From Mesorhizobium sp. (GTDB lineage: Bacteria; Pseudomonadota; Alphaproteobacteria; Rhizobiales; Rhizobiaceae): a DNA stretch of 64,000 nt. The position numbers and the translations under genes are program-made. The stretch spans positions 87,243-151,242 of the forward strand of contig SAQE01000008.1 in assembly GCA_004020545.1 (NCBI GenBank), read 5' to 3'. Under the pieces are notes generated by a model that saw only the letters and a list, made by a program, of their open reading frames with translations, searched no databases and was not told the origin of the DNA. Positions 1 to 64,000 of the stretch are shown one piece after another (within the stretch, counting starts at the first letter, position 1; the number at the start of each line of letters is the position of its first letter).

Positions 1-932
1 AAGAGCACGCTGGTGCAGCCATGCAGCAGCGGTCCGTAGACGATGTAGGAATGGCCGACCACCCAGCCGACGTCGGAGGCAGCCCAGAACACTTCGCCGG
101 GCTTGACGCCGAACTCATTGTCCATCGTCCATTTCAGCGCAACCATGTGGCCGCCATTGTCGCGCACGATGCCTTTCGGCTGCCCGGTCGTACCGGAGGT
201 GTAGATGATGTAGAGCGGGTCGGTGGCTAGAACCGGCACGCAGTCGACATTGGCGCCGGCCGCGCGTTCACGCGCTACAGCATCGGCATAGTCGATGTCG
301 TAATTGTCCTTCATCTCGCAGCGCAACTGCTCGCGCTGCAGGATCAGGCAGGCGTCGGGCTTGTGCTTCGACATCTCGATCGCCTTGTCGAGCAGCGGCT
401 TGTAGGCGACGACGCGTCCAGGCTCCAGGCCGCAGGATGCCGAGATGATCAGCTTCGGTTTGGCATCGTCGATGCGGGTGGCGAGCTCATGCGAGGCGAA
501 GCCGCCGAAGACCACCGAATGCACGGCGCCGATGCGGGAACAGGCGAGCATGGCGAAGGCGGCCTCGGCCACCATCGGCATGTAGATGATGACGCGGTCG
601 CCCTTGCCGACGCCGCGGTTCTTGAGCACGGAGGCCAGCGCAACCACTTCGCGCTTTAATTCGGCATAGGTGAATTTCCGCACCGTGCCGGTGATCGGGC
701 TGTCGTGGATCAGCGCCAACTGGTCGGCGCGGCCGCCCGCCACGTGGCGGTCGATGGCGTTGAAGCAGGTGTTGCAGGTGGCGCCGACGAACCAGCGGCC
801 ATAGACGCCTGATGCGGGATCGAAGACGCTTTCGGCCGGTGAATACCAGTCGATCGCCTTGGCTGCCTCGGCCCAGAACCCTACGGGGTCGCGTTTCCAG
901 CCCGCATAGACTTCGTGGTAGCGTGAGGCCAT
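1..932 (-). CDS. prpE: Propionyl-CoA synthetase, N-terminal part (cut by window edge)
   Basis: An acyl-CoA synthetase of the ANL superfamily that activates propionate (or acetate) with ATP and CoA. About 310 codons are present. The protein starts MASRYHEVYAGWKRDP, typical of PrpE, and has the acetyl-CoA synthetase N-terminal domain (FWAEAAKAIDWY, NTCFNAIDRHV). The AMP-binding P-loop-like motif YTSGTTGQPKG lies near residue 245, followed by the start of the core domain (WAASDVGWVVGHSY). The start at 932 is supported by a GGAGGAAA ribosome site 5-12 nt upstream. The choice of PrpE over Acs rests on the N-terminal sequence and is a family-level inference. The C-terminal half, including the catalytic lysine region, lies outside the window. 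Confidence 0.9.
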   Translation of the reverse strand, partial: MASRYHEVYAGWKRDPVGFWAEAAKAIDWYSPAESVFDPASGVYGRWFVGATCNTCFNAIDRHVAGGRADQLALIHDSPITGTVRKFTYAELKREVVALASVLKNRGVGKGDRVIIYMPMVAEAAFAMLACSRIGAVHSVVFGGFASHELATRIDDAKPKLIISASCGLEPGRVVAYKPLLDKAIEMSKHKPDACLILQREQLRCEMKDNYDIDYADAVARERAAGANVDCVPVLATDPLYIIYTSGTTGQPKGIVRDNGGHMVALKWTMDNEFGVKPGEVFWAASDVGWVVGHSYIVYGPLLHGCTSVL

Positions 933-1090
933 CGACTTTTCCTCCCCAGGAACGATTTACCGTCTTGCAATAGACTAAGCCGCTTCTCGCAGCCATGTCT
1001 TCCTGCATTTTGGTCGACGTCGCCGGCAAATTTCTGCGAGCGGCGCTCCCCGTTGAAGCGCCGTTCTGGCTGTCCGGCATCGAAGTCGGC

Positions 1091-1207
1091 TTACAGCGGC
1101 AGTGCCGCAAGCATCAGCCCCACGCCACCGGCGATCAAGATGGCAGCCGCCAATGCTTTCCGATGGCGCTCGAAAGTCGTCGGGGCCCGATCCCAATTGT
1201 AACGCAT
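1091..1207 (-). CDS. Small single-span membrane protein, 38 residues
   Basis: A short open frame encodes 38 residues: a charged N-terminus (MRYNWDRAPTTFERHRKA) followed by one hydrophobic segment of about 20 residues (LAAAILIAGGVGLMLAALPL) that runs to the C-terminus. A good GAGGGG ribosome site lies 8 nt upstream of the ATG. The layout is a positively charged cytoplasmic head and one membrane helix. It lies between prpE and the RiPP locus, on the strand of prpE. The function is unknown and no family was recognised. The ribosome site and clean topology make it likely to be translated, but its size leaves doubt. Confidence 0.5.
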   Translation of the reverse strand: MRYNWDRAPTTFERHRKALAAAILIAGGVGLMLAALPL

Positions 1208-1287
1208 ACTGTTCACCCCTCAAAAAACCCGGCCGGTTTCTAGCTTACCTAGGGGCAGTAAGGCAACACCGGACCTATTCGCCTCGC

Positions 1288-1316
1288 TTGACAGTGGGCG
1301 CGGCCACCCGTCATTT
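1288..1316 (+). promoter_or_regulatory. Candidate promoter of the RiPP operon
   Basis: TTGACA at 1288-1293 is a consensus -35 element. It is followed after 17 nt by TCATTT at 1311-1316, a poor -10 match. It would start transcription about 30 nt before the precursor start at 1351. The -35 is strong and the -10 weak, so this is tentative. Confidence 0.35.
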
Positions 1317-1350
1317 TTGGCGCCGTGGACTGTTCTCGGGGGATTTTCCA

Positions 1351-1449
1351 ATGAAGAGAACTTACGAAAAGCCGGTTCTGGTCAAGCGCGAAAAGCTATC
1401 GAGCGTCGTGGCGGACCTCGTAAGCGGTCCGATAGGTGTGACAGACTAG
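1351..1449 (+). CDS. Lasso-type RiPP precursor peptide, 32 residues
   Basis: This encodes a 32-residue peptide starting MKRTYEKPVLVKREKL and ending SGPIGVTD. The leader contains the YxxPxL motif (Tyr5, Pro8, Leu10) by which lasso-peptide B1 proteins recognise their precursors. A GGGGGA ribosome site lies upstream. Aligning the leader from Tyr5 with known lasso precursors puts the usual penultimate Thr at Ser18. Cleavage after Val19 would leave a 13-residue core from Val20. That core has Asp at positions 3 and 13 but no Asp or Glu at 7, 8 or 9, so a canonical lasso ring cannot form. The next three genes on this strand are B1, B2 and an HPr-kinase-like gene. Its role as a RiPP precursor is well supported; its mature structure is unknown. 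Confidence 0.8.
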   Translation: MKRTYEKPVLVKREKLSSVVADLVSGPIGVTD

Positions 1450-1531
1450 TCCCCTGACTGCCCGATATCAGGCAATGGACAGCGCCACGGCGCCGCGCTA
1501 ATTCCTCTCTCGGGCAAAAGGGAGCGGGCGC

Positions 1532-1819
1532 ATGGTTGAAATCGCCTCTGAAACGGTTCTGCGGATGGCGGACGACGCCTCCGTCCAGCATGTCGGCGAC
1601 GGTGCCGTCGTGCTTCTGGCGCGCAGCGGCCAGCTCTATACCTGCAACGGCACGACCGAAGCGTTCCTCGACAAGGTCGACGGCGCCCGCAACCTCGATC
1701 AGATCGTCGACCTCTTGTCGGACGAATTCGAGATCGACAAGGCGACGCTCGACGAGGACATGGCGGCGCTCGCCGCCGAACTGGTGGCGGAAGGCATCCT
1801 CGCCGACCCGGGCGCGTGA
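1532..1819 (+). CDS. PqqD-like RiPP recognition element protein (lasso B1)
   Basis: A 95-residue protein of the PqqD family. PqqD-like domains bind RiPP leader peptides; in lasso systems B1 presents the leader to the B2 protease. Features include the beta-hairpin region (GAVVLLARSGQLYTCNGTTEAFLDKVDG) and a helical C-terminus rich in acidic residues (FEIDKATLDEDMAALAAELVAEGIL), as in PqqD and B1 proteins. The start at 1532 has a GGGAG site about 10 nt upstream. It lies 82 nt after the precursor gene, and its stop overlaps the start of B2 (TGATG), indicating translational coupling. Confidence is high for the family and good for the RiPP role, given the neighbours. Confidence 0.85.
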   Translation: MVEIASETVLRMADDASVQHVGDGAVVLLARSGQLYTCNGTTEAFLDKVDGARNLDQIVDLLSDEFEIDKATLDEDMAALAAELVAEGILADPGA

Positions 1820-2253
1820 TGGCCGACGGACCGTTCCTGCGCGCGTTGTTCCGCACCCATTTGTGGCTTAGCGCCCGGCTGATGCCGGTGCTGATCGGCC
1901 AGCGCGACTTCGAGAGCGTGCTGAAATGGGCGCCGCTCGACGCGCCCACGCCTTATCGGGGCCTGCCTTCGGCCTACATCGTCACCAGCGTCAATCGCAC
2001 GGTCCGGCATCCCTGGCTGATGCGCGACCGCAGGTGCCTGCGGGAAGGGTTGCTCGGTTTCCGCTTCCTGCGCATGGCCGGTTTCGATCCCGAGCTGCGC
2101 TTCGGCGTCGATTCGAAATCGATGCATGCGCCGCGCCTGTCGGCGCATTGCTGGGTGTGCCTCGACGGCAAGCCGGTGGTCAGTGACAGCCTGCCCGGCA
2201 TGGTTGAGATCTATCGCCACCATGCCGACGCTGCCGGGGCGCGCGCTACTTGA
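1819..2253 (+). CDS. Lasso peptide biosynthesis B2 protein (transglutaminase-like leader protease)
   Basis: A 144-residue cysteine protease of the lasso B2 (transglutaminase-core) family, which removes the leader from a B1-bound precursor. The likely catalytic Cys73 is in RRCLREGLLGFRFLRMAG. The catalytic His110 is in SAHCWVCLDGKPVVSD, with Asp116 or Asp123 as the third member of the triad. The length matches stand-alone B2 proteins of split lasso systems. The ATG overlaps the B1 stop, and the stop overlaps the kinase TTG start, so B1, B2 and kinase form one tight operon. An in-frame GTG at 1816 is a less likely start. Confidence 0.85.
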   Translation: MADGPFLRALFRTHLWLSARLMPVLIGQRDFESVLKWAPLDAPTPYRGLPSAYIVTSVNRTVRHPWLMRDRRCLREGLLGFRFLRMAGFDPELRFGVDSKSMHAPRLSAHCWVCLDGKPVVSDSLPGMVEIYRHHADAAGARAT

Positions 2254-3236
2254 GTAGCACGGCAACCACCTTCTGCTATGACCTCAACGGCCAGGTCATC
2301 AGCATATCCGCGTCGCGCGCCGAGCTCTGGCCAAGCTTCGACCTGATGCTCGGCACCTTGCGCGTCAGCGACCCCGTCGAACCCGGCTTTCGCATCAATA
2401 TCGTCGAAACGTCGGCGCTGCCGGAAAGCCCGGAGGGGAAGCTCGCTTTCGACGGCGAGGTGCCGCTGGACGGCCATTGCCGGCTGATCGACGGTGGCGG
2501 CATCGTTCACCTGATCTTCCCTGCTCTTCAGATGGCCTCGGTCCATGCCGGCGAAGGCTGGGCTGAAATCCGTGTGCATCCCGACAGCAAAGTCAAATGG
2601 ACATTGCTGATGATGGTGCTGGATGCCGCGCTCGATGCGGGCGGACAGCACATGCTCCACACCGCCGGCCTCACTCTGCCGGACCGCGACGGCCTGGTTC
2701 TCATCCACGCCCCGAGCGGCACCGGCAAGTCGACGACATCGCTGGCACTGGCATCGCAAGGCTTCGGCCTTTGCTCGGACGATGTCATGATATTGCGGGC
2801 GGCATCGGATGGCATCACGGCCTGGGGCATGCCGCGCAAAGTGAAGGTCCATCGCAACACCGCGGCTATGCTGCCGTTCATTGCTCCCTGTCTCGGCGAC
2901 AGATGGGACGCCGAAGGCGAGCAGGCCGTCCCGCTGGAGCGTCTTGCCGAAATCATCCGCATCGAGGACACGATCGCGAGACCGGTTTCGGCGCTCCTTC
3001 ATCTTGCGCGTTCGGCCAACGCCGAAACCCGGCTGCTGCCCATGGCCAGGACCGATGCGATGGTGGCTTTGGCCACCGACAATGTCAGGACCGGCATGAC
3101 CGGTCTCTTGGCGATGCACAAACGGCGCATGGCGATGATCGCGGGACTGGTCAAGGCGGTCCCGACCTTTACCCTGGAAGTCGGCGGGAACCCGGCGGAT
3201 GCGGCGGCGCTGATCCGCGCCGCGTTGCCTCTCTAG
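2250..3236 (+). CDS. HPr-kinase/phosphorylase-like kinase of the RiPP operon
   Basis: A 328-residue protein with a P-loop (APSGTGKST, residues 154-162) and an acidic pair (CSDDVMILR, Asp177-Asp178), placed as in HprK-type serine kinases. An N-terminal domain of about 130 residues has no recognised motif. Relatives in some lasso clusters, such as the paeninodin kinase, phosphorylate a C-terminal Ser of the precursor. Here the candidate acceptors in the precursor tail are Ser25 and Thr31, which is an inference. Translation probably starts at a TTG overlapping the B2 stop by four bases. The only HPr nearby is the operon HPr at 7.5-7.8 kb, which offers another possible but less likely substrate. 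Confidence 0.75.
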   Translation: MSSTATTFCYDLNGQVISISASRAELWPSFDLMLGTLRVSDPVEPGFRINIVETSALPESPEGKLAFDGEVPLDGHCRLIDGGGIVHLIFPALQMASVHAGEGWAEIRVHPDSKVKWTLLMMVLDAALDAGGQHMLHTAGLTLPDRDGLVLIHAPSGTGKSTTSLALASQGFGLCSDDVMILRAASDGITAWGMPRKVKVHRNTAAMLPFIAPCLGDRWDAEGEQAVPLERLAEIIRIEDTIARPVSALLHLARSANAETRLLPMARTDAMVALATDNVRTGMTGLLAMHKRRMAMIAGLVKAVPTFTLEVGGNPADAAALIRAALPL

Positions 3237-3263
3237 ATTGGGCCTTTGTGGTGATCGATCTTC

Positions 3264-4289
3264 TCAGGCCGGATAGGGCCTCGGCCGGGCCAACCTTTGG
3301 ATCCAGCGGAAGGCGTCGCGGCTGAGGCGCGAGCGCATCTTTTCCCGTGAATTAACGCGAAGCAGCATGTTTCCGGTGATCAGCCATTTGGCGAGCCGTA
3401 TCGAAAGATCGGGCTTGATGTGATTGGCGAGCTCGATGGCGCGTGGTTCGTCGAACAAGCGCCCGGTCACGTTGAGCACCGTCGCCAGCTCGAGCTCGAT
3501 GCCTGTCATGCGCGCGGCCTCGAGCAGCCGCGCCTCCGCCTCCGGCGACCGCAGCGCGCGCACGCCCTGCAACACATCGACGCAAAGCTGCAGCCGGTGG
3601 AATTTGTGGCCGCCGGCCGCGTGAACGATGGCGATGGTGAGCAGCGCCGCCGGCGTGTCGGCCTCGCCGCCGTCGATCGCCTGCAACTCGCGGAAGCCGA
3701 GCGACAGCCGCCTGCGCATGCCGGTGTCGTGCACCAGGTTGCCGTGCAGCTCGATCAGCAGGCTGGCGTTTTCCTTCTCCAGCCATTTGAACTCCTGCAG
3801 CTCATGCGATTGCGCCTCGCCGCTGGCAAGCTCGAAGCCGCATTCGGCGATCGTCGTGTTGGCCGCGTCGATACCGGCGGGATCGACCAGGATGTCGATG
3901 TCGGTGTACGGCCGGTCGGCGGCATGGCGGTAGAGTTTTCGCGCGAAGACCGGTCCCTTGACGATGCGGGCCGCAACGCCTTTCGCCGCCAGCGCCTTCA
4001 TGATGCGATCGCCGTGATATTGCAGCAGCATCGACTGTCCGGTCGCGATCGTCGCCTGGTCGCGCAACTCGGCGAGCTTCTGCTGCAAGGCGGCATCTTG
4101 CGGCAGGTCGGCGTCGCCGCGTTCCCTGAGCTTGCGCAGCATGATCGGCAGCACGCCGTGGAATTCCGCGTTGGCAAGCAACGCCTTCAAGCTGCTCGCC
4201 GCAAGATTGCGGCCGCGATCACCCAGCGCTTCGGGATCGGCGAAGTCGAGCAGCAGTTTTTCTTCGGCAGGCGAGAGCGGAGGCAGCAT
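3264..4289 (-). CDS. Nucleotidyltransferase-fold protein (NTP_transf_5-like)
   Basis: A 341-residue protein with the nucleotidyltransferase-fold signature of the uncharacterised NTP_transf_5 family. The motif IVKGPVFARKLYRHAADRP is followed by YTDIDILV, giving a Lys111-Gly112 pair and the metal-binding Asp130-x-Asp132. Members of this family occur beside lasso and other RiPP genes with HPr-like kinases, where they are presumed tailoring enzymes; no reaction is proven here. The gene is convergent with the kinase gene (27 nt between stops) and follows dhaK on its own strand after 67 nt, so it may be transcribed with either context. The ATG at 4289 was chosen because upstream codons run into dhaK; its ribosome site is weak. 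Confidence 0.7.
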   Translation of the reverse strand: MLPPLSPAEEKLLLDFADPEALGDRGRNLAASSLKALLANAEFHGVLPIMLRKLRERGDADLPQDAALQQKLAELRDQATIATGQSMLLQYHGDRIMKALAAKGVAARIVKGPVFARKLYRHAADRPYTDIDILVDPAGIDAANTTIAECGFELASGEAQSHELQEFKWLEKENASLLIELHGNLVHDTGMRRRLSLGFRELQAIDGGEADTPAALLTIAIVHAAGGHKFHRLQLCVDVLQGVRALRSPEAEARLLEAARMTGIELELATVLNVTGRLFDEPRAIELANHIKPDLSIRLAKWLITGNMLLRVNSREKMRSRLSRDAFRWIQRLARPRPYPA

Positions 4290-4356
4290 CAACCGGGCAA
4301 CGTCGCGAATGGCATGCAAATTCGGCGAATATGGTCGCAGAAAAGCCCGCGCGAAG

Positions 4357-5343
4357 CTACATCCCCCAGCGCAGCGCCGCCGTATGCACCGGCGCGTCCC
4401 ACAGCGCCGTTGTCTCGTCGTCGAGCATGGCCAGCGTGATCGAGCAGCCGGCCATGTCGAGCGACGTGACATAGGAGCCGACCAGCGAGCGGGCCACCGT
4501 CACGCCGCTCCTCTCGAAGATTTTGCGGGCGCTGTTGTACATCAGGTAAAGCTCCATCGACGGCGTGGCGCCGAAGCCGTTGATGAAAAGCAGCGCCGGC
4601 CCTTTGGCGCGTTCGCCGAGGTCGCCGGTGATTGCCGTGCAGATCTCCTCGGCGATGGCGTCGGCGCTCTTCAGCGCATCGCGTCGCCTGCCGGGTTCGC
4701 CATGGATGCCGACGCCGAATTCCATCTCGCTGTCGCCGATCTCGAATGTCGGCTTGCCCGCCGCCGGCACGGTGCAACTGGTCAGCGCCACGCCCATCGA
4801 GCGTGTCGCGCCGTTGACGCGATCGCCGAGCGCCTTGAGCTGAGGCAAGGCCATGCCTTGCTCGGCCGCCGCGCCGAGGATCTTTTCCACCACCAGCGTA
4901 CCGGCGACGCCGCGCCGCCCGGTCGTATAGGAGGAGTTCTCGACCGCGACGTCGTCATTGGTCACCACCTGCAGCACGCCGTCCGACATTTCGGCGGCCA
5001 TGTCGAAGTTCATCACGTCGCCTTCGTAGTTCTTGACGATGAACAGGCAGCCGGCGCCGGTGTCGACCGCCTGCACCGCTGCCAGCATCTGGTCCGGCGT
5101 CGGCGAGGTGAACACCTGGCCGGGGCAGGCGGCGTCCAGCATGCCGTGGCCGACCAGCCCGCCATGCAGCGGCTCGTGGCCGGAGCCGCCGCCCGAGATC
5201 AGCGCCACCTTGCCCGGCTTGAGTTCCTTACGGCGGACGAATTTGTGTTCGTCGCCGAGCATGAGGATGTCCGAATGGGCGGCGGCGAAACCGTCGAGGC
5301 TTTCGGTGAGGATCGTATCCACCGTGTTGATGAACTTCTTCAT
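4357..5343 (-). CDS. dhaK: Dihydroxyacetone kinase subunit DhaK
   Basis: A 328-residue DhaK-type subunit, which binds dihydroxyacetone (or a related ketose) covalently through a histidine. It has the substrate loop ISGGGSGHEP (His56) and the hemiaminal histidine in FGVGIHGEPG (His214). It lacks a DhaL domain, so it needs the separate DhaL encoded upstream at 8.2-8.8 kb, as in PEP-dependent DhaKLM systems. A GGGAGGAC ribosome site precedes the ATG at 5343. It is the last kinase gene of the operon and is separated from DhaL/M by HPr, EI and a small gene. The exact sugar (DHA, erythrulose or another) is not determined. Confidence 0.88.
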   Translation of the reverse strand: MKKFINTVDTILTESLDGFAAAHSDILMLGDEHKFVRRKELKPGKVALISGGGSGHEPLHGGLVGHGMLDAACPGQVFTSPTPDQMLAAVQAVDTGAGCLFIVKNYEGDVMNFDMAAEMSDGVLQVVTNDDVAVENSSYTTGRRGVAGTLVVEKILGAAAEQGMALPQLKALGDRVNGATRSMGVALTSCTVPAAGKPTFEIGDSEMEFGVGIHGEPGRRRDALKSADAIAEEICTAITGDLGERAKGPALLFINGFGATPSMELYLMYNSARKIFERSGVTVARSLVGSYVTSLDMAGCSITLAMLDDETTALWDAPVHTAALRWGM

Positions 5344-5378
5344 GGCCGTCCTCCCGAACAGGCTTGGAATTGATATAC

Positions 5379-5422
5379 GCAATTCCGAACGGAAAACCGC
5401 TGCATACTTTTCCCGGAATTGC
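5379..5422. repeat. Short rhizobial-type palindrome, copy 1
   Basis: An imperfect palindrome with outer arms GCAATTCCG and CGGAATTGC and an inner part GGAAAACCG / TTTTCC around a TGCA centre. It lies between dhaK and the upstream gene of the operon. It shares the AAAA-n-TGCA-n-TTTT core with the copies at 22415 and 31955. Confidence 0.7.
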
Positions 5423-5427
5423 TTCAG

Positions 5428-5859
5428 TCAGCCGCTGCCCTTGCCGGCGATGCTGGTGATCTTCTGGATGAATTCGTTGATCGCCCGGTCGAGCGCAGCG
5501 TTCTGCCTGTCGTCGCCGAAATCCGGCACGATGAGCGAGACGTGGCGCGTCTTGCGTGGACCTGAAGTCGCCGACATCTTGCCTGGATGCGCCTGGTGAT
5601 AGGCGGCCATGAACTGGTCGCGCTCGGCCGGACTGAAATGGCAGACGGAAAAGATAGAGGGCAGATGCTTTGACGGGATCGGTATCGAATAGGCCGGACT
5701 GGAGATCTGCGTGACGAAGCTGCGATGCTTGCCGAGCGCATCGGCAAGGCGTTGGCGCATGCCCGATGGCCGCTGGTCGATGACCTGCGACAGGATCGTC
5801 TTGTAGGCGCGGATCGCGTCTTCCGAGCCGGCTTCCTGTATCTTGGCTGCCTTGGCCAT
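5428..5859 (-). CDS. Conserved hypothetical protein with HTH-like region, in dha operon
   Basis: A 143-residue protein starting MAKAAKIQEAGSEDAIRAY. The segment RQRLADALGKHRSFVTQIS (about residues 35-53) resembles the first helices of Xre-type DNA-binding domains, and PIPSKHLPSIFSVCHFSPAE follows. No family was named with certainty. It starts 7 nt after the stop of the EI gene, so it is co-transcribed with it. It is the only gene in the operon that looks like a possible DNA-binding regulator. The first Met of MAKA was chosen because upstream in-frame codons lie inside EI. The regulatory role is inference. Confidence 0.6.
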   Translation of the reverse strand: MAKAAKIQEAGSEDAIRAYKTILSQVIDQRPSGMRQRLADALGKHRSFVTQISSPAYSIPIPSKHLPSIFSVCHFSPAERDQFMAAYHQAHPGKMSATSGPRKTRHVSLIVPDFGDDRQNAALDRAINEFIQKITSIAGKGSG

Positions 5860-5866
5860 GCCGCGC

Positions 5867-7441
<1,575 letters not shown>

Positions 7442-7482
7442 GGCCCGCATTCCTCGCGGATGGCGGATATGGTTTGCCCGTC

Positions 7483-7785
7483 TCAAGCCGACCGGGCATG
7501 ATCCCTGTCCTCGTCGAAATCGCGCCGCACCAGGTCGACCAGCGCGCCGACCGCTTGCTCAGCGCCGTCGCCTCGCGCCCTTATGTGCAGCATCGTCCCT
7601 TTCGGCGCCTTGGCTGCCATCACCTTGACGATGCTTTTGGCGTCAAACCAGGGACCGTTGGCCGCCACCGCCACCTCCACCTCGGCGGCGAACGACTTGG
7701 CGAGCTTGGTGAACTTCACCGAAGGGCGTGCATGCAGGCCCACCTCGTGGGTGATCAGGACAGTGGCTTCGGCGGATGCTGACAT
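7483..7785 (-). CDS. HPr phosphocarrier protein of the dha operon
   Basis: A 100-residue HPr. The phosphorylation site is His18 in VGLHARPSVKF, and the regulatory-type serine position is present (AKSIVKVMA, Ser51). It carries phosphate from EI to DhaM. It lies between dhaM (19 nt) and ptsI (41 nt) in the same direction. Being dedicated to a dha operon, it is probably distinct from the PTS-Ntr HPr of rhizobia. The HPr-kinase-like gene of the RiPP locus is about 4 kb away, but no functional link is shown. Confidence 0.88.
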   Translation of the reverse strand: MSASAEATVLITHEVGLHARPSVKFTKLAKSFAAEVEVAVAANGPWFDAKSIVKVMAAKAPKGTMLHIRARGDGAEQAVGALVDLVRRDFDEDRDHARSA

Positions 7786-7804
7786 TCAGTCGGTTCCCGT
7801 TCGT

Positions 7805-8194
7805 TCACGACGGCGACAATTCATGCGCCGTCGCCACCACTTCCTTGAGCGAGGCGCCGCCGGAAGATTCCGTCGCCGCCATCACCGCGCCCTCGACGAT
7901 CGGCGCGTTGCAGACGACGATCTTGTGGGAGCGGGGCTCGCCGATCATCTCGACCGCCATCTCGCTGTTGGTCTCGGCGCCGCCGAGATCGACCAGGATC
8001 GCGACGCCCGCTTCCGACCAGGCCTTGTCGATCGCGCCCATGATCGCCTCGACGCTCGTGCCGAGCCCGCCATGGCCGTTTCCGCCGCACCACGCAAGCG
8101 GCACTTCGTCGCCCACCATCTGGCGCACCATGTCGGCTGTGCCTTCGGCGACCAGCGGCGAATGCGATACGATGACGATACCGACATTGCTCAT
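7805..8194 (-). CDS. dhaM: DhaM phosphotransferase subunit (EIIA-Man type)
   Basis: A 129-residue EIIA-mannose-type protein. The phospho-histidine His11 is in VGIVIVSHSPLVAEG, and GGNGHGGLGTSVEAI and VDLGGAETNSEMA are typical DhaM segments. In PEP-dependent dihydroxyacetone kinases DhaM rephosphorylates the ADP bound to DhaL. It is a single-domain DhaM, with HPr and EI as separate proteins rather than fused. The start overlaps the dhaL stop (ATGA), so the two are translationally coupled. Confidence 0.9.
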   Translation of the reverse strand: MSNVGIVIVSHSPLVAEGTADMVRQMVGDEVPLAWCGGNGHGGLGTSVEAIMGAIDKAWSEAGVAILVDLGGAETNSEMAVEMIGEPRSHKIVVCNAPIVEGAVMAATESSGGASLKEVVATAHELSPS

Positions 8195-8793
8195 CAGCGA
8201 CCCTCGACGGTTTCAGCGACTGCGCGCACCAGAAGCGCGGTCGAGCGCGCCCCGGCGTCCATATGCCCGATCGAGCGCTCTCCCAGGAAGGAGGCCCGCC
8301 CGCGCAGGGCCTTCATCGGCACGGTGGCGTCCGCCGCCTTGTCGGCGACATCGGCGATCTCGCTACCCGTCTTGCCTTGCGCCAGCGCCTCATACACCGG
8401 TTGCAGCACGTCGAGCATGGTTTTTTGTCCGGGTTGCGATTTGCCGCGCGCGGCGACCGCTTCGACCGCCTTGCCGAATGCCGCCGTCAGCGCGGCACGG
8501 TCGGGTGCTGCGGGCAGTTCCTTGCCGAGCGCCATGAACAGCGTGCCGAACAACGGACCCGAAGCGCCGCCGACCGTCATCACCAGCTTGGTGCCGACTG
8601 CCTTCAGCGCGTCCGGCAGCGGCTTCGCGGCGATTGCCTCCGCCTCGGCGCGCACGGCCTCGAAGCCGCGCCTCATATTGAGCCCATGGTCACCGTCGCC
8701 GATAGCCTGATCGAGCGCGGTCAGCTCGTCGGCATGCGCCGCGACCGTATCCGTCGCCGCCGCGATCAGTCTGGAGAAATCGGAAGCGGCCAT
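8194..8793 (-). CDS. dhaL: DhaL, ADP/ATP-binding subunit of dihydroxyacetone kinase
   Basis: A 199-residue DhaL domain protein. The magnesium-nucleotide site is AIGDGDHGLNM (Asp33-x-Asp35), followed by VGGASGPLFGTLFMALG and SQPGQKTMLDVLQP. It pairs with DhaK (4357-5343) and with DhaM, whose gene overlaps its stop. It follows the fused kinase gene after 10 nt. The chosen ATG at 8793 begins MAASDFSRLI. Confidence 0.9.
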   Translation of the reverse strand: MAASDFSRLIAAATDTVAAHADELTALDQAIGDGDHGLNMRRGFEAVRAEAEAIAAKPLPDALKAVGTKLVMTVGGASGPLFGTLFMALGKELPAAPDRAALTAAFGKAVEAVAARGKSQPGQKTMLDVLQPVYEALAQGKTGSEIADVADKAADATVPMKALRGRASFLGERSIGHMDAGARSTALLVRAVAETVEGR

Positions 8794-8803
8794 TCTCGGT
8801 CCT

Positions 8804-10444
8804 TCACGCCGGGGCGAACATGGCCGCCACGGCCGAGAACACCTCGGCGACCGCAAAGGCGCCCGGGTCCGCTATGTCAAGCTGCCGGCCGATATAGGCG
8901 GAACGGCCGGCCTTCGCCTTCCGCATCGCGGCGGTCGCTTCCGCGCCGCGCCGCGCGGCCGCCGCGGCCGCTTCCAGCCCGCTTGCGTCGAACGCTTTCA
9001 GCGCCGGCTCCAAGGCGTCGACCATGGTGCGGTCGCCAACCTTCGCGCCGCCGTAGAAAGTCATCCGGTCGAGGCCTGCGAGCAACGCCATGCCGAGCGG
9101 CGCACCGCCCTTGAGTGACTGCGCCGCCGCAGTGAAGAAGATCGACAACAAAACGCCACTCGAACCACCCATCGAGGTGCCCAATATATCGCCGATTGTG
9201 GCGAGAGTCGCGCCCCGGTCGGCGAGCGGAAGCGTGTCGGCGCGGTCGAGCACGCTGCGCGCGCCGGTTGCTACTGTCGACCCTGTGTCGCCGTCGCCCG
9301 CCTTGGCGTCGAGGCTGTTCAGGGGTTCTTCGAGCGAGATCAGCTTCTCGCAGATCGCGGTGATCAGCCGCTCGACGCCGGCATCGCGGCTGGTCGTCTT
9401 GGCGGCGTCGCGGCTGGCAGGCTTGGCGACCGCCACGACGACCGGTTGGCGAACCGGCTTCGCCGGTAGCCATGCATGCGGGCCGACCGGCGCCGAGAGC
9501 GCCGCCTCGCGGTCCGCGTTCAGCCTGATCAGCGACAGCGAAAAGCCGTTCATGTTGAGCGCGGTCATCAGGTGCCCAGGCCCGATCGTCAGCGCCACCG
9601 CTCTTGCCAGCGACGAAGACAGCACGGCATTCGCGATCAGCGACATTTCGAGCGGCGGCACCGATCCGAGATTGTTGATCAGCAGGGCGTAACGGCTGTG
9701 CGGATCGAGCCGCGCCGCGAAGCGTTCCGCCATGATGGCGACCAGCTTGCTGGCGGCCTCCAGGGCGATGCGCTCGACGCCCGGCTCGCCATGGATGCCG
9801 AGGCCGAGTTCGCCATCGTCGGCGCCGAAGCGATCCTCATGCGCCTGTCCGGGGATCGAGCAGGAGGAGAGCGAGATGCCCAGCGAAACGATATCCTTAG
9901 CCGCCGCGCGGGCCGCCGCGGCAACCGATGCCAGGTCATGCCCGGATTCCGACAGATGCCCGGCGATCTTGTGCACGAACAGCGTGCCGGCGACGCCGCG
10001 CGGCTGCGCGATGTCGGGAAGGGCGATGTCGTCGGCGACGATCACCATCTCGACCGCAAAACCTTCGGCGCGCGCCTTTTCGGCGGCGAGGCCGAAATTG
10101 AGGCGATCGCCGGTGTAGTTCTTGACGATCAAAAGGCAGCCGGCCGGCCCGGTCGTCGCGCGGATCGCCGCCAGCACCGCCTCGACGCTGGGCGAAGCGA
10201 AGATCTCGCCCGACACGGCGGCGGTCAGCATTCCGGCGCCGACGAACCCGGCATGCGAAGGCTCGTGCCCGGCGCCGCCGCCGGAAACGATGCTGACCTT
10301 CGTCTTGTCCCAGTCGGCGCGCAGCACAACCTTGATCTCCGGGTAGCCGTCGAGGCGCGCCAGCGTGCCGGAACCGGCGGTGGCGAGAAAGCCGTCCAGC
10401 GCTTCGGTGACGATCGAGTCCTTGCGGTTGAAAAAGTGCTTCAT
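8804..10444 (-). CDS. Fused DhaK-DhaL dihydroxyacetone-type kinase (ATP-dependent form)
   Basis: A 546-residue single-chain kinase. The N-terminal DhaK domain (about 1-330) has SGGGAGHEPSHAG and GLGIHGEPGVER. A linker of basic/alanine-rich repeats (KPASRDAAKTTSRDAG) leads to a C-terminal DhaL domain (about 365-546) with DAKAGDGDTGSTVATGA and MGGSSGVLLSIFF. Fused forms are ATP-dependent kinases of dihydroxyacetone, and homologues act on erythrulose or related ketoses. It is encoded in the same operon as the PEP-dependent DhaK/L/M, so two alternative kinases serve one importer. The ATG at 10444 is preferred over upstream codons. Confidence 0.88.
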   Translation of the reverse strand: MKHFFNRKDSIVTEALDGFLATAGSGTLARLDGYPEIKVVLRADWDKTKVSIVSGGGAGHEPSHAGFVGAGMLTAAVSGEIFASPSVEAVLAAIRATTGPAGCLLIVKNYTGDRLNFGLAAEKARAEGFAVEMVIVADDIALPDIAQPRGVAGTLFVHKIAGHLSESGHDLASVAAAARAAAKDIVSLGISLSSCSIPGQAHEDRFGADDGELGLGIHGEPGVERIALEAASKLVAIMAERFAARLDPHSRYALLINNLGSVPPLEMSLIANAVLSSSLARAVALTIGPGHLMTALNMNGFSLSLIRLNADREAALSAPVGPHAWLPAKPVRQPVVVAVAKPASRDAAKTTSRDAGVERLITAICEKLISLEEPLNSLDAKAGDGDTGSTVATGARSVLDRADTLPLADRGATLATIGDILGTSMGGSSGVLLSIFFTAAAQSLKGGAPLGMALLAGLDRMTFYGGAKVGDRTMVDALEPALKAFDASGLEAAAAAARRGAEATAAMRKAKAGRSAYIGRQLDIADPGAFAVAEVFSAVAAMFAPA

Positions 10445-10495
10445 GGATTTCGTCCAGTCCGTATCTGCTGTCGTCAAAAGATGTGCGTGAGCCGG

Positions 10496-11509
10496 CTACA
10501 TCAGCCTTTGCCCGTCCAGGCCGAAATAAAGCGGCGAGCGATAGCGGATCGTCACCCTGTCCCCCTTTTCGAGCGGCGTGTCGGGATCGGTCAGCGTCAC
10601 CAGCTTCTTCGCGCCCACCGTCACATGCAGATGGTTCTGGTCGCCGAGATGCTCGACCCAGTCGACGACGCCGTCGGCATGGCCGTTCGCCGCTTTCTCG
10701 ATCGACAGATGCTCAGTGCGCGCGCCGATGGTCGTCGTGCCGGTCGGCGCGCCGCCGTCAGGCAGCAGCCCGGCCGGCAACAGGTTGATCGCCGGCTGGC
10801 CGAGACGGGCCGCGACATGAAGGTTTGCCGGCTCCGAATAGATCGCGCGCGGCGTGCCGATCTGCACCAGCACACCATCGGCCAGGATGCCGATACGGTC
10901 GGCCATGGTCATCGCCTCGATCTGGTCGTGCGTGACATAGAGCATGGTGGCGCCGAGCTCGGATTGGATGCGCTTCAGCTCGAGCCTGAGGTCGGCGCGC
11001 AGCTTGGCGTCGAGCGAGGACAGCGGCTCGTCCATCAGGTAGATCGCGGGCTTGCGCACCAGGGCGCGGCCGATGGCGACGCGCTGCATCTCGCCGCCCG
11101 ACAGCCTGGTCGAACGATTGTTGAGCTTGTGGTCGATGCGGACCATGCGCGCCACTTCCTCGACGCGACGGCGGATTGCCTCTTCCGGGAACCGCCTTGC
11201 CGGCGAGCGCAGCGGGAAGGCGAGATTGTCGAAGACCGAAAGATGCGGGTAGAGCGAGTATTGCTGGAAGACGAAGGCGGTATCCCGCTCGGCCGGCGAC
11301 AGCATCGTCGCGTCGTGCCCGGCAATGCGGATCGTACCGCTGTCAGGCCGTTCCAGCCCGGCGATCAGCCTGAGCGTCGTCGTCTTGCCGGCGCCGGTCG
11401 GGCCGAGCAGCACGACGAATTCGCCGTCCTTGATCTGAAGGTCGAGATCGCTGACGGCGACTGTCTCGCCGAAACTCTTGGTCACTCGATGGACGTGGAC
11501 GTCAGCCAT
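10496..11509 (-). CDS. Sugar/polyol ABC transporter ATPase (UgpC/MalK-like)
   Basis: A 337-residue ABC ATPase of the CUT1 importer type with a C-terminal TOBE domain. It has Walker A (GPTGAGKTT), signature LSGGEMQRVAIGRAL, Walker B (IYLMDEPLSSLDAKLR) and the switch YVTHDQIEAM. It is the second of two ATPase genes. Its start overlaps the end of the upstream ATPase gene by 8 nt, so both are made together and probably form a heterodimer. The substrate is presumably a small polyol or ketose, judging from the downstream dha kinases. Confidence 0.9.
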   Translation of the reverse strand: MADVHVHRVTKSFGETVAVSDLDLQIKDGEFVVLLGPTGAGKTTTLRLIAGLERPDSGTIRIAGHDATMLSPAERDTAFVFQQYSLYPHLSVFDNLAFPLRSPARRFPEEAIRRRVEEVARMVRIDHKLNNRSTRLSGGEMQRVAIGRALVRKPAIYLMDEPLSSLDAKLRADLRLELKRIQSELGATMLYVTHDQIEAMTMADRIGILADGVLVQIGTPRAIYSEPANLHVAARLGQPAINLLPAGLLPDGGAPTGTTTIGARTEHLSIEKAANGHADGVVDWVEHLGDQNHLHVTVGAKKLVTLTDPDTPLEKGDRVTIRYRSPLYFGLDGQRLM

Positions 11510-12608
11510 GACGCGCCTCCGCTGCCTGATCATGCATGGCGGTCCTGACCGCGCGTCCAGTGCCTTTCTCGAACAGCGACAGCCGCGCGCTGCTCAACGC
11601 CAGTCCGACCTGCTCGCCGGGGGTGAGATGGATGCCGGCCGGCACCCGGGCCTTGATGACGCCGTCGGCCGTCTCCACCGCGACGATCTGCGTGGTGCCG
11701 AGATATTCGGTGCCATAGATCGCGCCGCGCAGCTTGGAGGCATCGTCGAAGCGTATGTGCTCGGGCCGGATGCCGAGCGCCATGTCCGCGGGCGCCACGT
11801 CCTCGCGTACTTCCGGCACCGTCACCTTGGCGCCCTGCACGACGATCTCCTTCGCGCCCCTGGCGAGCCCGCCGCCGAACCGCAAAAAGTTCATCGGCGG
11901 CGAACCGATGAAGTCGGCGACGAACATCGTCGCGGGCCGGTCGTAGATTTCGCGTGGGCTGCCGAACTGTTCGATGACGCCGTGATTCATCACGGCGATT
12001 TTGTCGGCCATCGACATCGCTTCCATCTGGTCGTGCGTGACATAGACTGTGGTCGCGTGGATGCGGTTGTGCAGCTCGCGCAGCTCATGGACCATGAGGT
12101 CACGGAATTCGGTATCGAGCGTGCCGAGCGGCTCGTCCATGAGGAAACATTTTGGACGCCGCACGATGGCGCGGCCGAGCGCGACGCGCTGGCGGTCGCC
12201 GCCGGCAAGTCCGGAGACCGATCTGTCGAGCAGATGGTCGATGCGCAGGAGCTTCGCGGTCTCCTCGACCCGCGCGCGGATTTCGGCCGACGCCATGCCT
12301 TGCGCCAAGAGCGGAAAGCCGATGTTCTTGCGCACATTCATATGCGGATAGAGCGCGAAGAGCTGGAAGACGAAGGCGATGTCGCGCTCGCGCGCCCGGC
12401 GCATGGTGACGTCCTCGCCGCCGAGCAGGATCTTGCCGCCGGTCGGCAGCTCGAGGCCTGCGATCATTCTGAGCGTCGTCGTCTTGCCGCAGCCGGACGG
12501 GCCGAGCATGACGAAGAATTCGCCGTCCTCGACGACGAAATTGGAATCCTGCACGGCGACGAATTCGCCGAAGGCTTTCCTGAGGTTCTGAACACGGATC
12601 TCGGCCAT
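11502..12608 (-). CDS. Sugar/polyol ABC transporter ATPase with atypical signature
   Basis: A 368-residue CUT1 ABC ATPase with a TOBE domain. It has Walker A (GPSGCGKTT), Walker B (CFLMDEPLGTLDTEFR) and YVTHDQMEAMSMADK. The ABC signature reads GLAGGDRQRVALGRAIV instead of LSGGQ, and the Q-loop segment is FVFQLFALYPHMNVR. With the next ATPase gene it resembles the paired GlpS/GlpT ATPases of rhizobial glycerol importers. It lies 2 nt after the small membrane protein gene. Confidence 0.9.
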   Translation of the reverse strand: MAEIRVQNLRKAFGEFVAVQDSNFVVEDGEFFVMLGPSGCGKTTTLRMIAGLELPTGGKILLGGEDVTMRRARERDIAFVFQLFALYPHMNVRKNIGFPLLAQGMASAEIRARVEETAKLLRIDHLLDRSVSGLAGGDRQRVALGRAIVRRPKCFLMDEPLGTLDTEFRDLMVHELRELHNRIHATTVYVTHDQMEAMSMADKIAVMNHGVIEQFGSPREIYDRPATMFVADFIGSPPMNFLRFGGGLARGAKEIVVQGAKVTVPEVREDVAPADMALGIRPEHIRFDDASKLRGAIYGTEYLGTTQIVAVETADGVIKARVPAGIHLTPGEQVGLALSSARLSLFEKGTGRAVRTAMHDQAAEARHG

Positions 12609-12610
12609 GG

Positions 12611-12817
12611 CTATTCCGGGAATTTCGAGACGATGATGAACATGGCCGTGCCGGCAAGCATGGTGACGAAGGAATAGCTGTAGAGCGACAGCGCGAAGGG
12701 CTGGAACAGCATCAGGAAGCCGATGGCGATAAGCGCCGTCGCGATGTTTTCCATCAGCCCGCGCCTTGCCCAGACGGGCCAGCGCGATTTGCGTTTTATG
12801 GGCTGGATCGTGCTCAT
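12611..12817 (-). CDS. Small membrane protein of the ABC/dha operon
   Basis: A 68-residue protein with a basic head (MSTIQPIKRKSRWPVWARRG) and two probable membrane helices (NIATALIAIGFLMLFQPF and YSFVTMLAGTAMFIIVSKF). Its start overlaps the stop of the permease gene by 4 nt and it ends 2 nt before the ATPase gene. Rhizobial glycerol ABC operons also encode a small membrane protein at about this position (GlpU), which suggests an accessory transporter subunit. That comparison is by position and topology, not by sequence. Confidence 0.75.
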   Translation of the reverse strand: MSTIQPIKRKSRWPVWARRGLMENIATALIAIGFLMLFQPFALSLYSYSFVTMLAGTAMFIIVSKFPE

Positions 12818-13764
12818 TTGCGCACCGCGCCGAAGGTGATGCCGCGCAGCAATTGCTTGCGGAGCAGGATGGTGAAGACCAGGATCGGCACCAGGAAGAT
12901 GGTCGTGCCCGCAGCCACCGCGGGCCAGTCCTGGCCGCCCTCGCCGATGATGGTCGGGATGAAGGGCGGCGCGGTCTGCGCCGTGCCGGAAGTCAGAAGT
13001 GCTGCGAACGCGTATTCGTTCCAGGCAAAGATCAGGCAGAAGATGGCGGTCGCGGCGATGCCGGTTGTCGCCTGCGGCAGCACGGTGCGCCAGAAGGCCT
13101 GCAGTCTTGTATAGCCGTCGATCATCGCCGCTTCTTCATATTCGCGCGGGATCTCGTCGATGAAGCCTTTGAGCAGCCACACTGCCAGCGAGACGTTGAC
13201 CGCGGTGTAGAGCAGGATCATGCCGAGCGCGGTGTCGGAAAGGCCGATCTCGCGGTACATCAGGTAGATCGGGATCGCCACCGCGATCGGCGGCATGAAG
13301 CGCGTCGACAGGATGAAGAACAGAAGATCGTCGGCCAGAGGCACCTTGAAGCGCGAGAAGCCGTAGGCCGATAGCGTGCCGAGGAACACCGCGCAGAAGG
13401 TCGAGCCGAAGGCGATGATCAGCGAGTTGACGAAGCGCGGCAGGAAGTTAGACGGCCCGGCGATCACCATGTTGCGCTTGCGCACCGTCTCGTCGCAGAG
13501 CCCCGTCGCCGGTCCAAGCGAGTTGATGTATTCCGGTGTCTGTCGGGTGCGGGTCGTGAACAGGTTGCAATAGCCTTCGAGACTCGGCTGGAAGACGATC
13601 TTCGGCGGATAGGCGATCGAATCCGGCGGCGTCTTGAAGCTGGTGGCGAAGATCCACAGCAGCGGCACGATCGAAATCAGCGCGTAGCCGACGACGATCG
13701 CGCCGGCGATCCGCTTCGAGTTGGCCGAGGGCGCGACGACGGAATGGGCGGTGGTCAGGCTCAT
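12814..13764 (-). CDS. ABC transporter permease 2 (MalG-like)
   Basis: A 316-residue inner-membrane permease of the CUT1 family. Helices are visible from residue 20 onward, and the cytoplasmic EAA loop reads EIPREYEEAAMIDGYTRLQ. A periplasmic insert of about 60 residues after the first helix (PPKIVFQPSLEGYCNLFTTR onward) is long for the family. The ATG at 13764 overlaps the stop of permease 1 (ATGA). It works with permease 1, the binding protein and the two ATPases of this operon. Confidence 0.9.
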   Translation of the reverse strand: MSLTTAHSVVAPSANSKRIAGAIVVGYALISIVPLLWIFATSFKTPPDSIAYPPKIVFQPSLEGYCNLFTTRTRQTPEYINSLGPATGLCDETVRKRNMVIAGPSNFLPRFVNSLIIAFGSTFCAVFLGTLSAYGFSRFKVPLADDLLFFILSTRFMPPIAVAIPIYLMYREIGLSDTALGMILLYTAVNVSLAVWLLKGFIDEIPREYEEAAMIDGYTRLQAFWRTVLPQATTGIAATAIFCLIFAWNEYAFAALLTSGTAQTAPPFIPTIIGEGGQDWPAVAAGTTIFLVPILVFTILLRKQLLRGITFGAVRK

Positions 13765-14708
13765 CTCTGCTTCACCTTGTTGAGCGCCTTGACGTATATG
13801 TTGGCCAAGCCGAACACAGCGACGAACAGGATGATGGCGAAGGCCGAGGAATAGCCGGTGCGCCAGCTCTCGAAGGCCTGCCGCTTCAGCGTGATCGAGG
13901 CGACCTCGGTGGTTGAGCCCGGACCGCCGCCGGTCAAGAGATTGACCATGTCGAACATCTTGAAGTTCTCGATGCCGCGGAACAGCACCGCCAGCATGAT
14001 GAAGGGCAGCGCCATCGGCAGGGTGATCGACCAGAACTGCCGCCAGTTGGAGGCACGGTCGACCTCGGCCGCCTCGTAGATGTATTCGGGGATCGAGCGC
14101 AACCCGGCGAGGCAGATCAGCATCACGTAGGGCGTCCACATCCACGTGTCGACGATGATGATCGCCCATGGCGCGAGCTCGACATTGGACAGCATCTGCA
14201 CATTCGTCGGCGGGATGCCTGTGAGGAAGGAGACCGCGTAGGCGAACAGCCCGATCTGCGGCTCGTAGAGGAAGCGCCAGAAATTGCCGACCACCGCCGG
14301 CGACAGCATCATCGGCACAAGGATGATCGTCGTCCAGAAGGCGTGGCCGCGGAATTTCCGGTCGATCAGCCAGGCCAGCGTGAAACCGATCACCGTCTGC
14401 AGAAGGATGGTCCAGAACACGAAATGCGCCGTAGTCTGCATTGCGATCCAGATGTCCTGGTCGCCGAGGATGCGCCGGTAATTGGCGAGCCCCAGATTCT
14501 TCACCACCTCGTTGGGTCGGTTGGCGCGGTAGTTGGTGAAGGAGAGATAGATCGCCCAGAACAACGGAAAGATGTTGATGGCTAAAAGCAGAAGGATCGT
14601 CGGTGAGATGAACAGCCAGGCGAGGCCCTTGTCGCTGATGCCCCGGATCCTCTTGGCCAACGGCTCCGGTGTGGCCCGGGCGACGTTGTCCGCAGTCCGA
14701 TTGAGCAT
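13761..14708 (-). CDS. ABC transporter permease 1 (MalF-like)
   Basis: A 315-residue CUT1 permease with about six membrane helices (first helix GLAWLFISPTILLLLAINIF) and the EAA loop IPEYIYEAAEVDRASNWRQ. The ATG at 14708 has AGGAC six nt upstream; an upstream GTG at 14729 is less likely. It follows the binding-protein gene after a gap that holds a strong hairpin, and overlaps permease 2 by 4 nt. Confidence 0.9.
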   Translation of the reverse strand: MLNRTADNVARATPEPLAKRIRGISDKGLAWLFISPTILLLLAINIFPLFWAIYLSFTNYRANRPNEVVKNLGLANYRRILGDQDIWIAMQTTAHFVFWTILLQTVIGFTLAWLIDRKFRGHAFWTTIILVPMMLSPAVVGNFWRFLYEPQIGLFAYAVSFLTGIPPTNVQMLSNVELAPWAIIIVDTWMWTPYVMLICLAGLRSIPEYIYEAAEVDRASNWRQFWSITLPMALPFIMLAVLFRGIENFKMFDMVNLLTGGGPGSTTEVASITLKRQAFESWRTGYSSAFAIILFVAVFGLANIYVKALNKVKQR

Positions 14709-14763
14709 GGTTAGTCCTGCTTCGGTCACTGGTCAGTCTCGACGATGGAATTTATCTGAACTG

Positions 14764-14791
14764 CGTCCCGTGCCAAGGGCGGCACGGGACG
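14764..14791 (-). terminator. Intercistronic hairpin after the binding-protein gene
   Basis: A perfect 11-bp stem (CGTCCCGTGCC, 14764-14774; GGCACGGGACG, 14781-14791) with a 6-nt loop lies between the substrate-binding protein and permease genes. There is no U-run, so it more likely protects the 3' end of the binding-protein message or causes partial termination than acts as a full terminator. This fits the usual excess of binding protein over permease. Confidence 0.75.
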
Positions 14792-14815
14792 CTGCGGTCT
14801 GGCTCGGGAGGAGCC

Positions 14816-16147
14816 TTACATCTTGCCATCGTCCTGGAAGATCTGCGTCCAGTCCTTGACGAGGCCGTCCAGCGCGTCCTTGGCCGAGCCCTGGCCGGCG
14901 ACGACATAGTCATGGAAGCGCTTCTGCGAGGCCTGCAGCAGCGGCGCATAGCTGGGTTCGGCCCAGAAGTCCTTCACGATGGCCATCGAGTCGAGGAAGG
15001 CCTGCGCATAGGGCTGGCTGGACGGGAACTTCGGGTCCTTGACGACGGAGTTCAGGCAGGAATAGCCGCCGAGCGACCACCATTTGGCCTGCACGTCCTT
15101 GTTGGCGAACCACTTGATGTATTTCAGCGCCGATTCCTGCTTGTCGGAGTAGGAGACCACCGAGATGCCCTGACCGCCGAGCTGCGCGAACTGGTCGCCG
15201 TCGGGCCCCTTCGGATTGACGAAGTAACCGATCTTGTCGCCGCCGACATTCTCGTCCTTCTGCAGACCGGGCCAGGTGAAGGCGAAGTTCATATGCATTG
15301 CCACCTGTCCGGATTTGAAGGCGTCGACGCCTTCGCCCATGTAGCTGTTGGAAGCGCCGGGCGGCGTGCAGCAGTCATAGAGCGCCTTGTAGAATTCCAG
15401 CCCCTTCACCGATTTCTCGGAGTTGACGAAGCCGTCCATCTCGTAGGGCTTCTTCGGGTTCTCGTACTGGAAGCCATAGCTGTAGAGCACGTCCATCGCG
15501 CCCATGGTGATGCCTTCAGAGCCGCGTTCGGTATAGATAGAAGCGCCGTAGACGGTCTTGCCGTCGATCTGCCGCTTCTGGAAGAATTCGGCGATCTGCT
15601 TCAGCTGGTCGAAGGTCGTCGGCGGGGCGAGATCCCAGCCATATTTCTCCTTGAATTCCTTCTGCAGCTCGGGCCGCGAGAACCAGTCCTTGCGATAGGT
15701 CCAGCCGACGACGTCGCCCATGGCCGGCAGCGCCCAGTAGTTCGGCGTGTTCTTCGGCCATTCCGAATAGCCGACCACGGTCGCCGGCACAAAGTCGTCC
15801 ATGCTGATCTTCTCCTTATCGAAGAAGTCGTTCAGCTTGACGTAGTGGCCGTTCTCGGCGGCGCCGCCGATCCACTGGCTGTCGCCGATGATCAGGTCGC
15901 AGAGCTTGCCGTGCGAGTTGAGCTCATTGAGGAAGCGGTCGGCATAGTTGGTCCACGGCACGAATTCGAACTTCATGCCGATGCCGGTTTCCTTGGTGAA
16001 GTCCTTGGACAGTTCCACGAGCGCGTTGGCCGGGTCCCAGGCCGCCCAGCAAAGCGTCAGGTCTTCCGCATGCGCGGCGTTCGAGACGGCGGTCGACGCG
16101 GTGATCGCCGAGGCCAGTCCCAACGCCAGTTTCCAGGTCGATTTCAT
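14816..16147 (-). CDS. ABC transporter periplasmic substrate-binding protein
   Basis: A 443-residue extracellular solute-binding protein of the CUT1 type. Residues 1-27 form a signal peptide (MKSTWKLALGLASAITAS onward, ending AAHA before EDL). The mature part has the fold-typical segments LTLCWAAWDPANALVELSKDF, DLIIGDSQWIGGAAENGHY and LPAMGDVVGWTYRKDWF. It is the first gene of the operon, with a GGGAGG ribosome site and a repeat-rich upstream region. The ligand is unknown; a small polyol or ketose is inferred from the kinases downstream. Confidence 0.92.
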   Translation of the reverse strand: MKSTWKLALGLASAITASTAVSNAAHAEDLTLCWAAWDPANALVELSKDFTKETGIGMKFEFVPWTNYADRFLNELNSHGKLCDLIIGDSQWIGGAAENGHYVKLNDFFDKEKISMDDFVPATVVGYSEWPKNTPNYWALPAMGDVVGWTYRKDWFSRPELQKEFKEKYGWDLAPPTTFDQLKQIAEFFQKRQIDGKTVYGASIYTERGSEGITMGAMDVLYSYGFQYENPKKPYEMDGFVNSEKSVKGLEFYKALYDCCTPPGASNSYMGEGVDAFKSGQVAMHMNFAFTWPGLQKDENVGGDKIGYFVNPKGPDGDQFAQLGGQGISVVSYSDKQESALKYIKWFANKDVQAKWWSLGGYSCLNSVVKDPKFPSSQPYAQAFLDSMAIVKDFWAEPSYAPLLQASQKRFHDYVVAGQGSAKDALDGLVKDWTQIFQDDGKM

Positions 16148-16201
16148 GCCTTACCTCCCATTTGCGAAACGCGTCCGGATGACGGTTTCAAGAGCCCTCA
16201 A

Positions 16202-16219
16202 CCCTCGCTCCTCCGAGGG
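16202..16219. repeat. Small hairpin upstream of the ABC/dha operon
   Basis: A 6-bp stem (CCCTCG, 16202-16207; CGAGGG, 16214-16219) with a 6-nt loop lies about 55 nt upstream of the binding-protein start, in the presumed leader. It is too short to be called a terminator; a role in leader structure is possible. Confidence 0.35.
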
Positions 16220-16249
16220 CCTGAACATGACGCGCGATGCGTCGCCGAT

Positions 16250-16287
16250 GTTTAGTAATTTGTTTAGTGATGCTCTTTTTACTAAAC
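16250..16287 (-). promoter_or_regulatory. Cluster of three GTTTAGTRA operator-like nonamers
   Basis: GTTTAGTAA lies at 16250-16258 and GTTTAGTGA at 16262-16270 in direct orientation, and the inverse TTACTAAAC at 16279-16287. Copies 2 and 3 form an inverted pair with an 8-nt spacer; copy 1 is a 12-nt-phased direct repeat. The cluster sits 103-140 nt upstream of the binding-protein start, where an operator or activator site of the ABC/dha operon is expected. The binding protein is unknown; the HTH-like gene at 5428-5859 is one candidate. Confidence 0.6.
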
Positions 16288-16391
16288 AACGCAAGCGAAT
16301 TCGTTGCTGCGCCGCAGCATGGCGAAACGGGTGGTTGAAATCGTTGAGAAATAGTCGCCGACCGATCCGGCCGGATCGCTCCCCCGGCCGG

Positions 16392-17081
16392 CTACTTGGC
16401 CGTCTTCGTGCTCACCGTCACCGGCCGGATCGGCGGCGCCGGCGGCAGCAGCTCGCGTATGTCGGCGAAGGGGAAGACGGGTTCGAACCGGAAGGCTTCG
16501 GCCAGCGCGCCGTGCGCGCCGTTGCATTGGCCGGCACGGAATTCGTTCTGCGTGCGCGCACCCTCGACGAACCGCTCTGGATCCTGCGAGCCATGCGCGC
16601 GGATCGCTTGCGCCTTGATGTCCCAATGCGCGGAAATGTCGACATAGTGCGTCGGCGAAAAGCCGGTGCCGCCGAGCGTGTCGGCATGCAGCACCGGCAC
16701 CGCGAAGGATGCCGCGATGCGCACGCCGTCCGACAGCGCGCGATGGTCGCCGTGATAGTCGTTCGGAGCATGGGTGATCGCGAGATCGGGTTTTATCTCG
16801 GCGATAAGCGCCTTCAGAATGCCGATCAACGCGGCGTCCACGACCAGCGCGCCGTCAGGAAAATCGAGGAAGCGCGGCGTGACCCCGAGCAGGCCGGCAG
16901 CGGCGATCGCTTCCGCGCGTCGTGCCCTGGCGAGCGCCGCCGGATCGCCCTTGCCCCCTTTGGCGCCGTCCGTGGCTATCGCAAAAGTGAGCTCTGCGCC
17001 TAGCGCGGCATAGGCGGCCATCGTACCGAACATGAAGATCTCGATGTCGTCGGGATGTGCCCCCAGCGCCAGTATCTTCAC
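16392..17081 (-). CDS. PIG-L/LmbE family deacetylase
   Basis: A 229-residue zinc-dependent N-acetyl-sugar deacetylase family protein. The zinc motif AHPDD (His9, Asp11, Asp12) is in ILALGAHPDDIE, and the second metal region is HAPNDYHGDHRALSDGV. The start is a GTG at 17081, chosen because the protein then begins VKILALGAHPDD as in the family, with GGGAGAGAAG upstream. It ends 244 nt before the ABC/dha operon start. The substrate is unknown. It is divergent from the DMT exporter gene with only 23 nt between start codons. Confidence 0.85.
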   Translation of the reverse strand: MKILALGAHPDDIEIFMFGTMAAYAALGAELTFAIATDGAKGGKGDPAALARARRAEAIAAAGLLGVTPRFLDFPDGALVVDAALIGILKALIAEIKPDLAITHAPNDYHGDHRALSDGVRIAASFAVPVLHADTLGGTGFSPTHYVDISAHWDIKAQAIRAHGSQDPERFVEGARTQNEFRAGQCNGAHGALAEAFRFEPVFPFADIRELLPPAPPIRPVTVSTKTAK

Positions 17082-17104
17082 TTCTTCTCTCCCGGAAATG
17101 AAAC

Positions 17105-17995
17105 GTGCCGAACGGAATTCTGCTCGCCCTGATCGCCTATGCAAGCTACTCGTGCAGCGATGCCGTCATCAAGAGCCTGGGCGGGCAGTTCACGGTCTTC
17201 GAGATCGGCTTCTTCACGACCTTGTTTGCCGGCTGTTTCCTGTTCTTCACCCGCCCGGCCGGTGAGCGCTGGCGCGACTTCTGGCGCACCAGGCGGCCAT
17301 GGGCCGTGCAGGCCCGTGCCTGGGCAGGCATCGCGTCGGGCGTGCTCAGCGTCTATGCCTTCACCACCATTCCGCTGGCCGAAGTCTACGCCCTGATCTT
17401 CCTGGCGCCGCTGTTCGTGACCATCCTTTCCACCGTCATCTTGAAGGAGAAGGTCGGTCCCTGGCGATGGCTGGCCGTGGTCGCCGGCTTTGCCGGCGTC
17501 ATGCTGGTCGTCCGCCCTGGGTTTCGCGAGCTGCATCTAGGCCACCTCGCGGCCTTTGCCATCGCATTCCTCGCCGCCACCAGCGTCATCCTGATGCGCT
17601 CGCTGGCGCAGCAGGAAAAGCGTACGACGATGCTTGGCGTGCTGATCGGCTACGGCCTCGTCTTCAACGGCCTTGGCGCCGCGGCGACGTCGTTCACCGT
17701 GCCGGACGCCAAGCAACTGGTCTGGCTGGTCATGGCCGGGGCGTTCACCGCCTGCGGCCAGCTTCTGCAGCTTCTGGCGGCCAAATACGCGCCGGCCAAC
17801 CGGATCGCGCCGACGCATTATTCGCAGATCGTCTGGGCGGTGGTCCTCGGCTCGCTGTTCTTCCAGGAATATCCCGACATGCTGACGCTGGTCGGTCTTG
17901 CCGTTCTCGGCGCCTCCGGCCTTCTCACCATGGTGCGCGAAGAGGTGCGGCTGGGAACCGTGCGCTGGAACCCGTTCGCACGCACCAGGCTATAA
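17105..17995 (+). CDS. DMT (EamA) family transporter
   Basis: A 296-residue inner-membrane protein of the drug/metabolite transporter superfamily with ten predicted helices in two EamA repeats (about residues 5-135 and 150-282). Typical segments are LIAYASYSCSDAVIKSLGGQF and EVYALIFLAPLFVTILSTV. The substrate is unknown. The start is a GTG (17105) with a weak ribosome site. Confidence 0.85.
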   Translation: MPNGILLALIAYASYSCSDAVIKSLGGQFTVFEIGFFTTLFAGCFLFFTRPAGERWRDFWRTRRPWAVQARAWAGIASGVLSVYAFTTIPLAEVYALIFLAPLFVTILSTVILKEKVGPWRWLAVVAGFAGVMLVVRPGFRELHLGHLAAFAIAFLAATSVILMRSLAQQEKRTTMLGVLIGYGLVFNGLGAAATSFTVPDAKQLVWLVMAGAFTACGQLLQLLAAKYAPANRIAPTHYSQIVWAVVLGSLFFQEYPDMLTLVGLAVLGASGLLTMVREEVRLGTVRWNPFARTRL

Positions 17996-18035
17996 CCCGT
18001 TGCGCCCCGGCTGGGGCCGCTGATATGCGGGCGGC

Positions 18036-20609
18036 ATGAAGACAGGATCGCTGCCGGAACTCCCGGTATCCGCCGTGCTGCCGGCGCTTGGGCAGGCGCT
18101 CGCCGGGCGCAACAGTGCCGTGCTGGTGGCGCCCCCCGGCGCCGGCAAGACCACGCTGCTGCCGTTGGCGCTGCTCGACGCGCCTTGGCTCGGCGATGGC
18201 AGGATCGTGCTGTTGGAACCGCGCCGACTGGCCGCCCGTGCCGCTGCGCGCCGCATGGCCGAGCTGCTCGGCGAGGAGCCCGGCGGCACCGTCGGCTATG
18301 CCATGCGTATGGAAAACCGCACCTCGGCCCGGACGAAAATCCTTGTCGTCACCGAGGGCGTGCTCTCCCGCATGATCCTCGACGATCCGGAACTGCCCGG
18401 CGTTTCGGCGGTGATCTTCGACGAATTCCACGAGCGCTCGCTCGACGGCGATTTCGGCCTCGCGCTGGCGCTCGATGTCCAGGGTGCGTTGCGGCCCGAC
18501 CTGCGTCTGCTGGTCATGTCCGCCACGCTCGACGGCGCGCGCGTCGCAAAACTCCTGGCCGGGGCGCCGGTGATCGAAAGCGAGGGTCGCGCCTATCCGG
18601 TCGAGATCCGCTATGACGAGCGCCCGGCCGGCATGGCCGTCGAGGACGCGATGGCCAAGGCGGTCCGTTCCGCTCTCGCCACCGAGCAGGGCAGCGTGCT
18701 CGCTTTCCTGCCCGGACAGCGCGAGATCGAACGCACGGCCGAGCGGCTTCTGGGCAATGTCGCGGCCGACACCGATATCGTCCCGCTCTACGGTCAGCTC
18801 GACAACAGGGCGCAGGACGCCGCGATCAGGCCGGCCCCAACCGGTCGCCGCAAGGTGGTGCTGGCGACATCGATCGCGGAAACCTCGATCACCATCGACG
18901 GCGTGCGCGTCGTCATCGATTCCGGCCTGTCGCGCCTGCCGCGCTACGAGCCGGCAAGCGGCCTGACCCGGCTGGAGACGGTCCGCGTCAGCAAAGCCTC
19001 GGCCGATCAGCGTGCCGGCCGCGCCGGCCGCACCCAACCCGGCGTCGCCATCCGGCTGTGGCGCGCCGAACAGACGGCGGCGTTTCCCGCCTTCACGCCG
19101 CCGGAAATCCTCGAGGCCGACCTTTCCGGCCTGCTGCTCGACTGCGCCGCCTTCGGTGTCGCCGATCCGTCGGGCCTGTCCTTTCTAGACCCGCCGCCGG
19201 CGCCTGCGCTCAACGAGGCGAGGGTGCTGCTCAAGGCGCTGCACGCCATCGATGACGTTGGCCGGCTGACGGAGGCTGGCGCGGCGATGCGCAAATTGGC
19301 GCTGCCGGTGCGGCTGGCGCACATGGTGGCGGAAGCGGCGAAAGCCGGCCAGGCGCTCGAAGCGGCGACGCTTGCCGTGCTGCTCACCGAGCGCGGGCTG
19401 GGCGGCGACAGCGCCGACCTCGAGCGCCGGCTGATGCGCTTTCGCACCGAAAAATCGCCGCGCGCCAACGCCGCCCGGCAGCTTGCCGAGCGCCTGGCCA
19501 AACCCTCCCCCTCGAGGGGAGGGTCGGCGAGCGCGCTGAGCGACGCTCAGCGTGATCGACGGGGTGGGGTCGCCGGTCGCGTGCCCGAACCGACCCCACC
19601 CCGATCCGCTGCGCGGCTCGACCCTCCCCACAAGGGGGAGGGTAAGAGCGCCGGCGCTCTCCTCATCCATGCCTGGCCCGATCGTCTCGCCAGGGCCCGC
19701 GGCGAGCGCGGCCGCTTCGTGCTCGCCAATGGTTCGGGTGCGATGGTCGATGCCGCCGATCCGCTGGCCGGCGAGGTCTGGCTGGTCGTCGCGGACCTGC
19801 AGGGCAAGGCGCAGAACGCCCGCATCACAGCCGCCACGCCCGTCGACGAGGCCGACATCCGTGCCGCGCTTGCCGACCGCATCGAGACGCGGCGCGAGGC
19901 AAGCTTCGACCGCGAGCGGCGTGCGGTGCGCGTGCGCGAGACCGCTCGCCTTGGCGCCATCACGCTTTCCGAGCGCATGCTGCCGGCGCCTTCGGGCGCC
20001 GATGCGGATCGGGCCATCCTGGATGCCCTGCGCGAGCACGGCCTGTCGCTGCTCGACTGGGGCAAGGAGGCCGAGACGCTGCGCCAGCGGCTGGGCTGGC
20101 TCAATCGCGGCCTCGGCGCACCCTGGCCCGATGTCTCGGACCAGGCGCTGCTCGACCGCCTCGACGACTGGTTGCTGCCCTTCCTCGAAGGCAGTGCTTC
20201 CTTCGCGGCGATCAAGCCGGCGACGCTTGCGGCCGGTCTGATGTCGCTGGTCCCGCACGACCTGCAGCGCAAAGTGGAATCACTGGCGCCGACCCATTTC
20301 GATGCGCCCTCGGGCAGCCATGTTCCGATCCGCTATGATGGCGAATGGCCGGTGCTGTCGATCCGCGTGCAGGAATTGTTCGGGCTCGACCGCCATCCGG
20401 CGATCGCGGGCGGCACGGTGCCGCTGACGCTCGAGCTGTTGTCGCCGGCGCATCGCCCGATCCAGACGACGCGGGACCTGCCGGGCTTCTGGCGCGGCTC
20501 CTGGGCGGATGTGCGCACCGACATGCGCGGCCGCTATCCGAAACATGTCTGGCCGGAAAACCCGCTGCTGGCGGCCGCCACCAGCCGTGCCAAGCCGCAC
20601 GGGACCTGA
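18036..20609 (+). CDS. hrpB: ATP-dependent helicase HrpB with an in-frame repeat insertion
   Basis: An 857-residue DEAH-type helicase. It has Walker A (APPGAGKTT), the DEAH-box variant DEFHERS, motif III (VMSATLDGARVAKLL) and motif VI (SADQRAGRAGRTQPG). The HA2 region and the HrpB C-terminal domain follow (ending WPENPLLAAATSRAKPHGT). Residues about 489-536 are encoded by a GC-rich palindromic repeat (19502-19643) that keeps the frame, making the protein about 40 residues longer than the usual 820. The insert is proline/glycine/arginine-rich and lies in a linker before the C-terminal domain, so activity may be retained. The enzyme is a putative RNA helicase whose substrate is unknown. Confidence 0.92.
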   Translation: MKTGSLPELPVSAVLPALGQALAGRNSAVLVAPPGAGKTTLLPLALLDAPWLGDGRIVLLEPRRLAARAAARRMAELLGEEPGGTVGYAMRMENRTSARTKILVVTEGVLSRMILDDPELPGVSAVIFDEFHERSLDGDFGLALALDVQGALRPDLRLLVMSATLDGARVAKLLAGAPVIESEGRAYPVEIRYDERPAGMAVEDAMAKAVRSALATEQGSVLAFLPGQREIERTAERLLGNVAADTDIVPLYGQLDNRAQDAAIRPAPTGRRKVVLATSIAETSITIDGVRVVIDSGLSRLPRYEPASGLTRLETVRVSKASADQRAGRAGRTQPGVAIRLWRAEQTAAFPAFTPPEILEADLSGLLLDCAAFGVADPSGLSFLDPPPAPALNEARVLLKALHAIDDVGRLTEAGAAMRKLALPVRLAHMVAEAAKAGQALEAATLAVLLTERGLGGDSADLERRLMRFRTEKSPRANAARQLAERLAKPSPSRGGSASALSDAQRDRRGGVAGRVPEPTPPRSAARLDPPHKGEGKSAGALLIHAWPDRLARARGERGRFVLANGSGAMVDAADPLAGEVWLVVADLQGKAQNARITAATPVDEADIRAALADRIETRREASFDRERRAVRVRETARLGAITLSERMLPAPSGADADRAILDALREHGLSLLDWGKEAETLRQRLGWLNRGLGAPWPDVSDQALLDRLDDWLLPFLEGSASFAAIKPATLAAGLMSLVPHDLQRKVESLAPTHFDAPSGSHVPIRYDGEWPVLSIRVQELFGLDRHPAIAGGTVPLTLELLSPAHRPIQTTRDLPGFWRGSWADVRTDMRGRYPKHVWPENPLLAAATSRAKPHGT
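19502..19643. repeat. Palindromic repeat element inserted inside hrpB
   Basis: A 142-bp element with matching ends ACCCTCCCC (19502) and GGGGGAGGGT (ending 19643). Each half also contains its own CCTCCCC/GGGGAGG hairpin, and the inner arms GGGGTGGGGTC / GACCCCACCCC pair across the centre. Reverse-complementing the right half reproduces most of the left half. Such elements normally sit between genes; this one is translated. Confidence 0.85.
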
Positions 20610-20656
20610 CCTTGGGCAGAAGCTTTGGCGAGCCTCGCGTGATCGGACGGCGTACG

Positions 20657-20892
20657 TTGGCGATTGGCGCGAACGCCCATCACTTCGTCATCCACGGGCG
20701 GAGCAAGGAGCGAAGCGACGCGCGTAGACCCGAGGATCCATTCCGTGACTTCCAAGCGTTGCGACGGTTCAGAATTCTGCTCCGCTGCATTCTATGGTCA
20801 AGGTAACGGAATGGATCCTCGGGTCTGCGCTCCGCTTCGCGTCGCTCCGCCCGTGGATGACGAAATCGCGAGGGGTCTCGGCCAATCACCAA
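20657..20892. repeat. Large inverted repeat element between hrpB and actS
   Basis: The outer arms TTGGCGATTGGC (20657-20668) and GCCAATCACCAA (20881-20892) match with one mismatch. The inner arms TTCGTCATCCACGGGCG (20684-20700) and CGCCCGTGGATGACGAA (20848-20864) are perfect 17-bp complements. Further pairing continues inward (ACCCGAGGATCCATTCCGT against ACGGAATGGATCCTCGGGT). The element fills most of the 385-nt gap and has no gene of its own. Confidence 0.85.
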
Positions 20893-20979
20893 GCGCTCAC
20901 AATGGTGAACCGAAACACCGGCTGCTGCCGACCAGTCAAGTCCCCCTTACAGCGCTACTAGCGCTTACCCTCCTGCGGC

Positions 20980-20985
20980 TATAAT
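20980..20985 (+). promoter_or_regulatory. Candidate -10 element of actS
   Basis: A perfect TATAAT lies 9 nt before the actS ATG. No good -35 is seen 16-18 nt upstream. If used, transcription would start at or next to the start codon, giving a nearly leaderless message. Confidence 0.35.
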
Positions 20986-20994
20986 CGTAAGTCG

Positions 20995-22320
20995 ATGATC
21001 AACATTCTGCGCGCGCCCGATTCCCAGCAGAGCCAGCGGCTGCGGCTCAACACGCTGATCCGTCTGCGCTGGCTCGCCATCGTCGGCCAGAGCATCGCGG
21101 TGCTCGTCGTCGCCTATGGGCTGAAATTTCCGCTGCCGGTCTCGATGTGCTTCGCGCTCATCGCCTGCTCGGCCTGGATGAACCTCTGGCTGACCTTCCG
21201 CTATCCGGCGGCGCACCGGCTGGGTCCGCTGGCGGCCTTCGCCATCCTGACTTTCGACAGCCTGCAGCTCGCCGGGCTGCTCTACATGACCGGCGGCCTG
21301 ACCAATCCGTTCTCGGTCCTGCTCTCTGTGCCGGTGGTCATCTCCGCCGCGTCGCTGCCGCTACGCTTTACGGCGACGCTCGGCGTGCTGGTCATCGTGG
21401 CGGCAACGCTGCTGGTGTTCTTCCATCTGCCGCTGCCCTGGTACGAGAATGCGCCGCTGCCGATGCCGTTCATTTATGTCGCCGGCATGTGGATGGCCGT
21501 GTTCGCCTCGATCGCCTTCACCGCCATCTACGCTTTCCGCGTCGCGGCGGAGGCGCGCCTGCTCGCCAATGCGCTTGCCGCCACCGAGCTGGTGCTGCAG
21601 CGCGAGCAGCATCTGTCCGCGCTGGACGGGCTGGCGGCGGCCGCCGCGCACGAGCTCGGCACGCCTCTGGCCACCATCACGGTCGTCGCCAAGGAGATGG
21701 AAAAGGCGCTCGGCAAGGATCCGAAATTCGGCGAGGACGTGAAGCTGCTGCGCTCGCAGAGCGAGCGTTGCCGCGAGATCCTGAAGCGGCTGACCAGCTT
21801 ATCCTCGGAAGGCGAGGCGCACCTGTCGCGCCTGCCGCTGACCTCGCTGGTCGAGGAGGTGACGGCGCCGCACCGCGATTTCGGCATCTCGATCCGGCTG
21901 CGTCCCGGCGAGCGCATCGGCCCGGAGCCGGTCGGGCAGCGCAGCCCCGGCGTCATCTACGGGCTCGGCAACCTGGTCGAGAACGCCGTCGACTTCGCCA
22001 AGAAGACCGTCACCATCAGCTGGAACTGGGACAGCGAGGAGGTCTCCTTCGCCATCACCGACGACGGACCGGGCTTCCCGCCGGAGATCATCGACCGCAT
22101 CGGCGAGCCCTATATGTCGACACGCCAGGGGACCGAGGCCGGCGGCGGCCTTGGCCTCGGGCTGTTCATCGCCAAGACCTTGCTCGAGCGCTCCGGCGCG
22201 ACGCTCGACTTCCGCAATTCCAGCGGGCTCGGCGAGGGCGCGGTGGTGCAGGTCACCTGGCCGCGCGCCGTCTTCCTCAATCCCGAGCAACTGTCCGGGA
22301 CCATGTTCGACAACGCCTGA
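20995..22320 (+). CDS. actS: Redox sensor histidine kinase ActS (RegB/PrrB family)
   Basis: A 441-residue membrane histidine kinase. Six membrane helices (about residues 25-180) contain the quinone-sensing motif GGLTNPFS (residues 100-107) of RegB. The H-box is AAAAHELGTPLATI (His219). Cys259 in SERCREILKRL is the redox-active cysteine position of RegB. The ATP-binding region has NLVENAVDFA, DDGPGF and GGGLGLGLFIAKTL. It phosphorylates ActR, encoded 205 nt downstream, and in related bacteria controls redox, acid and respiratory genes. ATG 20995 is the first in-frame start and no strong ribosome site is visible. Confidence 0.93.
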   Translation: MINILRAPDSQQSQRLRLNTLIRLRWLAIVGQSIAVLVVAYGLKFPLPVSMCFALIACSAWMNLWLTFRYPAAHRLGPLAAFAILTFDSLQLAGLLYMTGGLTNPFSVLLSVPVVISAASLPLRFTATLGVLVIVAATLLVFFHLPLPWYENAPLPMPFIYVAGMWMAVFASIAFTAIYAFRVAAEARLLANALAATELVLQREQHLSALDGLAAAAAHELGTPLATITVVAKEMEKALGKDPKFGEDVKLLRSQSERCREILKRLTSLSSEGEAHLSRLPLTSLVEEVTAPHRDFGISIRLRPGERIGPEPVGQRSPGVIYGLGNLVENAVDFAKKTVTISWNWDSEEVSFAITDDGPGFPPEIIDRIGEPYMSTRQGTEAGGGLGLGLFIAKTLLERSGATLDFRNSSGLGEGAVVQVTWPRAVFLNPEQLSGTMFDNA

Positions 22321-22414
22321 GCCTTGCGTTTTCCGCATGGCAGCTTTGTTGCCGGCTGTAAAAATTGGACAATGCTGTTGCGGAATTGTATCTGCGTAAA
22401 AGTAAGGCAACTCG

Positions 22415-22439
22415 CCCAAAACCGTGCAGCGGTTTTGGG
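22415..22439. repeat. Short rhizobial-type palindrome, copy 2
   Basis: A perfect 10-bp stem, CCCAAAACCG (22415-22424) and CGGTTTTGGG (22430-22439), with loop TGCAG, lies between actS and actR. It shares the AAAA-n-TGCA-n-TTTT core with the copies at 5379 and 31955. It could attenuate actS read-through, but there is no U-run. Confidence 0.75.
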
Positions 22440-22524
22440 AAATGCCCCGAGACAAGGACTGAATGCGCGTTCGCCAGAATCCGTTTCGACGCGAGGCGCT
22501 TTAAGTCGTTAGGATGCTGATGAA

Positions 22525-23088
22525 ATGAGCGCAGACGAAGCCACTGGCGCAATGGTTGAGGGCGAGGACACCTCGCTGCTGATCGTCGACGACGACAAGC
22601 CGTTCCTCACCCGGCTTGCCCGCGCCATGGAAACCAGGGGCTTCGCGGTCGAGACGGCGGAGAGCGTGGAGGAGGCCGTCGCCAAGGCGCGCGCCCATCC
22701 GCCGGCCTACGCGGTGGTCGATATGCGCCTCGGCGACGGCAACGGTCTCGACGTGGTCGCCGCCATCCGCGAGAAGCGCGACGATTCCCGCACCATCATC
22801 CTGACCGGCTATGGCAACATCGCCACCGCGGTGACGGCGGTGAAGCTCGGCGCCGTCGACTATCTGTCGAAGCCGGCCGACGCCGACGACGTCTTCGCCG
22901 CGCTCACCCGCACCGCCGGCGAGCGCGCGGCGCCGCCCGAAAACCCGATGTCGGCCGACCGCGTGCGCTGGGAACACATCCAGCGCGTCTACGAAATGTG
23001 CGACCGCAACGTTTCCGAGACCGCGCGCCGGCTCAACATGCATCGCCGCACCTTGCAGCGCATCCTCGCCAAGCGCGCGCCGCGCTGA
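22525..23088 (+). CDS. actR: Response regulator ActR (RegA/PrrA family)
   Basis: A 187-residue regulator. The receiver domain (about 15-125) has DDD near residues 22-24, the phospho-acceptor Asp66 in AVVDMRLGDGNGLDV, and the conserved Lys in YLSKPADADD. A short proline-containing linker leads to a Fis-type HTH (about 145-187: VYEMCDRNVSETARRLNMHR, then TLQRILAKRAPR). Size and tail match RegA/ActR. It is the cognate partner of ActS. Confidence 0.93.
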   Translation: MSADEATGAMVEGEDTSLLIVDDDKPFLTRLARAMETRGFAVETAESVEEAVAKARAHPPAYAVVDMRLGDGNGLDVVAAIREKRDDSRTIILTGYGNIATAVTAVKLGAVDYLSKPADADDVFAALTRTAGERAAPPENPMSADRVRWEHIQRVYEMCDRNVSETARRLNMHRRTLQRILAKRAPR

Positions 23089-23166
23089 CCCACTTGCGTC
23101 GCCAAAGACGCTTACGCATCATCCGACAACAGGATTCCGGCCCGTTGGCCGTGTTACGGAGGCGAT

Positions 23167-24357
23167 ATGCGCGACGAGCGGCCGAAATCGATCCTTCGCG
23201 AGTTCCTCGACGGCGAGGCGTCCGGCGGCATCATCCTGATGGCGGCAGCGGCGCTGGCCTTGATCGTCGCCAACTCGCCGCTCGCCGAAACCTATTTCAC
23301 CGTCCTCCACGGCTATCTCGGACCGCTCAGCGTCTCGCACTGGATCAATGACGGGCTGATGGCGGTGTTCTTCCTGCTGGTCGGGCTGGAGATCAAGCGC
23401 GAGATGCTGGACGGCCAGCTCTCGACCTGGCCCCGCCGCGTGCTGCCCGGCATCGCCGCCGCCGGCGGCATGCTGGTTCCGGCGCTGGTCTATGTCTTGA
23501 TCAACCGCGACAATCAGGCGGCACTGTCCGGTTGGGCGATCCCGACCGCCACCGACATCGCCTTCGCGCTGGGAGTCTTGTCGCTGCTCGGCAGCCGCGT
23601 GCCGGCCTCGCTGAAAGTGTTCCTCACCGCCTTGGCCATCATCGATGACCTCGGCGCCGTCATCATCATCGCCCTGTTCTACACCAGCGGCCTGTCGCTC
23701 GCCTATCTGGCGGCTGCTTTCGCGGTCATCGCGATGCTCGTCGTGCTCAACCGCATGCGGGTGATGAACCTGTTGCCGTATCTCGTGATCGGCGCGGTGC
23801 TGTGGGTGCTGGTGCTGAAATCGGGCGTGCATGCCACGCTTGCCGGCGTGGCGCTGGCGCTCACCGTTCCGCTCGAGCGCTCGCCCGGCATCGGCCACGA
23901 TGTCGAGCATTCGCCGCTGCACCGGCTGGAACATGGCCTGCACAAGCTCGTGCCCTTCATCGTCATCCCGATCTTCGGCTTCGCCAATGCCGGCGTCCCG
24001 CTCGGCGGCCTGAGCTTCGCCGCTCTGGTCGAGCCGCTGACGCTGGGCGTCGCCGCCGGCCTCGTGCTCGGCAAGCTGGTCGGCGTCTTCGGCTCCTCGG
24101 CCATCGCCATCCGGCTCGGCCTCGCCGACCTGCCGGTCAATGCCGGCTGGCTGCACATGCTTGGCATTTCGCTTCTGTGCGGCATCGGCTTCACCATGAG
24201 CCTGTTCATCGGCCTGCTCGCCTTCGCCGGTGACACAGCGCTTCAGGACGCGGTGAAGGTCGGCATACTCGGCGGCTCTCTGATTGCCGCGCTGCTCGGC
24301 GCGGCGGTGCTGCTCATGGCGCCGCCGGCGGGCGGGGCGGAAGAAGATCTGGGCTAG
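23167..24357 (+). CDS. nhaA: Na+/H+ antiporter NhaA
   Basis: A 396-residue inner-membrane antiporter. NhaA motifs are [53 protein letters not shown] (the paired transport aspartates) and [18 protein letters not shown] near the C-terminus. The length is usual. It exports sodium in exchange for protons. It stands alone after actR and is not in an obvious operon. Confidence 0.95.
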
Positions 24358-24363
24358 AACCTC

Positions 24364-25410
24364 TCAGGGCGCGATAGGCTCCGGCGGCAGGCCAAAGGCC
24401 GCGAACAAAGTGGGGCCGAGTGGCGGCACATAGATCGTCAGCGAGGCGATTTTACCGTCGGCGGGTTCCATTACATGCAGCGAATGGGGTCGCCAGACGA
24501 AATCCTGACGCCCGAGCGCGTAAACGCCCACTGCCGGCTGGGCGTTGGCGCCGATGGCCACCGCTCGATAGCCGGCGAAATTGCCCCAGACGCTCCCCAG
24601 GAAGGCGCTGATTGCCGGGCGTCCGCGGTACCATTCCTGCCATGGCGGCATGTGGTAGATGGCGTCGTCGCGCAGCAGCTCGACGAGTCCGTCCAGATTG
24701 TCGGCCTGCCAGGCCTGCATATAGCGTTCGAGCAGCAGGCCTTCGTCCGGACTGGGCAGTAATCGCTGCAGTGGGCGCCCCTGGGGGTAGCGCCCACCAA
24801 GCGTCGCGCGGGCCCGCTGCAAGGCGCTGTTGATCGAGGCGGTGGTTCCGCCAAGCAAATGCGCAGTCTCGATGGAAGACCATCCGAGCACATCGCAAAG
24901 CAGCAGGACGGCGCGCTGCCGCGGCGGCAACAGCTGGATCGCCGCGACGAAGGCGAGCCGCACGGCCTCGCGGGCCTCGTAACGCGCTTCCGGACCGGGC
25001 CGGTCGTCGGCAATGTCAGGCAGTTCCGCGTCCGGATATGGCTCCAGCCAAGCAAACTCGGTGGCCGGTCCGCCGGTCGCTCTTCCTTCGGAGGGTGGCC
25101 GCTCGGGTTGCTCGATAATGCGCCGCGCCGACGACCGTGCTTTGATGGCATTGAGGCAGCTGTTGGTGGCGATGCTGTAGAGCCATCCGCGCACCGAGCC
25201 GCGTCCGTCGAATTGCGACCGCCCGCGCCAGGCTTTGAGGAACGTCTCCTGGACGAGATCGTCCGCCTCGTTGAGCGAACCCATCATACGGTAACAATGG
25301 AGCTTGAGCTCGCGGCGGTGGGCGACGCTCAGTCGCTCGAAGGCCAGCTGGTCGAGGACCGGCTGGCCTGACCGGCCCAAAGGCTCGATAGGGCCGGGAG
25401 CGTCAGTCAT
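24364..25410 (-). CDS. ECF sigma factor with C-terminal SnoaL-like domain
   Basis: A 348-residue sigma factor of the SigG/SigX5-like ECF type. Region 2 is ELKLHCYRMMGSLNEADDLV followed by QETFLKAWRG and GWLYSIATNSCLNAIKAR; the group-typical FAWLEPYPD follows. Region 4 is LPPRQRAVLLLCDVLGWSS, IETAHLLGGTTASINSALQR. Residues about 230-348 form a SnoaL/NTF2-like domain that in related factors modulates activity in cis. It lies 43 nt after the SDR gene in the same direction, a common pairing for such factors. No anti-sigma gene is seen. Confidence 0.88.
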   Translation of the reverse strand: MTDAPGPIEPLGRSGQPVLDQLAFERLSVAHRRELKLHCYRMMGSLNEADDLVQETFLKAWRGRSQFDGRGSVRGWLYSIATNSCLNAIKARSSARRIIEQPERPPSEGRATGGPATEFAWLEPYPDAELPDIADDRPGPEARYEAREAVRLAFVAAIQLLPPRQRAVLLLCDVLGWSSIETAHLLGGTTASINSALQRARATLGGRYPQGRPLQRLLPSPDEGLLLERYMQAWQADNLDGLVELLRDDAIYHMPPWQEWYRGRPAISAFLGSVWGNFAGYRAVAIGANAQPAVGVYALGRQDFVWRPHSLHVMEPADGKIASLTIYVPPLGPTLFAAFGLPPEPIAP

Positions 25411-25453
25411 GGGAAGCCCGGTGAGTTGAATTGCGCCGGCATCCTGCGCCGCC

Positions 25454-26200
25454 TCATGCCGCCGCCGCAAGGCCGCTGCCGCTCACGGTGAAGGAACTGC
25501 CCTGCGGCTTGCCCGTCGCGAGTTGCACCACCGCCCGTCCGACATCGTCCGGCGTCTGCATGTCGCTCATGCTGGCCAGGAAATCGGCCGGGCGGATGCC
25601 CATATAGGCGGCGATGCTGTCGATGCCGCGATCGCCGACCCCGGTGCCTGGCATGATGCGGGCCGGCGAAAGCGCCATGAAGCGCAGGCCGAGGCCGAGC
25701 CGGTCCGATTCCTTTTGGCAATGACCGGCCAAAAATATCTGCATGCGCTTGGCGCCGGCATAGCCGCCGGAATTCGGCGGTCCGCCGCTGATGGCGGCGC
25801 CGCTGGCGATCAGCAGCACCCGGCTGCCCTCTTTGAGCCGACCCTTGAGGGCTTCCCGACAGAACAGGAACGACGCCTTGACATCCATTTCCCAGTTCGC
25901 CGAGAAGACCTCCCAGCTTTGCTCCTGTATCGGCGCGGCAGGGGCCAGCGCGCCCGCGCAGACCACCAGCACATCGGGAGCCAGCGTTTTGAAAACCGCC
26001 TGCGGCGCGGCTTCCGCCGTCGCGTCCATGCTGAGGGTCTTCAAGCCAGGGCGTTCCCAGGCGAGTTGCTTCAGGTCGGCGGCGCCACGGGCTACGGCCA
26101 GCACGGTCGCTCCCTCGCCAAGCGCGGCTGCGACGATCGAGCGGCCAACGCCCCGGCTGCCTCCGACGACGACGACGTTCTGATTTTGCAACGATTTCAT
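25454..26200 (-). CDS. SDR family oxidoreductase
   Basis: A 248-residue short-chain dehydrogenase/reductase. The nucleotide-binding motif is VVVGGSRGVGRSIVAAAL (a GxxxGxG variant). VVCAGALA replaces the NNAG motif. LLIASGAAISGG carries the active-site Ser region and YAGAKRMQIFL the Tyr-x-x-x-Lys pair. The substrate is unknown. It is co-directional with, and probably co-transcribed with, the ECF sigma gene downstream. Confidence 0.88.
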   Translation of the reverse strand: MKSLQNQNVVVVGGSRGVGRSIVAAALGEGATVLAVARGAADLKQLAWERPGLKTLSMDATAEAAPQAVFKTLAPDVLVVCAGALAPAAPIQEQSWEVFSANWEMDVKASFLFCREALKGRLKEGSRVLLIASGAAISGGPPNSGGYAGAKRMQIFLAGHCQKESDRLGLGLRFMALSPARIMPGTGVGDRGIDSIAAYMGIRPADFLASMSDMQTPDDVGRAVVQLATGKPQGSSFTVSGSGLAAAA

Positions 26201-26379
26201 ACTTCACCTCTTTTCCAGGCCGCCGGCCATCCGGACGCGCCTGTTGGTGAAGACAATCGGGATCAGCGGAAATCATCGGTGCGGAACGAAAATTCTTGCC
26301 GGCATCATGCAGCGGCCAACTCGAGCCCGGCCTAATGCGGGACGTCGGCGACAACGCGCTCACGCTCCGGAGCGAAAAT

Positions 26380-26880
26380 CTACTCGCTCTCGCCATCCAG
26401 CGCCGGCACCGCCACGCCGGCGAGCTCCGCCGCCAGCAGCCGCGCAGCGCCCGCGCGGGCGATCCTGAGCATCAGCGCTTTGCGCGTCGCGGCCGCCATG
26501 CGGTGCTCCGGCGCATCGCGCAGGATCTCGGCGCCATAGCCGTCGGAGAGGATGAAGCCGCACTCTTCGGGAAATATCTCCTGCGGCACGCCGGGATGGG
26601 TGGCGAAGAAGAAGCGGTCGGAATGCAGCCGATAGTCCGGCCATTTGCGGTCGACGCGAAAATCCTCGATCGAGGATTTGATCTCGATGATCCAGATGTC
26701 GCCCTGCCGGGTCAGCGCGACGAGGTCGGCGCGGCGCCCGGTGGCGAGCGACAGTTCCGGCAGCACATGCGCGCCCATTTCGCTGAGCAAGCGCTGCACG
26801 CCGCGCCGCACCAGCATGGCGCGCTCCGACTGCCGGCCGTCGATCAGCGGGTTGAGGGGAATCGGGGAGACGATAGGCAT
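26380..26880 (-). CDS. mmcB: MmcB family DNA repair protein
   Basis: A 166-residue protein of the alphaproteobacterial MmcB family, a nuclease-like fold linked to DNA damage repair. The segments VRRGVQRLLSEMG, RRADLVALTRQGDIWIIEIK and SSIEDFRVDRKWPDYRLHSD contain the acidic/lysine motif of PD-(D/E)XK-like enzymes (Asp, then Glu-x-Lys). The chosen ATG gives MPIVSPIPLNP; an ATG nine codons upstream is possible and neither has a strong ribosome site. Confidence 0.85.
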   Translation of the reverse strand: MPIVSPIPLNPLIDGRQSERAMLVRRGVQRLLSEMGAHVLPELSLATGRRADLVALTRQGDIWIIEIKSSIEDFRVDRKWPDYRLHSDRFFFATHPGVPQEIFPEECGFILSDGYGAEILRDAPEHRMAAATRKALMLRIARAGAARLLAAELAGVAVPALDGESE

Positions 26881-27026
26881 GGCAGCACCATGCCAGATTT
26901 TGTTCACGGTTTGAACCCGTTTCTTATCGGGTTGACGGACCCCGACGGACCTATGCGGCCGGCAGTGCGACTTCAGGCCAAAGATTAGATATCACTAATA
27001 TGTTATGGTCATGCGAGGGGATTTCC

Positions 27027-27431
27027 ATGTACCACCGAGGAAGACACGTCGCATGGGTTTGGCTTGCCTTAGTTGGCGATGCAGACGCTCACGATTGGTA
27101 CACAGGCAAGGCTGACCCTGTCATGCGATATGACTGTTGTGGGGACAAGGATTGCCACCCAATCGACCCCAGTGATGTCAGGGCGACAAAGGATGGGTAT
27201 TACGTCAGGATGCCGCGCCCGACCTATATGAATGAACCGCAGGAAGCGGAATGGTTCATCCCAAGCGAGCGAGTCCAGACCGCGCCGGATGACCGATACC
27301 ATATCTGCGAACGTTTGATGACGTTTTACCGGACGATCACGCCACATATGGAGTTCGAGGCGTATCAGAGATACAGATGGACGTGCTTCTTCGTGCCCAT
27401 GGGCACAGGCTCAATCACGACTGAGCGCTAG
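27027..27431 (+). CDS. Exported cysteine-containing hypothetical protein
   Basis: A 134-residue protein. The N-terminus (MYHRGRHVAWVWLALVGDADA) looks like a short, weakly hydrophobic signal segment. It is followed by HDWYTGKADPVMRYDCCGDK and DCHPI, a motif seen in a family of small rhizobial exported proteins of unknown function. Cysteines occur in the CC pair, at DC, at HICERL and near the C-terminus. The ATG at 27027 was chosen because GAGGGGA lies just upstream; an ATG at 27000 has no ribosome site. Local GC is lower than in neighbouring genes. Confidence 0.7.
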   Translation: MYHRGRHVAWVWLALVGDADAHDWYTGKADPVMRYDCCGDKDCHPIDPSDVRATKDGYYVRMPRPTYMNEPQEAEWFIPSERVQTAPDDRYHICERLMTFYRTITPHMEFEAYQRYRWTCFFVPMGTGSITTER

Positions 27432-27550
27432 AACTCGATTCACTGGTCCCGTCCCGCCCACGGATGAATGCGACCGCCTCCCGGTGATCTCACCCACTGC
27501 CTTCAACCGTGCTTCACGCAAATATTGCGAATACTGCGCCATCTAGCGCT

Positions 27551-27853
27551 TCATTCGGGCTCCCCGAGGTCGCCTTCGAAGATGAGCAGGACGCGGTTTG
27601 ACGCCCGCAGCGCAAACCGCCGGGCTTCGTCGTAAGCCGGATCGGCATAGCAGGCCTTGGCCATCTCCAGTGACGGGAATTCGACGACGACCATCCGACC
27701 GGCATCCCGCGCCTCTACCAGCAAGGGTGGCTCTTTGGTGGGATTGCTGCGCGCCTGATACTTCTCGCCGATAGGCTTCCATAGCCTGGCATATTCAGCT
27801 TGCGCCTCCTGATCCGAAATCTCGGTGCCAATGATCAGCCAATATCCCTTCAC
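27551..27853 (-). CDS. DUF1330 family protein
   Basis: A 100-residue protein of the DUF1330 dimeric alpha/beta-barrel family. Characteristic parts are KGYWLIIGTEISDQEAQAEY, VVVEFPSLEMAKACYADPAY and RRFALRASNRVLLIFEG. Biochemical role unknown. It stands alone; the 119-nt gap downstream and the 71-nt gap upstream show no other feature. Confidence 0.88.
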   Translation of the reverse strand: MKGYWLIIGTEISDQEAQAEYARLWKPIGEKYQARSNPTKEPPLLVEARDAGRMVVVEFPSLEMAKACYADPAYDEARRFALRASNRVLLIFEGDLGEPE

Positions 27854-27924
27854 GGTTAAGCGCTCCTGCTGCTGAATGGTTGGTGCTCGCGAGCTAAGAC
27901 CTAGATCAGGCGCTTGTCGCTGGT

Positions 27925-28338
27925 CTACGCCTGCAACGCCTTCTCGTCCTCCACCACCCCCGCCATGTCATCCAAAATCGGGCAATCCGGCCTATCATCA
28001 CCATGGCAGGCGTGGATCAGCTTCTGCAGCGTCGCGCGCATCGACTGCAGCTCGCGCACCTTTTCCTCGATCGCCCTGACATGGGCGGCGGCGATTTCGC
28101 GGACGTCGTGGCTGGCGCGGTCCCGGTCCTGATAGAGCGCCATCAGCTGCCTGCAATCGTCGATTGAGAAACCGAGGTTGCGCGCCCGGCGCAGGAAAGC
28201 CAGCCGGTGGACGTCGTCGCCGGAATAATCGCGGTAGCCGTTATCGGCCCGCGCCGGACGGATCAGGCCGATCTCCTCATAATAGCGTATGGTCTTGGCC
28301 GGCAGGCCGGAACGCTCGGCGGCATCTCCGACATTCAT
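27925..28338 (-). CDS. cueR: Copper-responsive MerR-family regulator CueR/HmrR
   Basis: A 137-residue MerR-family activator. The winged HTH is at the N-terminus (MNVGDAAERSGLPAKTIRYY, EEIGLIRPAR), followed by a dimerisation helix. The metal loop has Cys111 and Cys119 (HACHGDDRPDCPILDD), the CueR-type spacing for Cu(I). AGGAGAGC precedes the ATG. No copper gene is adjacent; the likely target is the copA promoter at 37167, which has a MerR-type 19-nt spacer and a matching dyad. Confidence 0.92.
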   Translation of the reverse strand: MNVGDAAERSGLPAKTIRYYEEIGLIRPARADNGYRDYSGDDVHRLAFLRRARNLGFSIDDCRQLMALYQDRDRASHDVREIAAAHVRAIEEKVRELQSMRATLQKLIHACHGDDRPDCPILDDMAGVVEDEKALQA

Positions 28339-28431
28339 GGCGCTCTCCTTGATCTCCGGCAGCCCTTTCGGCCGCCCCATTGATTTTGCTTCACAATCCT
28401 GTGAGTCCTGTTGCCGAAATGCCGCAGTTCG

Positions 28432-28453
28432 GCACTTACCGGCAGGGAAGGTC
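28432..28453 (-). promoter_or_regulatory. Possible degenerate CueR site upstream of cueR
   Basis: On the minus strand GACCTTCC is followed after five nt by GGTAAGTGC, about 95 nt upstream of cueR. It shares GACCTTCC with the copA operator but the second half-site is poor and the spacing differs, so it is a weak candidate for autoregulation. Confidence 0.25.
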
Positions 28454-28564
28454 TTGCATATAGGCAGTGCGCGCTTGGCAAGCAAAAGAAATGCCAGCAT
28501 GAATGACGGCAAGAAAGCGGCCGACTCGTGCCGCTGATACTTTGGCAGGGCGTCGGACCTATTC

Positions 28565-29182
28565 ATGCGCTTGAAGTCGTTTGCAATCGTCGCCGCCCTT
28601 GCGCTGTCGACCGCGATCAGCGGCTGCAGCACCATCGGCGGGCAATTGTTCACCAACAACTATGGCGCGATGACCGATGCCGGCTATCAGCTGCCGCGCG
28701 TCCCGATCGAGAAGGTTCCGGCCCGTTACCACCGGCAGGAAGTGCGGTACGATAGTTCGGAGAAGCCGGGCACCATCATCGTCGACACCCAGAACAAGTT
28801 CCTCTACTTCATCGAGGGCGACGGCATGGCGATGCGCTACGGCATCGGCGTCGGCCGCGAGGGTTTTGAGTGGCACGGCACCGCGCATATCGCGCTGAAG
28901 CGCGAATGGCCGACTTGGACGCCGCCTTCGCAGATGATCAAGCGCCAGCCCGAACTCGCCAAGTTCGCCGGCGGCATGGAGCCGGGCCTGAAGAACCCGC
29001 TCGGCGCGCGCGCCATGTATCTTTTCAACAAGGGCGGCGACATGGGCTACCGCCTGCATGGCAGCCCGGAATGGTTCTCGATCGGCAAGGCGATGTCGTC
29101 GGGGTGCATCCGGCTGATGAATCAGGACATTATCGATCTTTACGACCGCACCTCGGTCGGCGCCAAGGTCATCGTGATGTGA
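28565..29182 (+). CDS. L,D-transpeptidase, predicted lipoprotein
   Basis: A 205-residue YkuD-domain protein. A lipobox (AISGC, Cys21) ends the signal peptide, predicting a lipoprotein. The catalytic motif is YRLHGSPEWFSIGKAMSSGC followed by IRLMNQD, with the nucleophilic Cys in SSGCIRL. The family cross-links peptidoglycan stem peptides or attaches outer-membrane proteins to peptidoglycan. A strong terminator follows at 29252. Confidence 0.92.
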   Translation: MRLKSFAIVAALALSTAISGCSTIGGQLFTNNYGAMTDAGYQLPRVPIEKVPARYHRQEVRYDSSEKPGTIIVDTQNKFLYFIEGDGMAMRYGIGVGREGFEWHGTAHIALKREWPTWTPPSQMIKRQPELAKFAGGMEPGLKNPLGARAMYLFNKGGDMGYRLHGSPEWFSIGKAMSSGCIRLMNQDIIDLYDRTSVGAKVIVM

Positions 29183-29251
29183 TCACGATGACCGCGGACA
29201 AAAGCATTCATGCGCGGACCGTCTAGGCAACAACAAGACGTCCAAAAACAG

Positions 29252-29278
29252 AAAACCGGGCCGTTGGGGCCCGGTTTT
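29252..29278 (+). terminator. Rho-independent terminator after the L,D-transpeptidase gene
   Basis: The stem AAAACCGGGCC (29252-29262) and GGCCCGGTTTT (29268-29278) has a 5-nt loop and is followed by more T residues. Confidence 0.9.
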
Positions 29279-29349
29279 TTGTTTTTGCGTCTGGGTAGCG
29301 TTGGGAGAATTCGCTCCGCCGCGCCGGTTGGCCGGCGCGGCAAAAATTG

Positions 29350-29919
29350 TCAGGCGACCTGCTCGACCTGCTGCACCTCCGGAACGAAGTGGCGAAGCAG
29401 GTTCTGGATGCCGTGCTTCAGCGTCGCCGTCGAAGACGGGCAGCCGGCGCAGGCGCCCCTCATGTGCAGGTACACGATGCCGTTCTCGAAGCCACGAAAG
29501 GTGATGTCGCCGCCGTCCTGTGCCACCGCCGGGCGCACCCTGGTGTCGAGCAGTTCCTTGATGGTGAGCACCAGCTCCTCGTCGGCCTTGTCGTAGAATT
29601 CGCCGGTCTGGCCGGCGTCGTTGGCCGGGGCAGCCGAGGCCATGACGGGGGCGCCGGACATGAAGTGTTCCATGATGGCGCCGAGGATCGCCGGCTTCAG
29701 GTGCTGCCAGTCGGGGCCGTCCTTGGTCACGGTGATGAAATCGTAGCCGAAGAAGACGCCGGTGACGCCGGGGATCTCGAACAGCCGGCCGGCCAGCGGC
29801 GAGGCCTCGCCTGCCGTTGCCGCGTCGCGGAAATCGGCGGTGCCTTCGCGCAGCACTTCCTTGCCGGGCAGGAACTTCAACGTCGCCGGGTTCGGCGTCG
29901 ATTCGGTCTGGATGAACAT
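29350..29919 (-). CDS. NifU-like Fe-S scaffold/carrier protein (Nfu)
   Basis: A 189-residue protein with an N-terminal Nfu_N domain (MFIQTESTPNPATLKFLPGK) and a C-terminal NifU-like domain with the cluster-binding CxxC in MRGACAGCPSS. It delivers Fe-S clusters to apo-proteins. It is last on the minus strand after usp, separated from it by a 208-bp repeat element. Confidence 0.93.
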   Translation of the reverse strand: MFIQTESTPNPATLKFLPGKEVLREGTADFRDAATAGEASPLAGRLFEIPGVTGVFFGYDFITVTKDGPDWQHLKPAILGAIMEHFMSGAPVMASAAPANDAGQTGEFYDKADEELVLTIKELLDTRVRPAVAQDGGDITFRGFENGIVYLHMRGACAGCPSSTATLKHGIQNLLRHFVPEVQQVEQVA

Positions 29920-30054
29920 GGGTATCTCCAGGCCCTTCCCGGGCCGATAGTTTGGAATAATTCTAAATAGGCTCTATCGGCTGGACATTCAAGCGAAACG
30001 CGACGCTCGGACGGCTGGCTGGCGGAATGTTTTGCAGTCCCCTGCATACACGTT

Positions 30055-30262
30055 GAGATGTGTTGGGATTCAGGTCAGGCCGAGTCGAAAATGGTGGCTT
30101 CCGAGAACCGGAGCGGAGCGTACTTGAAGTCCGTGAGCACCGGCCTACGCCGGCCGTAGCCTCAACTGCCACGCCACTCATGAGTGGCTTCGGCCGGCGA
30201 AGGCCGGAAGCGCAGGAAGCCGCCATTTGCAGGCCGGCCTCACCTGAATACCAGCACATCTC
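30055..30262. repeat. Inverted repeat element abutting the usp stop codon
   Basis: A 208-bp element. The ends read GAGATGTGTTGGGATTCAGG inward from 30055 and, on the opposite strand, GAGATGTGCTGGTATTCAGG inward from 30262, with two mismatches in 20. Inner arms AAATGGTGGCTTCC and GGAAGCCGCCATTT pair with one mismatch. Its right end supplies two bases of the usp TGA stop (30261-30263). It fills most of the nfu-usp gap and encodes nothing clear. Confidence 0.85.
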
Positions 30263-30752
30263 AGGCCAGGCTCTCGATCTCCTCGTCGGAGAGGTTCTGC
30301 GGCACCACGGTGACCGGGATGGGGAAGGCGGCGCCCCGGCCGGCCACGGCGCTCACCAGCGGCCCCGGGCCTTCCTTGCCGGCGCCGGCCGCCAGCACCA
30401 GGATGGCGATGTCCTGGTCTTCCTCGATCAGCTTGTGGATCTCTTCTGTCGGCTTGCCTTCGCGCACCGTCAGTTCGGGTTCGATGCCGACCTTCTGGCG
30501 CACCTTGTTAGCGTAGGTGTCGAGCGCCGCGCGCGCGGTCGCGTTGGCTTCCTCGCGCATGATCTTCTCGACGCCCAGCCAGTGCTGGAAATCGTCCGGC
30601 TCGATCACATAGAGCAGCACCAGCACGCCGCTGGTGCTCTGCGCCCGCTTCGAGGCGTAGGCGACGGCGCGCTCGCATTCCGGCGTGTCGTCGATGATCG
30701 CCAGGAACTTGCGGCGATGGCCGGCTTCGCGGCTGAGGCGTTTGGAAACCAT
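30261..30752 (-). CDS. Universal stress protein family protein
   Basis: A 163-residue UspA-fold protein. KFLAIIDDTPECERAVAYAS is the first strand and helix, and LVLAAGAGKEGPGPLVSAVA is the nucleotide-binding glycine region. A segment of about 25 residues after the first core (VIEPDDFQHWLGVEKIMRE) is usual in the rhizobial version beside trpS. It is transcribed with trpS (102 nt upstream). Its stop codon lies at the end of a repeat element. Confidence 0.88.
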   Translation of the reverse strand: MVSKRLSREAGHRRKFLAIIDDTPECERAVAYASKRAQSTSGVLVLLYVIEPDDFQHWLGVEKIMREEANATARAALDTYANKVRQKVGIEPELTVREGKPTEEIHKLIEEDQDIAILVLAAGAGKEGPGPLVSAVAGRGAAFPIPVTVVPQNLSDEEIESLA

Positions 30753-30854
30753 GTCTATCTGCTCGGTATCAATTCGGCCGCAATCTGCCACCGCCACGGA
30801 CCGGCGGCAAGCCGTCGGCCGGCAGGGCGATGGAAGTCAGTAAGGCAGGACCGG

Positions 30855-31922
30855 TCAGTCCTGCAGCAGGCCGATAATGTCGCGCACCGTCTTCATCGTG
30901 CCTTCGGCGATCGCCCGCGCCCGCTCGCCGCCGTCCCTGAGCACGGCATCGACATAGGCGCGGTCGCCCTCGATGCGGCGCATCTCGGAAGCGATCGGCG
31001 CGAGCTTCTCCACTGCAAGGTCGGCGAGCGCCGGCTTGAACACGGAGAACTGCTGGCCGCCATATTCCTTCAGCACGTCGGCCTTGGAGATCTCGGCGAG
31101 GCCGGCATAGATGCCGACCAGGTTTTCGGCTTCGGGCCGGCTTTCCAGTCCGTCGACCTCGCTCGGCAAGGCCGCAGGATCGGTCTTGGCTTTGCGGATC
31201 TTCTTCGAGATGGTGTCGGCATCGTCGGTCAGGTTGATGCGCGACAGGTCCGATGGGTCGGACTTCGACATCTTCTTCGAACCGTCGCGCAGGCTCATGA
31301 TGCGCGCCGCAGGACCGCCGATGACCGGTTCGGTGATAGGGAAATAGCCGTTCACCGTCTCCTCGCCGACCTCCATCTCGACCCCGACGCCAAGCGCCGC
31401 GATGCGCTCGGAGAAGTCGTTGTTGAATTTTTGCGCGATGTCGCGGGTCAGTTCCAGGTGCTGCTTCTGGTCCTCGCCCACCGGCACATGGGTGGCTCGG
31501 TAGAGCAGGATATCGGCGGCCATCAGGCTCGGATAGGCGAGCAGGCCGAGCGAGGCGTTCTCGCGGTCCTTGCCGGCTTTGTCCTTGAACTGCGTCATGC
31601 GGTACATCCAGCCGATGCGTGCCACGCAGTTGAAGATCCAGGCAAGCTCGGCGTGCTGGATGACCCGCGACTGGTTGAAGACGATGTGCTTCTTGGGGTC
31701 GATGCCGGAGGCGAGGAACGCCGCGGTGATCGAGCGGGTCTGGTCGCCGAGATCCTGATAGACGAGCTGCGCCGTCAGCGAATGCAGGTCGACGACGCAA
31801 TAGATGCAGTCGGACTGTTCCTGGAGGGCGACGAATTTCTTGATGGCGCCGAGATAGTTGCCGAGATGCAAATTGCCGGTCGGCTGGACGCCCGAAAAGA
31901 CGAGTGGCTTGAAGGCGGACAT
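30855..31922 (-). CDS. trpS: Tryptophanyl-tRNA synthetase
   Basis: A 355-residue class I synthetase that charges tRNA-Trp. The HIGH-type motif is [14 protein letters not shown] and the KMSKS loop is [17 protein letters not shown]. Length is normal for the bacterial enzyme. AGGAAC precedes the ATG at 31922. It belongs to the glnD-murJ-trpS-usp minus-strand block. Confidence 0.95.
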
Positions 31923-31954
31923 GAGTTCCTCAGGGCTTGTGGAGGGCCGTATAA

Positions 31955-31997
31955 GCATGATTCCAAAAAGTTGCAGACTTTTTGGAGCCAATCATGC
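31955..31997. repeat. Short rhizobial-type palindrome, copy 3
   Basis: Outer arms GCATGATT (31955) and AATCATGC (ending 31997) flank the inner stem CCAAAAAGT / ACTTTTTGG with loop TGCAG. It shares its AAAA-n-TGCA-n-TTTT core with the copies at 5379 and 22415. It lies just upstream of trpS. Confidence 0.75.
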
Positions 31998-32166
31998 GGC
32001 TGGAAACCGCGCGCGGCGAAAGTCTTGCGACGGCGCGCTTATGGACGAAGGTGCATGCGGGATCAAGAGGCGGGAGATCGCGGCTGAGCAGCTGCTTCAG
32101 GTGGATTGCTTGTTTAGTGTTGTTCGGATCACGCTTGTTGCGTCTGTATCTCGGCCTGACAGGTCG

Positions 32167-32343
32167 GCGCCGCCCCTCATTGCCCTGCCGGGCATTTCTC
32201 CCCGTATAGAGACGGGGAGAAAGACGCCGTCATCACCGGTTTCGCCAATCGCCAGTGTTTCCAGGGAAGTGCCGGCGTTGCGCCCAGCTTCTTTCTCCCC
32301 GTCTACGGGGAGAAATGCCCAGCAGGGCAATGAGGGGCGGCGC
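32167..32343. repeat. MITE-like element with 39-bp terminal inverted repeats
   Basis: A 177-bp element. Both ends start GCGCCGCCCCTCATTGCCCT reading inward and remain alike through GGGCATTTCTCCCCGT, with one mismatch in 39 bp. Each arm also holds a CTCCCCGT / ACGGGGAG hairpin. The middle of about 90 bp has no coding signal. It lies in the 662-nt trpS-murJ gap. Confidence 0.88.
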
Positions 32344-32394
32344 AAACATCGACATGTATGATAAATGGAACACGTTCCGCATACGATCTGATGA

Positions 32395-32568
32395 GAAATA
32401 GATCCTGCCACTGTTAACGACGAGGAAGCTCTGAAGCGCCGGCATGACAGCGAGACACCGCTGGAGACAGCGGTGCGGCTTCGGGCCGAATTCGGAATCG
32501 AACTTAGCAAGCAGGCACGCGAACCGGTGCCACGCTCGGTCTACGACGAATTGTCTGGCGAAGACTGA
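32395..32568 (+). pseudogene. Possible gene remnant, antitoxin-like C-terminus
   Basis: An open frame with no standard start codon encodes about 57 residues that include DEEALKRRHDSETPLETAVR, LRAEFGIELSKQ and end RSVYDELSGED before TGA. The composition is protein-like, and the ending resembles the tails of VapB-type antitoxins. The 5' part seems missing, and a repeat element lies 50 nt upstream. No toxin gene is nearby. The assignment is tentative. Confidence 0.3.
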
Positions 32569-32584
32569 TGCCTGTCGACGGTAT

Positions 32585-34192
32585 TCACGGATCCGGAGAC
32601 TGTTCCGTGACCGGCGGCGCCGCCTTTGCTTCGCCCCGCTTGACGTTGCGCCGGATCATGCCGAAATCGGCGCCGCCGGTGCCGAAGGCGGTAATGAAAT
32701 AGAGCGCGGCACCCCCGCCGACCAGCGCAAGCACGGTCGTCGCCTTGACCACCAGCGGCGAACCAGGCTCAAGCTGGTGGGCAAAGTGGCGCTCGACGAA
32801 GTAAAGCGCCGCCGCCATGATCACAGCGGACAACACTAGCCTTGGGATGCGTTTCAAGAGTGGGATGTCACGGCCCCAATGGCCGCGCCGGATCAGCATG
32901 CCGAGCAGCATCAGCGCGTTGACCCAGCCGGCTATCGCCGAAGCGACCGCGATGCCCGGCGCGCCCATCGAGGGGAACAAGGTCAGCGCGATGGCGACGT
33001 TCACGCCGACCGAGATGGCGGCAAAGATCATCGGCGTGCGCGTGTCCTCGCGCGCGAAATAGCCGGGTGTGAAGGCCTTGATCAGCACGAAGGCCGGCAG
33101 ACCGAGGCCGAAGATCGCCAGGATCGAGGCGACGATCGGCGTCGAGTGGTTGGCGGCGAAGGCACCGCGCTCGTAGACGAGCCGCACGATCGGTTCCGAC
33201 ATCACCCAGAGCGCCGCCGCGGCCGGCAGCGTCATGAACAGCGTGAACTCGACCGAGCGGTTCTGCAGATTGGCGGCCTCGATCAAATTGCCCGACTTCA
33301 GCGCCCGCGACAGTTCCGGCAACAGCACGATCGCCACCGCGACGCCGACGACGCCGAGCGGGAGCTGGTAGATGCGGTCGGCATAGGCCAGCGACGACAC
33401 GGCGCTGTTCTGCCCCGAGGCGATCGCCGTGCCGATAAGCTGGTTGATCTGGGTGATGCCGCCGGTGATCGCCGCAGGCAGCGCCAGGATCAGCAGCCGC
33501 TTGACGTTCGGCGTCAGGTGCGGCCGGCGGAAACCGATCGAGATGCCGGCATGGCGCACCGCCACCCAGACGATGGCGAGCTGCACGATGCCCGCCGCCA
33601 GCACGCCCCAGGAGAGCCCGTAGCCGACATCACGCGCATCCAGCCCGTGATACCAGGCATAGCCGAGCACGCCGATCAGGATGATGTTGAGGAAAGCGGG
33701 CGCGATCGCCGCGGCGAAATAGCGGCGGAGCGAATTCAGCATGCCCGCCATCATGGCGCCGAGCGACATGCAGATCAGATACGGGAACATGATCGTCGCC
33801 AGCCGGACGGTCGTCTCGAACTTGCCCGGAATGTCGGCAAAGCCCGGCGCCACCAGGTAGCGGACGATCAGCGGCATCGCCAGTTCCATGGCGATGGTGA
33901 GCGCGAGCAGCGCCGAGAACAGCACGCCGAATACCTCCTCCGAAAAGCGCTTGGCGCCGTCGGTGCCGTGCGTCTCGATCTCCTTGGCGAAGAGCGGCAC
34001 GAAGGCGGCATTGAAAGCGCCCTCGGCGAACAGCCGGCGGAAGGTGTTGGGGAACTGGAAGGCGGCGTTGAAGGCGTCGGCGACCGGCCCGGTGCCGAGC
34101 GCCGCCGCCATCAGCATCTCGCGGCCGAAACCCAGCGCGCGGCTCATCAGCGTGCCGGAAGCGACGGTGGCGAATTTCTTGACAAGGCTCAT
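32585..34192 (-). CDS. murJ: Lipid II flippase MurJ (MviN)
   Basis: A 535-residue MATE-like inner-membrane protein with about 14 helices that moves the peptidoglycan precursor lipid II across the membrane. The N-terminus is FATVASGTLMSRALGFGREM, and FPNTFRRLFAEGAFNAAFVP is the conserved loop. IYQLPLGVVGVAVAIVLLPE and AFTPGYFAREDTRTPM are further MurJ signatures. It follows glnD after 46 nt, as in other rhizobia. Confidence 0.95.
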   Translation of the reverse strand: MSLVKKFATVASGTLMSRALGFGREMLMAAALGTGPVADAFNAAFQFPNTFRRLFAEGAFNAAFVPLFAKEIETHGTDGAKRFSEEVFGVLFSALLALTIAMELAMPLIVRYLVAPGFADIPGKFETTVRLATIMFPYLICMSLGAMMAGMLNSLRRYFAAAIAPAFLNIILIGVLGYAWYHGLDARDVGYGLSWGVLAAGIVQLAIVWVAVRHAGISIGFRRPHLTPNVKRLLILALPAAITGGITQINQLIGTAIASGQNSAVSSLAYADRIYQLPLGVVGVAVAIVLLPELSRALKSGNLIEAANLQNRSVEFTLFMTLPAAAALWVMSEPIVRLVYERGAFAANHSTPIVASILAIFGLGLPAFVLIKAFTPGYFAREDTRTPMIFAAISVGVNVAIALTLFPSMGAPGIAVASAIAGWVNALMLLGMLIRRGHWGRDIPLLKRIPRLVLSAVIMAAALYFVERHFAHQLEPGSPLVVKATTVLALVGGGAALYFITAFGTGGADFGMIRRNVKRGEAKAAPPVTEQSPDP

Positions 34193-34238
34193 GCGGTGGA
34201 TGACTGCCTGCGCAATTGCGTCAAATGGATGGTGATGA

Positions 34239-37043
34239 TCACTCGGCCGCCGCCGCCTTGGCCTTGCCGTTACGTTCGGGCGCGTTGCCGTCCAGCGTAT
34301 CGATCAGCCGTTTGTGGATGGTGGCAGTGCGCGTCGGGCTGTCGATCTTCTGTCCGGTGAGGTCGGTGACGTAGAAAGTGTCGATGACCTTTTCGCCGAA
34401 GGTGGTGATGTGGGCCGAGGCGATGTCGAGCGAAAGGTCCGAAAGCGCGCCGGTGATCTCGGAAAGCAGGCCTGGCCGGTCCAGCCCCTCGATCTCGATG
34501 ACGGAAAAGCGGTTCGACAGCGTGTTGCGGATCTCGGCGCGCGGCGGAATGCGGAAAGCCTTGGCGCCGCGCTTCGGCTTCGTGCGCTTCTCGATCATCT
34601 CGGGCAGCCAGGTCTTACCGGACAGCACATCCTCGATCAGCCGGCCGACGCGTTCGGCGCGGCGGCGCTCGTCCTCGTCGCGGTCGAACTCCCTCGAGAT
34701 CAGGATGGTGTCCAGCGCGCGTCCGTCCGAGGTGGTGAAGATCTGTGCGTCGACGATGTTGCCGCCGGCCGCAGCGCACGCGCCGGCAATCACCGACAGC
34801 AGGCGCGGATGGTCCTGCGCCAGCACGGTGATTTCGGTCACCGCTTCGAATTCGTGCGTCTTCACCATGGTCGCGAGCTTCTTGCCGGCGGCGTCCGCCT
34901 CGCGGATGAATTCGGCGTGGCGCAACTGGTCGGGCAGATCGACGGTCAGCAGGTAATTCTCGTAGTGCTGGGCGACATAGCGCTTGCGCTCCTTCGCCGG
35001 CCAGGCGGCCAGCGCCTCGGCCAGGCGCTCGCGCGCCGCGGCCGTGCGCTCGGCGCGCGACACTTCCGAGAAGCCGCCGGTCAAGAGCAGTTCGGTCTCG
35101 AAATAGAGCGTGCGCAGCAGTTGTCCCTTCCAGCCGTTCCACACGCCCGGCCCGACGCCCCGGATGTCGCAGACGGTGAGGACCAGAAGCAGCTTCAGCC
35201 GCTCGACCGATTGCACGATGGAAGCAAAATCCTCGATCGTCTTGCGGTCGTTGAGGTCGCGCGTCTGCGCCGTCATCGACATGACGAGATGGTTCTCGAC
35301 CAGCCAGGCGACGGTCTCGGTGTCGGCGGCGGACAGCCCCATATGCGGGCAGATGCGCCGCGCGATCCTGGCGCCGGCCTCCGAATGGTCCTCCGGCCGG
35401 CCCTTGGCGATGTCGTGCAGCAGCACGGCGACATAGAGCGCCTCGCGGCTCTTCTTCAGCCCCGGCATCAGCGAGTGCGCCAGCGGATGCACCTTGGCGC
35501 CGTCGCCGCGTTCGATCTCGGCCAGCACGCCGATGCAGCGGATGAGATGCTCGTCCACCGTATAATGGTGGTACATCGAGAACTGCATCATGGCGACGAT
35601 CTTGCCGAAGTCGGGGATCAGCTTGCCGAGCAGCCCCGCCTCGTTCATGCGCCTGAGATTGAGCTCGGCATTGCGGTCGGAGGTCAGGATGTCGAGGAAC
35701 AGCCGGTTGGCCTCCGCGTCGCGCCGCAGCGACTTGTTGACCAGGCCGAGCGAGCGGGTGAGCAGCTTCAGCGCGTCGGGGTGGAACTCCAGCCCGTGCT
35801 TGTCGGCGAACCAGAATAGCCTCAGCAGATTGACAGGATCGCGCTCGAACACCATGTCGTCGGCAATGTTGATGCGGTGGTTGTCGACGATGAAATCGCT
35901 TGTGCCGGCAAGCTTGCGCTTGCGCCGCGAGAAGGTGAGGAAGATGCGGTTGAAGCCGGGCACGTGCTTGGCCTGTTCCTCCTCGAGCGCGGCGCAGAAG
36001 ATGCGGGTCAGGTCGCCGACATCCTTGGCGACCAGGAAATAGTGCTTCATGAAGCGCTCGACCGCCGACAGGCCGGGATGCGTGGTGTAGCCCAGCCGTT
36101 CGGCGATCTCGCGCTGGATGTCGAAATGCAGCCGCTCTTCCGCCTTGCCGGTGAGGAAATGCATGTGGCAGCGCACCGCCCACAAAAAATCCTCGGCCTT
36201 CTGGAATTCGCGATATTCGGCCTCGGTGAAGACGCCTTTCTCGACCAGCTCCTCGCCGGTGCGGACGCGATAGAAATATTTGCCGATCCAGAACAGCGTC
36301 TGCAGGTCGCGCAGGCCGCCCTTGCCGTCCTTGACGTTGGGCTCGACCAGATAGCGGCTTTCGCCCGCCTTGGCATGGCGCTCGTCGCGCTCGGCGAGCT
36401 TGGCCTGTACGTACTCCGGCCCGGTCGTGCGCACCACCTCGTGGTCGAAGCGGGCGAGCAGTTCGTCATAAAGCTTGCGCTCGCCCCACAGGAAGCGCGC
36501 CTCCAGGATCGAGGTGCGGATGGTGATGTCGGTGCGCGACAGCCTCAGGCACTCCTCGATGTTGCGGGTGGCGTGGCCGACCTTCAGCCCCATGTCCCAC
36601 AGCATGTAGAGCATGTATTCGACGATCTGCTCGCCCCAGGGCGTCTGCTTGTAGGGAAGCAGGAACAACAGATCGATATCGGAGCCCGGCGCCAGCGTGC
36701 CGCGGCCATAGCCGCCGACAGCGACGACCGCCATGCGCTCGGCGGCCGAGCGGTTCTTGACCCGGTAGACGTGGCTGGCGGCGAAATCGTAGAGCGCCTG
36801 GATCAGCTCATCCATCAGATGCGACAGCCGCTCGGCGCAGGCATTGCCGCCGCCATCCTCCTTTAGCATGGCCTCGGCAATCTTTCGCCCTTCGCCAAGC
36901 CTGCCCTTGAGCAACTGCAGGACGGCCGTGCGCGTGGCCTTGCCGGAGCCGTCGCCGGCGCTCGCCGCCGTCAGCGCCGTCATGTCGCGGCGCAAGGCGT
37001 CGCCTTCGATGATTTCGTCGAGTTTCAGGGAGATCTTTGCCAT
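34239..37043 (-). CDS. glnD: Bifunctional PII uridylyltransferase/uridylyl-removing enzyme GlnD
   Basis: A 934-residue nitrogen sensor that adds or removes UMP on PII proteins in response to glutamine. The nucleotidyltransferase motif is [20 protein letters not shown]. The HD domain has [18 protein letters not shown]. Two C-terminal ACT domains bind glutamine ([18 protein letters not shown] and [18 protein letters not shown]). The ATG at 37043 gives [16 protein letters not shown]. It is first in the minus-strand block glnD-murJ-trpS-usp and is divergent from the copper operon. Confidence 0.95.
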
Positions 37044-37166
37044 TCGGCGGCGTCTATAGCGTGTTTTCGCGGCGCTGTGTATGGGGCGGGCGGCCGTTCC
37101 CAACGACGTGCGATTGATGCAGCGCAAGGCCGGACGGCCAAAATTCCCAAAAATCGAAACCGCCCC

Positions 37167-37197
37167 TTGACCTTCCAGTTGCTGGAAGGACTACCTC
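37167..37197 (+). promoter_or_regulatory. MerR/CueR-type promoter and operator of copA
   Basis: The -35 element TTGACC (37167-37172) and the -10-like TACCTC (37192-37197) are 19 nt apart, the long spacing of MerR-family promoters. The spacer holds the dyad CCTTCCAG-TTG-CTGGAAGG typical of CueR/HmrR sites. It lies 33 nt upstream of the copA start codon. Confidence 0.88.
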
Positions 37198-37229
37198 CGC
37201 CCCATTCGATAATTCCGAGGCGTTTCGAC

Positions 37230-39740
<2,511 letters not shown>

Positions 39741-39783
39741 GCGAAGCTCCCAGATACGCAATCCAACCGCAAAGGAGACCTGA

Positions 39784-40173
39784 ATGACCCTGGCCAAGAA
39801 GATCGTGCTGCTGCTGATGGCGGCGGGAATGCTGCTCGCGGTGTTCCTCGAAAGCATTCCGGCGCAGTCCGAGGAGATGAAGCACGACATGTCGGGCATG
39901 GCGATGGGCGCGGAGAGCCCCGCCACCGCCGGCTACAAGGCGGCGATGGACAAGATGCACGGCGACATGATGATCGAGTACACCGGCAACGCCGATGTCG
40001 ATTTCGTCCGCGGCATGATCCCGCACCATCAGGGCGCGATCGACATGGCCAAGGTAGTGCTCGCCAACGGCAAGGATCCGGAAATCCGCAAGCTCGCCGA
40101 AGGCGTGGTCAAGGCGCAGGAAGCCGAGATCAAAGAGATGCAGGACTGGCTTGCCAAGCATCCGGTGAAGTAA
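39784..40173 (+). CDS. DUF305 family exported protein (CopM-like)
   Basis: A 129-residue protein with an N-terminal signal or anchor helix ([19 protein letters not shown]) and a Met/His-rich part ([16 protein letters not shown]). The DUF305 signature is [20 protein letters not shown]. The methionine- and histidine-rich motifs suggest periplasmic copper binding. It directly follows copA and probably shares the CueR-type promoter. The role in copper tolerance is inferred. Confidence 0.9.
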
Positions 40174-40265
40174 CTCCCGCGCCGGGAATCCGGACGAAGG
40201 CGAGGACTTCAGTCTGGATTTCCGGCCACGGCTGTGCTGCGATCCGGCCTCACGCGGAGCAGACC

Positions 40266-41111
40266 ATGTCTTCTGAAATCAGAACCACCACTCTACCGTC
40301 CGGCGAAGCGGTTCCGGTGCTTGGGCAGGGCACCTGGAAGATGGGGGAGGACCGCCGGCGCCGCGCCGACGAGGTCGCGGCGCTGAAACTCGGCCTGGAC
40401 CTCGGTATCACGTTGATCGACACGGCGGAGATGTACGCCGGTGGGGGCGCCGAGGAAGTGGTGGCGGAGGCGATCTCCGGGCGCCGCGACGAGACCTTTC
40501 TGGTTTCAAAGGTGCTGCCGACCAACGCTTCGCGCGCCGGCGTGAAACGGGCCTGCGAGAACAGTTTGAGGCGGCTTTCCACCGACCGCATCGATCTCTA
40601 TCTGCTGCATTGGCCGGGCAGTGTGCCTTTGGCCGAAACCGTCGAGGCCTTCGAGGCCTTGAAGGCGGCCGGCAAGATCCGCCACTGGGGCGTCAGCAAT
40701 TTCGACACTGACGAGATGGAAGAACTGGTCGGCCTGCCCTCCGGCGGCAACGCCCAGACCAACCAGGTCCTCTACAATCTCTCGCGGCGCGGCCCGGAAT
40801 TCGACCTTGCGCCCTGGAGCCTTAAGCGCGGCATTCCGCTGATGGCCTATTCGCCGGTCGAGCAGGGCGCGCTGGCGCGCAACGCCAGGCTCGACGCCGT
40901 GGCCGATCGCCATAACGCGACGGCCGCGCAGATCGCCCTTGCCTGGGTGATGGCGCAGAAGGGCGTCATCGCCATCCCGAAGGCCAGCCGGCAGGAGCAT
41001 GTCCGCCAGAACGCCGCCGCGCTCGATATTGAGCTGACGGCCCAGGATTTCGCCGATCTCGACCGCGCCTTCCCGCCGCCGACGCGCAAGCGCGGGCTGG
41101 AGATGATTTAA
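40266..41111 (+). CDS. Aldo/keto reductase
   Basis: A 281-residue NAD(P)H-dependent reductase. [10 protein letters not shown] is the N-terminal strand. [17 protein letters not shown] holds the catalytic Asp and Tyr, and [10 protein letters not shown] the Lys. [13 protein letters not shown] has the active-site His, and [13 protein letters not shown] the cofactor-binding region. The substrate is unknown. It lies 92 nt after the DUF305 gene and may or may not be in the copper unit. Confidence 0.92.
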
Positions 41112-41155
41112 CCGAAAACCTCACTTCGGAATGTGCGGTTGAAAGAGAGCAGGCG

Positions 41156-41965
41156 TTGGAACGAATCTCAGCCGGGCCGCATCACACGACCTACAAGGTC
41201 GCAGACATCAGGGTCACGTCGCTGCGCGACGGCTATGTCGACATGCCGATCCGGCGACTGCGCCAGCCGGGAGACAAGCCCTTCGGCGATGATCTCCCGC
41301 CGCAGGTACCGCTCTTCGACGGCGCCCTGAGATTGTCGGTCAATGCCTTTGCCATTGACGACGGCCACGAAATCACGCTGATCGACACAGGGTCCTCGAA
41401 CGCCTGGCATCCGACGATGGGGCTTCTTCCGCAGGCGCTGAGCGAGGCGAAGATCGCAATCGATCGGATACGCACGGTTGCCTTCACCCATACGCATCTC
41501 GATCATATCCATGGGCTCATCCTTCCGGATGGCCGGGACGGTTTCCCGCAGCTCTCCCGCTTGCTTGTCCCTCGGCCGGAGCTTGACATGTTCCGGGCAG
41601 TGGCAAGGCTGCAGCGCTTCCATGATCGAGCCCAGCCCTTCGACGCCGGGCAACGCCTGAGCACGGATATCGAGACGATCGCCATTCCCGGTCACGAAGT
41701 CGGTCACACATGCTTTCGCGTTGCGAGTGGGGGTGAGACACTGTTGATCTGGGGCGACACCGTGCATGTGCCGTCACTTCAGTTCGATCGGCCGGAGGTC
41801 GCATGGGAATTCGACGCCGACCAGGAACAGGCGCGGGCAAGCCGGTTGCAAATATTGGCTCTTGCCGCCGACAACGCCTATTGCGTTGCAGGAGCACATC
41901 TCGATTCACCGGGCGTCGGCCGGATTCTTCGAACCGAAACAGGCTTCCGCTTCGAACCCCTGTAG
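41156..41965 (+). CDS. MBL-fold metallohydrolase
   Basis: A 269-residue metallo-beta-lactamase-fold hydrolase. The metal motif is FTHTHLDHIHG, with PGHEVGHTCF as the second histidine site, IWGDTVHV as the bridging Asp region and AGAHLDSPG near the end. The sequence resembles quorum-quenching or alkyl-hydrolase-like members, but the substrate is not known. The start is probably a TTG at 41156 with AGAGAGCAGG just upstream; no better in-frame ATG was found. Confidence 0.82.
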   Translation: MERISAGPHHTTYKVADIRVTSLRDGYVDMPIRRLRQPGDKPFGDDLPPQVPLFDGALRLSVNAFAIDDGHEITLIDTGSSNAWHPTMGLLPQALSEAKIAIDRIRTVAFTHTHLDHIHGLILPDGRDGFPQLSRLLVPRPELDMFRAVARLQRFHDRAQPFDAGQRLSTDIETIAIPGHEVGHTCFRVASGGETLLIWGDTVHVPSLQFDRPEVAWEFDADQEQARASRLQILALAADNAYCVAGAHLDSPGVGRILRTETGFRFEPL

Positions 41966-41974
41966 GAACCGGGG

Positions 41975-42544
41975 CTAGATCTTGACCGATAGCCCAAGCC
42001 GCATCCGCAGTCGCCGCAATGCCCTTGAAAATACATCGAGGTCGTCGGCGGCGCGGGCAAGCGTGAGTGCACCCTGGATGGCGGCGACGGTTTCCTCGGC
42101 TAGCTCGCTCGCCTCGCCCGGTCGGTGCCCAGATCGTGCGAGCGCTTCGGCGAGACGCGTGACCCAGCGGCCGAAATAGTCCCTTATTTGGCCGGCGAAG
42201 AGGTCGCGCGATTCATCCAGCGCGAAGGCGCCGATGAGGCAAACCCGGCGCCCCGAGCGGAAGTAGCTGTCCGTCGCCTCGAACATGTGCCCGATCCCGG
42301 CCTGCGGATCGGCGCTGTCGCGCAGAGGTGCAAAGACATTGTCTTCGAACCAGCCATCAATATGGGCAATGACGGCTCTCGCCATCTCTTCCTTGCCGCC
42401 GGGAAAGAAGTGGTAGAGGCTTCCCTTGCCCAGCCCCGTCGCCTCGCCGATCAGCGAAAGGCTGGCGCCTTCATAACCATGCTCGCGAAAAACCTCGGCC
42501 ACGATCGCAAGCAGCTGGTCGCGATCCGGAGCGATGCGCCGCAT
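41975..42544 (-). CDS. TetR family regulator
   Basis: A 189-residue repressor. The N-terminal HTH is FREHGYEGASLSLIGEATGL followed by GKGSLYHFFPGGKEEMARAV. The ligand-binding part is helical, with a C-terminal segment VAAIQGALTLARAADDLD common in this family. It starts 10 nt after the stop of the NTF2-like gene on the same strand, so both are probably controlled by the palindrome at 43056. The effector is unknown. Confidence 0.9.
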   Translation of the reverse strand: MRRIAPDRDQLLAIVAEVFREHGYEGASLSLIGEATGLGKGSLYHFFPGGKEEMARAVIAHIDGWFEDNVFAPLRDSADPQAGIGHMFEATDSYFRSGRRVCLIGAFALDESRDLFAGQIRDYFGRWVTRLAEALARSGHRPGEASELAEETVAAIQGALTLARAADDLDVFSRALRRLRMRLGLSVKI

Positions 42545-42554
42545 CCAGTCGCCC

Positions 42555-43019
42555 CTAGAGTCCGAGTTCCGAAAGGCCAGGATGGTCGTCCGGCCGGCGC
42601 CCGAGCGGCCAATGGTACTTTCGTTCGCGCTCAGTGATCGGCATGTCGTTGATGCTCGCCACGCGGCGGCGCATCAGCCCGGCTGCGTCGAATTCCCAAT
42701 TCTCGTTGCCGTAGGAGCGGAACCAGTGGCCGCTGTCGTCGTGCCATTCATAGGCGAAGCGCACGGCTATGCGGTTGTCGTTCCAGGTCCAGACCTCCTT
42801 GATGAGGCGGTAGTCCAGCTCGCGCGCCCACTTGCGCTTCAGGAAGCCGACGATCTCGCCGCGGCCTGAAATGAACTCGGCCCGGTTCCGCCAGATGCTG
42901 TCCTCGGTATAGGCAAGCGAAACCCGCTCCGGATCGCGGCTGTTCCAGGCGTCCTCCGCGAGCCGCGCCTTTTGCGCTGCTGTTTCGGCCGTGAAGGGCG
43001 GTAATGGCGGGCGGCTCAT
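42555..43019 (-). CDS. NTF2-like/DUF1348 family protein
   Basis: A 154-residue protein of the DUF1348 branch of the NTF2/SnoaL-like fold. Typical parts are [56 protein letters not shown] and [19 protein letters not shown]. No enzyme activity is established for the family. AGGAGA precedes the ATG at 43019. It is first in a two-gene unit with a TetR regulator. Confidence 0.88.
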
Positions 43020-43055
43020 GGAAATCTCCTGTCGCTTTCGGTCATCGATAAGCGA

Positions 43056-43077
43056 CATTGTACCGAATGGTACAATG
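43056..43077 (-). promoter_or_regulatory. Palindromic TetR-type operator
   Basis: The perfect 9-bp arms CATTGTACC (43056-43064) and GGTACAATG (43069-43077) are separated by four nt and lie 37 nt upstream of the NTF2-like gene. It is the likely autoregulatory site of the TetR protein encoded at 41975-42544. Confidence 0.8.
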
Positions 43078-43097
43078 AGTCAACGGCGCATCAGATT

Positions 43098-45836
43098 CTA
43101 TTGCTTCGTCGCCAGCCCCTTCAGCCGGTAGAGCGCCTCCAGCGCCTCGCGCGGCGTCATCTCGTCGGGGTTGATGGCACCCAACGCGTCGCCCAGCGCA
43201 TCGTTCTTTGCCGGCTTCGGCGCTTCGCGTTTCACCGCCACCGAAAACAGCGGCAGGTCGTCGACCAGCCGATTGGTCTTGCCGGAAACCTCGCCCTCCT
43301 CAAGCTGATGCAGCACTTCCTTGGCGCGGGCGACCACCGCTTCCGGCAGGCCGGCGAGCCGCGCCACCTGCACGCCGTAGGAGCGGTCGGCCGCACCCTT
43401 GCCCACCTCGTGCAGGAAGACCACGTCGCCTTCCCACTCCTTGACCCGCATGGTGACGTTGGAGAGCCGCGACAGCTTGCCGGCCAGCGCCGTCATCTCG
43501 TGGAAATGGGTGGCGAAGATCGCCCGGCAGCGGTTCTTCTCATGCAGATATTCGACCGCCGCCCAGGCGATCGACAGGCCGTCGAAGGTCGCGGTGCCGC
43601 GGCCGATCTCGTCGAGGATGACCAGTGCCCGCTCGCCCGCCTGGTTGAGGATCGCCGCCGTCTCGACCATCTCGACCATGAAGGTGGAGCGGCCGCGCGC
43701 GAGGTCGTCGGAAGCGCCGACGCGCGAGAACAGCCGGTCGACGACGCCGATATGGGCGCTTTCGGCCGGCACGAAGGATCCGGTCTGGGCCAGGATGGCG
43801 ATCAGCGCGTTCTGTCTGAGGAAGGTCGACTTGCCGCCCATATTGGGACCGGTCAGCAGCCAGATCGCGCCGGCCTTCGCCCCGCCTTCCGGCGAGAGGT
43901 CGCAGTCATTGGCGACGAACGGGCCTTCGCCCGAACGCCTGAGCGCCTGTTCGACGACCGGGTGGCGACCGCCGGCAATCTCGAAGGCGAGGCTGGCATC
44001 GACCACCGGCCGGCACCAGCCCTCGCTTTCGGAAAGAAGGGCCAGCGCCGCCGACACGTCGAGCACCGCGAGTGCCTCGGCGCCGGCGCGGATGCTGTCG
44101 GCCTCGCCGACCACTTCCGCCGTCAGCCGGTCGAAAGTGGCAAGCTCGATGCTCAGCGCCTTGTCTGCGGCGTTGGCGATCTTCGATTCCAGCTCGGCCA
44201 GTTCCGTCGTCGTGAAGCGCATGGCGTTGGCCATGGTCTGGCGATGGATGAACCGCGCCTTCGCCGCGTCGCTGCCGGTCATCACGCCATGATGGTTGGC
44301 GGTGACTTCGATGTAATAGCCCAGCACATTGTTGTGCCGGATCTTCAGCGAGCGGATGCCGGTCTCCTCGATCAGCGAGCGTTCCAGCCCGGCGATCACT
44401 TTTCGCGACTCGTCGCGCAGCGCCCGCATTTCGTCGAGCTCGGCATTGTAGCTCGACCGCACGAAGCCGCCGTCGCGTTTGATCAGCGGCAGTTCCTCGT
44501 CGAGCGCCTCGCTGAGATGGCGGGCGAGCGCTTCGGGCAAGGTATTGATCGCTGCCAGCGCCGCGCCGAGTTCAGCGGGCAGGGCCGTCGTCGCGAACAG
44601 CGCGGCGATCGCGCCCGCCGCCTCGAAACCGGCGCGCAGCGCGCCGAGATCGCGCGGGCCGCCGCGGTTGAGCGCCAGTCGGGACAGCGCCCTCGGCATG
44701 TCGGCGACGCTTTTCAGGCTCGTCCGCAGGCCCTGGCAGAGCCGCGTCTCGGCGCGGAAGAACGAGACCGAATCCAGCCTTGCCGAGATCGCCGCCGGGT
44801 CGGTCAGCGGCGCCATCAGCCGGTCGGCGAGCAATCTCGCGCCGCCGCCGGTCACGGTGCGGTCGATCGCCTTGAACAGCGAGCCGTCGCGGCTGCCGGA
44901 CAGCGTGCGCAACAGCTCCAGATTGGCGCGCGTCGCCGGATCGATGAACAGCGTCGAGCCGCTCTCCTCGCGCTCGGGCCGCGACAGCGGCGGCCGCTCG
45001 GCCTTCTGCGTTTTCTCGACATAGGCGATAGTGCCGGAGATCGCCGACAATTCGGCGCGCGAGAACGTGCCGAAGCTGTCGGGCGTAGCCACCTCGAAAA
45101 AGCGGGCGATACGGCCGGTGGCCGACGCCGAATCGAACAGCGACGGCGGCTGCGGGTTGGCGACTCGCCCGAGCACGTCGAAGACCGGCCGCAATTCCGG
45201 GTCGTGGAACACCGGCTCGGCGACGATCAGCTCGCGCGGATCGACGCGGAAGATGTCGGCAAGCAGCCGTTCGGCCGTGGTTTCCGCCACGCGGAACGCG
45301 CCGGTCGAGATGTCGATCCAGGCCAGCGCGAAACTGCCTTGGCTGGCCGCATTGCCGCCCTTCACTCGCCCAAGTGCCATCAGGAAGCTCGATTCCGAGG
45401 GCGCGAGCAGCTTGTCCTCGGTGATGGTGCCGGGCGTGACCAGCCGCACCACGTCGCGCCGCACCACCGATTTCGAGCCGCGCTTCTTGGCTTCCGCCGG
45501 GTCCTCGATCTGCTCGCAGACGGCAACGCGAAAGCCTTGTGCGATCAGCTTCTGCAGGTAGTCGTCCGCCGCATGCACCGGCACGCCGCACATCGGAATG
45601 TCGAGGCCCTGGTGCTTGCCGCGCCGGGTGAGAACGATGCCGAGCGCCTGGCTCGCCTTCTCGGCGTCGTCGAAGAACAGCTCGTAGAAATCGCCCATGC
45701 GGTAGAAGAGCAGCGAATCCGGGTTCGCCGCCTTGATCTCGATATACTGCTCCATCATCGGCGTGACGCCGCCCGTGGCAGGCGCCGGTGTCGTCGTTTC
45801 CTGGGCGTCGGTGTCGGTCGGCATGTGCATGTTCAT
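43098..45836 (-). CDS. mutS: DNA mismatch repair protein MutS
   Basis: A 912-residue mismatch-recognition ATPase. The mismatch-binding motif is [20 protein letters not shown] with [12 protein letters not shown] following. The ATPase domain has Walker A ([13 protein letters not shown]), Walker B ([20 protein letters not shown]) and [10 protein letters not shown]. The C-terminus ([20 protein letters not shown]) is the usual MutS dimerisation tail. It is divergent from the malic enzyme gene, as in other rhizobia. Confidence 0.96.
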
Positions 45837-46065
45837 GCCGCGACGCTAGCAGATGTGACAGTAGGGTTTAATGCCGGCGCCTCGAAAAGCGGGGGAAACC
45901 GCGCGCCATGCTGCCAGCCGGCCGTCAATCGAGCCGCCGCCTTCCATGTTGAAGCTGCTTTGCCCGGCTTGGCGGTTTACAGCGGCCGCGTGTGGCCTTA
46001 ATCCGGAAATCCATAAGAAAGCAGCCGTTCCAAGCGGTGTCGAAAGGTGAGGGAATAAAAGCATC

Positions 46066-48345
46066 ATGGCCAGGAAAACCGAAAGCAGCGGACCCTCCGT
46101 TAGCGCGCAGGAGGCGCTGGAATTCCACGCCATGGGGCGGCCAGGCAAGCTGGAGATCGTCGCCACCAAGCCGATGGCGACGCAACGTGACCTGAGCCTC
46201 GCCTATTCGCCTGGCGTCGCCGTTCCCGTGCGCGCCATCGCGGAAGACCCGAGCCGCGCCTTCGACTACACGGCGCGCGGCAACATGGTCGCCGTCATCT
46301 CCAACGGCACCGCCATCCTCGGCCTCGGCAATCTCGGCGCGCTGGCCTCGAAGCCGGTGATGGAAGGCAAGGCGGTGCTGTTCAAGCGCTTCGCCGACGT
46401 CGATTCCATCGACCTTGAAGTGGCGACCGAGGACGCCGAGGAATTCATCAACTGCGTGCGCTTCCTCGGGCCCTCCTTCGGCGGCATCAATCTCGAGGAC
46501 ATCAAGGCGCCGGAATGCTTCATCATCGAGCAGCGGCTGCGCGAGCTGATGGACATCCCGGTCTTCCATGACGACCAGCACGGCACCGCCATCATCTCGT
46601 CCGCCGGGCTGATCAACGCGCTGGAGATCACCGGCCGCGACATGAAGACCACGAAGATGGTCTGCAACGGCGCGGGCGCCGCAGGCATAGCCTGCATCGA
46701 ACTGATGAAGGCGATGGGTTTTTCGCCGGAGAACATCACCCTGTGCGACACCAAGGGCGTGGTCTACCAAGGCCGCACCGAGGGCATGAACCAGTGGAAG
46801 TCGGCGCATGCGGTTAAGACCGAGGCGCGCAGCCTCGCCGAGGCTCTGGACGGCGCCGACGTCTTCCTCGGCCTTTCCGCCAAGGGCGCGCTGACCCCCG
46901 CCATGGTGCAGTCGATGGCGAAGAACCCGATCATCTTCGCCATGGCCAATCCAGATCCGGAAATCACGCCGGAGGAAGTGGGCGAGATACGCACCGACGC
47001 CATCATGGCGACCGGCCGTTCGGATTACCCGAACCAGGTCAACAATGTGCTGGGCTTCCCCTATATCTTCCGCGGCGCGCTGGATGTCCGGGCCACCACC
47101 ATCAATGACGAGATGAAGATCGCCGCGGCCAGGGCATTGGCCGAGCTTGCGCGCCAGGATGTGCCGGACGATGTCGCGGCGGCCTATCAGGGCAACAGGC
47201 CGAAATTCGGCCCCAACTACATCATCCCCGTGCCGTTCGACCCGCGCCTGATCTCGGCCATCCCGCTCGCGGTGGCGAAGGCCGCGATGGAGTCCGGCGT
47301 CGCGCGCAAGCCGATCCTCGACCTCGACCGCTACGCGCAGGAGCTTTCCGCCCGCCGCGACCCGATCGCGTCGACTCTGCAGCGCATTTACGACCGCGTG
47401 CGCCGCCAGCCCAAGCGCATCGTCTTCGCCGAGGGCGAGGAGGAGCAGGTGATGCGCGCCGCCGTCTCCTATGTGAACCAGAAGCTCGGCACGGCGATCC
47501 TGCTCGGTCGCGACGACGTCATCAAGGAGAATGCCAAGAACGCCGGCATCGATCTCAACAAGCAGGGCCTCGAGATCATCAACGCCAGGCTGTCGCGCCG
47601 CAACTCGATCTATACCGACTATCTTTACGAGCGCATGCAGCGGAAGGGCTACCTGTTCCGCGACTGTCAACGCCTGATCAACAACGACCGCAACCATTTC
47701 GCCGCCTGCATGGTGGCGCTGGGCGATGCCGACGGCATCGTCACCGGCGTGACCCGCAACTATTCCACCGCGCTCGACGACATCCGCCGCGTCATCGACG
47801 CCAAGCCGGGTCACCGCGTCATCGGCGTGTCGATCGTGCTGGCAAGGGGCCGCACCGTGCTCGTCGCCGACACCGCCGTGCACGACATGCCGAATGCCGA
47901 GCAGATCGCCGACATCGCCGAGGAGGCGGCCGGCTTTGCCCGCCGCATGGGCTACGAGCCGAGGATCGCGATGTTGGCCTACTCCACCTTCGGCCATCCG
48001 CAGGGCGAGCGCTCCGAGCGCGTGCAGGAGGCGGTGCGCATCCTCGACAAGCGCCGCGTCGATTTCGAATATGACGGCGAGATGGCCGCCGACGTGGCGC
48101 TGAACCCGCGCGCCATGGCGCAGTATCCGTTCATCAGGCTGACCGGCCCGGCCAACGTGCTGGTGATGCCGGCATTCCACTCGGCCTCGATCTCGACCAA
48201 GATGCTGCAGGAGCTCGGCGGCTCGACCGTCATCGGCCCGCTGCTGGTCGGCTTGAACAAGCCGGTGCAGATCGTCTCGCTCAACGCCAAGGACTCAGAC
48301 ATCGTCAACATGGCGGCGATCGCGGCCTATACGGCGGGGAATTGA
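46066..48345 (+). CDS. maeB: NADP-type malic enzyme with phosphotransacetylase-like C-terminal domain
   Basis: A 759-residue enzyme that converts malate to pyruvate and CO2. The N-terminal half has [38 protein letters not shown] and the NAD(P)-binding [15 protein letters not shown]. Residues about 430-759 form a phosphotransacetylase-like domain ([30 protein letters not shown]) that is regulatory, not catalytic, in rhizobial Tme/Dme proteins. Whether it prefers NADP or NAD cannot be read from the sequence. GGTGAGGG precedes the ATG. Confidence 0.93.
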
Positions 48346-48387
48346 CGAGCGGCCGGCGCATTCAACGACATTGATCGGGAACAAACA

Positions 48388-48416
48388 AAAGGCCCGCGGC
48401 GACGCCGCGGGCCTTT
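48388..48416. terminator. Bidirectional terminator between maeB and the porin gene
   Basis: A 13-bp stem, AAAGGCCCGCGGC (48388-48400) and GCCGCGGGCCTTT (48404-48416), with a 3-nt loop lies between the convergent genes and has A/T tracts on both sides. Confidence 0.9.
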
Positions 48417-48439
48417 CCATGTGAGATCGCTGGGATCGA

Positions 48440-49570
48440 TCAGAACGACCGCTGGAAGCGGACGATGCCGCCGACGCTGTTCTTCTTGTCGGCCTTGGTC
48501 CAGTTGCCGAACGGGGTGCCGTCGTCGAAGTGACCGAAATGGTCCCAATCAACTTCGGTCGTGATCGTGAAGCCAGGAACGATGGTGTAGGCGATATTCG
48601 CCGCCAGCGCATAGTTCTTGTCGTCGTCGGCCGAAGCCTGGAGGTTGAATGCGGTCTTGTCGTTGAACTTGTAGGTGCCGCCACCCCAGACAGCCCAGTT
48701 GCCACCCCACGGCTTGTAGAAGCCGCGGCCGTGGGTGTCGATTACGTTACCTGCGTCGTCGCTGAGATTGTCGTCTGTGCCGTAGCCGCCCATGATGAAC
48801 AGCGTCAGTTCCTTCGTGACATTGACGTCCAGGCGAACCTTGCCGGCCACTTCTTCATAGGCGCTGTCATAGGCGACGACGCCGGTAACGGCACCCCAGT
48901 CGCCCTTGTACTTCACGCCGCCGACGACATGCGGAACATAGCTGTCGATCGTGCCGGAAATGCCCGAACCGTCCGAGCCCTCTTCGAGCGAGACCACGCC
49001 CGAGAAGCCGTTACCGGCGTCGAAGTAGTACTGGACGACGTTGGTGTCCTTCATGCCGTACGGGATAATCGTGTCCTGGATGACGTTGCCGGCGTAGCCG
49101 ATGAACGAGTCGTAGGCCGATTCGTCCTTACCGACGCGGAGGCCACCGAGCTGGATCCAGGCGAAGCTCAGCTTAGGAGTAGACGTGGGGCCGCCATTCG
49201 AGAAGTCGAATTTGGTCTCGGTGTAGGTCTTCAACGTGCCAAGCTCGGTTTCCTGGCCGGTCCAGGTCTTCAGCGTGAAGCGGGCGTTCTTCTTCCAGGT
49301 GTCCTGGGCGTCGCCGTCTTCGTGGTCGGTGGCCATGCGGCCGTCGAACGAGCCGACGTCGCCGAAGCCGGCGTCATAGCGGACGTAGCCGCCGACGCGC
49401 AGGCAGGTCTCGGTGCCGGGGATGTAGAAGTAACCCGCGCCATAAACGTCGCAGATCTTGACGTATTCGGCCGGTTCCGGCTCGGCGACGGTGACCGCGT
49501 CGGCGGCGCGGGCGCCCGAAACTGCGATCAGCGCCGCAGCGGAGCCGAGAAGAAGGCTCTTGATGTTCAT
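48440..49570 (-). CDS. Outer-membrane porin (Omp2/RopA family)
   Basis: A 376-residue porin with signal peptide MNIKSLLLGSAAALIAVSGA ending ARA before AD. The start of the mature protein (EYVKICDVYGAGYFYIPGTE, TCLRVGGYVRYD) and the C-terminal FQRSF with a terminal aromatic residue are typical of alphaproteobacterial porins. It forms a beta-barrel trimer for passive diffusion. It is preceded by a 376-nt AT-rich region that probably holds a strong promoter and a long leader. Confidence 0.93.
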   Translation of the reverse strand: MNIKSLLLGSAAALIAVSGARAADAVTVAEPEPAEYVKICDVYGAGYFYIPGTETCLRVGGYVRYDAGFGDVGSFDGRMATDHEDGDAQDTWKKNARFTLKTWTGQETELGTLKTYTETKFDFSNGGPTSTPKLSFAWIQLGGLRVGKDESAYDSFIGYAGNVIQDTIIPYGMKDTNVVQYYFDAGNGFSGVVSLEEGSDGSGISGTIDSYVPHVVGGVKYKGDWGAVTGVVAYDSAYEEVAGKVRLDVNVTKELTLFIMGGYGTDDNLSDDAGNVIDTHGRGFYKPWGGNWAVWGGGTYKFNDKTAFNLQASADDDKNYALAANIAYTIVPGFTITTEVDWDHFGHFDDGTPFGNWTKADKKNSVGGIVRFQRSF

Positions 49571-49946
49571 TTTCTTGAATCTCCAGTCAAAGGTTCAAGA
49601 CAGGCTCGGCATGCCATCCGGCTTTTTTGCCACCCCGTCCCCATCGTTGAAAAAGCCGCGCACCGGCGCCGCTTCTTCGCCCTCGACATGGCCTAATTGG
49701 CTGTCGTTCACAACAGAGATTGTGTCTTAAAACCGCTTTTGGAATCTTATGAAAGTCTTGTTGCGCAAATATCACGTCACATATTTGAAAGAATGGCACA
49801 TATTGCACAATGTATACGTTATAAAATGATATTTTACCTGATAGATGTCCCAGATGTGCCATTTGTTATAGTTTTGTGACAAAAGAACAGTCGGCTAAAG
49901 TTCTTGAAAATCAAGTGAGCCAGAGGCACAGAGGCGCGCTGCAGAC
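49571..49946. other. AT-rich intergenic region upstream of the porin gene
   Basis: A stretch much richer in A and T than the surrounding genes, with no gene supported. It contains a perfect 10-bp inverted repeat, AATGGCACAT (49792-49801) and ATGTGCCATT (49854-49863). It also has the 13-bp palindrome TTTTGTGACAAAA (49872-49884). It probably carries the porin promoter and leader, and perhaps a small RNA, but no transcript can be assigned from sequence. Confidence 0.5.
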
Positions 49947-50657
49947 TCAGGCTCGGGACAAGGTGCGTGCGACGCGAACCACATCCTCGATCATGTCCTC
50001 GCGCAGCATTTCGATGGGGATGCGCCCGCCCAGTTCAGCGGACGGGCGAGTGAGCCAGAACCAGGCCAGCCTCGGGCTGGTGATCGCCGCCAACACCTGG
50101 CTTATGCCCGGGGCCGGCCTGCCGTCGACGAACTGGGCGAGCGGGAAGACGTGCTTGCGGCCGCCCTTGCGAAGCGCGACGACCTCGCCCCGCCTTTGCC
50201 AGCGATGCAGCGTCGAGCGCGGGATGCGGAATCTTTCTTCCAGGTAGGTCGACCCGGCAACCTCGCCGGCCCAGTCTTCGATGAGCATCGACTGGAGCTC
50301 GGAGGCTCGCTCAGCCAAAGGCGGGGAGACAGGCTTGGCAGGCCCGATTGTCGGGCCTTCGTCCACGGTCTCGTCGCCTGCCTGGTCTGTCTGCACGACT
50401 TTTTCCGCCATCGCGCGGAAAAACGCGGACGTCAGCTCGGTCCAGCCGCCCTTGAAGGACGTGACTGCAAGCCGTTGCGTCTGGGGCAGAAAGGGAAGGG
50501 CGGCGGCAACGCTGCCTGCAATCGCGCTGGCGGAGGCCAGGGCTTCCGCGTCCAGCAGAATGCCTTGCTGCATCAATGCCTGTTGCACCGCCTCGGCCAC
50601 CAGGCCGGCCAAGGCCTCCTGCGAAATTCCTTCAGGCGGATTCTGAAATCTGGTCAT
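49947..50657 (-). CDS. Putative DNA-binding protein with DUF2384-like C-terminus
   Basis: A 236-residue protein of uncertain function. A central segment (YLEERFRIPRSTLHRWQRRG) looks like an HTH or excisionase-type element. The C-terminus (SPRLAWFWLTRPSAELGGRI, PIEMLREDMIEDVVRVAR) resembles the Xre/MbcA/ParS toxin-binding domain of RES-Xre toxin-antitoxin pairs. No RES-type toxin gene lies on either side, so if related it is an orphan. The N-terminal third is alanine/glutamine-rich and helical. The ATG at 50657 gives MTRFQNPPEGIS. Confidence 0.6.
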   Translation of the reverse strand: MTRFQNPPEGISQEALAGLVAEAVQQALMQQGILLDAEALASASAIAGSVAAALPFLPQTQRLAVTSFKGGWTELTSAFFRAMAEKVVQTDQAGDETVDEGPTIGPAKPVSPPLAERASELQSMLIEDWAGEVAGSTYLEERFRIPRSTLHRWQRRGEVVALRKGGRKHVFPLAQFVDGRPAPGISQVLAAITSPRLAWFWLTRPSAELGGRIPIEMLREDMIEDVVRVARTLSRA

Positions 50658-50880
50658 GCATCTGTCTTGCGCGCCGCGCTCTCCTCCCCTAGCCGCGACT
50701 GGTTTTTGAACGGCTACAACGGAAAGCGGCAATCACCATGGCGACAGATGCAGCGACCGTGAAGGTTGCTGTCTTGCATTTTTGGCACCCCAACTGCTGC
50801 GGGCATCCCGAAATGTCAGTCACGGAAAGGCCCAAACTGCCTGTAGGAGCGCTCTGTGACAGGCGCGCGACAGATGGTGT

Positions 50881-50918
50881 CCTTTCCTTCTCCCACAACA
50901 AAGGGGAGAAGAGAAAGG
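50881..50918. terminator. Hairpin downstream of the PfkB kinase gene
   Basis: CCTTTCCTTCTCC (50881-50893) pairs with GGAGAAGAGAAAGG (50905-50918), with one unpaired position. It lies just after the minus-strand kinase stop at 50925 and could end that transcript. Confidence 0.55.
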
Positions 50919-50924
50919 CCGTCG

Positions 50925-51917
50925 CTACAGCAGACCCGCCTGCTCGGCCTCGCGGCGCAGGTTTTGTCGGGGCCGCGGGCCGATCTGCTGGATCACCAAG
51001 CCGGCGGCCAGCGAGCCGAGATCGCCGCAATCCTTGAGGCTGCGTCCGGTCGTATAGCCATAGAGAAAGCCGGCGGCATAGAGGTCGCCGGCGCCGGTCG
51101 TGTCGACCAGTTCCTTGATCGCCGTCGCCTTGATGGGGACGGTCTCGTCGCCGCGCACGATCACCGAGCCCTTTTCCGAGCGGGTGACGGCGGCGATCTT
51201 GCAGTCCTTGCGGATGGCGGCGAGAGCGTCCTCGAAGGAAGCGGTCTGGTAGAGCGACCTGATCTCGTGGCTGTTGGCGAAAACGATATCGACCGTGCCC
51301 GAACGCATCAGCTCGAGGAACTCATCGCGGTAGCGGTCGACGCAGAAGGAATCCGACAGCGTCATCGACACTTCGCGGCCTGCGGCGTGCGCCAGCTTCG
51401 CGGTCTGCCGGATCGCCTCCTTGGCGCGCGGCGGATCCCACAGATAGCCCTCGAAATAGGTGACCTTGGCGCCGGCGGCCTTGTCGGCTTCGACGTCTTC
51501 CGGTCCGAGCTCGATGCACGCACCGAGATAGGTGTTCATCGAGCGCTCGCCGTCCGGCGTGACGAAGATCATCGAGCGCGCCGTCGGCGGTTCGCCCCTG
51601 AGCGGCCTGGTGTCGAAGGCCACGCCCTGGGCATGGATATCGTGGGTGTAGATCTCGCCGAGCGCGTCGTTCGACACCTTGCCGAAGAAGGCGGCGCGGC
51701 CGCCGAAGCTCGCCACGCCGGCGGCCGTGTTGCCGGCGCTGCCGCCCGAGGCCTCGATCGCCGGTCCCATGCGGTTGTAGAGCAGCTCGGCACGCCTGGT
51801 GTCGATCAGGTTCATCGCGCCCTTGATGATGCCGTTGGTTTCGAGGAAGGCCTCGTCGCACTGGGCGATGATGTCGACAATGGCATTGCCGATGCAAAGC
51901 ACGTCATATTCCGGCAT
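50925..51917 (-). CDS. Adenosine kinase-like PfkB family carbohydrate kinase
   Basis: A 330-residue ribokinase-fold enzyme. N-terminal substrate motif: LCIGNAIVDIIAQCDEAFLE. Glycine-rich GGSAGNTAAGVASFGG. Catalytic and anion-hole motif VDTTGAGDLYAAGFLYGY. Overall it resembles the adenosine kinase/sugar kinase branch common in rhizobia, which phosphorylates a nucleoside or sugar with ATP. The exact substrate is uncertain. The ATG at 51917 gives MPEYDVLCIG. Confidence 0.88.
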   Translation of the reverse strand: MPEYDVLCIGNAIVDIIAQCDEAFLETNGIIKGAMNLIDTRRAELLYNRMGPAIEASGGSAGNTAAGVASFGGRAAFFGKVSNDALGEIYTHDIHAQGVAFDTRPLRGEPPTARSMIFVTPDGERSMNTYLGACIELGPEDVEADKAAGAKVTYFEGYLWDPPRAKEAIRQTAKLAHAAGREVSMTLSDSFCVDRYRDEFLELMRSGTVDIVFANSHEIRSLYQTASFEDALAAIRKDCKIAAVTRSEKGSVIVRGDETVPIKATAIKELVDTTGAGDLYAAGFLYGYTTGRSLKDCGDLGSLAAGLVIQQIGPRPRQNLRREAEQAGLL

Positions 51918-52186
51918 CAATGTCTCCGCCAACGACCACCGGCTTTCTGCCATGCCGGCCGGGCGCGGGTCTAGCGGCTTGCAACTGCTTTGCCTACCCC
52001 GAAAATCGGCCCAGTTGCATCGCGCCGGCCTTGGCCGGGATTGTTCACCGGCTGCGGCAGTGTTCGCGTCGAACTGGCCCATACCAGTTGCGACCCTGAC
52101 GGCTATGGTTTCGCCGTCATCGAAACATATCCGCCCCGCCGCGAGCTAGAAGCGGGTCGTTCCCGCAACAGGCCGAAGGCACTGCC

Positions 52187-53089
52187 ATGCCCGCAAAGAC
52201 CGATATGACCATCGAACTGGCTCTGTTGGCCGTGCTGGCGGTGTTGTGGGGCGCCTCCTACACCTTCATCAAGATCGGCGTCGAGACGATCCCGCCGGTG
52301 ACCTTCATCGCCGGCCGCACGCTGATCGCCGGCGGCATTCTGCTTGGCCTCATCCGCTGGCGCGGCCTCGCCATGCCTCGGGACGTGGTGAACTGGCGCC
52401 GCTTCATGTTCCAGGCCTGCCTGAACAGCGTCATTCCGTTCACGCTGATCGCGGCCGCCGAGCGGTCGATCGACGCCGGCCTCGCCACGATCCTCAACGC
52501 GACGTCGCCGATCTTCACCTTCCTGCTGACGGCGCTGATCACCCGCCACGAGCCGGTGACGCTGCGCAAGCTGGTCGGCGTCGGCGCCGGCATTGCGGGC
52601 ATTTGCCTCATCGTCGGCACCGAGGCGCTTGGCGGTCTCGGCCATCAGCTCTGGGCACAGCTCGCGGTGGTCGCCGCCACCATCTGCTATGCGGGCGCCG
52701 CCATCTTCGGCCGAAACTTCAGGGGTCTGGATCCGATGGTGCCGGCGGCCGGCTCGATGATCTGCGGCGCCGCGATCCTGATTCCCTTAAGTTTCGTCTT
52801 CGACCGGCCCTGGACATTGATGCCGTCGACGGCATCGATCCTTGCTCTCTTCGGGCTTTCGGTCTTCTCCACCGCGCTCGCCTTCTCGATCTTCTTCCGG
52901 CTCATTCACACGCTGGGCTCGGTCGGCACCACCTCGCAGGCCTATCTGCGCGTGCCGATCGGAGTCGGCATCGGCGCCGCCTTCCTAGGCGAGAGCCTCG
53001 GCCCGACGGCATGGCTCGGCATGGCCTTTGTCGTCGTCGGCGTCGCCGCCATGACCATACCGGCCCGGCAGACGAAACTAGCGCAATAG
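52187..53089 (+). CDS. DMT (EamA) family transporter
   Basis: A 300-residue inner-membrane protein with ten predicted helices in two EamA repeats. Typical features are LAVLWGASYTFIKIGVETIP, FQACLNSVIPFTLIAAAERS, LATILNATSPIFTFLLTAL and AYLRVPIGVGIGAAFLGESL. Substrate unknown. It shares no gene overlap with its neighbours. Confidence 0.9.
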   Translation: MPAKTDMTIELALLAVLAVLWGASYTFIKIGVETIPPVTFIAGRTLIAGGILLGLIRWRGLAMPRDVVNWRRFMFQACLNSVIPFTLIAAAERSIDAGLATILNATSPIFTFLLTALITRHEPVTLRKLVGVGAGIAGICLIVGTEALGGLGHQLWAQLAVVAATICYAGAAIFGRNFRGLDPMVPAAGSMICGAAILIPLSFVFDRPWTLMPSTASILALFGLSVFSTALAFSIFFRLIHTLGSVGTTSQAYLRVPIGVGIGAAFLGESLGPTAWLGMAFVVVGVAAMTIPARQTKLAQ

Positions 53090-53153
53090 TTGCGCTGGTC
53101 GCCAGGCCCGCCTATCTCGGAAGCATCTTTCTCGATAAGGGCTTGGACCTGCC

Positions 53154-53849
53154 GTGATCCTAGACGCTGCCCGCGCCGCCGCCAGCCGACTGTTCTCGCC
53201 TGAATTCCGCACCGTCTTCCTGAAGACGCTTGGCATGACCCTGCTGGCGCTGGTGGCGCTGTGGTTCGGCATCGAGAGCCTGCTCGAATGGCTGGCCTGG
53301 CCGTGGCTGCACACGCTTCTGCCCGGATTGCCGTCCTGGGCCGGCTGGCTCAGCGCCATCATCGCCGGCATCGTTCTGGCCGTTGGGATGGCTCTGCTCA
53401 TCGCGCCGGTGACGGCGATCGTCGCCGGCCTGTTCCTGGACGACGTCGCCGAGGTGGTCGAGCGCACCGACTATCCGAACGACCCGCTCGGCCGCGCCGT
53501 GCCGGCGCTGCATTCGCTGGCGCTGGCGATAAAATTCTTCGGCGTCGTGATCCTCGGCAACATCGTCGCCCTGCTGCTGCTCCTGGTGCCGGGCATCAAC
53601 ATCGCCGCCTTCTTCATCGTCAATGGCTACCTGCTTGGGCGCGAGTTCTTCGAATTCGCCGCCATGCGGTTCCGTCCCGAGGCAGAGGCCAAAGCGCTGC
53701 GCCGGAAACACGCCGGCACCGTGCTCCTGGCCGGGCTGGTTATCGCCGTCTTCCTTGCCGTGCCGCTGCTCAACCTACTGACGCCGCTCTTCGCCGCCGC
53801 CATGATGGTGCATCTGCACAAGGCGGTTTCGGCGCGCGAACTGGTTTAG
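53154..53849 (+). CDS. EI24/CysZ-like membrane protein
   Basis: A 231-residue membrane protein with about four to five helices, matching the EI24 (CysZ-like) family seen in alphaproteobacteria. The segment ALHSLALAIKFFGVVILGNI and GYLLGREFFEFAAMRFRPEA are family-like. CysZ moves sulfate in enterobacteria, but the role of this homologue is not established. The start is a GTG at 53154. It overlaps the convergent gene by 4 nt at 53846. Confidence 0.8.
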   Translation: MILDAARAAASRLFSPEFRTVFLKTLGMTLLALVALWFGIESLLEWLAWPWLHTLLPGLPSWAGWLSAIIAGIVLAVGMALLIAPVTAIVAGLFLDDVAEVVERTDYPNDPLGRAVPALHSLALAIKFFGVVILGNIVALLLLLVPGINIAAFFIVNGYLLGREFFEFAAMRFRPEAEAKALRRKHAGTVLLAGLVIAVFLAVPLLNLLTPLFAAAMMVHLHKAVSARELV

Positions 53850-54658
53850 TCCTGCTCAGTACCGCCTCCGCGGAACAGTGCCTGCAGCTTGCCGAACGGC
53901 ATCGCTGCGCGGGTGAAGCCGAAGGTGCCGTCCTGCTGGATTTCGCGCGCCGCCGTTTCCAGCATGCCGTAGGCGAAATTCGTCAGCCATGGTCCGAGCG
54001 AGATGCGTTTGACGCCGGCTGCGGCAAGTTCGGCGACGGTGAAGCCCGGCCGTGCCATGATATTGATGGGCTTCGTCACCGCCGAGCAGACCGTGCGCAC
54101 CGTGTCGACATCGCTCAGGCCCGGCGCATAGAGCACATCGGCGCCGGCTTTCTCGAAGGCCTGCAGCCGCATGATCGTGTCGTCGAGATCGGTCTTGCCC
54201 CAAAGGAAGTTCTCGGCCCGCGCGGTAAAGACGAAATCGTGCTTGAGCGCGCGAGCCGCCTCGACCGCCGCGGCAACGCGTTCGACGGCATGCGAGAAAT
54301 CGTAGATCGGATTGTCGGGATCGCCGGTGTGGTCCTCGATCGAGCAGCCGGCAAGGCCGGCGGCTTCGGCCGCGAAGATGGTTTCGGCAGCCTGCTCGGG
54401 GCTGTCGCCCTTGCCGCGTTCGAGGTCGGCAGAAACCGGCAGGTCGGTGGCCGCCGTCACTTCGCGGCAATGGTGGATCATGGCCTCGAACGTCACGGCG
54501 CCGTCTGGCAGCCCGCGCGAGAACGCGAAGCCGGCGCTTGTCGTTGCCAGCGCCTTGAAGCCGAAGGAAGCGAGAAGCTTGGTCGTGCCTATGTCCCAGG
54601 GATTGGGCATGACGAAGGTGGAGGCATGCAGATCGCGAAAAATCTTGCCCTTGTCCAT
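53846..54658 (-). CDS. Isocitrate lyase/PEP mutase family protein
   Basis: A 270-residue TIM-barrel enzyme of the PEP mutase/isocitrate lyase superfamily. FVMPNPWDIGTTKLLASFGF, PVSADLERGKGDSP and AGCSIEDHTGDP mark the metal and substrate sites. The KKCGH-type loop of isocitrate lyase is absent, so it is probably a mutase- or oxaloacetate-decarboxylase-like member. Substrate unknown. Confidence 0.85.
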   Translation of the reverse strand: MDKGKIFRDLHASTFVMPNPWDIGTTKLLASFGFKALATTSAGFAFSRGLPDGAVTFEAMIHHCREVTAATDLPVSADLERGKGDSPEQAAETIFAAEAAGLAGCSIEDHTGDPDNPIYDFSHAVERVAAAVEAARALKHDFVFTARAENFLWGKTDLDDTIMRLQAFEKAGADVLYAPGLSDVDTVRTVCSAVTKPINIMARPGFTVAELAAAGVKRISLGPWLTNFAYGMLETAAREIQQDGTFGFTRAAMPFGKLQALFRGGGTEQD

Positions 54659-54737
54659 GGCGGGTCCTCAATCGTGATCGGGGTGGTGCGGGGAATTTAT
54701 CGCGGCCGCCCGGGTCGGGCAAACGAATGCGGTTGGC

Positions 54738-55559
54738 TTAGAAGCGTTTCTCGTTCTCTGCTGACAAACGCCCGAACGCGTCGGAATTCCTCACATAACG
54801 CGACTTGGCCTTGTCCCAGCGATAGGTGACCGAAATGTCGTGCGATACGGCTTTAGGTGCGGGCTCCTCGCAGCTTTCGCTGCTTGGCGCCGTGGCGTCG
54901 GTCACCGTTACCTTGATCGCCGCGTGCGGTTTCTTGCCGCCGCGCGTCTGGAAGGCCAGGTTTTGGGTGCGCCTGTAGGCGCAGTAGTTTTCGTTGAACG
55001 TATAGATTGTGTCGATCAGTTCGAAGCGGTCGTTGCGGACCATGATCAGCAATGTGCCGACATAGCCCTGGTTCGAGTTGAAATGCGTGCTCGTGGTGAC
55101 GATGGCATCGTCGCCGGCGCCGAGCGAGAGCTTGGCCGGTTCGCCGAAATAGGTGCTCCTGTCGACCGCGACGTTTGCCGCGTCGAGCAGTCGCGGTTTG
55201 CTGGAGAGATCAAAGAGCGCCAGAACGGCGAAGCCTTCGGCGCTGTCGGATGAGTAACCGAGGTCATAGAGCATCGCCAGCCGGTCCTTGCCGCCTGCCT
55301 TGATGGTGAGCACGGCAGCGTCCGTCAGATTTGCGGTCGGAGGCGGCGTACCGCCATCGTCGGTGAGGTCACGCATCTGGATCGGCGCGGTGCCGTCATC
55401 CGGGATGATCAGTTTCGCGAGGTCGAGATAGGTCGTGTCCGGGTGGCCGGGAACGGCGCTGCCAGGTTCGGGGAAGCTGACGGTCTCTGCATCCGCGGTC
55501 GCCCACAGCCACGGCAACAGCAGGCAAGCGAGCAGGAACCGAAGGAGGATGGATGTCAT
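54738..55559 (-). CDS. Exported hypothetical protein
   Basis: A 273-residue protein with a clear signal peptide (LLRFLLACLLLPWLWATADA before ETVSFPEPGSAVPG). The mature part is rich in beta-strand-like segments and contains two cysteines late in the chain (NENYCAYRRTQN and SSESCEEPAP) that could pair. No family was recognised. It stands alone on the minus strand. Confidence 0.7.
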   Translation of the reverse strand: MTSILLRFLLACLLLPWLWATADAETVSFPEPGSAVPGHPDTTYLDLAKLIIPDDGTAPIQMRDLTDDGGTPPPTANLTDAAVLTIKAGGKDRLAMLYDLGYSSDSAEGFAVLALFDLSSKPRLLDAANVAVDRSTYFGEPAKLSLGAGDDAIVTTSTHFNSNQGYVGTLLIMVRNDRFELIDTIYTFNENYCAYRRTQNLAFQTRGGKKPHAAIKVTVTDATAPSSESCEEPAPKAVSHDISVTYRWDKAKSRYVRNSDAFGRLSAENEKRF

Positions 55560-55637
55560 GGAGTGCCCCCCTTGGGAGCGTGCAGGCTAGCATGGCTAAC
55601 GGCGACAAACAGCCGGATTGTCCGCGCCGAAATGAAC

Positions 55638-56297
55638 TCAGTGGATCGGCACCAGCCCGGCGAGCTCCCGCATGTCGTCGAACAGGATGCCGCCGGCCGC
55701 CGCCAGGCCGTCGGGGTCGGAGAAGGGATCGGCGTGGTAAGAGAACACGCGCATGCCGGCCGCGATGCCGGCCTGGGTGCCTGCGACGCTGTCCTCTATG
55801 ACGATGCAGCCGGCCGGCGCGATCCCCATTGTCTTTGCCGCGTGGAGGAAGAGGTCGGGGAAGGGCTTGCCGCGCCCGACCATGGTCGAGGAGAACATGG
55901 CGTGCTCGAACAGCGGCAAAAGCCCGGTCTGGCCGAGCGTGATATGCATCTTCGAGATCCGAGCCGACGAGGCGACGCAATAGGCGATGCCGGCGGCGCG
56001 CACCTTCTCGATGAAGTCGCGGACATAAGGGATCGCCTCGACGCCATGCGCGAACAGGTCCGGCAGGCCGGCATTCCAGCGCTCGACGAAATCGGCGCCG
56101 AGCCTGACCTCGGTTTCCGCCTCGATCTCTTTCTGCACCGAGACCATGCTGCGGCCGGAAAAATGCTTGCGGCAATATTCGAAGGTTGTGGCAAAGCCGG
56201 CTCCGCTCAGCCATTCGGCCAGGCGCCGGTTGGCAAGGTTCTCGGTGTCGACCAGGACCCCGTCGCAGTCGAAGATGACCAGCTTTGGAACTTGCAT
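55638..56297 (-). CDS. HAD family hydrolase (phosphoglycolate phosphatase-like)
   Basis: A 219-residue HAD phosphatase. Motif I is VIFDCDGVLVDTEN (nucleophile Asp), motif II VASSARISKM, motif III Lys in GKPFPDLFLHAA, and motif IV VIEDSVAGTQAGIAAG. The helical cap lies between motifs I and II. Its ATG overlaps the dut stop (TGATG), so it is translated with dut. It is likely a sugar- or nucleotide-phosphate phosphatase; substrate unknown. Confidence 0.9.
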   Translation of the reverse strand: MQVPKLVIFDCDGVLVDTENLANRRLAEWLSGAGFATTFEYCRKHFSGRSMVSVQKEIEAETEVRLGADFVERWNAGLPDLFAHGVEAIPYVRDFIEKVRAAGIAYCVASSARISKMHITLGQTGLLPLFEHAMFSSTMVGRGKPFPDLFLHAAKTMGIAPAGCIVIEDSVAGTQAGIAAGMRVFSYHADPFSDPDGLAAAGGILFDDMRELAGLVPIH

Positions 56298-56782
56298 CAG
56301 GCCGTGCCGGTCGACCCGAAACCGCCGGCGCCGCGCGCCGTGCCGCCGGCAAGCGACCGTTCCTCGCCAGTGACCTGCGTCACCGCTGCAAAGACGATCT
56401 GGGCAATCCGCATGCCGCGCGTCACCGCGAAGTCTTCGTCGCCGAGATTGACGAGCAGCACCTTCACCTCGCCGCGATAATCGCTGTCGACGGTGCCGGG
56501 CGTGTTGAGGCAGGTGAGGCCATGCTTGAAGGCGAGGCCGGAACGCGGCCGGACCTGGCCTTCCATGCCTTCCGGGATTTCCAGGATCAGTCCGGTCGGC
56601 ACCAGCGCGCGCTTTCCCGGCAGGATGAGCAGCGGCCGGTCTTCCGGCACAGCGGCACGCAGATCCATCCCGGCAGCGCCCGTGCTTTCATAGGCTGGCA
56701 ACGGCAAGCCCTCGCCATGCGGAAGCCTGACGAAACCGACGGTGGGGCCGATGACGGAGGAAGGATAGACAGCGGTGCGCAT
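56297..56782 (-). CDS. dut: dUTP diphosphatase
   Basis: A 161-residue trimeric dUTPase that hydrolyses dUTP to dUMP. Motif 1 is [11 protein letters not shown], motif 2 [11 protein letters not shown], motif 3 [20 protein letters not shown], motif 4 RIAQIVFA and the C-terminal P-loop-like motif [14 protein letters not shown]. All conserved positions are present. It is coupled to the HAD gene downstream. Confidence 0.95.
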
Positions 56783-56871
56783 GAGCCCATTCCTATCGGC
56801 GCGAATGGCGATTCGGTCAACTCGGCGGCAAGCCTATCAACGGCTTTCTTTGAACGCGGTTCCGCCGGTTT

Positions 56872-57342
56872 TCAGCGCAGCTCCACCGGAACGACGGTCG
56901 TCTCCTTGATTTCTTCCATGACGAAGGAAGCCGAGACGTCCGACAGCGCCACCTTGGCGATCAGCCGCTGGTAGAGCCGATCATAGGCTTTGACGTCGGC
57001 GACGCGGGCCCTCAGCACATAGTCGAGGTCGCCCGACATGCGGTAGACGCCGGTGATCTCGGCAAAGCCGGTCACCGCCGCCCGGAATTTCTGCAGCCAG
57101 TCCGGGTCGTGGTTCGACGTACGGATCAGGATGAAGACGGAAAGGCCGAGCCCGACCTTGTCGGCGTCGACCAGCGCCACGCGCCCGGTGATGACGCCGT
57201 CCTCCTCCAGCCGCCTGACGCGCCGCCAGCAGGCATTGCGCGACAGCGCCACGCGCTCCGACAACTGGTCGACGGAAAGCGTGCCGTCGCGCTGCAGCTC
57301 CGCCAGCAATCTTCGATCGATTGCATCAAGTTCATGGGTCAT
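56872..57342 (-). CDS. Lrp/AsnC family transcriptional regulator
   Basis: A 156-residue regulator. The N-terminal HTH (LDAIDRRLLAELQRDGTLSV, DQLSERVALSRNACWRRVRR) is followed by a RAM ligand-binding domain (TGVYRMSGDLDYVLRARVAD). It is divergent from the DUF6356 gene, and the shared upstream region holds an inverted repeat at 57355-57392. Its amino-acid effector is unknown. Confidence 0.92.
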   Translation of the reverse strand: MTHELDAIDRRLLAELQRDGTLSVDQLSERVALSRNACWRRVRRLEEDGVITGRVALVDADKVGLGLSVFILIRTSNHDPDWLQKFRAAVTGFAEITGVYRMSGDLDYVLRARVADVKAYDRLYQRLIAKVALSDVSASFVMEEIKETTVVPVELR

Positions 57343-57354
57343 ATTGGGATAAAT

Positions 57355-57392
57355 GTCTCATAATTGCCTTTCATTCAAGGACAAATTGAGAC
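57355..57392. promoter_or_regulatory. Inverted repeat upstream of the Lrp-type gene
   Basis: GTCTCATAATTG begins at 57355 and CAAATTGAGAC ends at 57392, giving 6-bp perfect outer arms and partial inner pairing. It lies 12-50 nt upstream of the Lrp gene start and is a candidate autoregulatory site. Confidence 0.45.
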
Positions 57393-57457
57393 CGATGAAC
57401 CTTCGACCTGTGGCAAGGTACTCAACATCGGGGCTTATCCCGGCAGGAGGGATCACC

Positions 57458-57712
57458 ATGACGACGCGGTTTACGGCGCTCTTCACCGCTCACCCGGCCA
57501 AGGTGGGCGAGACCTATTTCGGCCACATGGCCTTTGCCGCCTGGTTCTGTTCGCGCCTGTCGATGGCCGCCGGTGCTGCCTTCGTTCACGCTTTCTTGCC
57601 ATTTCTGTTCGAGACTACGGCCAGCCGAATCGTTCGCGAGCTCTATGAGCGCACGCAAAACAGAGGCTCACACGCGGTGAAGGAGCCGGCGGCTCTCATG
57701 GACCGCGCCTGA
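57458..57712 (+). CDS. DUF6356 family protein
   Basis: An 84-residue protein starting MTTRFTALFTAHPAKVGETY followed by FGHMAFAAWF and a hydrophobic middle (LSMAAGAAFVHAFLPFLFET). It matches a small alphaproteobacterial family (DUF6356) of unknown function and is probably membrane-associated. AGGAGGGATCACC just before the ATG at 57458 is a strong ribosome site, which decides against the upstream in-frame start at 57353. Confidence 0.82.
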   Translation: MTTRFTALFTAHPAKVGETYFGHMAFAAWFCSRLSMAAGAAFVHAFLPFLFETTASRIVRELYERTQNRGSHAVKEPAALMDRA

Positions 57713-57729
57713 TAGATGGTGAAAATGCG

Positions 57730-58524
57730 ATGTGCCGGTGGGCGGCCTATCTTGGTGAAGCGGTCTTCCTCGAAGACATCGTCACCGCGCCCTGCCACTC
57801 GCTGATCGTCCAAAGCCATTGCGCCCAGGAAGCCAAGTCGCCGACCAATGGCGACGGCTTCGGCCTCGCCTGGTATGGCGATCGGCCCGAGCCCGGCCTC
57901 TATCGCGACATCCTGCCGGCTTGGTCGGACCCCAACCTGAAAAGCCTCTGCCGGCAGATCAAGTCCGGCCTGTTCCTCGCCCATGTGCGCGCCTCGACGG
58001 GCGGCGCCACCAGCCGCATGAACTGCCATCCTTTCGTCTCCGGCCGCTGGTCGTTCATGCACAACGGCCAGATCGGCGGCTTCGAAAAGATCCGCCGCGT
58101 GCTGGAAAATTCACTGTCGGATGCTGTCTTCGACCAGCGCGAAGGGACGACCGATTCCGAGCTCTTCTTTCTGCTGATGCTGGACGAAGGCCTGTCCGTC
58201 GACCCGCAAGGCGCAGTGTCCCGCGCCACCAGCCGCGTCATCGAGGCGTCGCGCCGCGCCGGCATCGAGCCGTCCCTGAAACTGACCGCGGCCTTTTCCG
58301 ATGGGCAGGCACTTCATGCCATCCGCTACGCCACTGACGGCCACGCGCCGACGCTCTATACCGGTGCCAGAGGCGACGGCCGCTGCATCGTCTCGGAACC
58401 CTTCGACCGCGATGGCGGCGACTGGCAGGCGATCCCGCCGTCGAGCTTCGTCACCATGACGAAGAACGGCATCAATACCCGGCCGTTTGCGCCTGCGGTC
58501 GCGCAACTGGCAATGGCCGTGTAA
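57730..58524 (+). CDS. Class II glutamine amidotransferase (YafJ/EgtC-like)
   Basis: A 264-residue N-terminal-nucleophile glutaminase. Cys2 (MCRWAAYLG) becomes the N-terminal nucleophile once Met is removed. KSPTNGDGFGLAWYG, LFLAHVRASTGGATSRMNCH and SFMHNGQIGGFEKI are the usual substrate-pocket segments. No synthetase partner is encoded next to it, so the ammonia acceptor is unknown. It starts 17 nt after DUF6356 and may share its message. Confidence 0.9.
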   Translation: MCRWAAYLGEAVFLEDIVTAPCHSLIVQSHCAQEAKSPTNGDGFGLAWYGDRPEPGLYRDILPAWSDPNLKSLCRQIKSGLFLAHVRASTGGATSRMNCHPFVSGRWSFMHNGQIGGFEKIRRVLENSLSDAVFDQREGTTDSELFFLLMLDEGLSVDPQGAVSRATSRVIEASRRAGIEPSLKLTAAFSDGQALHAIRYATDGHAPTLYTGARGDGRCIVSEPFDRDGGDWQAIPPSSFVTMTKNGINTRPFAPAVAQLAMAV

Positions 58525-58579
58525 CTCCAAAAATTTCGGCCACGTCGCGGGACAGAGGGGGCGCCGTAGAGCGCAGGCC

Positions 58580-58608
58580 TGATCGAACTTGACGCGCAAT
58601 TTCGATCA
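58580..58608. promoter_or_regulatory. Palindrome upstream of the amidase gene
   Basis: A 29-bp near-perfect palindrome: TGATCGAA at 58580-58587 pairs with TTCGATCA at 58601-58608, and inner TTG/CAA arms surround ACGCG. It lies about 94 nt upstream of the amidase start. A regulator binding site is the likely role, but the protein is unknown. Confidence 0.55.
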
Positions 58609-58701
58609 AGCGTCACCCAGTCTTGAATGCTGAACTCGGCTTGAAGCCACGCGCCAATCCGCCACTTCATGCTGGGCGCGGCCAAAGCCGGAGCTGTCAC
58701 C

Positions 58702-60075
58702 ATGGATACCGCCTTCTCCTCGGTCGTCGAACTCGCCGCCGCGATTGCCAGGCGCAAGATATCGGCGGTCGAGGCGCTCGACGCGCATCTCGCTCAGATC
58801 GATCGGCACAACAAGGCGATCAACGCCGTCGTGATCCTCGACCGGGAGGGCGCGCGCGAACGCGCCAGACAAGCCGATGCGGCGTTGGCTCGCAGCGACA
58901 CGCTCGGCCCGCTGCATGGCGTGCCCTTCACCTTGAAGGACGCGCACGAGACGGCGGGCATGAGGACCACCGTCGGCTTCCCGCCCTTTGCCGACTATGT
59001 GGCCAGGAAGGACAGCCCGGTCGTCGCCCGGCTGAAGGCAGCAGGAGCCGTGCTGGTCGGCAAAACCAATGTCGCCACCATGCTGGGTGACTGGCAGTCG
59101 GACAATCCGCTGTTCGGCCGCACCAGCAATCCGTGGGATCTGTCGCGTACGGCCGGCGGCTCCAGCGGCGGCGCCGCGGCCGCGGTTGCGACAGGTATGA
59201 CGCCGTTCGAGGTTGGCACCGACATGCAGGATTCCATCCGCCTCCCTGCCGCGTTCTGCGGCGTCTATGGCCTGAAACCGACGGAGCATCGCATTTCGTT
59301 GGCCGGCGCTTTCCCCGATCCTGGCGGTGCGCCGCGCAGTGTCCGATTGATGTCATGTGTTGGCCCGCTCGCCCGGAATCCGGAGGACCTGGCGCTGATC
59401 TATCGGATCATTGCCGGTCCGGATGGAACCGATACCGACTTGGCGCCGGTGCCGATTGATCCAACGTCAAAGCTCGAACTGAACTCGCTGCGCATCGCCT
59501 TCGCCAGCACCTTCCCGGGTTTTCCAATAGCGGCCGAGATCAGCGCCGCGGTGGAAAGATTGGCCGCTGGGCTGGCCTCCGCCGGCGGGGGCATCGGGCA
59601 AGCAAGACTGCCGAAGCTCGACCTGCATGACGATCTCGCCGAGGGCGGCCGGCTGATCGGCATGATGTCGGAGGCAGCACAGCCGGAACAGCCAGAGCAG
59701 CCGACGCCGGTGTCGCGCTGGTTCGCCGCACTTGCCCGCCGCGACCGGTCGATCCTTGCCTGGGAGCGCTTCTTCGAGACCTGCGACGCCTTGCTCTGCC
59801 CGGTCGCCATGACCACGGCCTTTGCGCACTGCAAGCCGGGGACCACGCTCAAGGTCAACGGCAAGGACGAGAGCTACTGGATGCTGCCCGCCTATGGCGC
59901 GGTCTTCAACTATTCTGGTCACCCGGCGGTGGCGATACCGTGTGGGCAAGACAGCAATGGCGTACCCGTCGGCCTGCAGCTCGTCGGCCGGCATTGGTCG
60001 GAAGCGCGGCTGCTCGGCATCGCCGCAGCGATCGCGCCGCTCACCGGAGGGTTTCGCCGGCCGCCTGGCTACTGA
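58702..60075 (+). CDS. Amidase-signature family protein with altered oxyanion motif
   Basis: A 457-residue amidase-signature enzyme that hydrolyses amide bonds. The Ser-cisSer-Lys triad is visible: Lys79 in GVPFTLKDAHET, Ser154 in AGGSSGGAAAAVA and Ser178 in VGTDMQDSIRLPAAFCGVYG. The usual GTDxGGSxRxP motif reads GTDMQDSIRLP, replacing the two oxyanion-hole glycines with Gln-Asp. The ATG at 58702 (MDTAFSSV) has GGAGC upstream; an in-frame start at 58669 lies within the leader. It ends overlapping the convergent oxidoreductase gene by 7 nt. Confidence 0.88.
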   Translation: MDTAFSSVVELAAAIARRKISAVEALDAHLAQIDRHNKAINAVVILDREGARERARQADAALARSDTLGPLHGVPFTLKDAHETAGMRTTVGFPPFADYVARKDSPVVARLKAAGAVLVGKTNVATMLGDWQSDNPLFGRTSNPWDLSRTAGGSSGGAAAAVATGMTPFEVGTDMQDSIRLPAAFCGVYGLKPTEHRISLAGAFPDPGGAPRSVRLMSCVGPLARNPEDLALIYRIIAGPDGTDTDLAPVPIDPTSKLELNSLRIAFASTFPGFPIAAEISAAVERLAAGLASAGGGIGQARLPKLDLHDDLAEGGRLIGMMSEAAQPEQPEQPTPVSRWFAALARRDRSILAWERFFETCDALLCPVAMTTAFAHCKPGTTLKVNGKDESYWMLPAYGAVFNYSGHPAVAIPCGQDSNGVPVGLQLVGRHWSEARLLGIAAAIAPLTGGFRRPPGY

Positions 60076-61136
60076 GCGAAACGCGACAGCGCGTAGGGCG
60101 CCAGCAACGCATCGCGCTCGCCATCGAGGATTTCACGGGCGGCAAAAAGGCCGATCGCGGGCGCCAGCGTGATGCCGGAATGGGTGACGGCGATATAGAG
60201 CCCACCAACGCCATCGGCGCGGCTGACGATCGGGAAGCCGTCGATCGGGGTCGGCCGGTAGCCGACAGTGTGGAAGTCGAACTCCAGTCCCTCGGCGCCG
60301 CGCAGCATCGCTTTCATCGTCCTGAACAGCTCGCGCGCCGTGGCTTCCGGGTACTCGCCCGGATCGCCGCCGCCGAAATCCGAGCCGGCGATGATGCGCC
60401 CCTCCGCCGTCTGGCGCATATGCAGTCTCTCGGCCAGTACCAGCCCGTTGAGCAGCTTCTTGTAGGGGCGCGAATGCACGATCAGGCCGGGCGGCGTCTC
60501 GACCGGCAGCTTGATGCCGGCCGTGGCGGCGATCGCCGGAGCGCCGGCGCCGGCGGCGATCACCACCTCGTCGGCGGCTATGATTTCGCCCGAGACGGCC
60601 ACGCCGTTGACTTTGCCGTTGGACAGCGCCAGCGCATCGACGGTTCCTGCGACGATCCGCGCCCCGCGCCGTTTGGCATCAGCAAGCAGCGCCTCGGCGG
60701 TGGCAACGGGCTCGGCGACGCCTTCCTCGGCCACGTAGAGCGCAAAATCGGGAAGCTCGGTGATATTTGGTTCTATGCGCGCCGCCCGCTCGCGGCCGAC
60801 GCGTTCGATGCCGTAGCCCCAGGACGCGTGCTCGGCGGCATAGGCTTCGAGCCTGTCCGCCGGCAGGTCCCAGCACAGCGCGCCGCACCAGGCGAGCGGC
60901 AGCCCCGGCAAGTCATTCACCAGGCGTTTCCATTCGGCCATGGCGCGAATACGCAACCGGAAATAGGTCTCGGGATTGCCCCAGCTTGCATTGATCCAGG
61001 CGAAAGAATTGGGAGTTGCCACACCGCCGGCGCTGCTCTCGGAAACGACCGTCACCCGCGCGCCGGCCTTCGTCAAATGCCAGGCGATGGAGGCGCCGAT
61101 GATGCCGGCGCCGATGACGATGACTTCCTTGGCCAC
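60069..61136 (-). CDS. FAD-dependent amino-acid oxidase-like oxidoreductase (DAO family)
   Basis: A 355-residue FAD enzyme. The dinucleotide-binding motif is VIVIGAGIIGASIAWHLTKA. FRTMKAMLRGAEGLEFDFHT and GYRPTPIDGFPIVSRADG, then GLYIAVTHSGITLAPAIG, are typical of glycine/sarcosine/D-amino-acid oxidase-like proteins. The substrate is not known. It is divergent from the TetR gene, and the 116-nt gap holds the TetR palindrome, so it may be co-regulated. Confidence 0.9.
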   Translation of the reverse strand: MAKEVIVIGAGIIGASIAWHLTKAGARVTVVSESSAGGVATPNSFAWINASWGNPETYFRLRIRAMAEWKRLVNDLPGLPLAWCGALCWDLPADRLEAYAAEHASWGYGIERVGRERAARIEPNITELPDFALYVAEEGVAEPVATAEALLADAKRRGARIVAGTVDALALSNGKVNGVAVSGEIIAADEVVIAAGAGAPAIAATAGIKLPVETPPGLIVHSRPYKKLLNGLVLAERLHMRQTAEGRIIAGSDFGGGDPGEYPEATARELFRTMKAMLRGAEGLEFDFHTVGYRPTPIDGFPIVSRADGVGGLYIAVTHSGITLAPAIGLFAAREILDGERDALLAPYALSRFAQ

Positions 61137-61218
61137 GATATTTTCCTCCTCGGCTTCACGTCCCGGACCTCCCCACTGCCATTTGCCGCGATCCTTGCCA
61201 ACGCAAAATTTTCGTCGC

Positions 61219-61246
61219 TTGACATCAATACGTACGTACGTATTAT
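61219..61246 (+). promoter_or_regulatory. Promoter with overlapping 18-bp palindromic operator, tetR-dehalogenase unit
   Basis: TTGACA (61219-61224) and TATTAT (61241-61246) are 16 nt apart, a near-consensus promoter. The perfect palindrome AATACGTACGTACGTATT (61227-61244) fills the spacer and overlaps the -10. The expected transcription start falls on the ATG at 61253, so the tetR message may be leaderless. Confidence 0.82.
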
Positions 61247-61252
61247 TTGCGC

Positions 61253-61849
61253 ATGGCTAGACAATCACTCCGCGAAAACCTCCTCGACGCCGGTTTAAAG
61301 ACCATTTGGGATTCCGGCTATTCGGCGGCCGGCGTACGCGACATCGTCGCCGCGGCTGGCGCCCGGCCGGGCTCCTTCACCAACCATTTTGCCTCCAAGG
61401 AGGAATTCGCTGGCGAGGTGCTCGAGCGCTACTTCGCCTATGTCGGTGGGCTGGTCGAGGAAGCGCTTGCGCATGACGGCACGCCTCCCGCCGGCAGGCT
61501 TCGCCGCTATCTCGATGTCATCACGTCGAAGCTCGAGGCGCATGACTGGGCGCGCGGCTGCATGATCGGCAATCTCAGCCTCGAGACGGCGGTTCACAGC
61601 GAGCCGCTGCGGCTGCGGCTGGTCGACATTTTCGAGCGCTGGCGCAAGCCTTTCGCCGAATGCATCGCCGAAGGCCAGGCTGCCGGCGACATCACCAAGG
61701 CGTTCGACGCCGAGGATCTCGCCGATTTCCTGCTGTCGTCCTGGCAGGGCGCCATGCTGCGCATGAAGGTCGAGCGCAGTCCGGAGCCGCTCGAGCGGTT
61801 CAAGAAGATCATCTTCGGCACCGTGTTTGGGAAGGAGACAGTGCGATGA
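61253..61849 (+). CDS. TetR family regulator of the dehalogenase unit
   Basis: A 198-residue repressor. The HTH is IWDSGYSAAGVRDIVAAAGA, then RPGSFTNHFASKEEFAGEVL. The C-terminal domain (RYLDVITSKLEAHDWARGCM, IGNLSLETAVH) is of the TetR_C type found beside many oxidoreductases. The ATG at 61253 has no Shine-Dalgarno site; an in-frame TTG at 61247 lies two codons upstream. Its stop overlaps the dehalogenase start (ATGA). It probably binds the palindrome at 61227-61244. Confidence 0.9.
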   Translation: MARQSLRENLLDAGLKTIWDSGYSAAGVRDIVAAAGARPGSFTNHFASKEEFAGEVLERYFAYVGGLVEEALAHDGTPPAGRLRRYLDVITSKLEAHDWARGCMIGNLSLETAVHSEPLRLRLVDIFERWRKPFAECIAEGQAAGDITKAFDAEDLADFLLSSWQGAMLRMKVERSPEPLERFKKIIFGTVFGKETVR

Positions 61850-62775
61850 ATTCGAAAATCGACGGACAACAGACCGGCGCTGCCGCGCCGCGGCGTTCAG
61901 AGGTCGCGGTGCTCGATTCCACCATGTCTTATCTGGAGGCCGGCACATCCGGCCCGACGGTGCTGTTCCTGCACGGCAACCCGACCTCGTCCTACATCTG
62001 GCGCAACATCATTCCGCATGTCGTGCCGGTCGGCCGTTGCATCGCACCGGACCTGATCGGCTATGGTCAGTCGGGCAAGCCCGACATCGATTATCGCTTC
62101 TTCGATCATGTCCGCTACCTCGATACCTTGCTCGATATGCTCGATATCAAGGAATTGGTGATCGTCGCACAGGACTGGGGCACCGCCCTTGCGTTTCATC
62201 TCGCGGCACGGCGGCCGCAACGCATTTTGGGTCTCGCCTTCATGGAATTCATCCGGCCCATCGAGCGCTGGGAGGATTTTCACCAGCGCCCGCAGGCGCG
62301 CGAACTGTTCAAGGCGCTGCGCACGCCTGGCGTCGGTGAAAAGCTGGTTCTTGAAGACAATGTCTTCATCGAGAAAGTGCTGCCAGCTTCCGTGTTGCGG
62401 CCGATAAGCGAGGAGGAGATGGTCGTCTACCGGGTACCGTTCCCGACACCCGTGTCGCGCAAGCCGGTGCTGCGCCTGCCAAGGGAGCTTCCGATCCAAG
62501 GCCAGCCTGCCGACGTCGCTGCCATCAGCGAACACGATCACCGGGCGCTGCGGCTTTCCTCCTATCCAAAACTGCTTTTCGCAGGCGATCCCGGTGCTCT
62601 GATCTCGCCGCAGGCGGCACAGGAATTTGCGGCCGGGCTCAAGAACTGCCGGTTCATCAATTTGGGCCCGGGCGCCCACTATCTGCAAGAAGACCACCCG
62701 GATGCCATCGGCACGGCCATCGCCGGCTGGCTTCAGGAAATCGCTCGGGTGGAAAGCATGGTTGAACTGGCCTGA
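61846..62775 (+). CDS. Haloalkane dehalogenase (HLD-II, DmlA/DbjA-like)
   Basis: A 309-residue alpha/beta hydrolase that replaces a halogen on an alkane with a hydroxyl. The halide-stabilising Asn45 is in FLHGNPTSSYIWRNIIPHV. The nucleophile Asp110 and halide-binding Trp111 are in IVAQDWGTALAFHLA. The acid Glu134 is in LAFMEFIRPIERW, and the catalytic His278 is in GAHYLQEDHPDAIG. The full set places it with HLD-II enzymes such as rhizobial DmlA and DbjA and Rhodococcus DhaA. It is translationally coupled to the TetR gene. Its natural substrate is unknown. Confidence 0.93.
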   Translation: MNSKIDGQQTGAAAPRRSEVAVLDSTMSYLEAGTSGPTVLFLHGNPTSSYIWRNIIPHVVPVGRCIAPDLIGYGQSGKPDIDYRFFDHVRYLDTLLDMLDIKELVIVAQDWGTALAFHLAARRPQRILGLAFMEFIRPIERWEDFHQRPQARELFKALRTPGVGEKLVLEDNVFIEKVLPASVLRPISEEEMVVYRVPFPTPVSRKPVLRLPRELPIQGQPADVAAISEHDHRALRLSSYPKLLFAGDPGALISPQAAQEFAAGLKNCRFINLGPGAHYLQEDHPDAIGTAIAGWLQEIARVESMVELA

Positions 62776-62873
62776 GCCGAGGCAGGCCGGGCAATGCAAT
62801 TCCCGGCCCATGTCGACAGGCCGGCGCAGCGCTGGTAGAAGCGCCGCCTGTCACACGGAACGCCTTAAAAGAT

Positions 62874-64000
62874 ATGCCCGAGACTATTCCCGAAGAGGTA
62901 TCGCGCCGCCGCACCTTCGCGATCATCGCCCACCCCGACGCCGGCAAGACCACGCTCACTGAAAAGCTGCTTCTGTTCGGCGGCGCCATCCAGCTTGCCG
63001 GCGAGGTCAAGGCCAAGAAGGACCGCATCCAGACGCGGTCCGACTGGATGAAGATCGAGCGCGAGCGCGGCATCTCGGTCGTCACCTCGGTGATGACCTT
63101 CGAGTATGATGACAATGTCTTCAACCTGCTCGACACGCCCGGCCACGAGGACTTCGCCGACGACACCTATCGCACGCTCTCGGCAGTCGACTCGGCCGTC
63201 ATGGTCATCGACGCCGCCAAGGGCATCGAGCCGCGCACGCTGAAGCTGTTCGAGGTCTGCCGCCTGCGCGACATCCCGATCATCACCTTCGTCAACAAGA
63301 TGGACCGCGAGAGCCGCGATCCCTTCGAGATCCTCGACGAGATCGAGCAGAAGCTGGCGCTGGACACAGCACCCGTCACCTGGCCGATCGGCCGAGGCAA
63401 GACCTTTTGCGGCACCTATCACCTGGCGCAGAACGCGGTGCGCAGGAGCGACGACGAGAAAGAGCGCACGCCGGTCCACGGCCCGGATTCCAATCGCGTC
63501 GCCGGACTACTGCCCGAAAACGAGCGCAACGACTTCATCGAGGAACTGGAGCTCGCGCGGGAGGCTTGCCGGCCTCTTGATATTGACGCCTTCCGCGAGG
63601 GTCACCTGACGCCGGTCTATTTCGGCTCGGCGCTGCGCAATTACGGCGTGCGCGACCTGATCGAGGCGCTCGGCGCCTACGGGCCGCCGCCGCGCGCCCA
63701 GGAGGCCGATGAACGAACGGTGGAGGCGACCGAGGAGAAGATGACCTCCTTCGTCTTCAAAATCCAGGCCAACATGGACCCCAACCACCGCGACCGCATC
63801 GCTTTCGTCCGCGTCTGCTCGGGCAAGCTCGAGCGCGGCATGAAGGCGAAACTCGTGCGCACCGGCAAGCCGATGAGCCTGTCGGCGCCGCAGTTCTTCT
63901 TCGCCCGCACGCGAGTCACGGCCGACGAGGCTTTCGCCGGCGACGTCGTCGGCATCCCCAATCACGGCACGCTGCGCATCGGCGACACTCTCACCGAAGG
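62874..64000 (+). CDS. prfC: Peptide chain release factor 3, N-terminal part (cut by window edge)
   Basis: A translational GTPase that recycles RF1/RF2. The first 375 codons are present. The GTPase motifs are G1 AHPDAGKTTLTEK, G2 region RERGISVVTSVMTF, G3 DTPGHEDFADDTYR and G4 FVNKMDRESRDP. Domain 2 follows (FKIQANMDPNHRDRIAFVRV, FFFARTRVTADEAFAGD). The N-terminus MPETIPEEVSRRRTFAIIAH fits RF3 rather than EF-G. No strong ribosome site is seen; the ATG at 62874 is the best start. The C-terminal domain is beyond the edge. Confidence 0.94.
   Translation, partial: MPETIPEEVSRRRTFAIIAHPDAGKTTLTEKLLLFGGAIQLAGEVKAKKDRIQTRSDWMKIERERGISVVTSVMTFEYDDNVFNLLDTPGHEDFADDTYRTLSAVDSAVMVIDAAKGIEPRTLKLFEVCRLRDIPIITFVNKMDRESRDPFEILDEIEQKLALDTAPVTWPIGRGKTFCGTYHLAQNAVRRSDDEKERTPVHGPDSNRVAGLLPENERNDFIEELELAREACRPLDIDAFREGHLTPVYFGSALRNYGVRDLIEALGAYGPPPRAQEADERTVEATEEKMTSFVFKIQANMDPNHRDRIAFVRVCSGKLERGMKAKLVRTGKPMSLSAPQFFFARTRVTADEAFAGDVVGIPNHGTLRIGDTLTE

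Follow-up and report, generated by a model that had tools for sequence, protein, structure and literature searches.

Linear Polyphosphorylated Peptides (LPP), described from Bacillota (Popov et al., 2026; PMC13381572), are made without a macrolactam cyclase. Their clusters feature a discrete RRE, an HprK-like kinase and an NTP transferase, with a signal peptidase of the SpI-like type, a transporter resembling MsbA and one to three precursors of 35-200 aa carrying a YxxP leader motif (in full YxxPxVLxHQxIxFETxxS), while the genomes often harbor a lasso cluster in addition and polysaccharide loci lie nearby. The serine phosphorylated by their kinase LppK resides at core position 3, and Ser3 is likewise phosphorylated by BsfK of the Bradymonas phosphorylated lasso peptide Bsf (PMC13381572; PMC10368454). 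Bsf, with B1, B2 and the kinase, is reported to be a lasso peptide cluster, the leader of BsfA features Y-17, P-14 and L-12 with Ile or Val tolerated at -2, and the residues listed as conserved in BsfK read H-G-G-G-K-S-D-D (PMC10368454). The paeninodin and pseudomycoidin clusters also contain an HPr-kinase homologue, accompanied in the latter by a nucleotidyltransferase beside the B genes, but there the kinase targets a C-terminal serine and the product is a lasso peptide (PMC8498205).

The window considered here is a stretch of 64,000 nt from Mesorhizobium sp. (assembly GCA_004020545.1, contig SAQE01000008.1, forward-strand positions 87,243-151,242). Mesorhizobium is a genus of soil bacteria living as symbionts of legume roots. 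The following features make up the locus:

1288..1293, + strand: TTGACA, a candidate -35 box for a promoter of the precursor itself
1351..1449, + strand: precursor peptide gene (32 aa; predicted leader 1-21, predicted core DLVSGPIGVTD)
1532..1819, + strand: B1, discrete RRE, PqqD-like (95 aa; PF05402 43.3 bits, above cut-off)
1819..2253, + strand: B2, transglutaminase-like leader peptidase (144 aa; Cys73, His110; NF033537 69.3 bits, cut-off 33)
2250..3236, + strand: predicted HprK/PEPCK-fold peptide kinase (328 aa; His137, SGTGKS 156-161, Asp177-Asp178)
3264..4313, - strand: NTP_transf_5 nucleotidyltransferase, convergent (PF14907 86.9 bits, cut-off 31.2), with alternative starts at TTG 4313 or ATG 4289

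These five genes had been proposed in a sequence-only reading of the window, and their positions were confirmed, as was the statement that the 64 kb contain no lasso cyclase. B1 reaches 37 bits with the lasso PqqD model NF033530, which is under its cut-off of 70. Cys73 and His110 of B2 are kept in all 35 aligned B2 proteins of the window type, and their equivalents occur in 11/11 aligned lasso-type B2. All four enzymes are under purifying selection, with an omega of 0.06-0.22 for B1 (8 comparisons), and this also applies to the enzymes of the cyclase-less genomes G016, G050 and G126 (omega 0.13-0.27). TTGACA occurs in 47 of 66 160-bp regions 5' of precursor genes, the window's included, compared to a shuffled expectation of 2.7, the rows including orthologues and thus not being independent. 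A generic promoter scan of 1150-3400 called none in front of either the precursor or B1; the hexamer at 1288..1293 escaped it because its rule also demands a TATAAT-like second hexamer. The terminator scan of the same region yielded a single terminator-like site, at chance level.

Compared with the described systems, the locus shares with LPP the combination of RRE, YxxP leader, HprK-like kinase and NTP transferase without a cyclase, as well as the lasso cluster in the same genome and the vicinity of polysaccharide loci. It differs in that the peptidase gene found in the block is of the B2 type and in that the block genes apparently include no transporter (PMC13381572). With lasso peptides it has B2 and the leader motif plus RRE in common, whereas no cyclase goes with the locus and the ring-plus-tail pattern of a link from residue 1 to Asp/Glu at 7-9 is absent from the window core and from most cores of the family. 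Taken together, the locus quite probably matures lasso-related RiPPs that stay linear and need no cyclase, with dispersed precursors and a modified serine. B1 would bind the Y(-17)xxP(-14)xL(-12) leaders of many small precursors in trans, the adjacent precursor being just one substrate and most others having their genes at other genomic sites. A serine 3-5 residues past the leader would be phosphorylated by the HprK-fold kinase, B2 would cut after Ala(-1), and the NTP_transf_5 protein may decorate the phosphate with a sugar or a different group. Nucleotidylation, as suggested in the sequence-only reading, did not gain support; by analogy with pseudomycoidin (PMC8498205), the addition of a sugar to the phosphate rather than a nucleotide is more likely.

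The dispersed precursors are recognized by their leaders. The window precursor scores 67 bits against the leader family profile (E 1.1e-17, the sequence itself being among the profile's 15 rows), and the [Y/W]xxPx[L/V/I] motif of lasso leaders is present in this precursor and its family, alongside the discrete RRE B1. The family register of Y(-17), P(-14), L(-12) and Ala(-1) equals that of BsfA in its first three residues, and Val, tolerated at -2 in Bsf, occupies this position in 43/93 Mesorhizobium leaders (PMC10368454). The distance of 17 residues from Tyr to the cut site is the same in the lasso precursor on this contig. The family consensus MKKxYEKPVLxKRxKLSxVTA does not match the LPP motif, and the precursors, with about 26-45 aa, are dispersed over the genome in up to 28 copies, unlike the few, longer ones of the LPP clusters (PMC13381572). 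Leader-bearing mini-genes number 3-28 per genome, and seven copies (E <= 0.05), spread over four contigs, were found in the own genome. The leader family is present in 97/97 locus-positive vs 5/49 locus-negative Mesorhizobium genomes and, in the sampled family, in 18/18 genomes with the locus vs 0/16 without; this association is confounded by shared ancestry, and 10 of the 18 positive family genomes had supplied sequences to the leader model. A precursor relative lies beside B1 at the same site in only 25/97 Mesorhizobium loci, none being found in the other 72 (G077 entered once). The notion of a five-gene set with one precursor of its own was therefore given up, and the locus enzymes probably serve the dispersed family.

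The 153 precursors analysed, from a total of 878, come from the loci in hand and are in many cases best-scoring matches; rows lacking the YxxP motif were left out, as were those in which no start codon falls in the 15 residues preceding the Tyr. The pN/pS values of 0.26 for leaders and 0.99 for cores represent the usual precursor signature. Behind the conserved leaders, the predicted Mesorhizobium cores are hypervariable and about 5-14 residues long, and the products would be linear peptides of this short length, variable except for a conserved modified serine. One enzyme set acting on many precursors with a conserved leader and a hypervariable core is also the principle of prochlorosin-type RiPPs, which differ in enzymes and chemistry (lanthipeptide synthetase). 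A serine occurs at core position 3-5 in 88/92 Mesorhizobium cores, a genus row whose core is empty having been left out, and shuffles, which ignore kinship among cores, reach at most 58. This position can be likened to that of the phosphoserine in LPP (PMC13381572). Assuming the predicted cut site, only 3/93 of the cores feature Asp or Glu at position 7-9, and the window core, with I7, G8 and V9, offers no lasso ring acceptor. Outside the genus, 46/56 cores contain a serine, at position 3-5 in 26 cases with within-core shuffles reaching 28, and 10/56 family cores carry Asp or Glu at 7-9 (three family rows with cores >40 residues and the Chloroflexi row L274 were left out of the core statistics). 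The pattern is thus looser beyond Mesorhizobium, which counts against the reading as linear phosphoserine peptides.

A wider search, as suggested along with the sequence-only reading, revealed the kinase outside Mesorhizobium in 7 families, with 29 positive genomes in the sample (18 from the family and 11 from the order, in even draws from 394 and 397 genomes rather than full counts), nearly always with the other enzymes. The stretches around the kinase feature relatives of B1 in 28/29 and of B2 in 28/29 cases, both in 27/29, and of NTP_transf_5 in 17/18 family and 11/11 order stretches. A cyclase over the NCBI cut-off of NF033535, a model covering one cyclase family, was found in 0/18 family and 0/11 order genomes with the kinase, and the 29 fetched stretches contain no cyclase match at all. 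Below the cut-off, a 255.6-bit cyclase in the order genome G606 has a B1 and a kinase next to it, a neighborhood pointing to a probable divergent lasso cluster, while a 275-bit match in G687 has no B1 or kinase neighbors within 1.5 kb; the flanks of such matches were inspected in 6/18 family and 5/11 order genomes. ABC-exporter matches, searched with one query, occur around the kinase in 2/18 family and 2/11 order stretches, which was counted against the main reading.

In the own genome, a complete lasso cluster is located about 27 kb upstream of the locus, outside the window on the same contig, with its cyclase at a distance of 27-29 kb. It has a separate set of B1, B2, kinase and NTase, which share 22-34% identity with those of the window over 62-84 aligned residues, and with its precursor ending in Ser it fits the paeninodin/pseudomycoidin type better than the window locus does. 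Accordingly, the proposal of a linear peptide made without a cyclase holds in part: the outside genomes and the few ring acceptors argue for it, whereas the own genome does hold a canonical cyclase, although this belongs to a separate complete cluster. The locus might alternatively be an accessory of the lasso cluster, its precursors being cyclized in trans or its kinase and NTase decorating the lasso peptide. Among 146 Mesorhizobium genomes, 91 contain locus and cyclase, 6 the locus only, 11 the cyclase only and 38 neither (Fisher p 6e-19, ancestry not corrected; the 102 cyclase-positive genomes include G051, below cut-off), and where both lie on one contig (80 genomes), they are a median of 28.3 kb apart and on opposite strands in 79/80. 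Nevertheless, this explanation is regarded as unlikely, considering the kinase-bearing genomes outside the genus, the lack of ring acceptors in most cores, the enzymes already owned by the lasso cluster and the genomes with only one partner. The locus occurs without an intact cyclase in G016, G033, G050, G126, G078 (broken cyclase) and G122 (79% complete only). Species lacking the cyclase include M. metallidurans and M. helmanticense. Hence a cyclase does exist elsewhere in the genome, but the constant co-inheritance named as a counterargument in the sequence-only reading does not, since locus and cyclase only usually travel together. The B2 tree separates Mesorhizobium lasso B2 from window-type B2 (support 100/100) but, having long branches and no root, does not indicate the nearest lasso B2.

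The dispersed peptides could also undergo a modification other than phosphorylation, with the kinase-fold enzyme and the NTase preparing a coupling, perhaps together with an AMP-binding ligase. A conserved adenylate-forming ligase (PF00501; >45% identity) indeed occurs around the kinase in 11/18 family and 2/11 order genomes. As an in-trans partner in Mesorhizobium it was rejected after 146 genomes gave no match at E <= 1e-70 in a search run without positive control, and it is thus unlikely as a general step. Moreover, characterized kinases of similar kind phosphorylate Ser (PMC8498205, PMC10368454 and PMC13381572), so that this alternative seems quite improbable.

It is very doubtful that the enzyme is an HPr kinase for an HPr from a DhaK/PTS group some 4 kb downstream, with B1, B2 and precursor as unrelated neighbors. 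An HPr-family protein is encoded at 7486-7785 on the - strand (TIGR01003 65 bits, cut-off 47.9), and HPr lies near the kinase in 11/14 named Mesorhizobium loci (some other stretches being short or ending early). Outside the genus, though, none of the 29 stretches contains HPr while B1 and B2 relatives persist, a start/stop overlap joins the kinase gene to that of B2, and the match to the HPr kinase equivalog, at 19 bits, stays far under the cut-off of 240. Of the residues listed for BsfK, the window kinase has the His, the P-loop Lys, the Asp-Asp and two Gly, with Ala154 in place of the first of the three, and its fold, His, Lys and Asp-Asp correspond to those of the HprK-type peptide kinases PadeK, BsfK and LppK. 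Kinship with HprK is based on the sequence profile; the Foldseek and VIA matches listed are PEPCK chains, where the missing HprK is no evidence. The open-licence literature turned up no paper on HPr-rel-A. A decaying lasso-cluster remnant that lost its cyclase, as the 72 loci without a precursor beside B1 might suggest, has hardly any probability given the purifying selection on all four enzymes, the recurrence of the block in 7 families and the precursors elsewhere in every searched locus-positive genome (97/97, 18/18).

The preferred reading of a cyclase-independent linear system resembles an unrecorded variant of the recently described LPP class. Since a linear phosphorylated RiPP that is made along similar lines and without a cyclase has been published for Bacillota (PMC13381572), the sequence-only assumption of an undescribed kind of product was too far-reaching. 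As of May 2026, LPP were said to occur in Bacillota only (PMC13381572), whereas the window system belongs to Hyphomicrobiales, and linear phosphorylated lasso-relatives would thus extend to Alphaproteobacteria including nodule symbionts, in a different build in which B2 replaces the signal peptidase and the mini-precursors are many, dispersed or tandem. By titles and abstract openings, no cyclase-free B1-B2-kinase system of Rhizobiales was found in the open-licence literature, which yielded the Bacillota LPP paper along with others on lasso peptides or unrelated subjects. That these loci form a separate Hyphomicrobiales RiPP class has slightly better than even chances: one cyclase-free B1-B2-kinase-NTase locus would serve in trans a genome-wide library of up to 28 mini-precursors, yielding ultra-short linear peptides in which a single conserved Ser bears phosphate or a phospho-sugar, as a natural combinatorial phosphopeptide system. 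The cores are short enough for full synthesis, and therefore kinase acceptance and the separation of the two YxxP RRE systems are directly testable. Genome mining that requires a cyclase would overlook such loci, and the precursors mostly stay under family cut-offs, which one of seven scanned members reaches. Some relatives show a fusion of the leader to a self-cleaving Peptidase_S74 domain.

Judged from sequence by two tested features, the cyclase and the ring acceptor, the window locus is not a lasso peptide locus. A profile search of the whole genome returned eight Asn_synthase matches and none inside the 64-kb window, in agreement with the sequence-only reading that this stretch holds no lasso cyclase. 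One match lies on the window's contig upstream of the window, where the lasso cyclase gene (761.8 bits, cut-off 525) ends about 26 kb ahead of the window start and about 27 kb ahead of the window precursor, as part of the following feature:

C177:55000-72000 of the own genome (1814-9317 of the fetched stretch L009), beyond the window: complete lasso cluster, comprising precursor, B1, B2, cyclase, kinase-like gene and ABC transporter; an NTP_transf_5-like gene was recognised by eye

The precursor of this cluster features Tyr(-17), Thr(-2), Gly1 and Asp9, and its predicted core, GGAGTTALDAAFPAHTPFDQLTFS, combines Asp9 with a C-terminal Ser. Likewise, lasso precursors were found by pattern in all 30 cyclase loci taken from the genus search, each with the C-terminal Ser that a paeninodin-type kinase would require. 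The B1 proteins of the two systems share 22% identity across 76 residues, and B2 features HC in the window type (Cys in 35/35) and HA in the Mesorhizobium lasso type (Ala in 11/11). Between the two loci, glycosyltransferase and exopolysaccharide-type genes are abundant, as judged by eye from translations.

Among 146 Mesorhizobium genomes, the kinase orthologue occurred in 97 and a cyclase in 102 (101 over the cut-off), with 91 genomes featuring both, 6 the locus alone, 11 the cyclase alone and 38 neither. The sequence-only reading had named a cyclase elsewhere that is always co-inherited with the locus as grounds against it; the complete upstream cluster does hold a cyclase, but its co-inheritance is frequent rather than constant. 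Four of the locus-only genomes (G016, G033, G050, G126) are 99-100% complete and G122 is just 79% complete, while in G078 (stretch L217) the lasso cyclase gene looks broken by an in-frame stop, with its pieces in different frames. In the same stretch, B1, B2 and kinase matches of the lasso cluster still adjoin the broken cyclase, and the window-type genes are open. Where both were found on one contig (80 genomes), locus and cyclase were separated by a median of 28.3 kb (range 11.3-34.9) and lay on opposite strands in 79.

Outside the genus, kinase relatives were detected in 18 of 394 sampled family genomes, spanning 9 further genera; the order sample of 397 genomes added 11, drawn from 6 further families. 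Within the surrounding stretches (6-8 kb per side, shorter at contig ends), B1, B2 and NTase relatives were each present in 17/18 family and 11/11 order cases, and a cyclase match in none of the 29. Whole-genome searches revealed no over-cut-off lasso cyclase in any of these 18 family and 11 order genomes, with G019 being detected as positive control in the order search. G606 features a sub-cut-off cyclase next to B1 and kinase on a separate contig, probably a divergent lasso cluster, and G687 a 275-bit match of unclear kind. Of ten sub-cut-off matches inspected from the genus and family searches, one was the broken G078 cluster, and no convincing B1/B2 adjoined the other nine (3 genus, 6 family genomes).

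The anatomy of 153 distinct precursors from the loci in hand, many of them fetched as best-scoring matches, bears on the ring acceptor. The leader Tyr stands 17 residues from the predicted cut site, and Mesorhizobium leaders end in Ala(-1) in 90/93 and Val/Thr at -2 in 82/93. Their cores comprise 5-14 residues, apart from one empty outlier, and only 3/93 feature D/E at positions 7-9. All 92 non-empty cores contain Ser, in 88 at positions 3-5; 5,000 shuffles averaged 37-42 such cores and never exceeded 58. The pattern is looser in the 56 family cores (up to 24 residues), with Ser in 46 and D/E at 7-9 in 10; 26 have Ser at 3-5, where shuffles average 15-16 and peak at 25 and 28. With a pN/pS of 0.26 for leaders (388 pairs) and 0.99 for cores (115 pairs), the pairs being non-independent, leaders are constrained and cores evolve freely.

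Precursors of this family are dispersed. Of the 97 Mesorhizobium loci, 25 have one next to B1, 11 feature one on the far side of the NTase gene, and 63 have one at neither site, although some fetched stretches stop short of the second. Other copies sit elsewhere in the genome: the leader profile (E <= 0.05) matched in all 97 locus-positive genomes, with 3-28 copies each (median 8, total 878), and in 5 of the 49 genomes lacking the locus, at 1-2 copies each. Seven copies are spread over four contigs of the own genome, two of them standing alone and the rest forming a pair and a triplet; locus L201 holds a run of ten. In the family sample, matches occurred in 18/18 kinase-positive and 0/16 kinase-negative genomes, ten of the former having supplied model sequences, which favours matches in them. 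TTGACA precedes 47 of 66 precursors (2.7 expected), and the dispersed copies thus look like genes with their own promoters. Dispersed precursors in L162, L165, L179, L184, L185 and L194 share a near-constant core, A(A/T/L)P(S/A)SGF(T/S)F, other cores being hypervariable; this group may have a fixed role.

By analogy, the window system would work like the Linear Polyphosphorylated Peptides (LPP) of Bacillota, published in May 2026 (PMC13381572), but with another peptidase, another leader motif, another number of precursors and another host taxon. No Rhizobiales version of an LPP-like system was found in open-licence papers. According to the cited work, a discrete RRE protein B1 serves kinase as well as peptidase and B2 cleaves behind the leader (PMC10368454, PMC13381572, PMC8498205), BsfK and LppK phosphorylate core Ser3 (PMC10368454, PMC13381572), and in pseudomycoidin the phosphate is decorated with one or two hexoses by a nucleotidyltransferase (PMC8498205). 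Correspondingly, B1 would work for both kinase and B2, the kinase would phosphorylate the core Ser, B2 would cleave behind the leader and the NTase could add a sugar to the phosphate. The Ser position fits the Ser3 type, unlike the C-terminal Ser of paeninodin. In our judgement a linear product is very probable and phosphorylation of the peptides likely, while sugar transfer by the NTase is a tentative proposal with slightly less than even chances. Both Mesorhizobium systems carry the Tyr form of the leader motif and so cannot be kept apart by the choice between Tyr and Trp that distinguishes the two systems in Bacillota.

Additional genes accompany the locus and its relatives:

Window 4357-8856, minus strand, next after the locus: genes for DhaK and for PTS enzyme I-like and HPr-family proteins; DhaM/DhaL-like genes recognised by eye
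L200-L204, L206, L210-L212, L214, L215, L293, L297, beside the block: conserved adenylate-forming ligase with an AMP-binding and a C-terminal domain; copies from different genera share >45% identity with that of L200
L252 (G356) and L256 (G496): leader and short core fused to Peptidase_S74 (30.9 and 24.1 bits, cut-off 22)

Among the 14 named Mesorhizobium loci, 11 have HPr close to the kinase, versus 0/29 stretches outside the genus. The ligase was present in 11/18 family and 2/11 order stretches, with no match in Mesorhizobium genomes at E <= 1e-70. Peptidase_S74 is a self-cleaving tail-fibre chaperone domain, and its cleavage might define where the core ends on the C-terminal side. A 60-aa fragment in L294 (G688), scanned without a Pfam match, resembles this fusion by eye.
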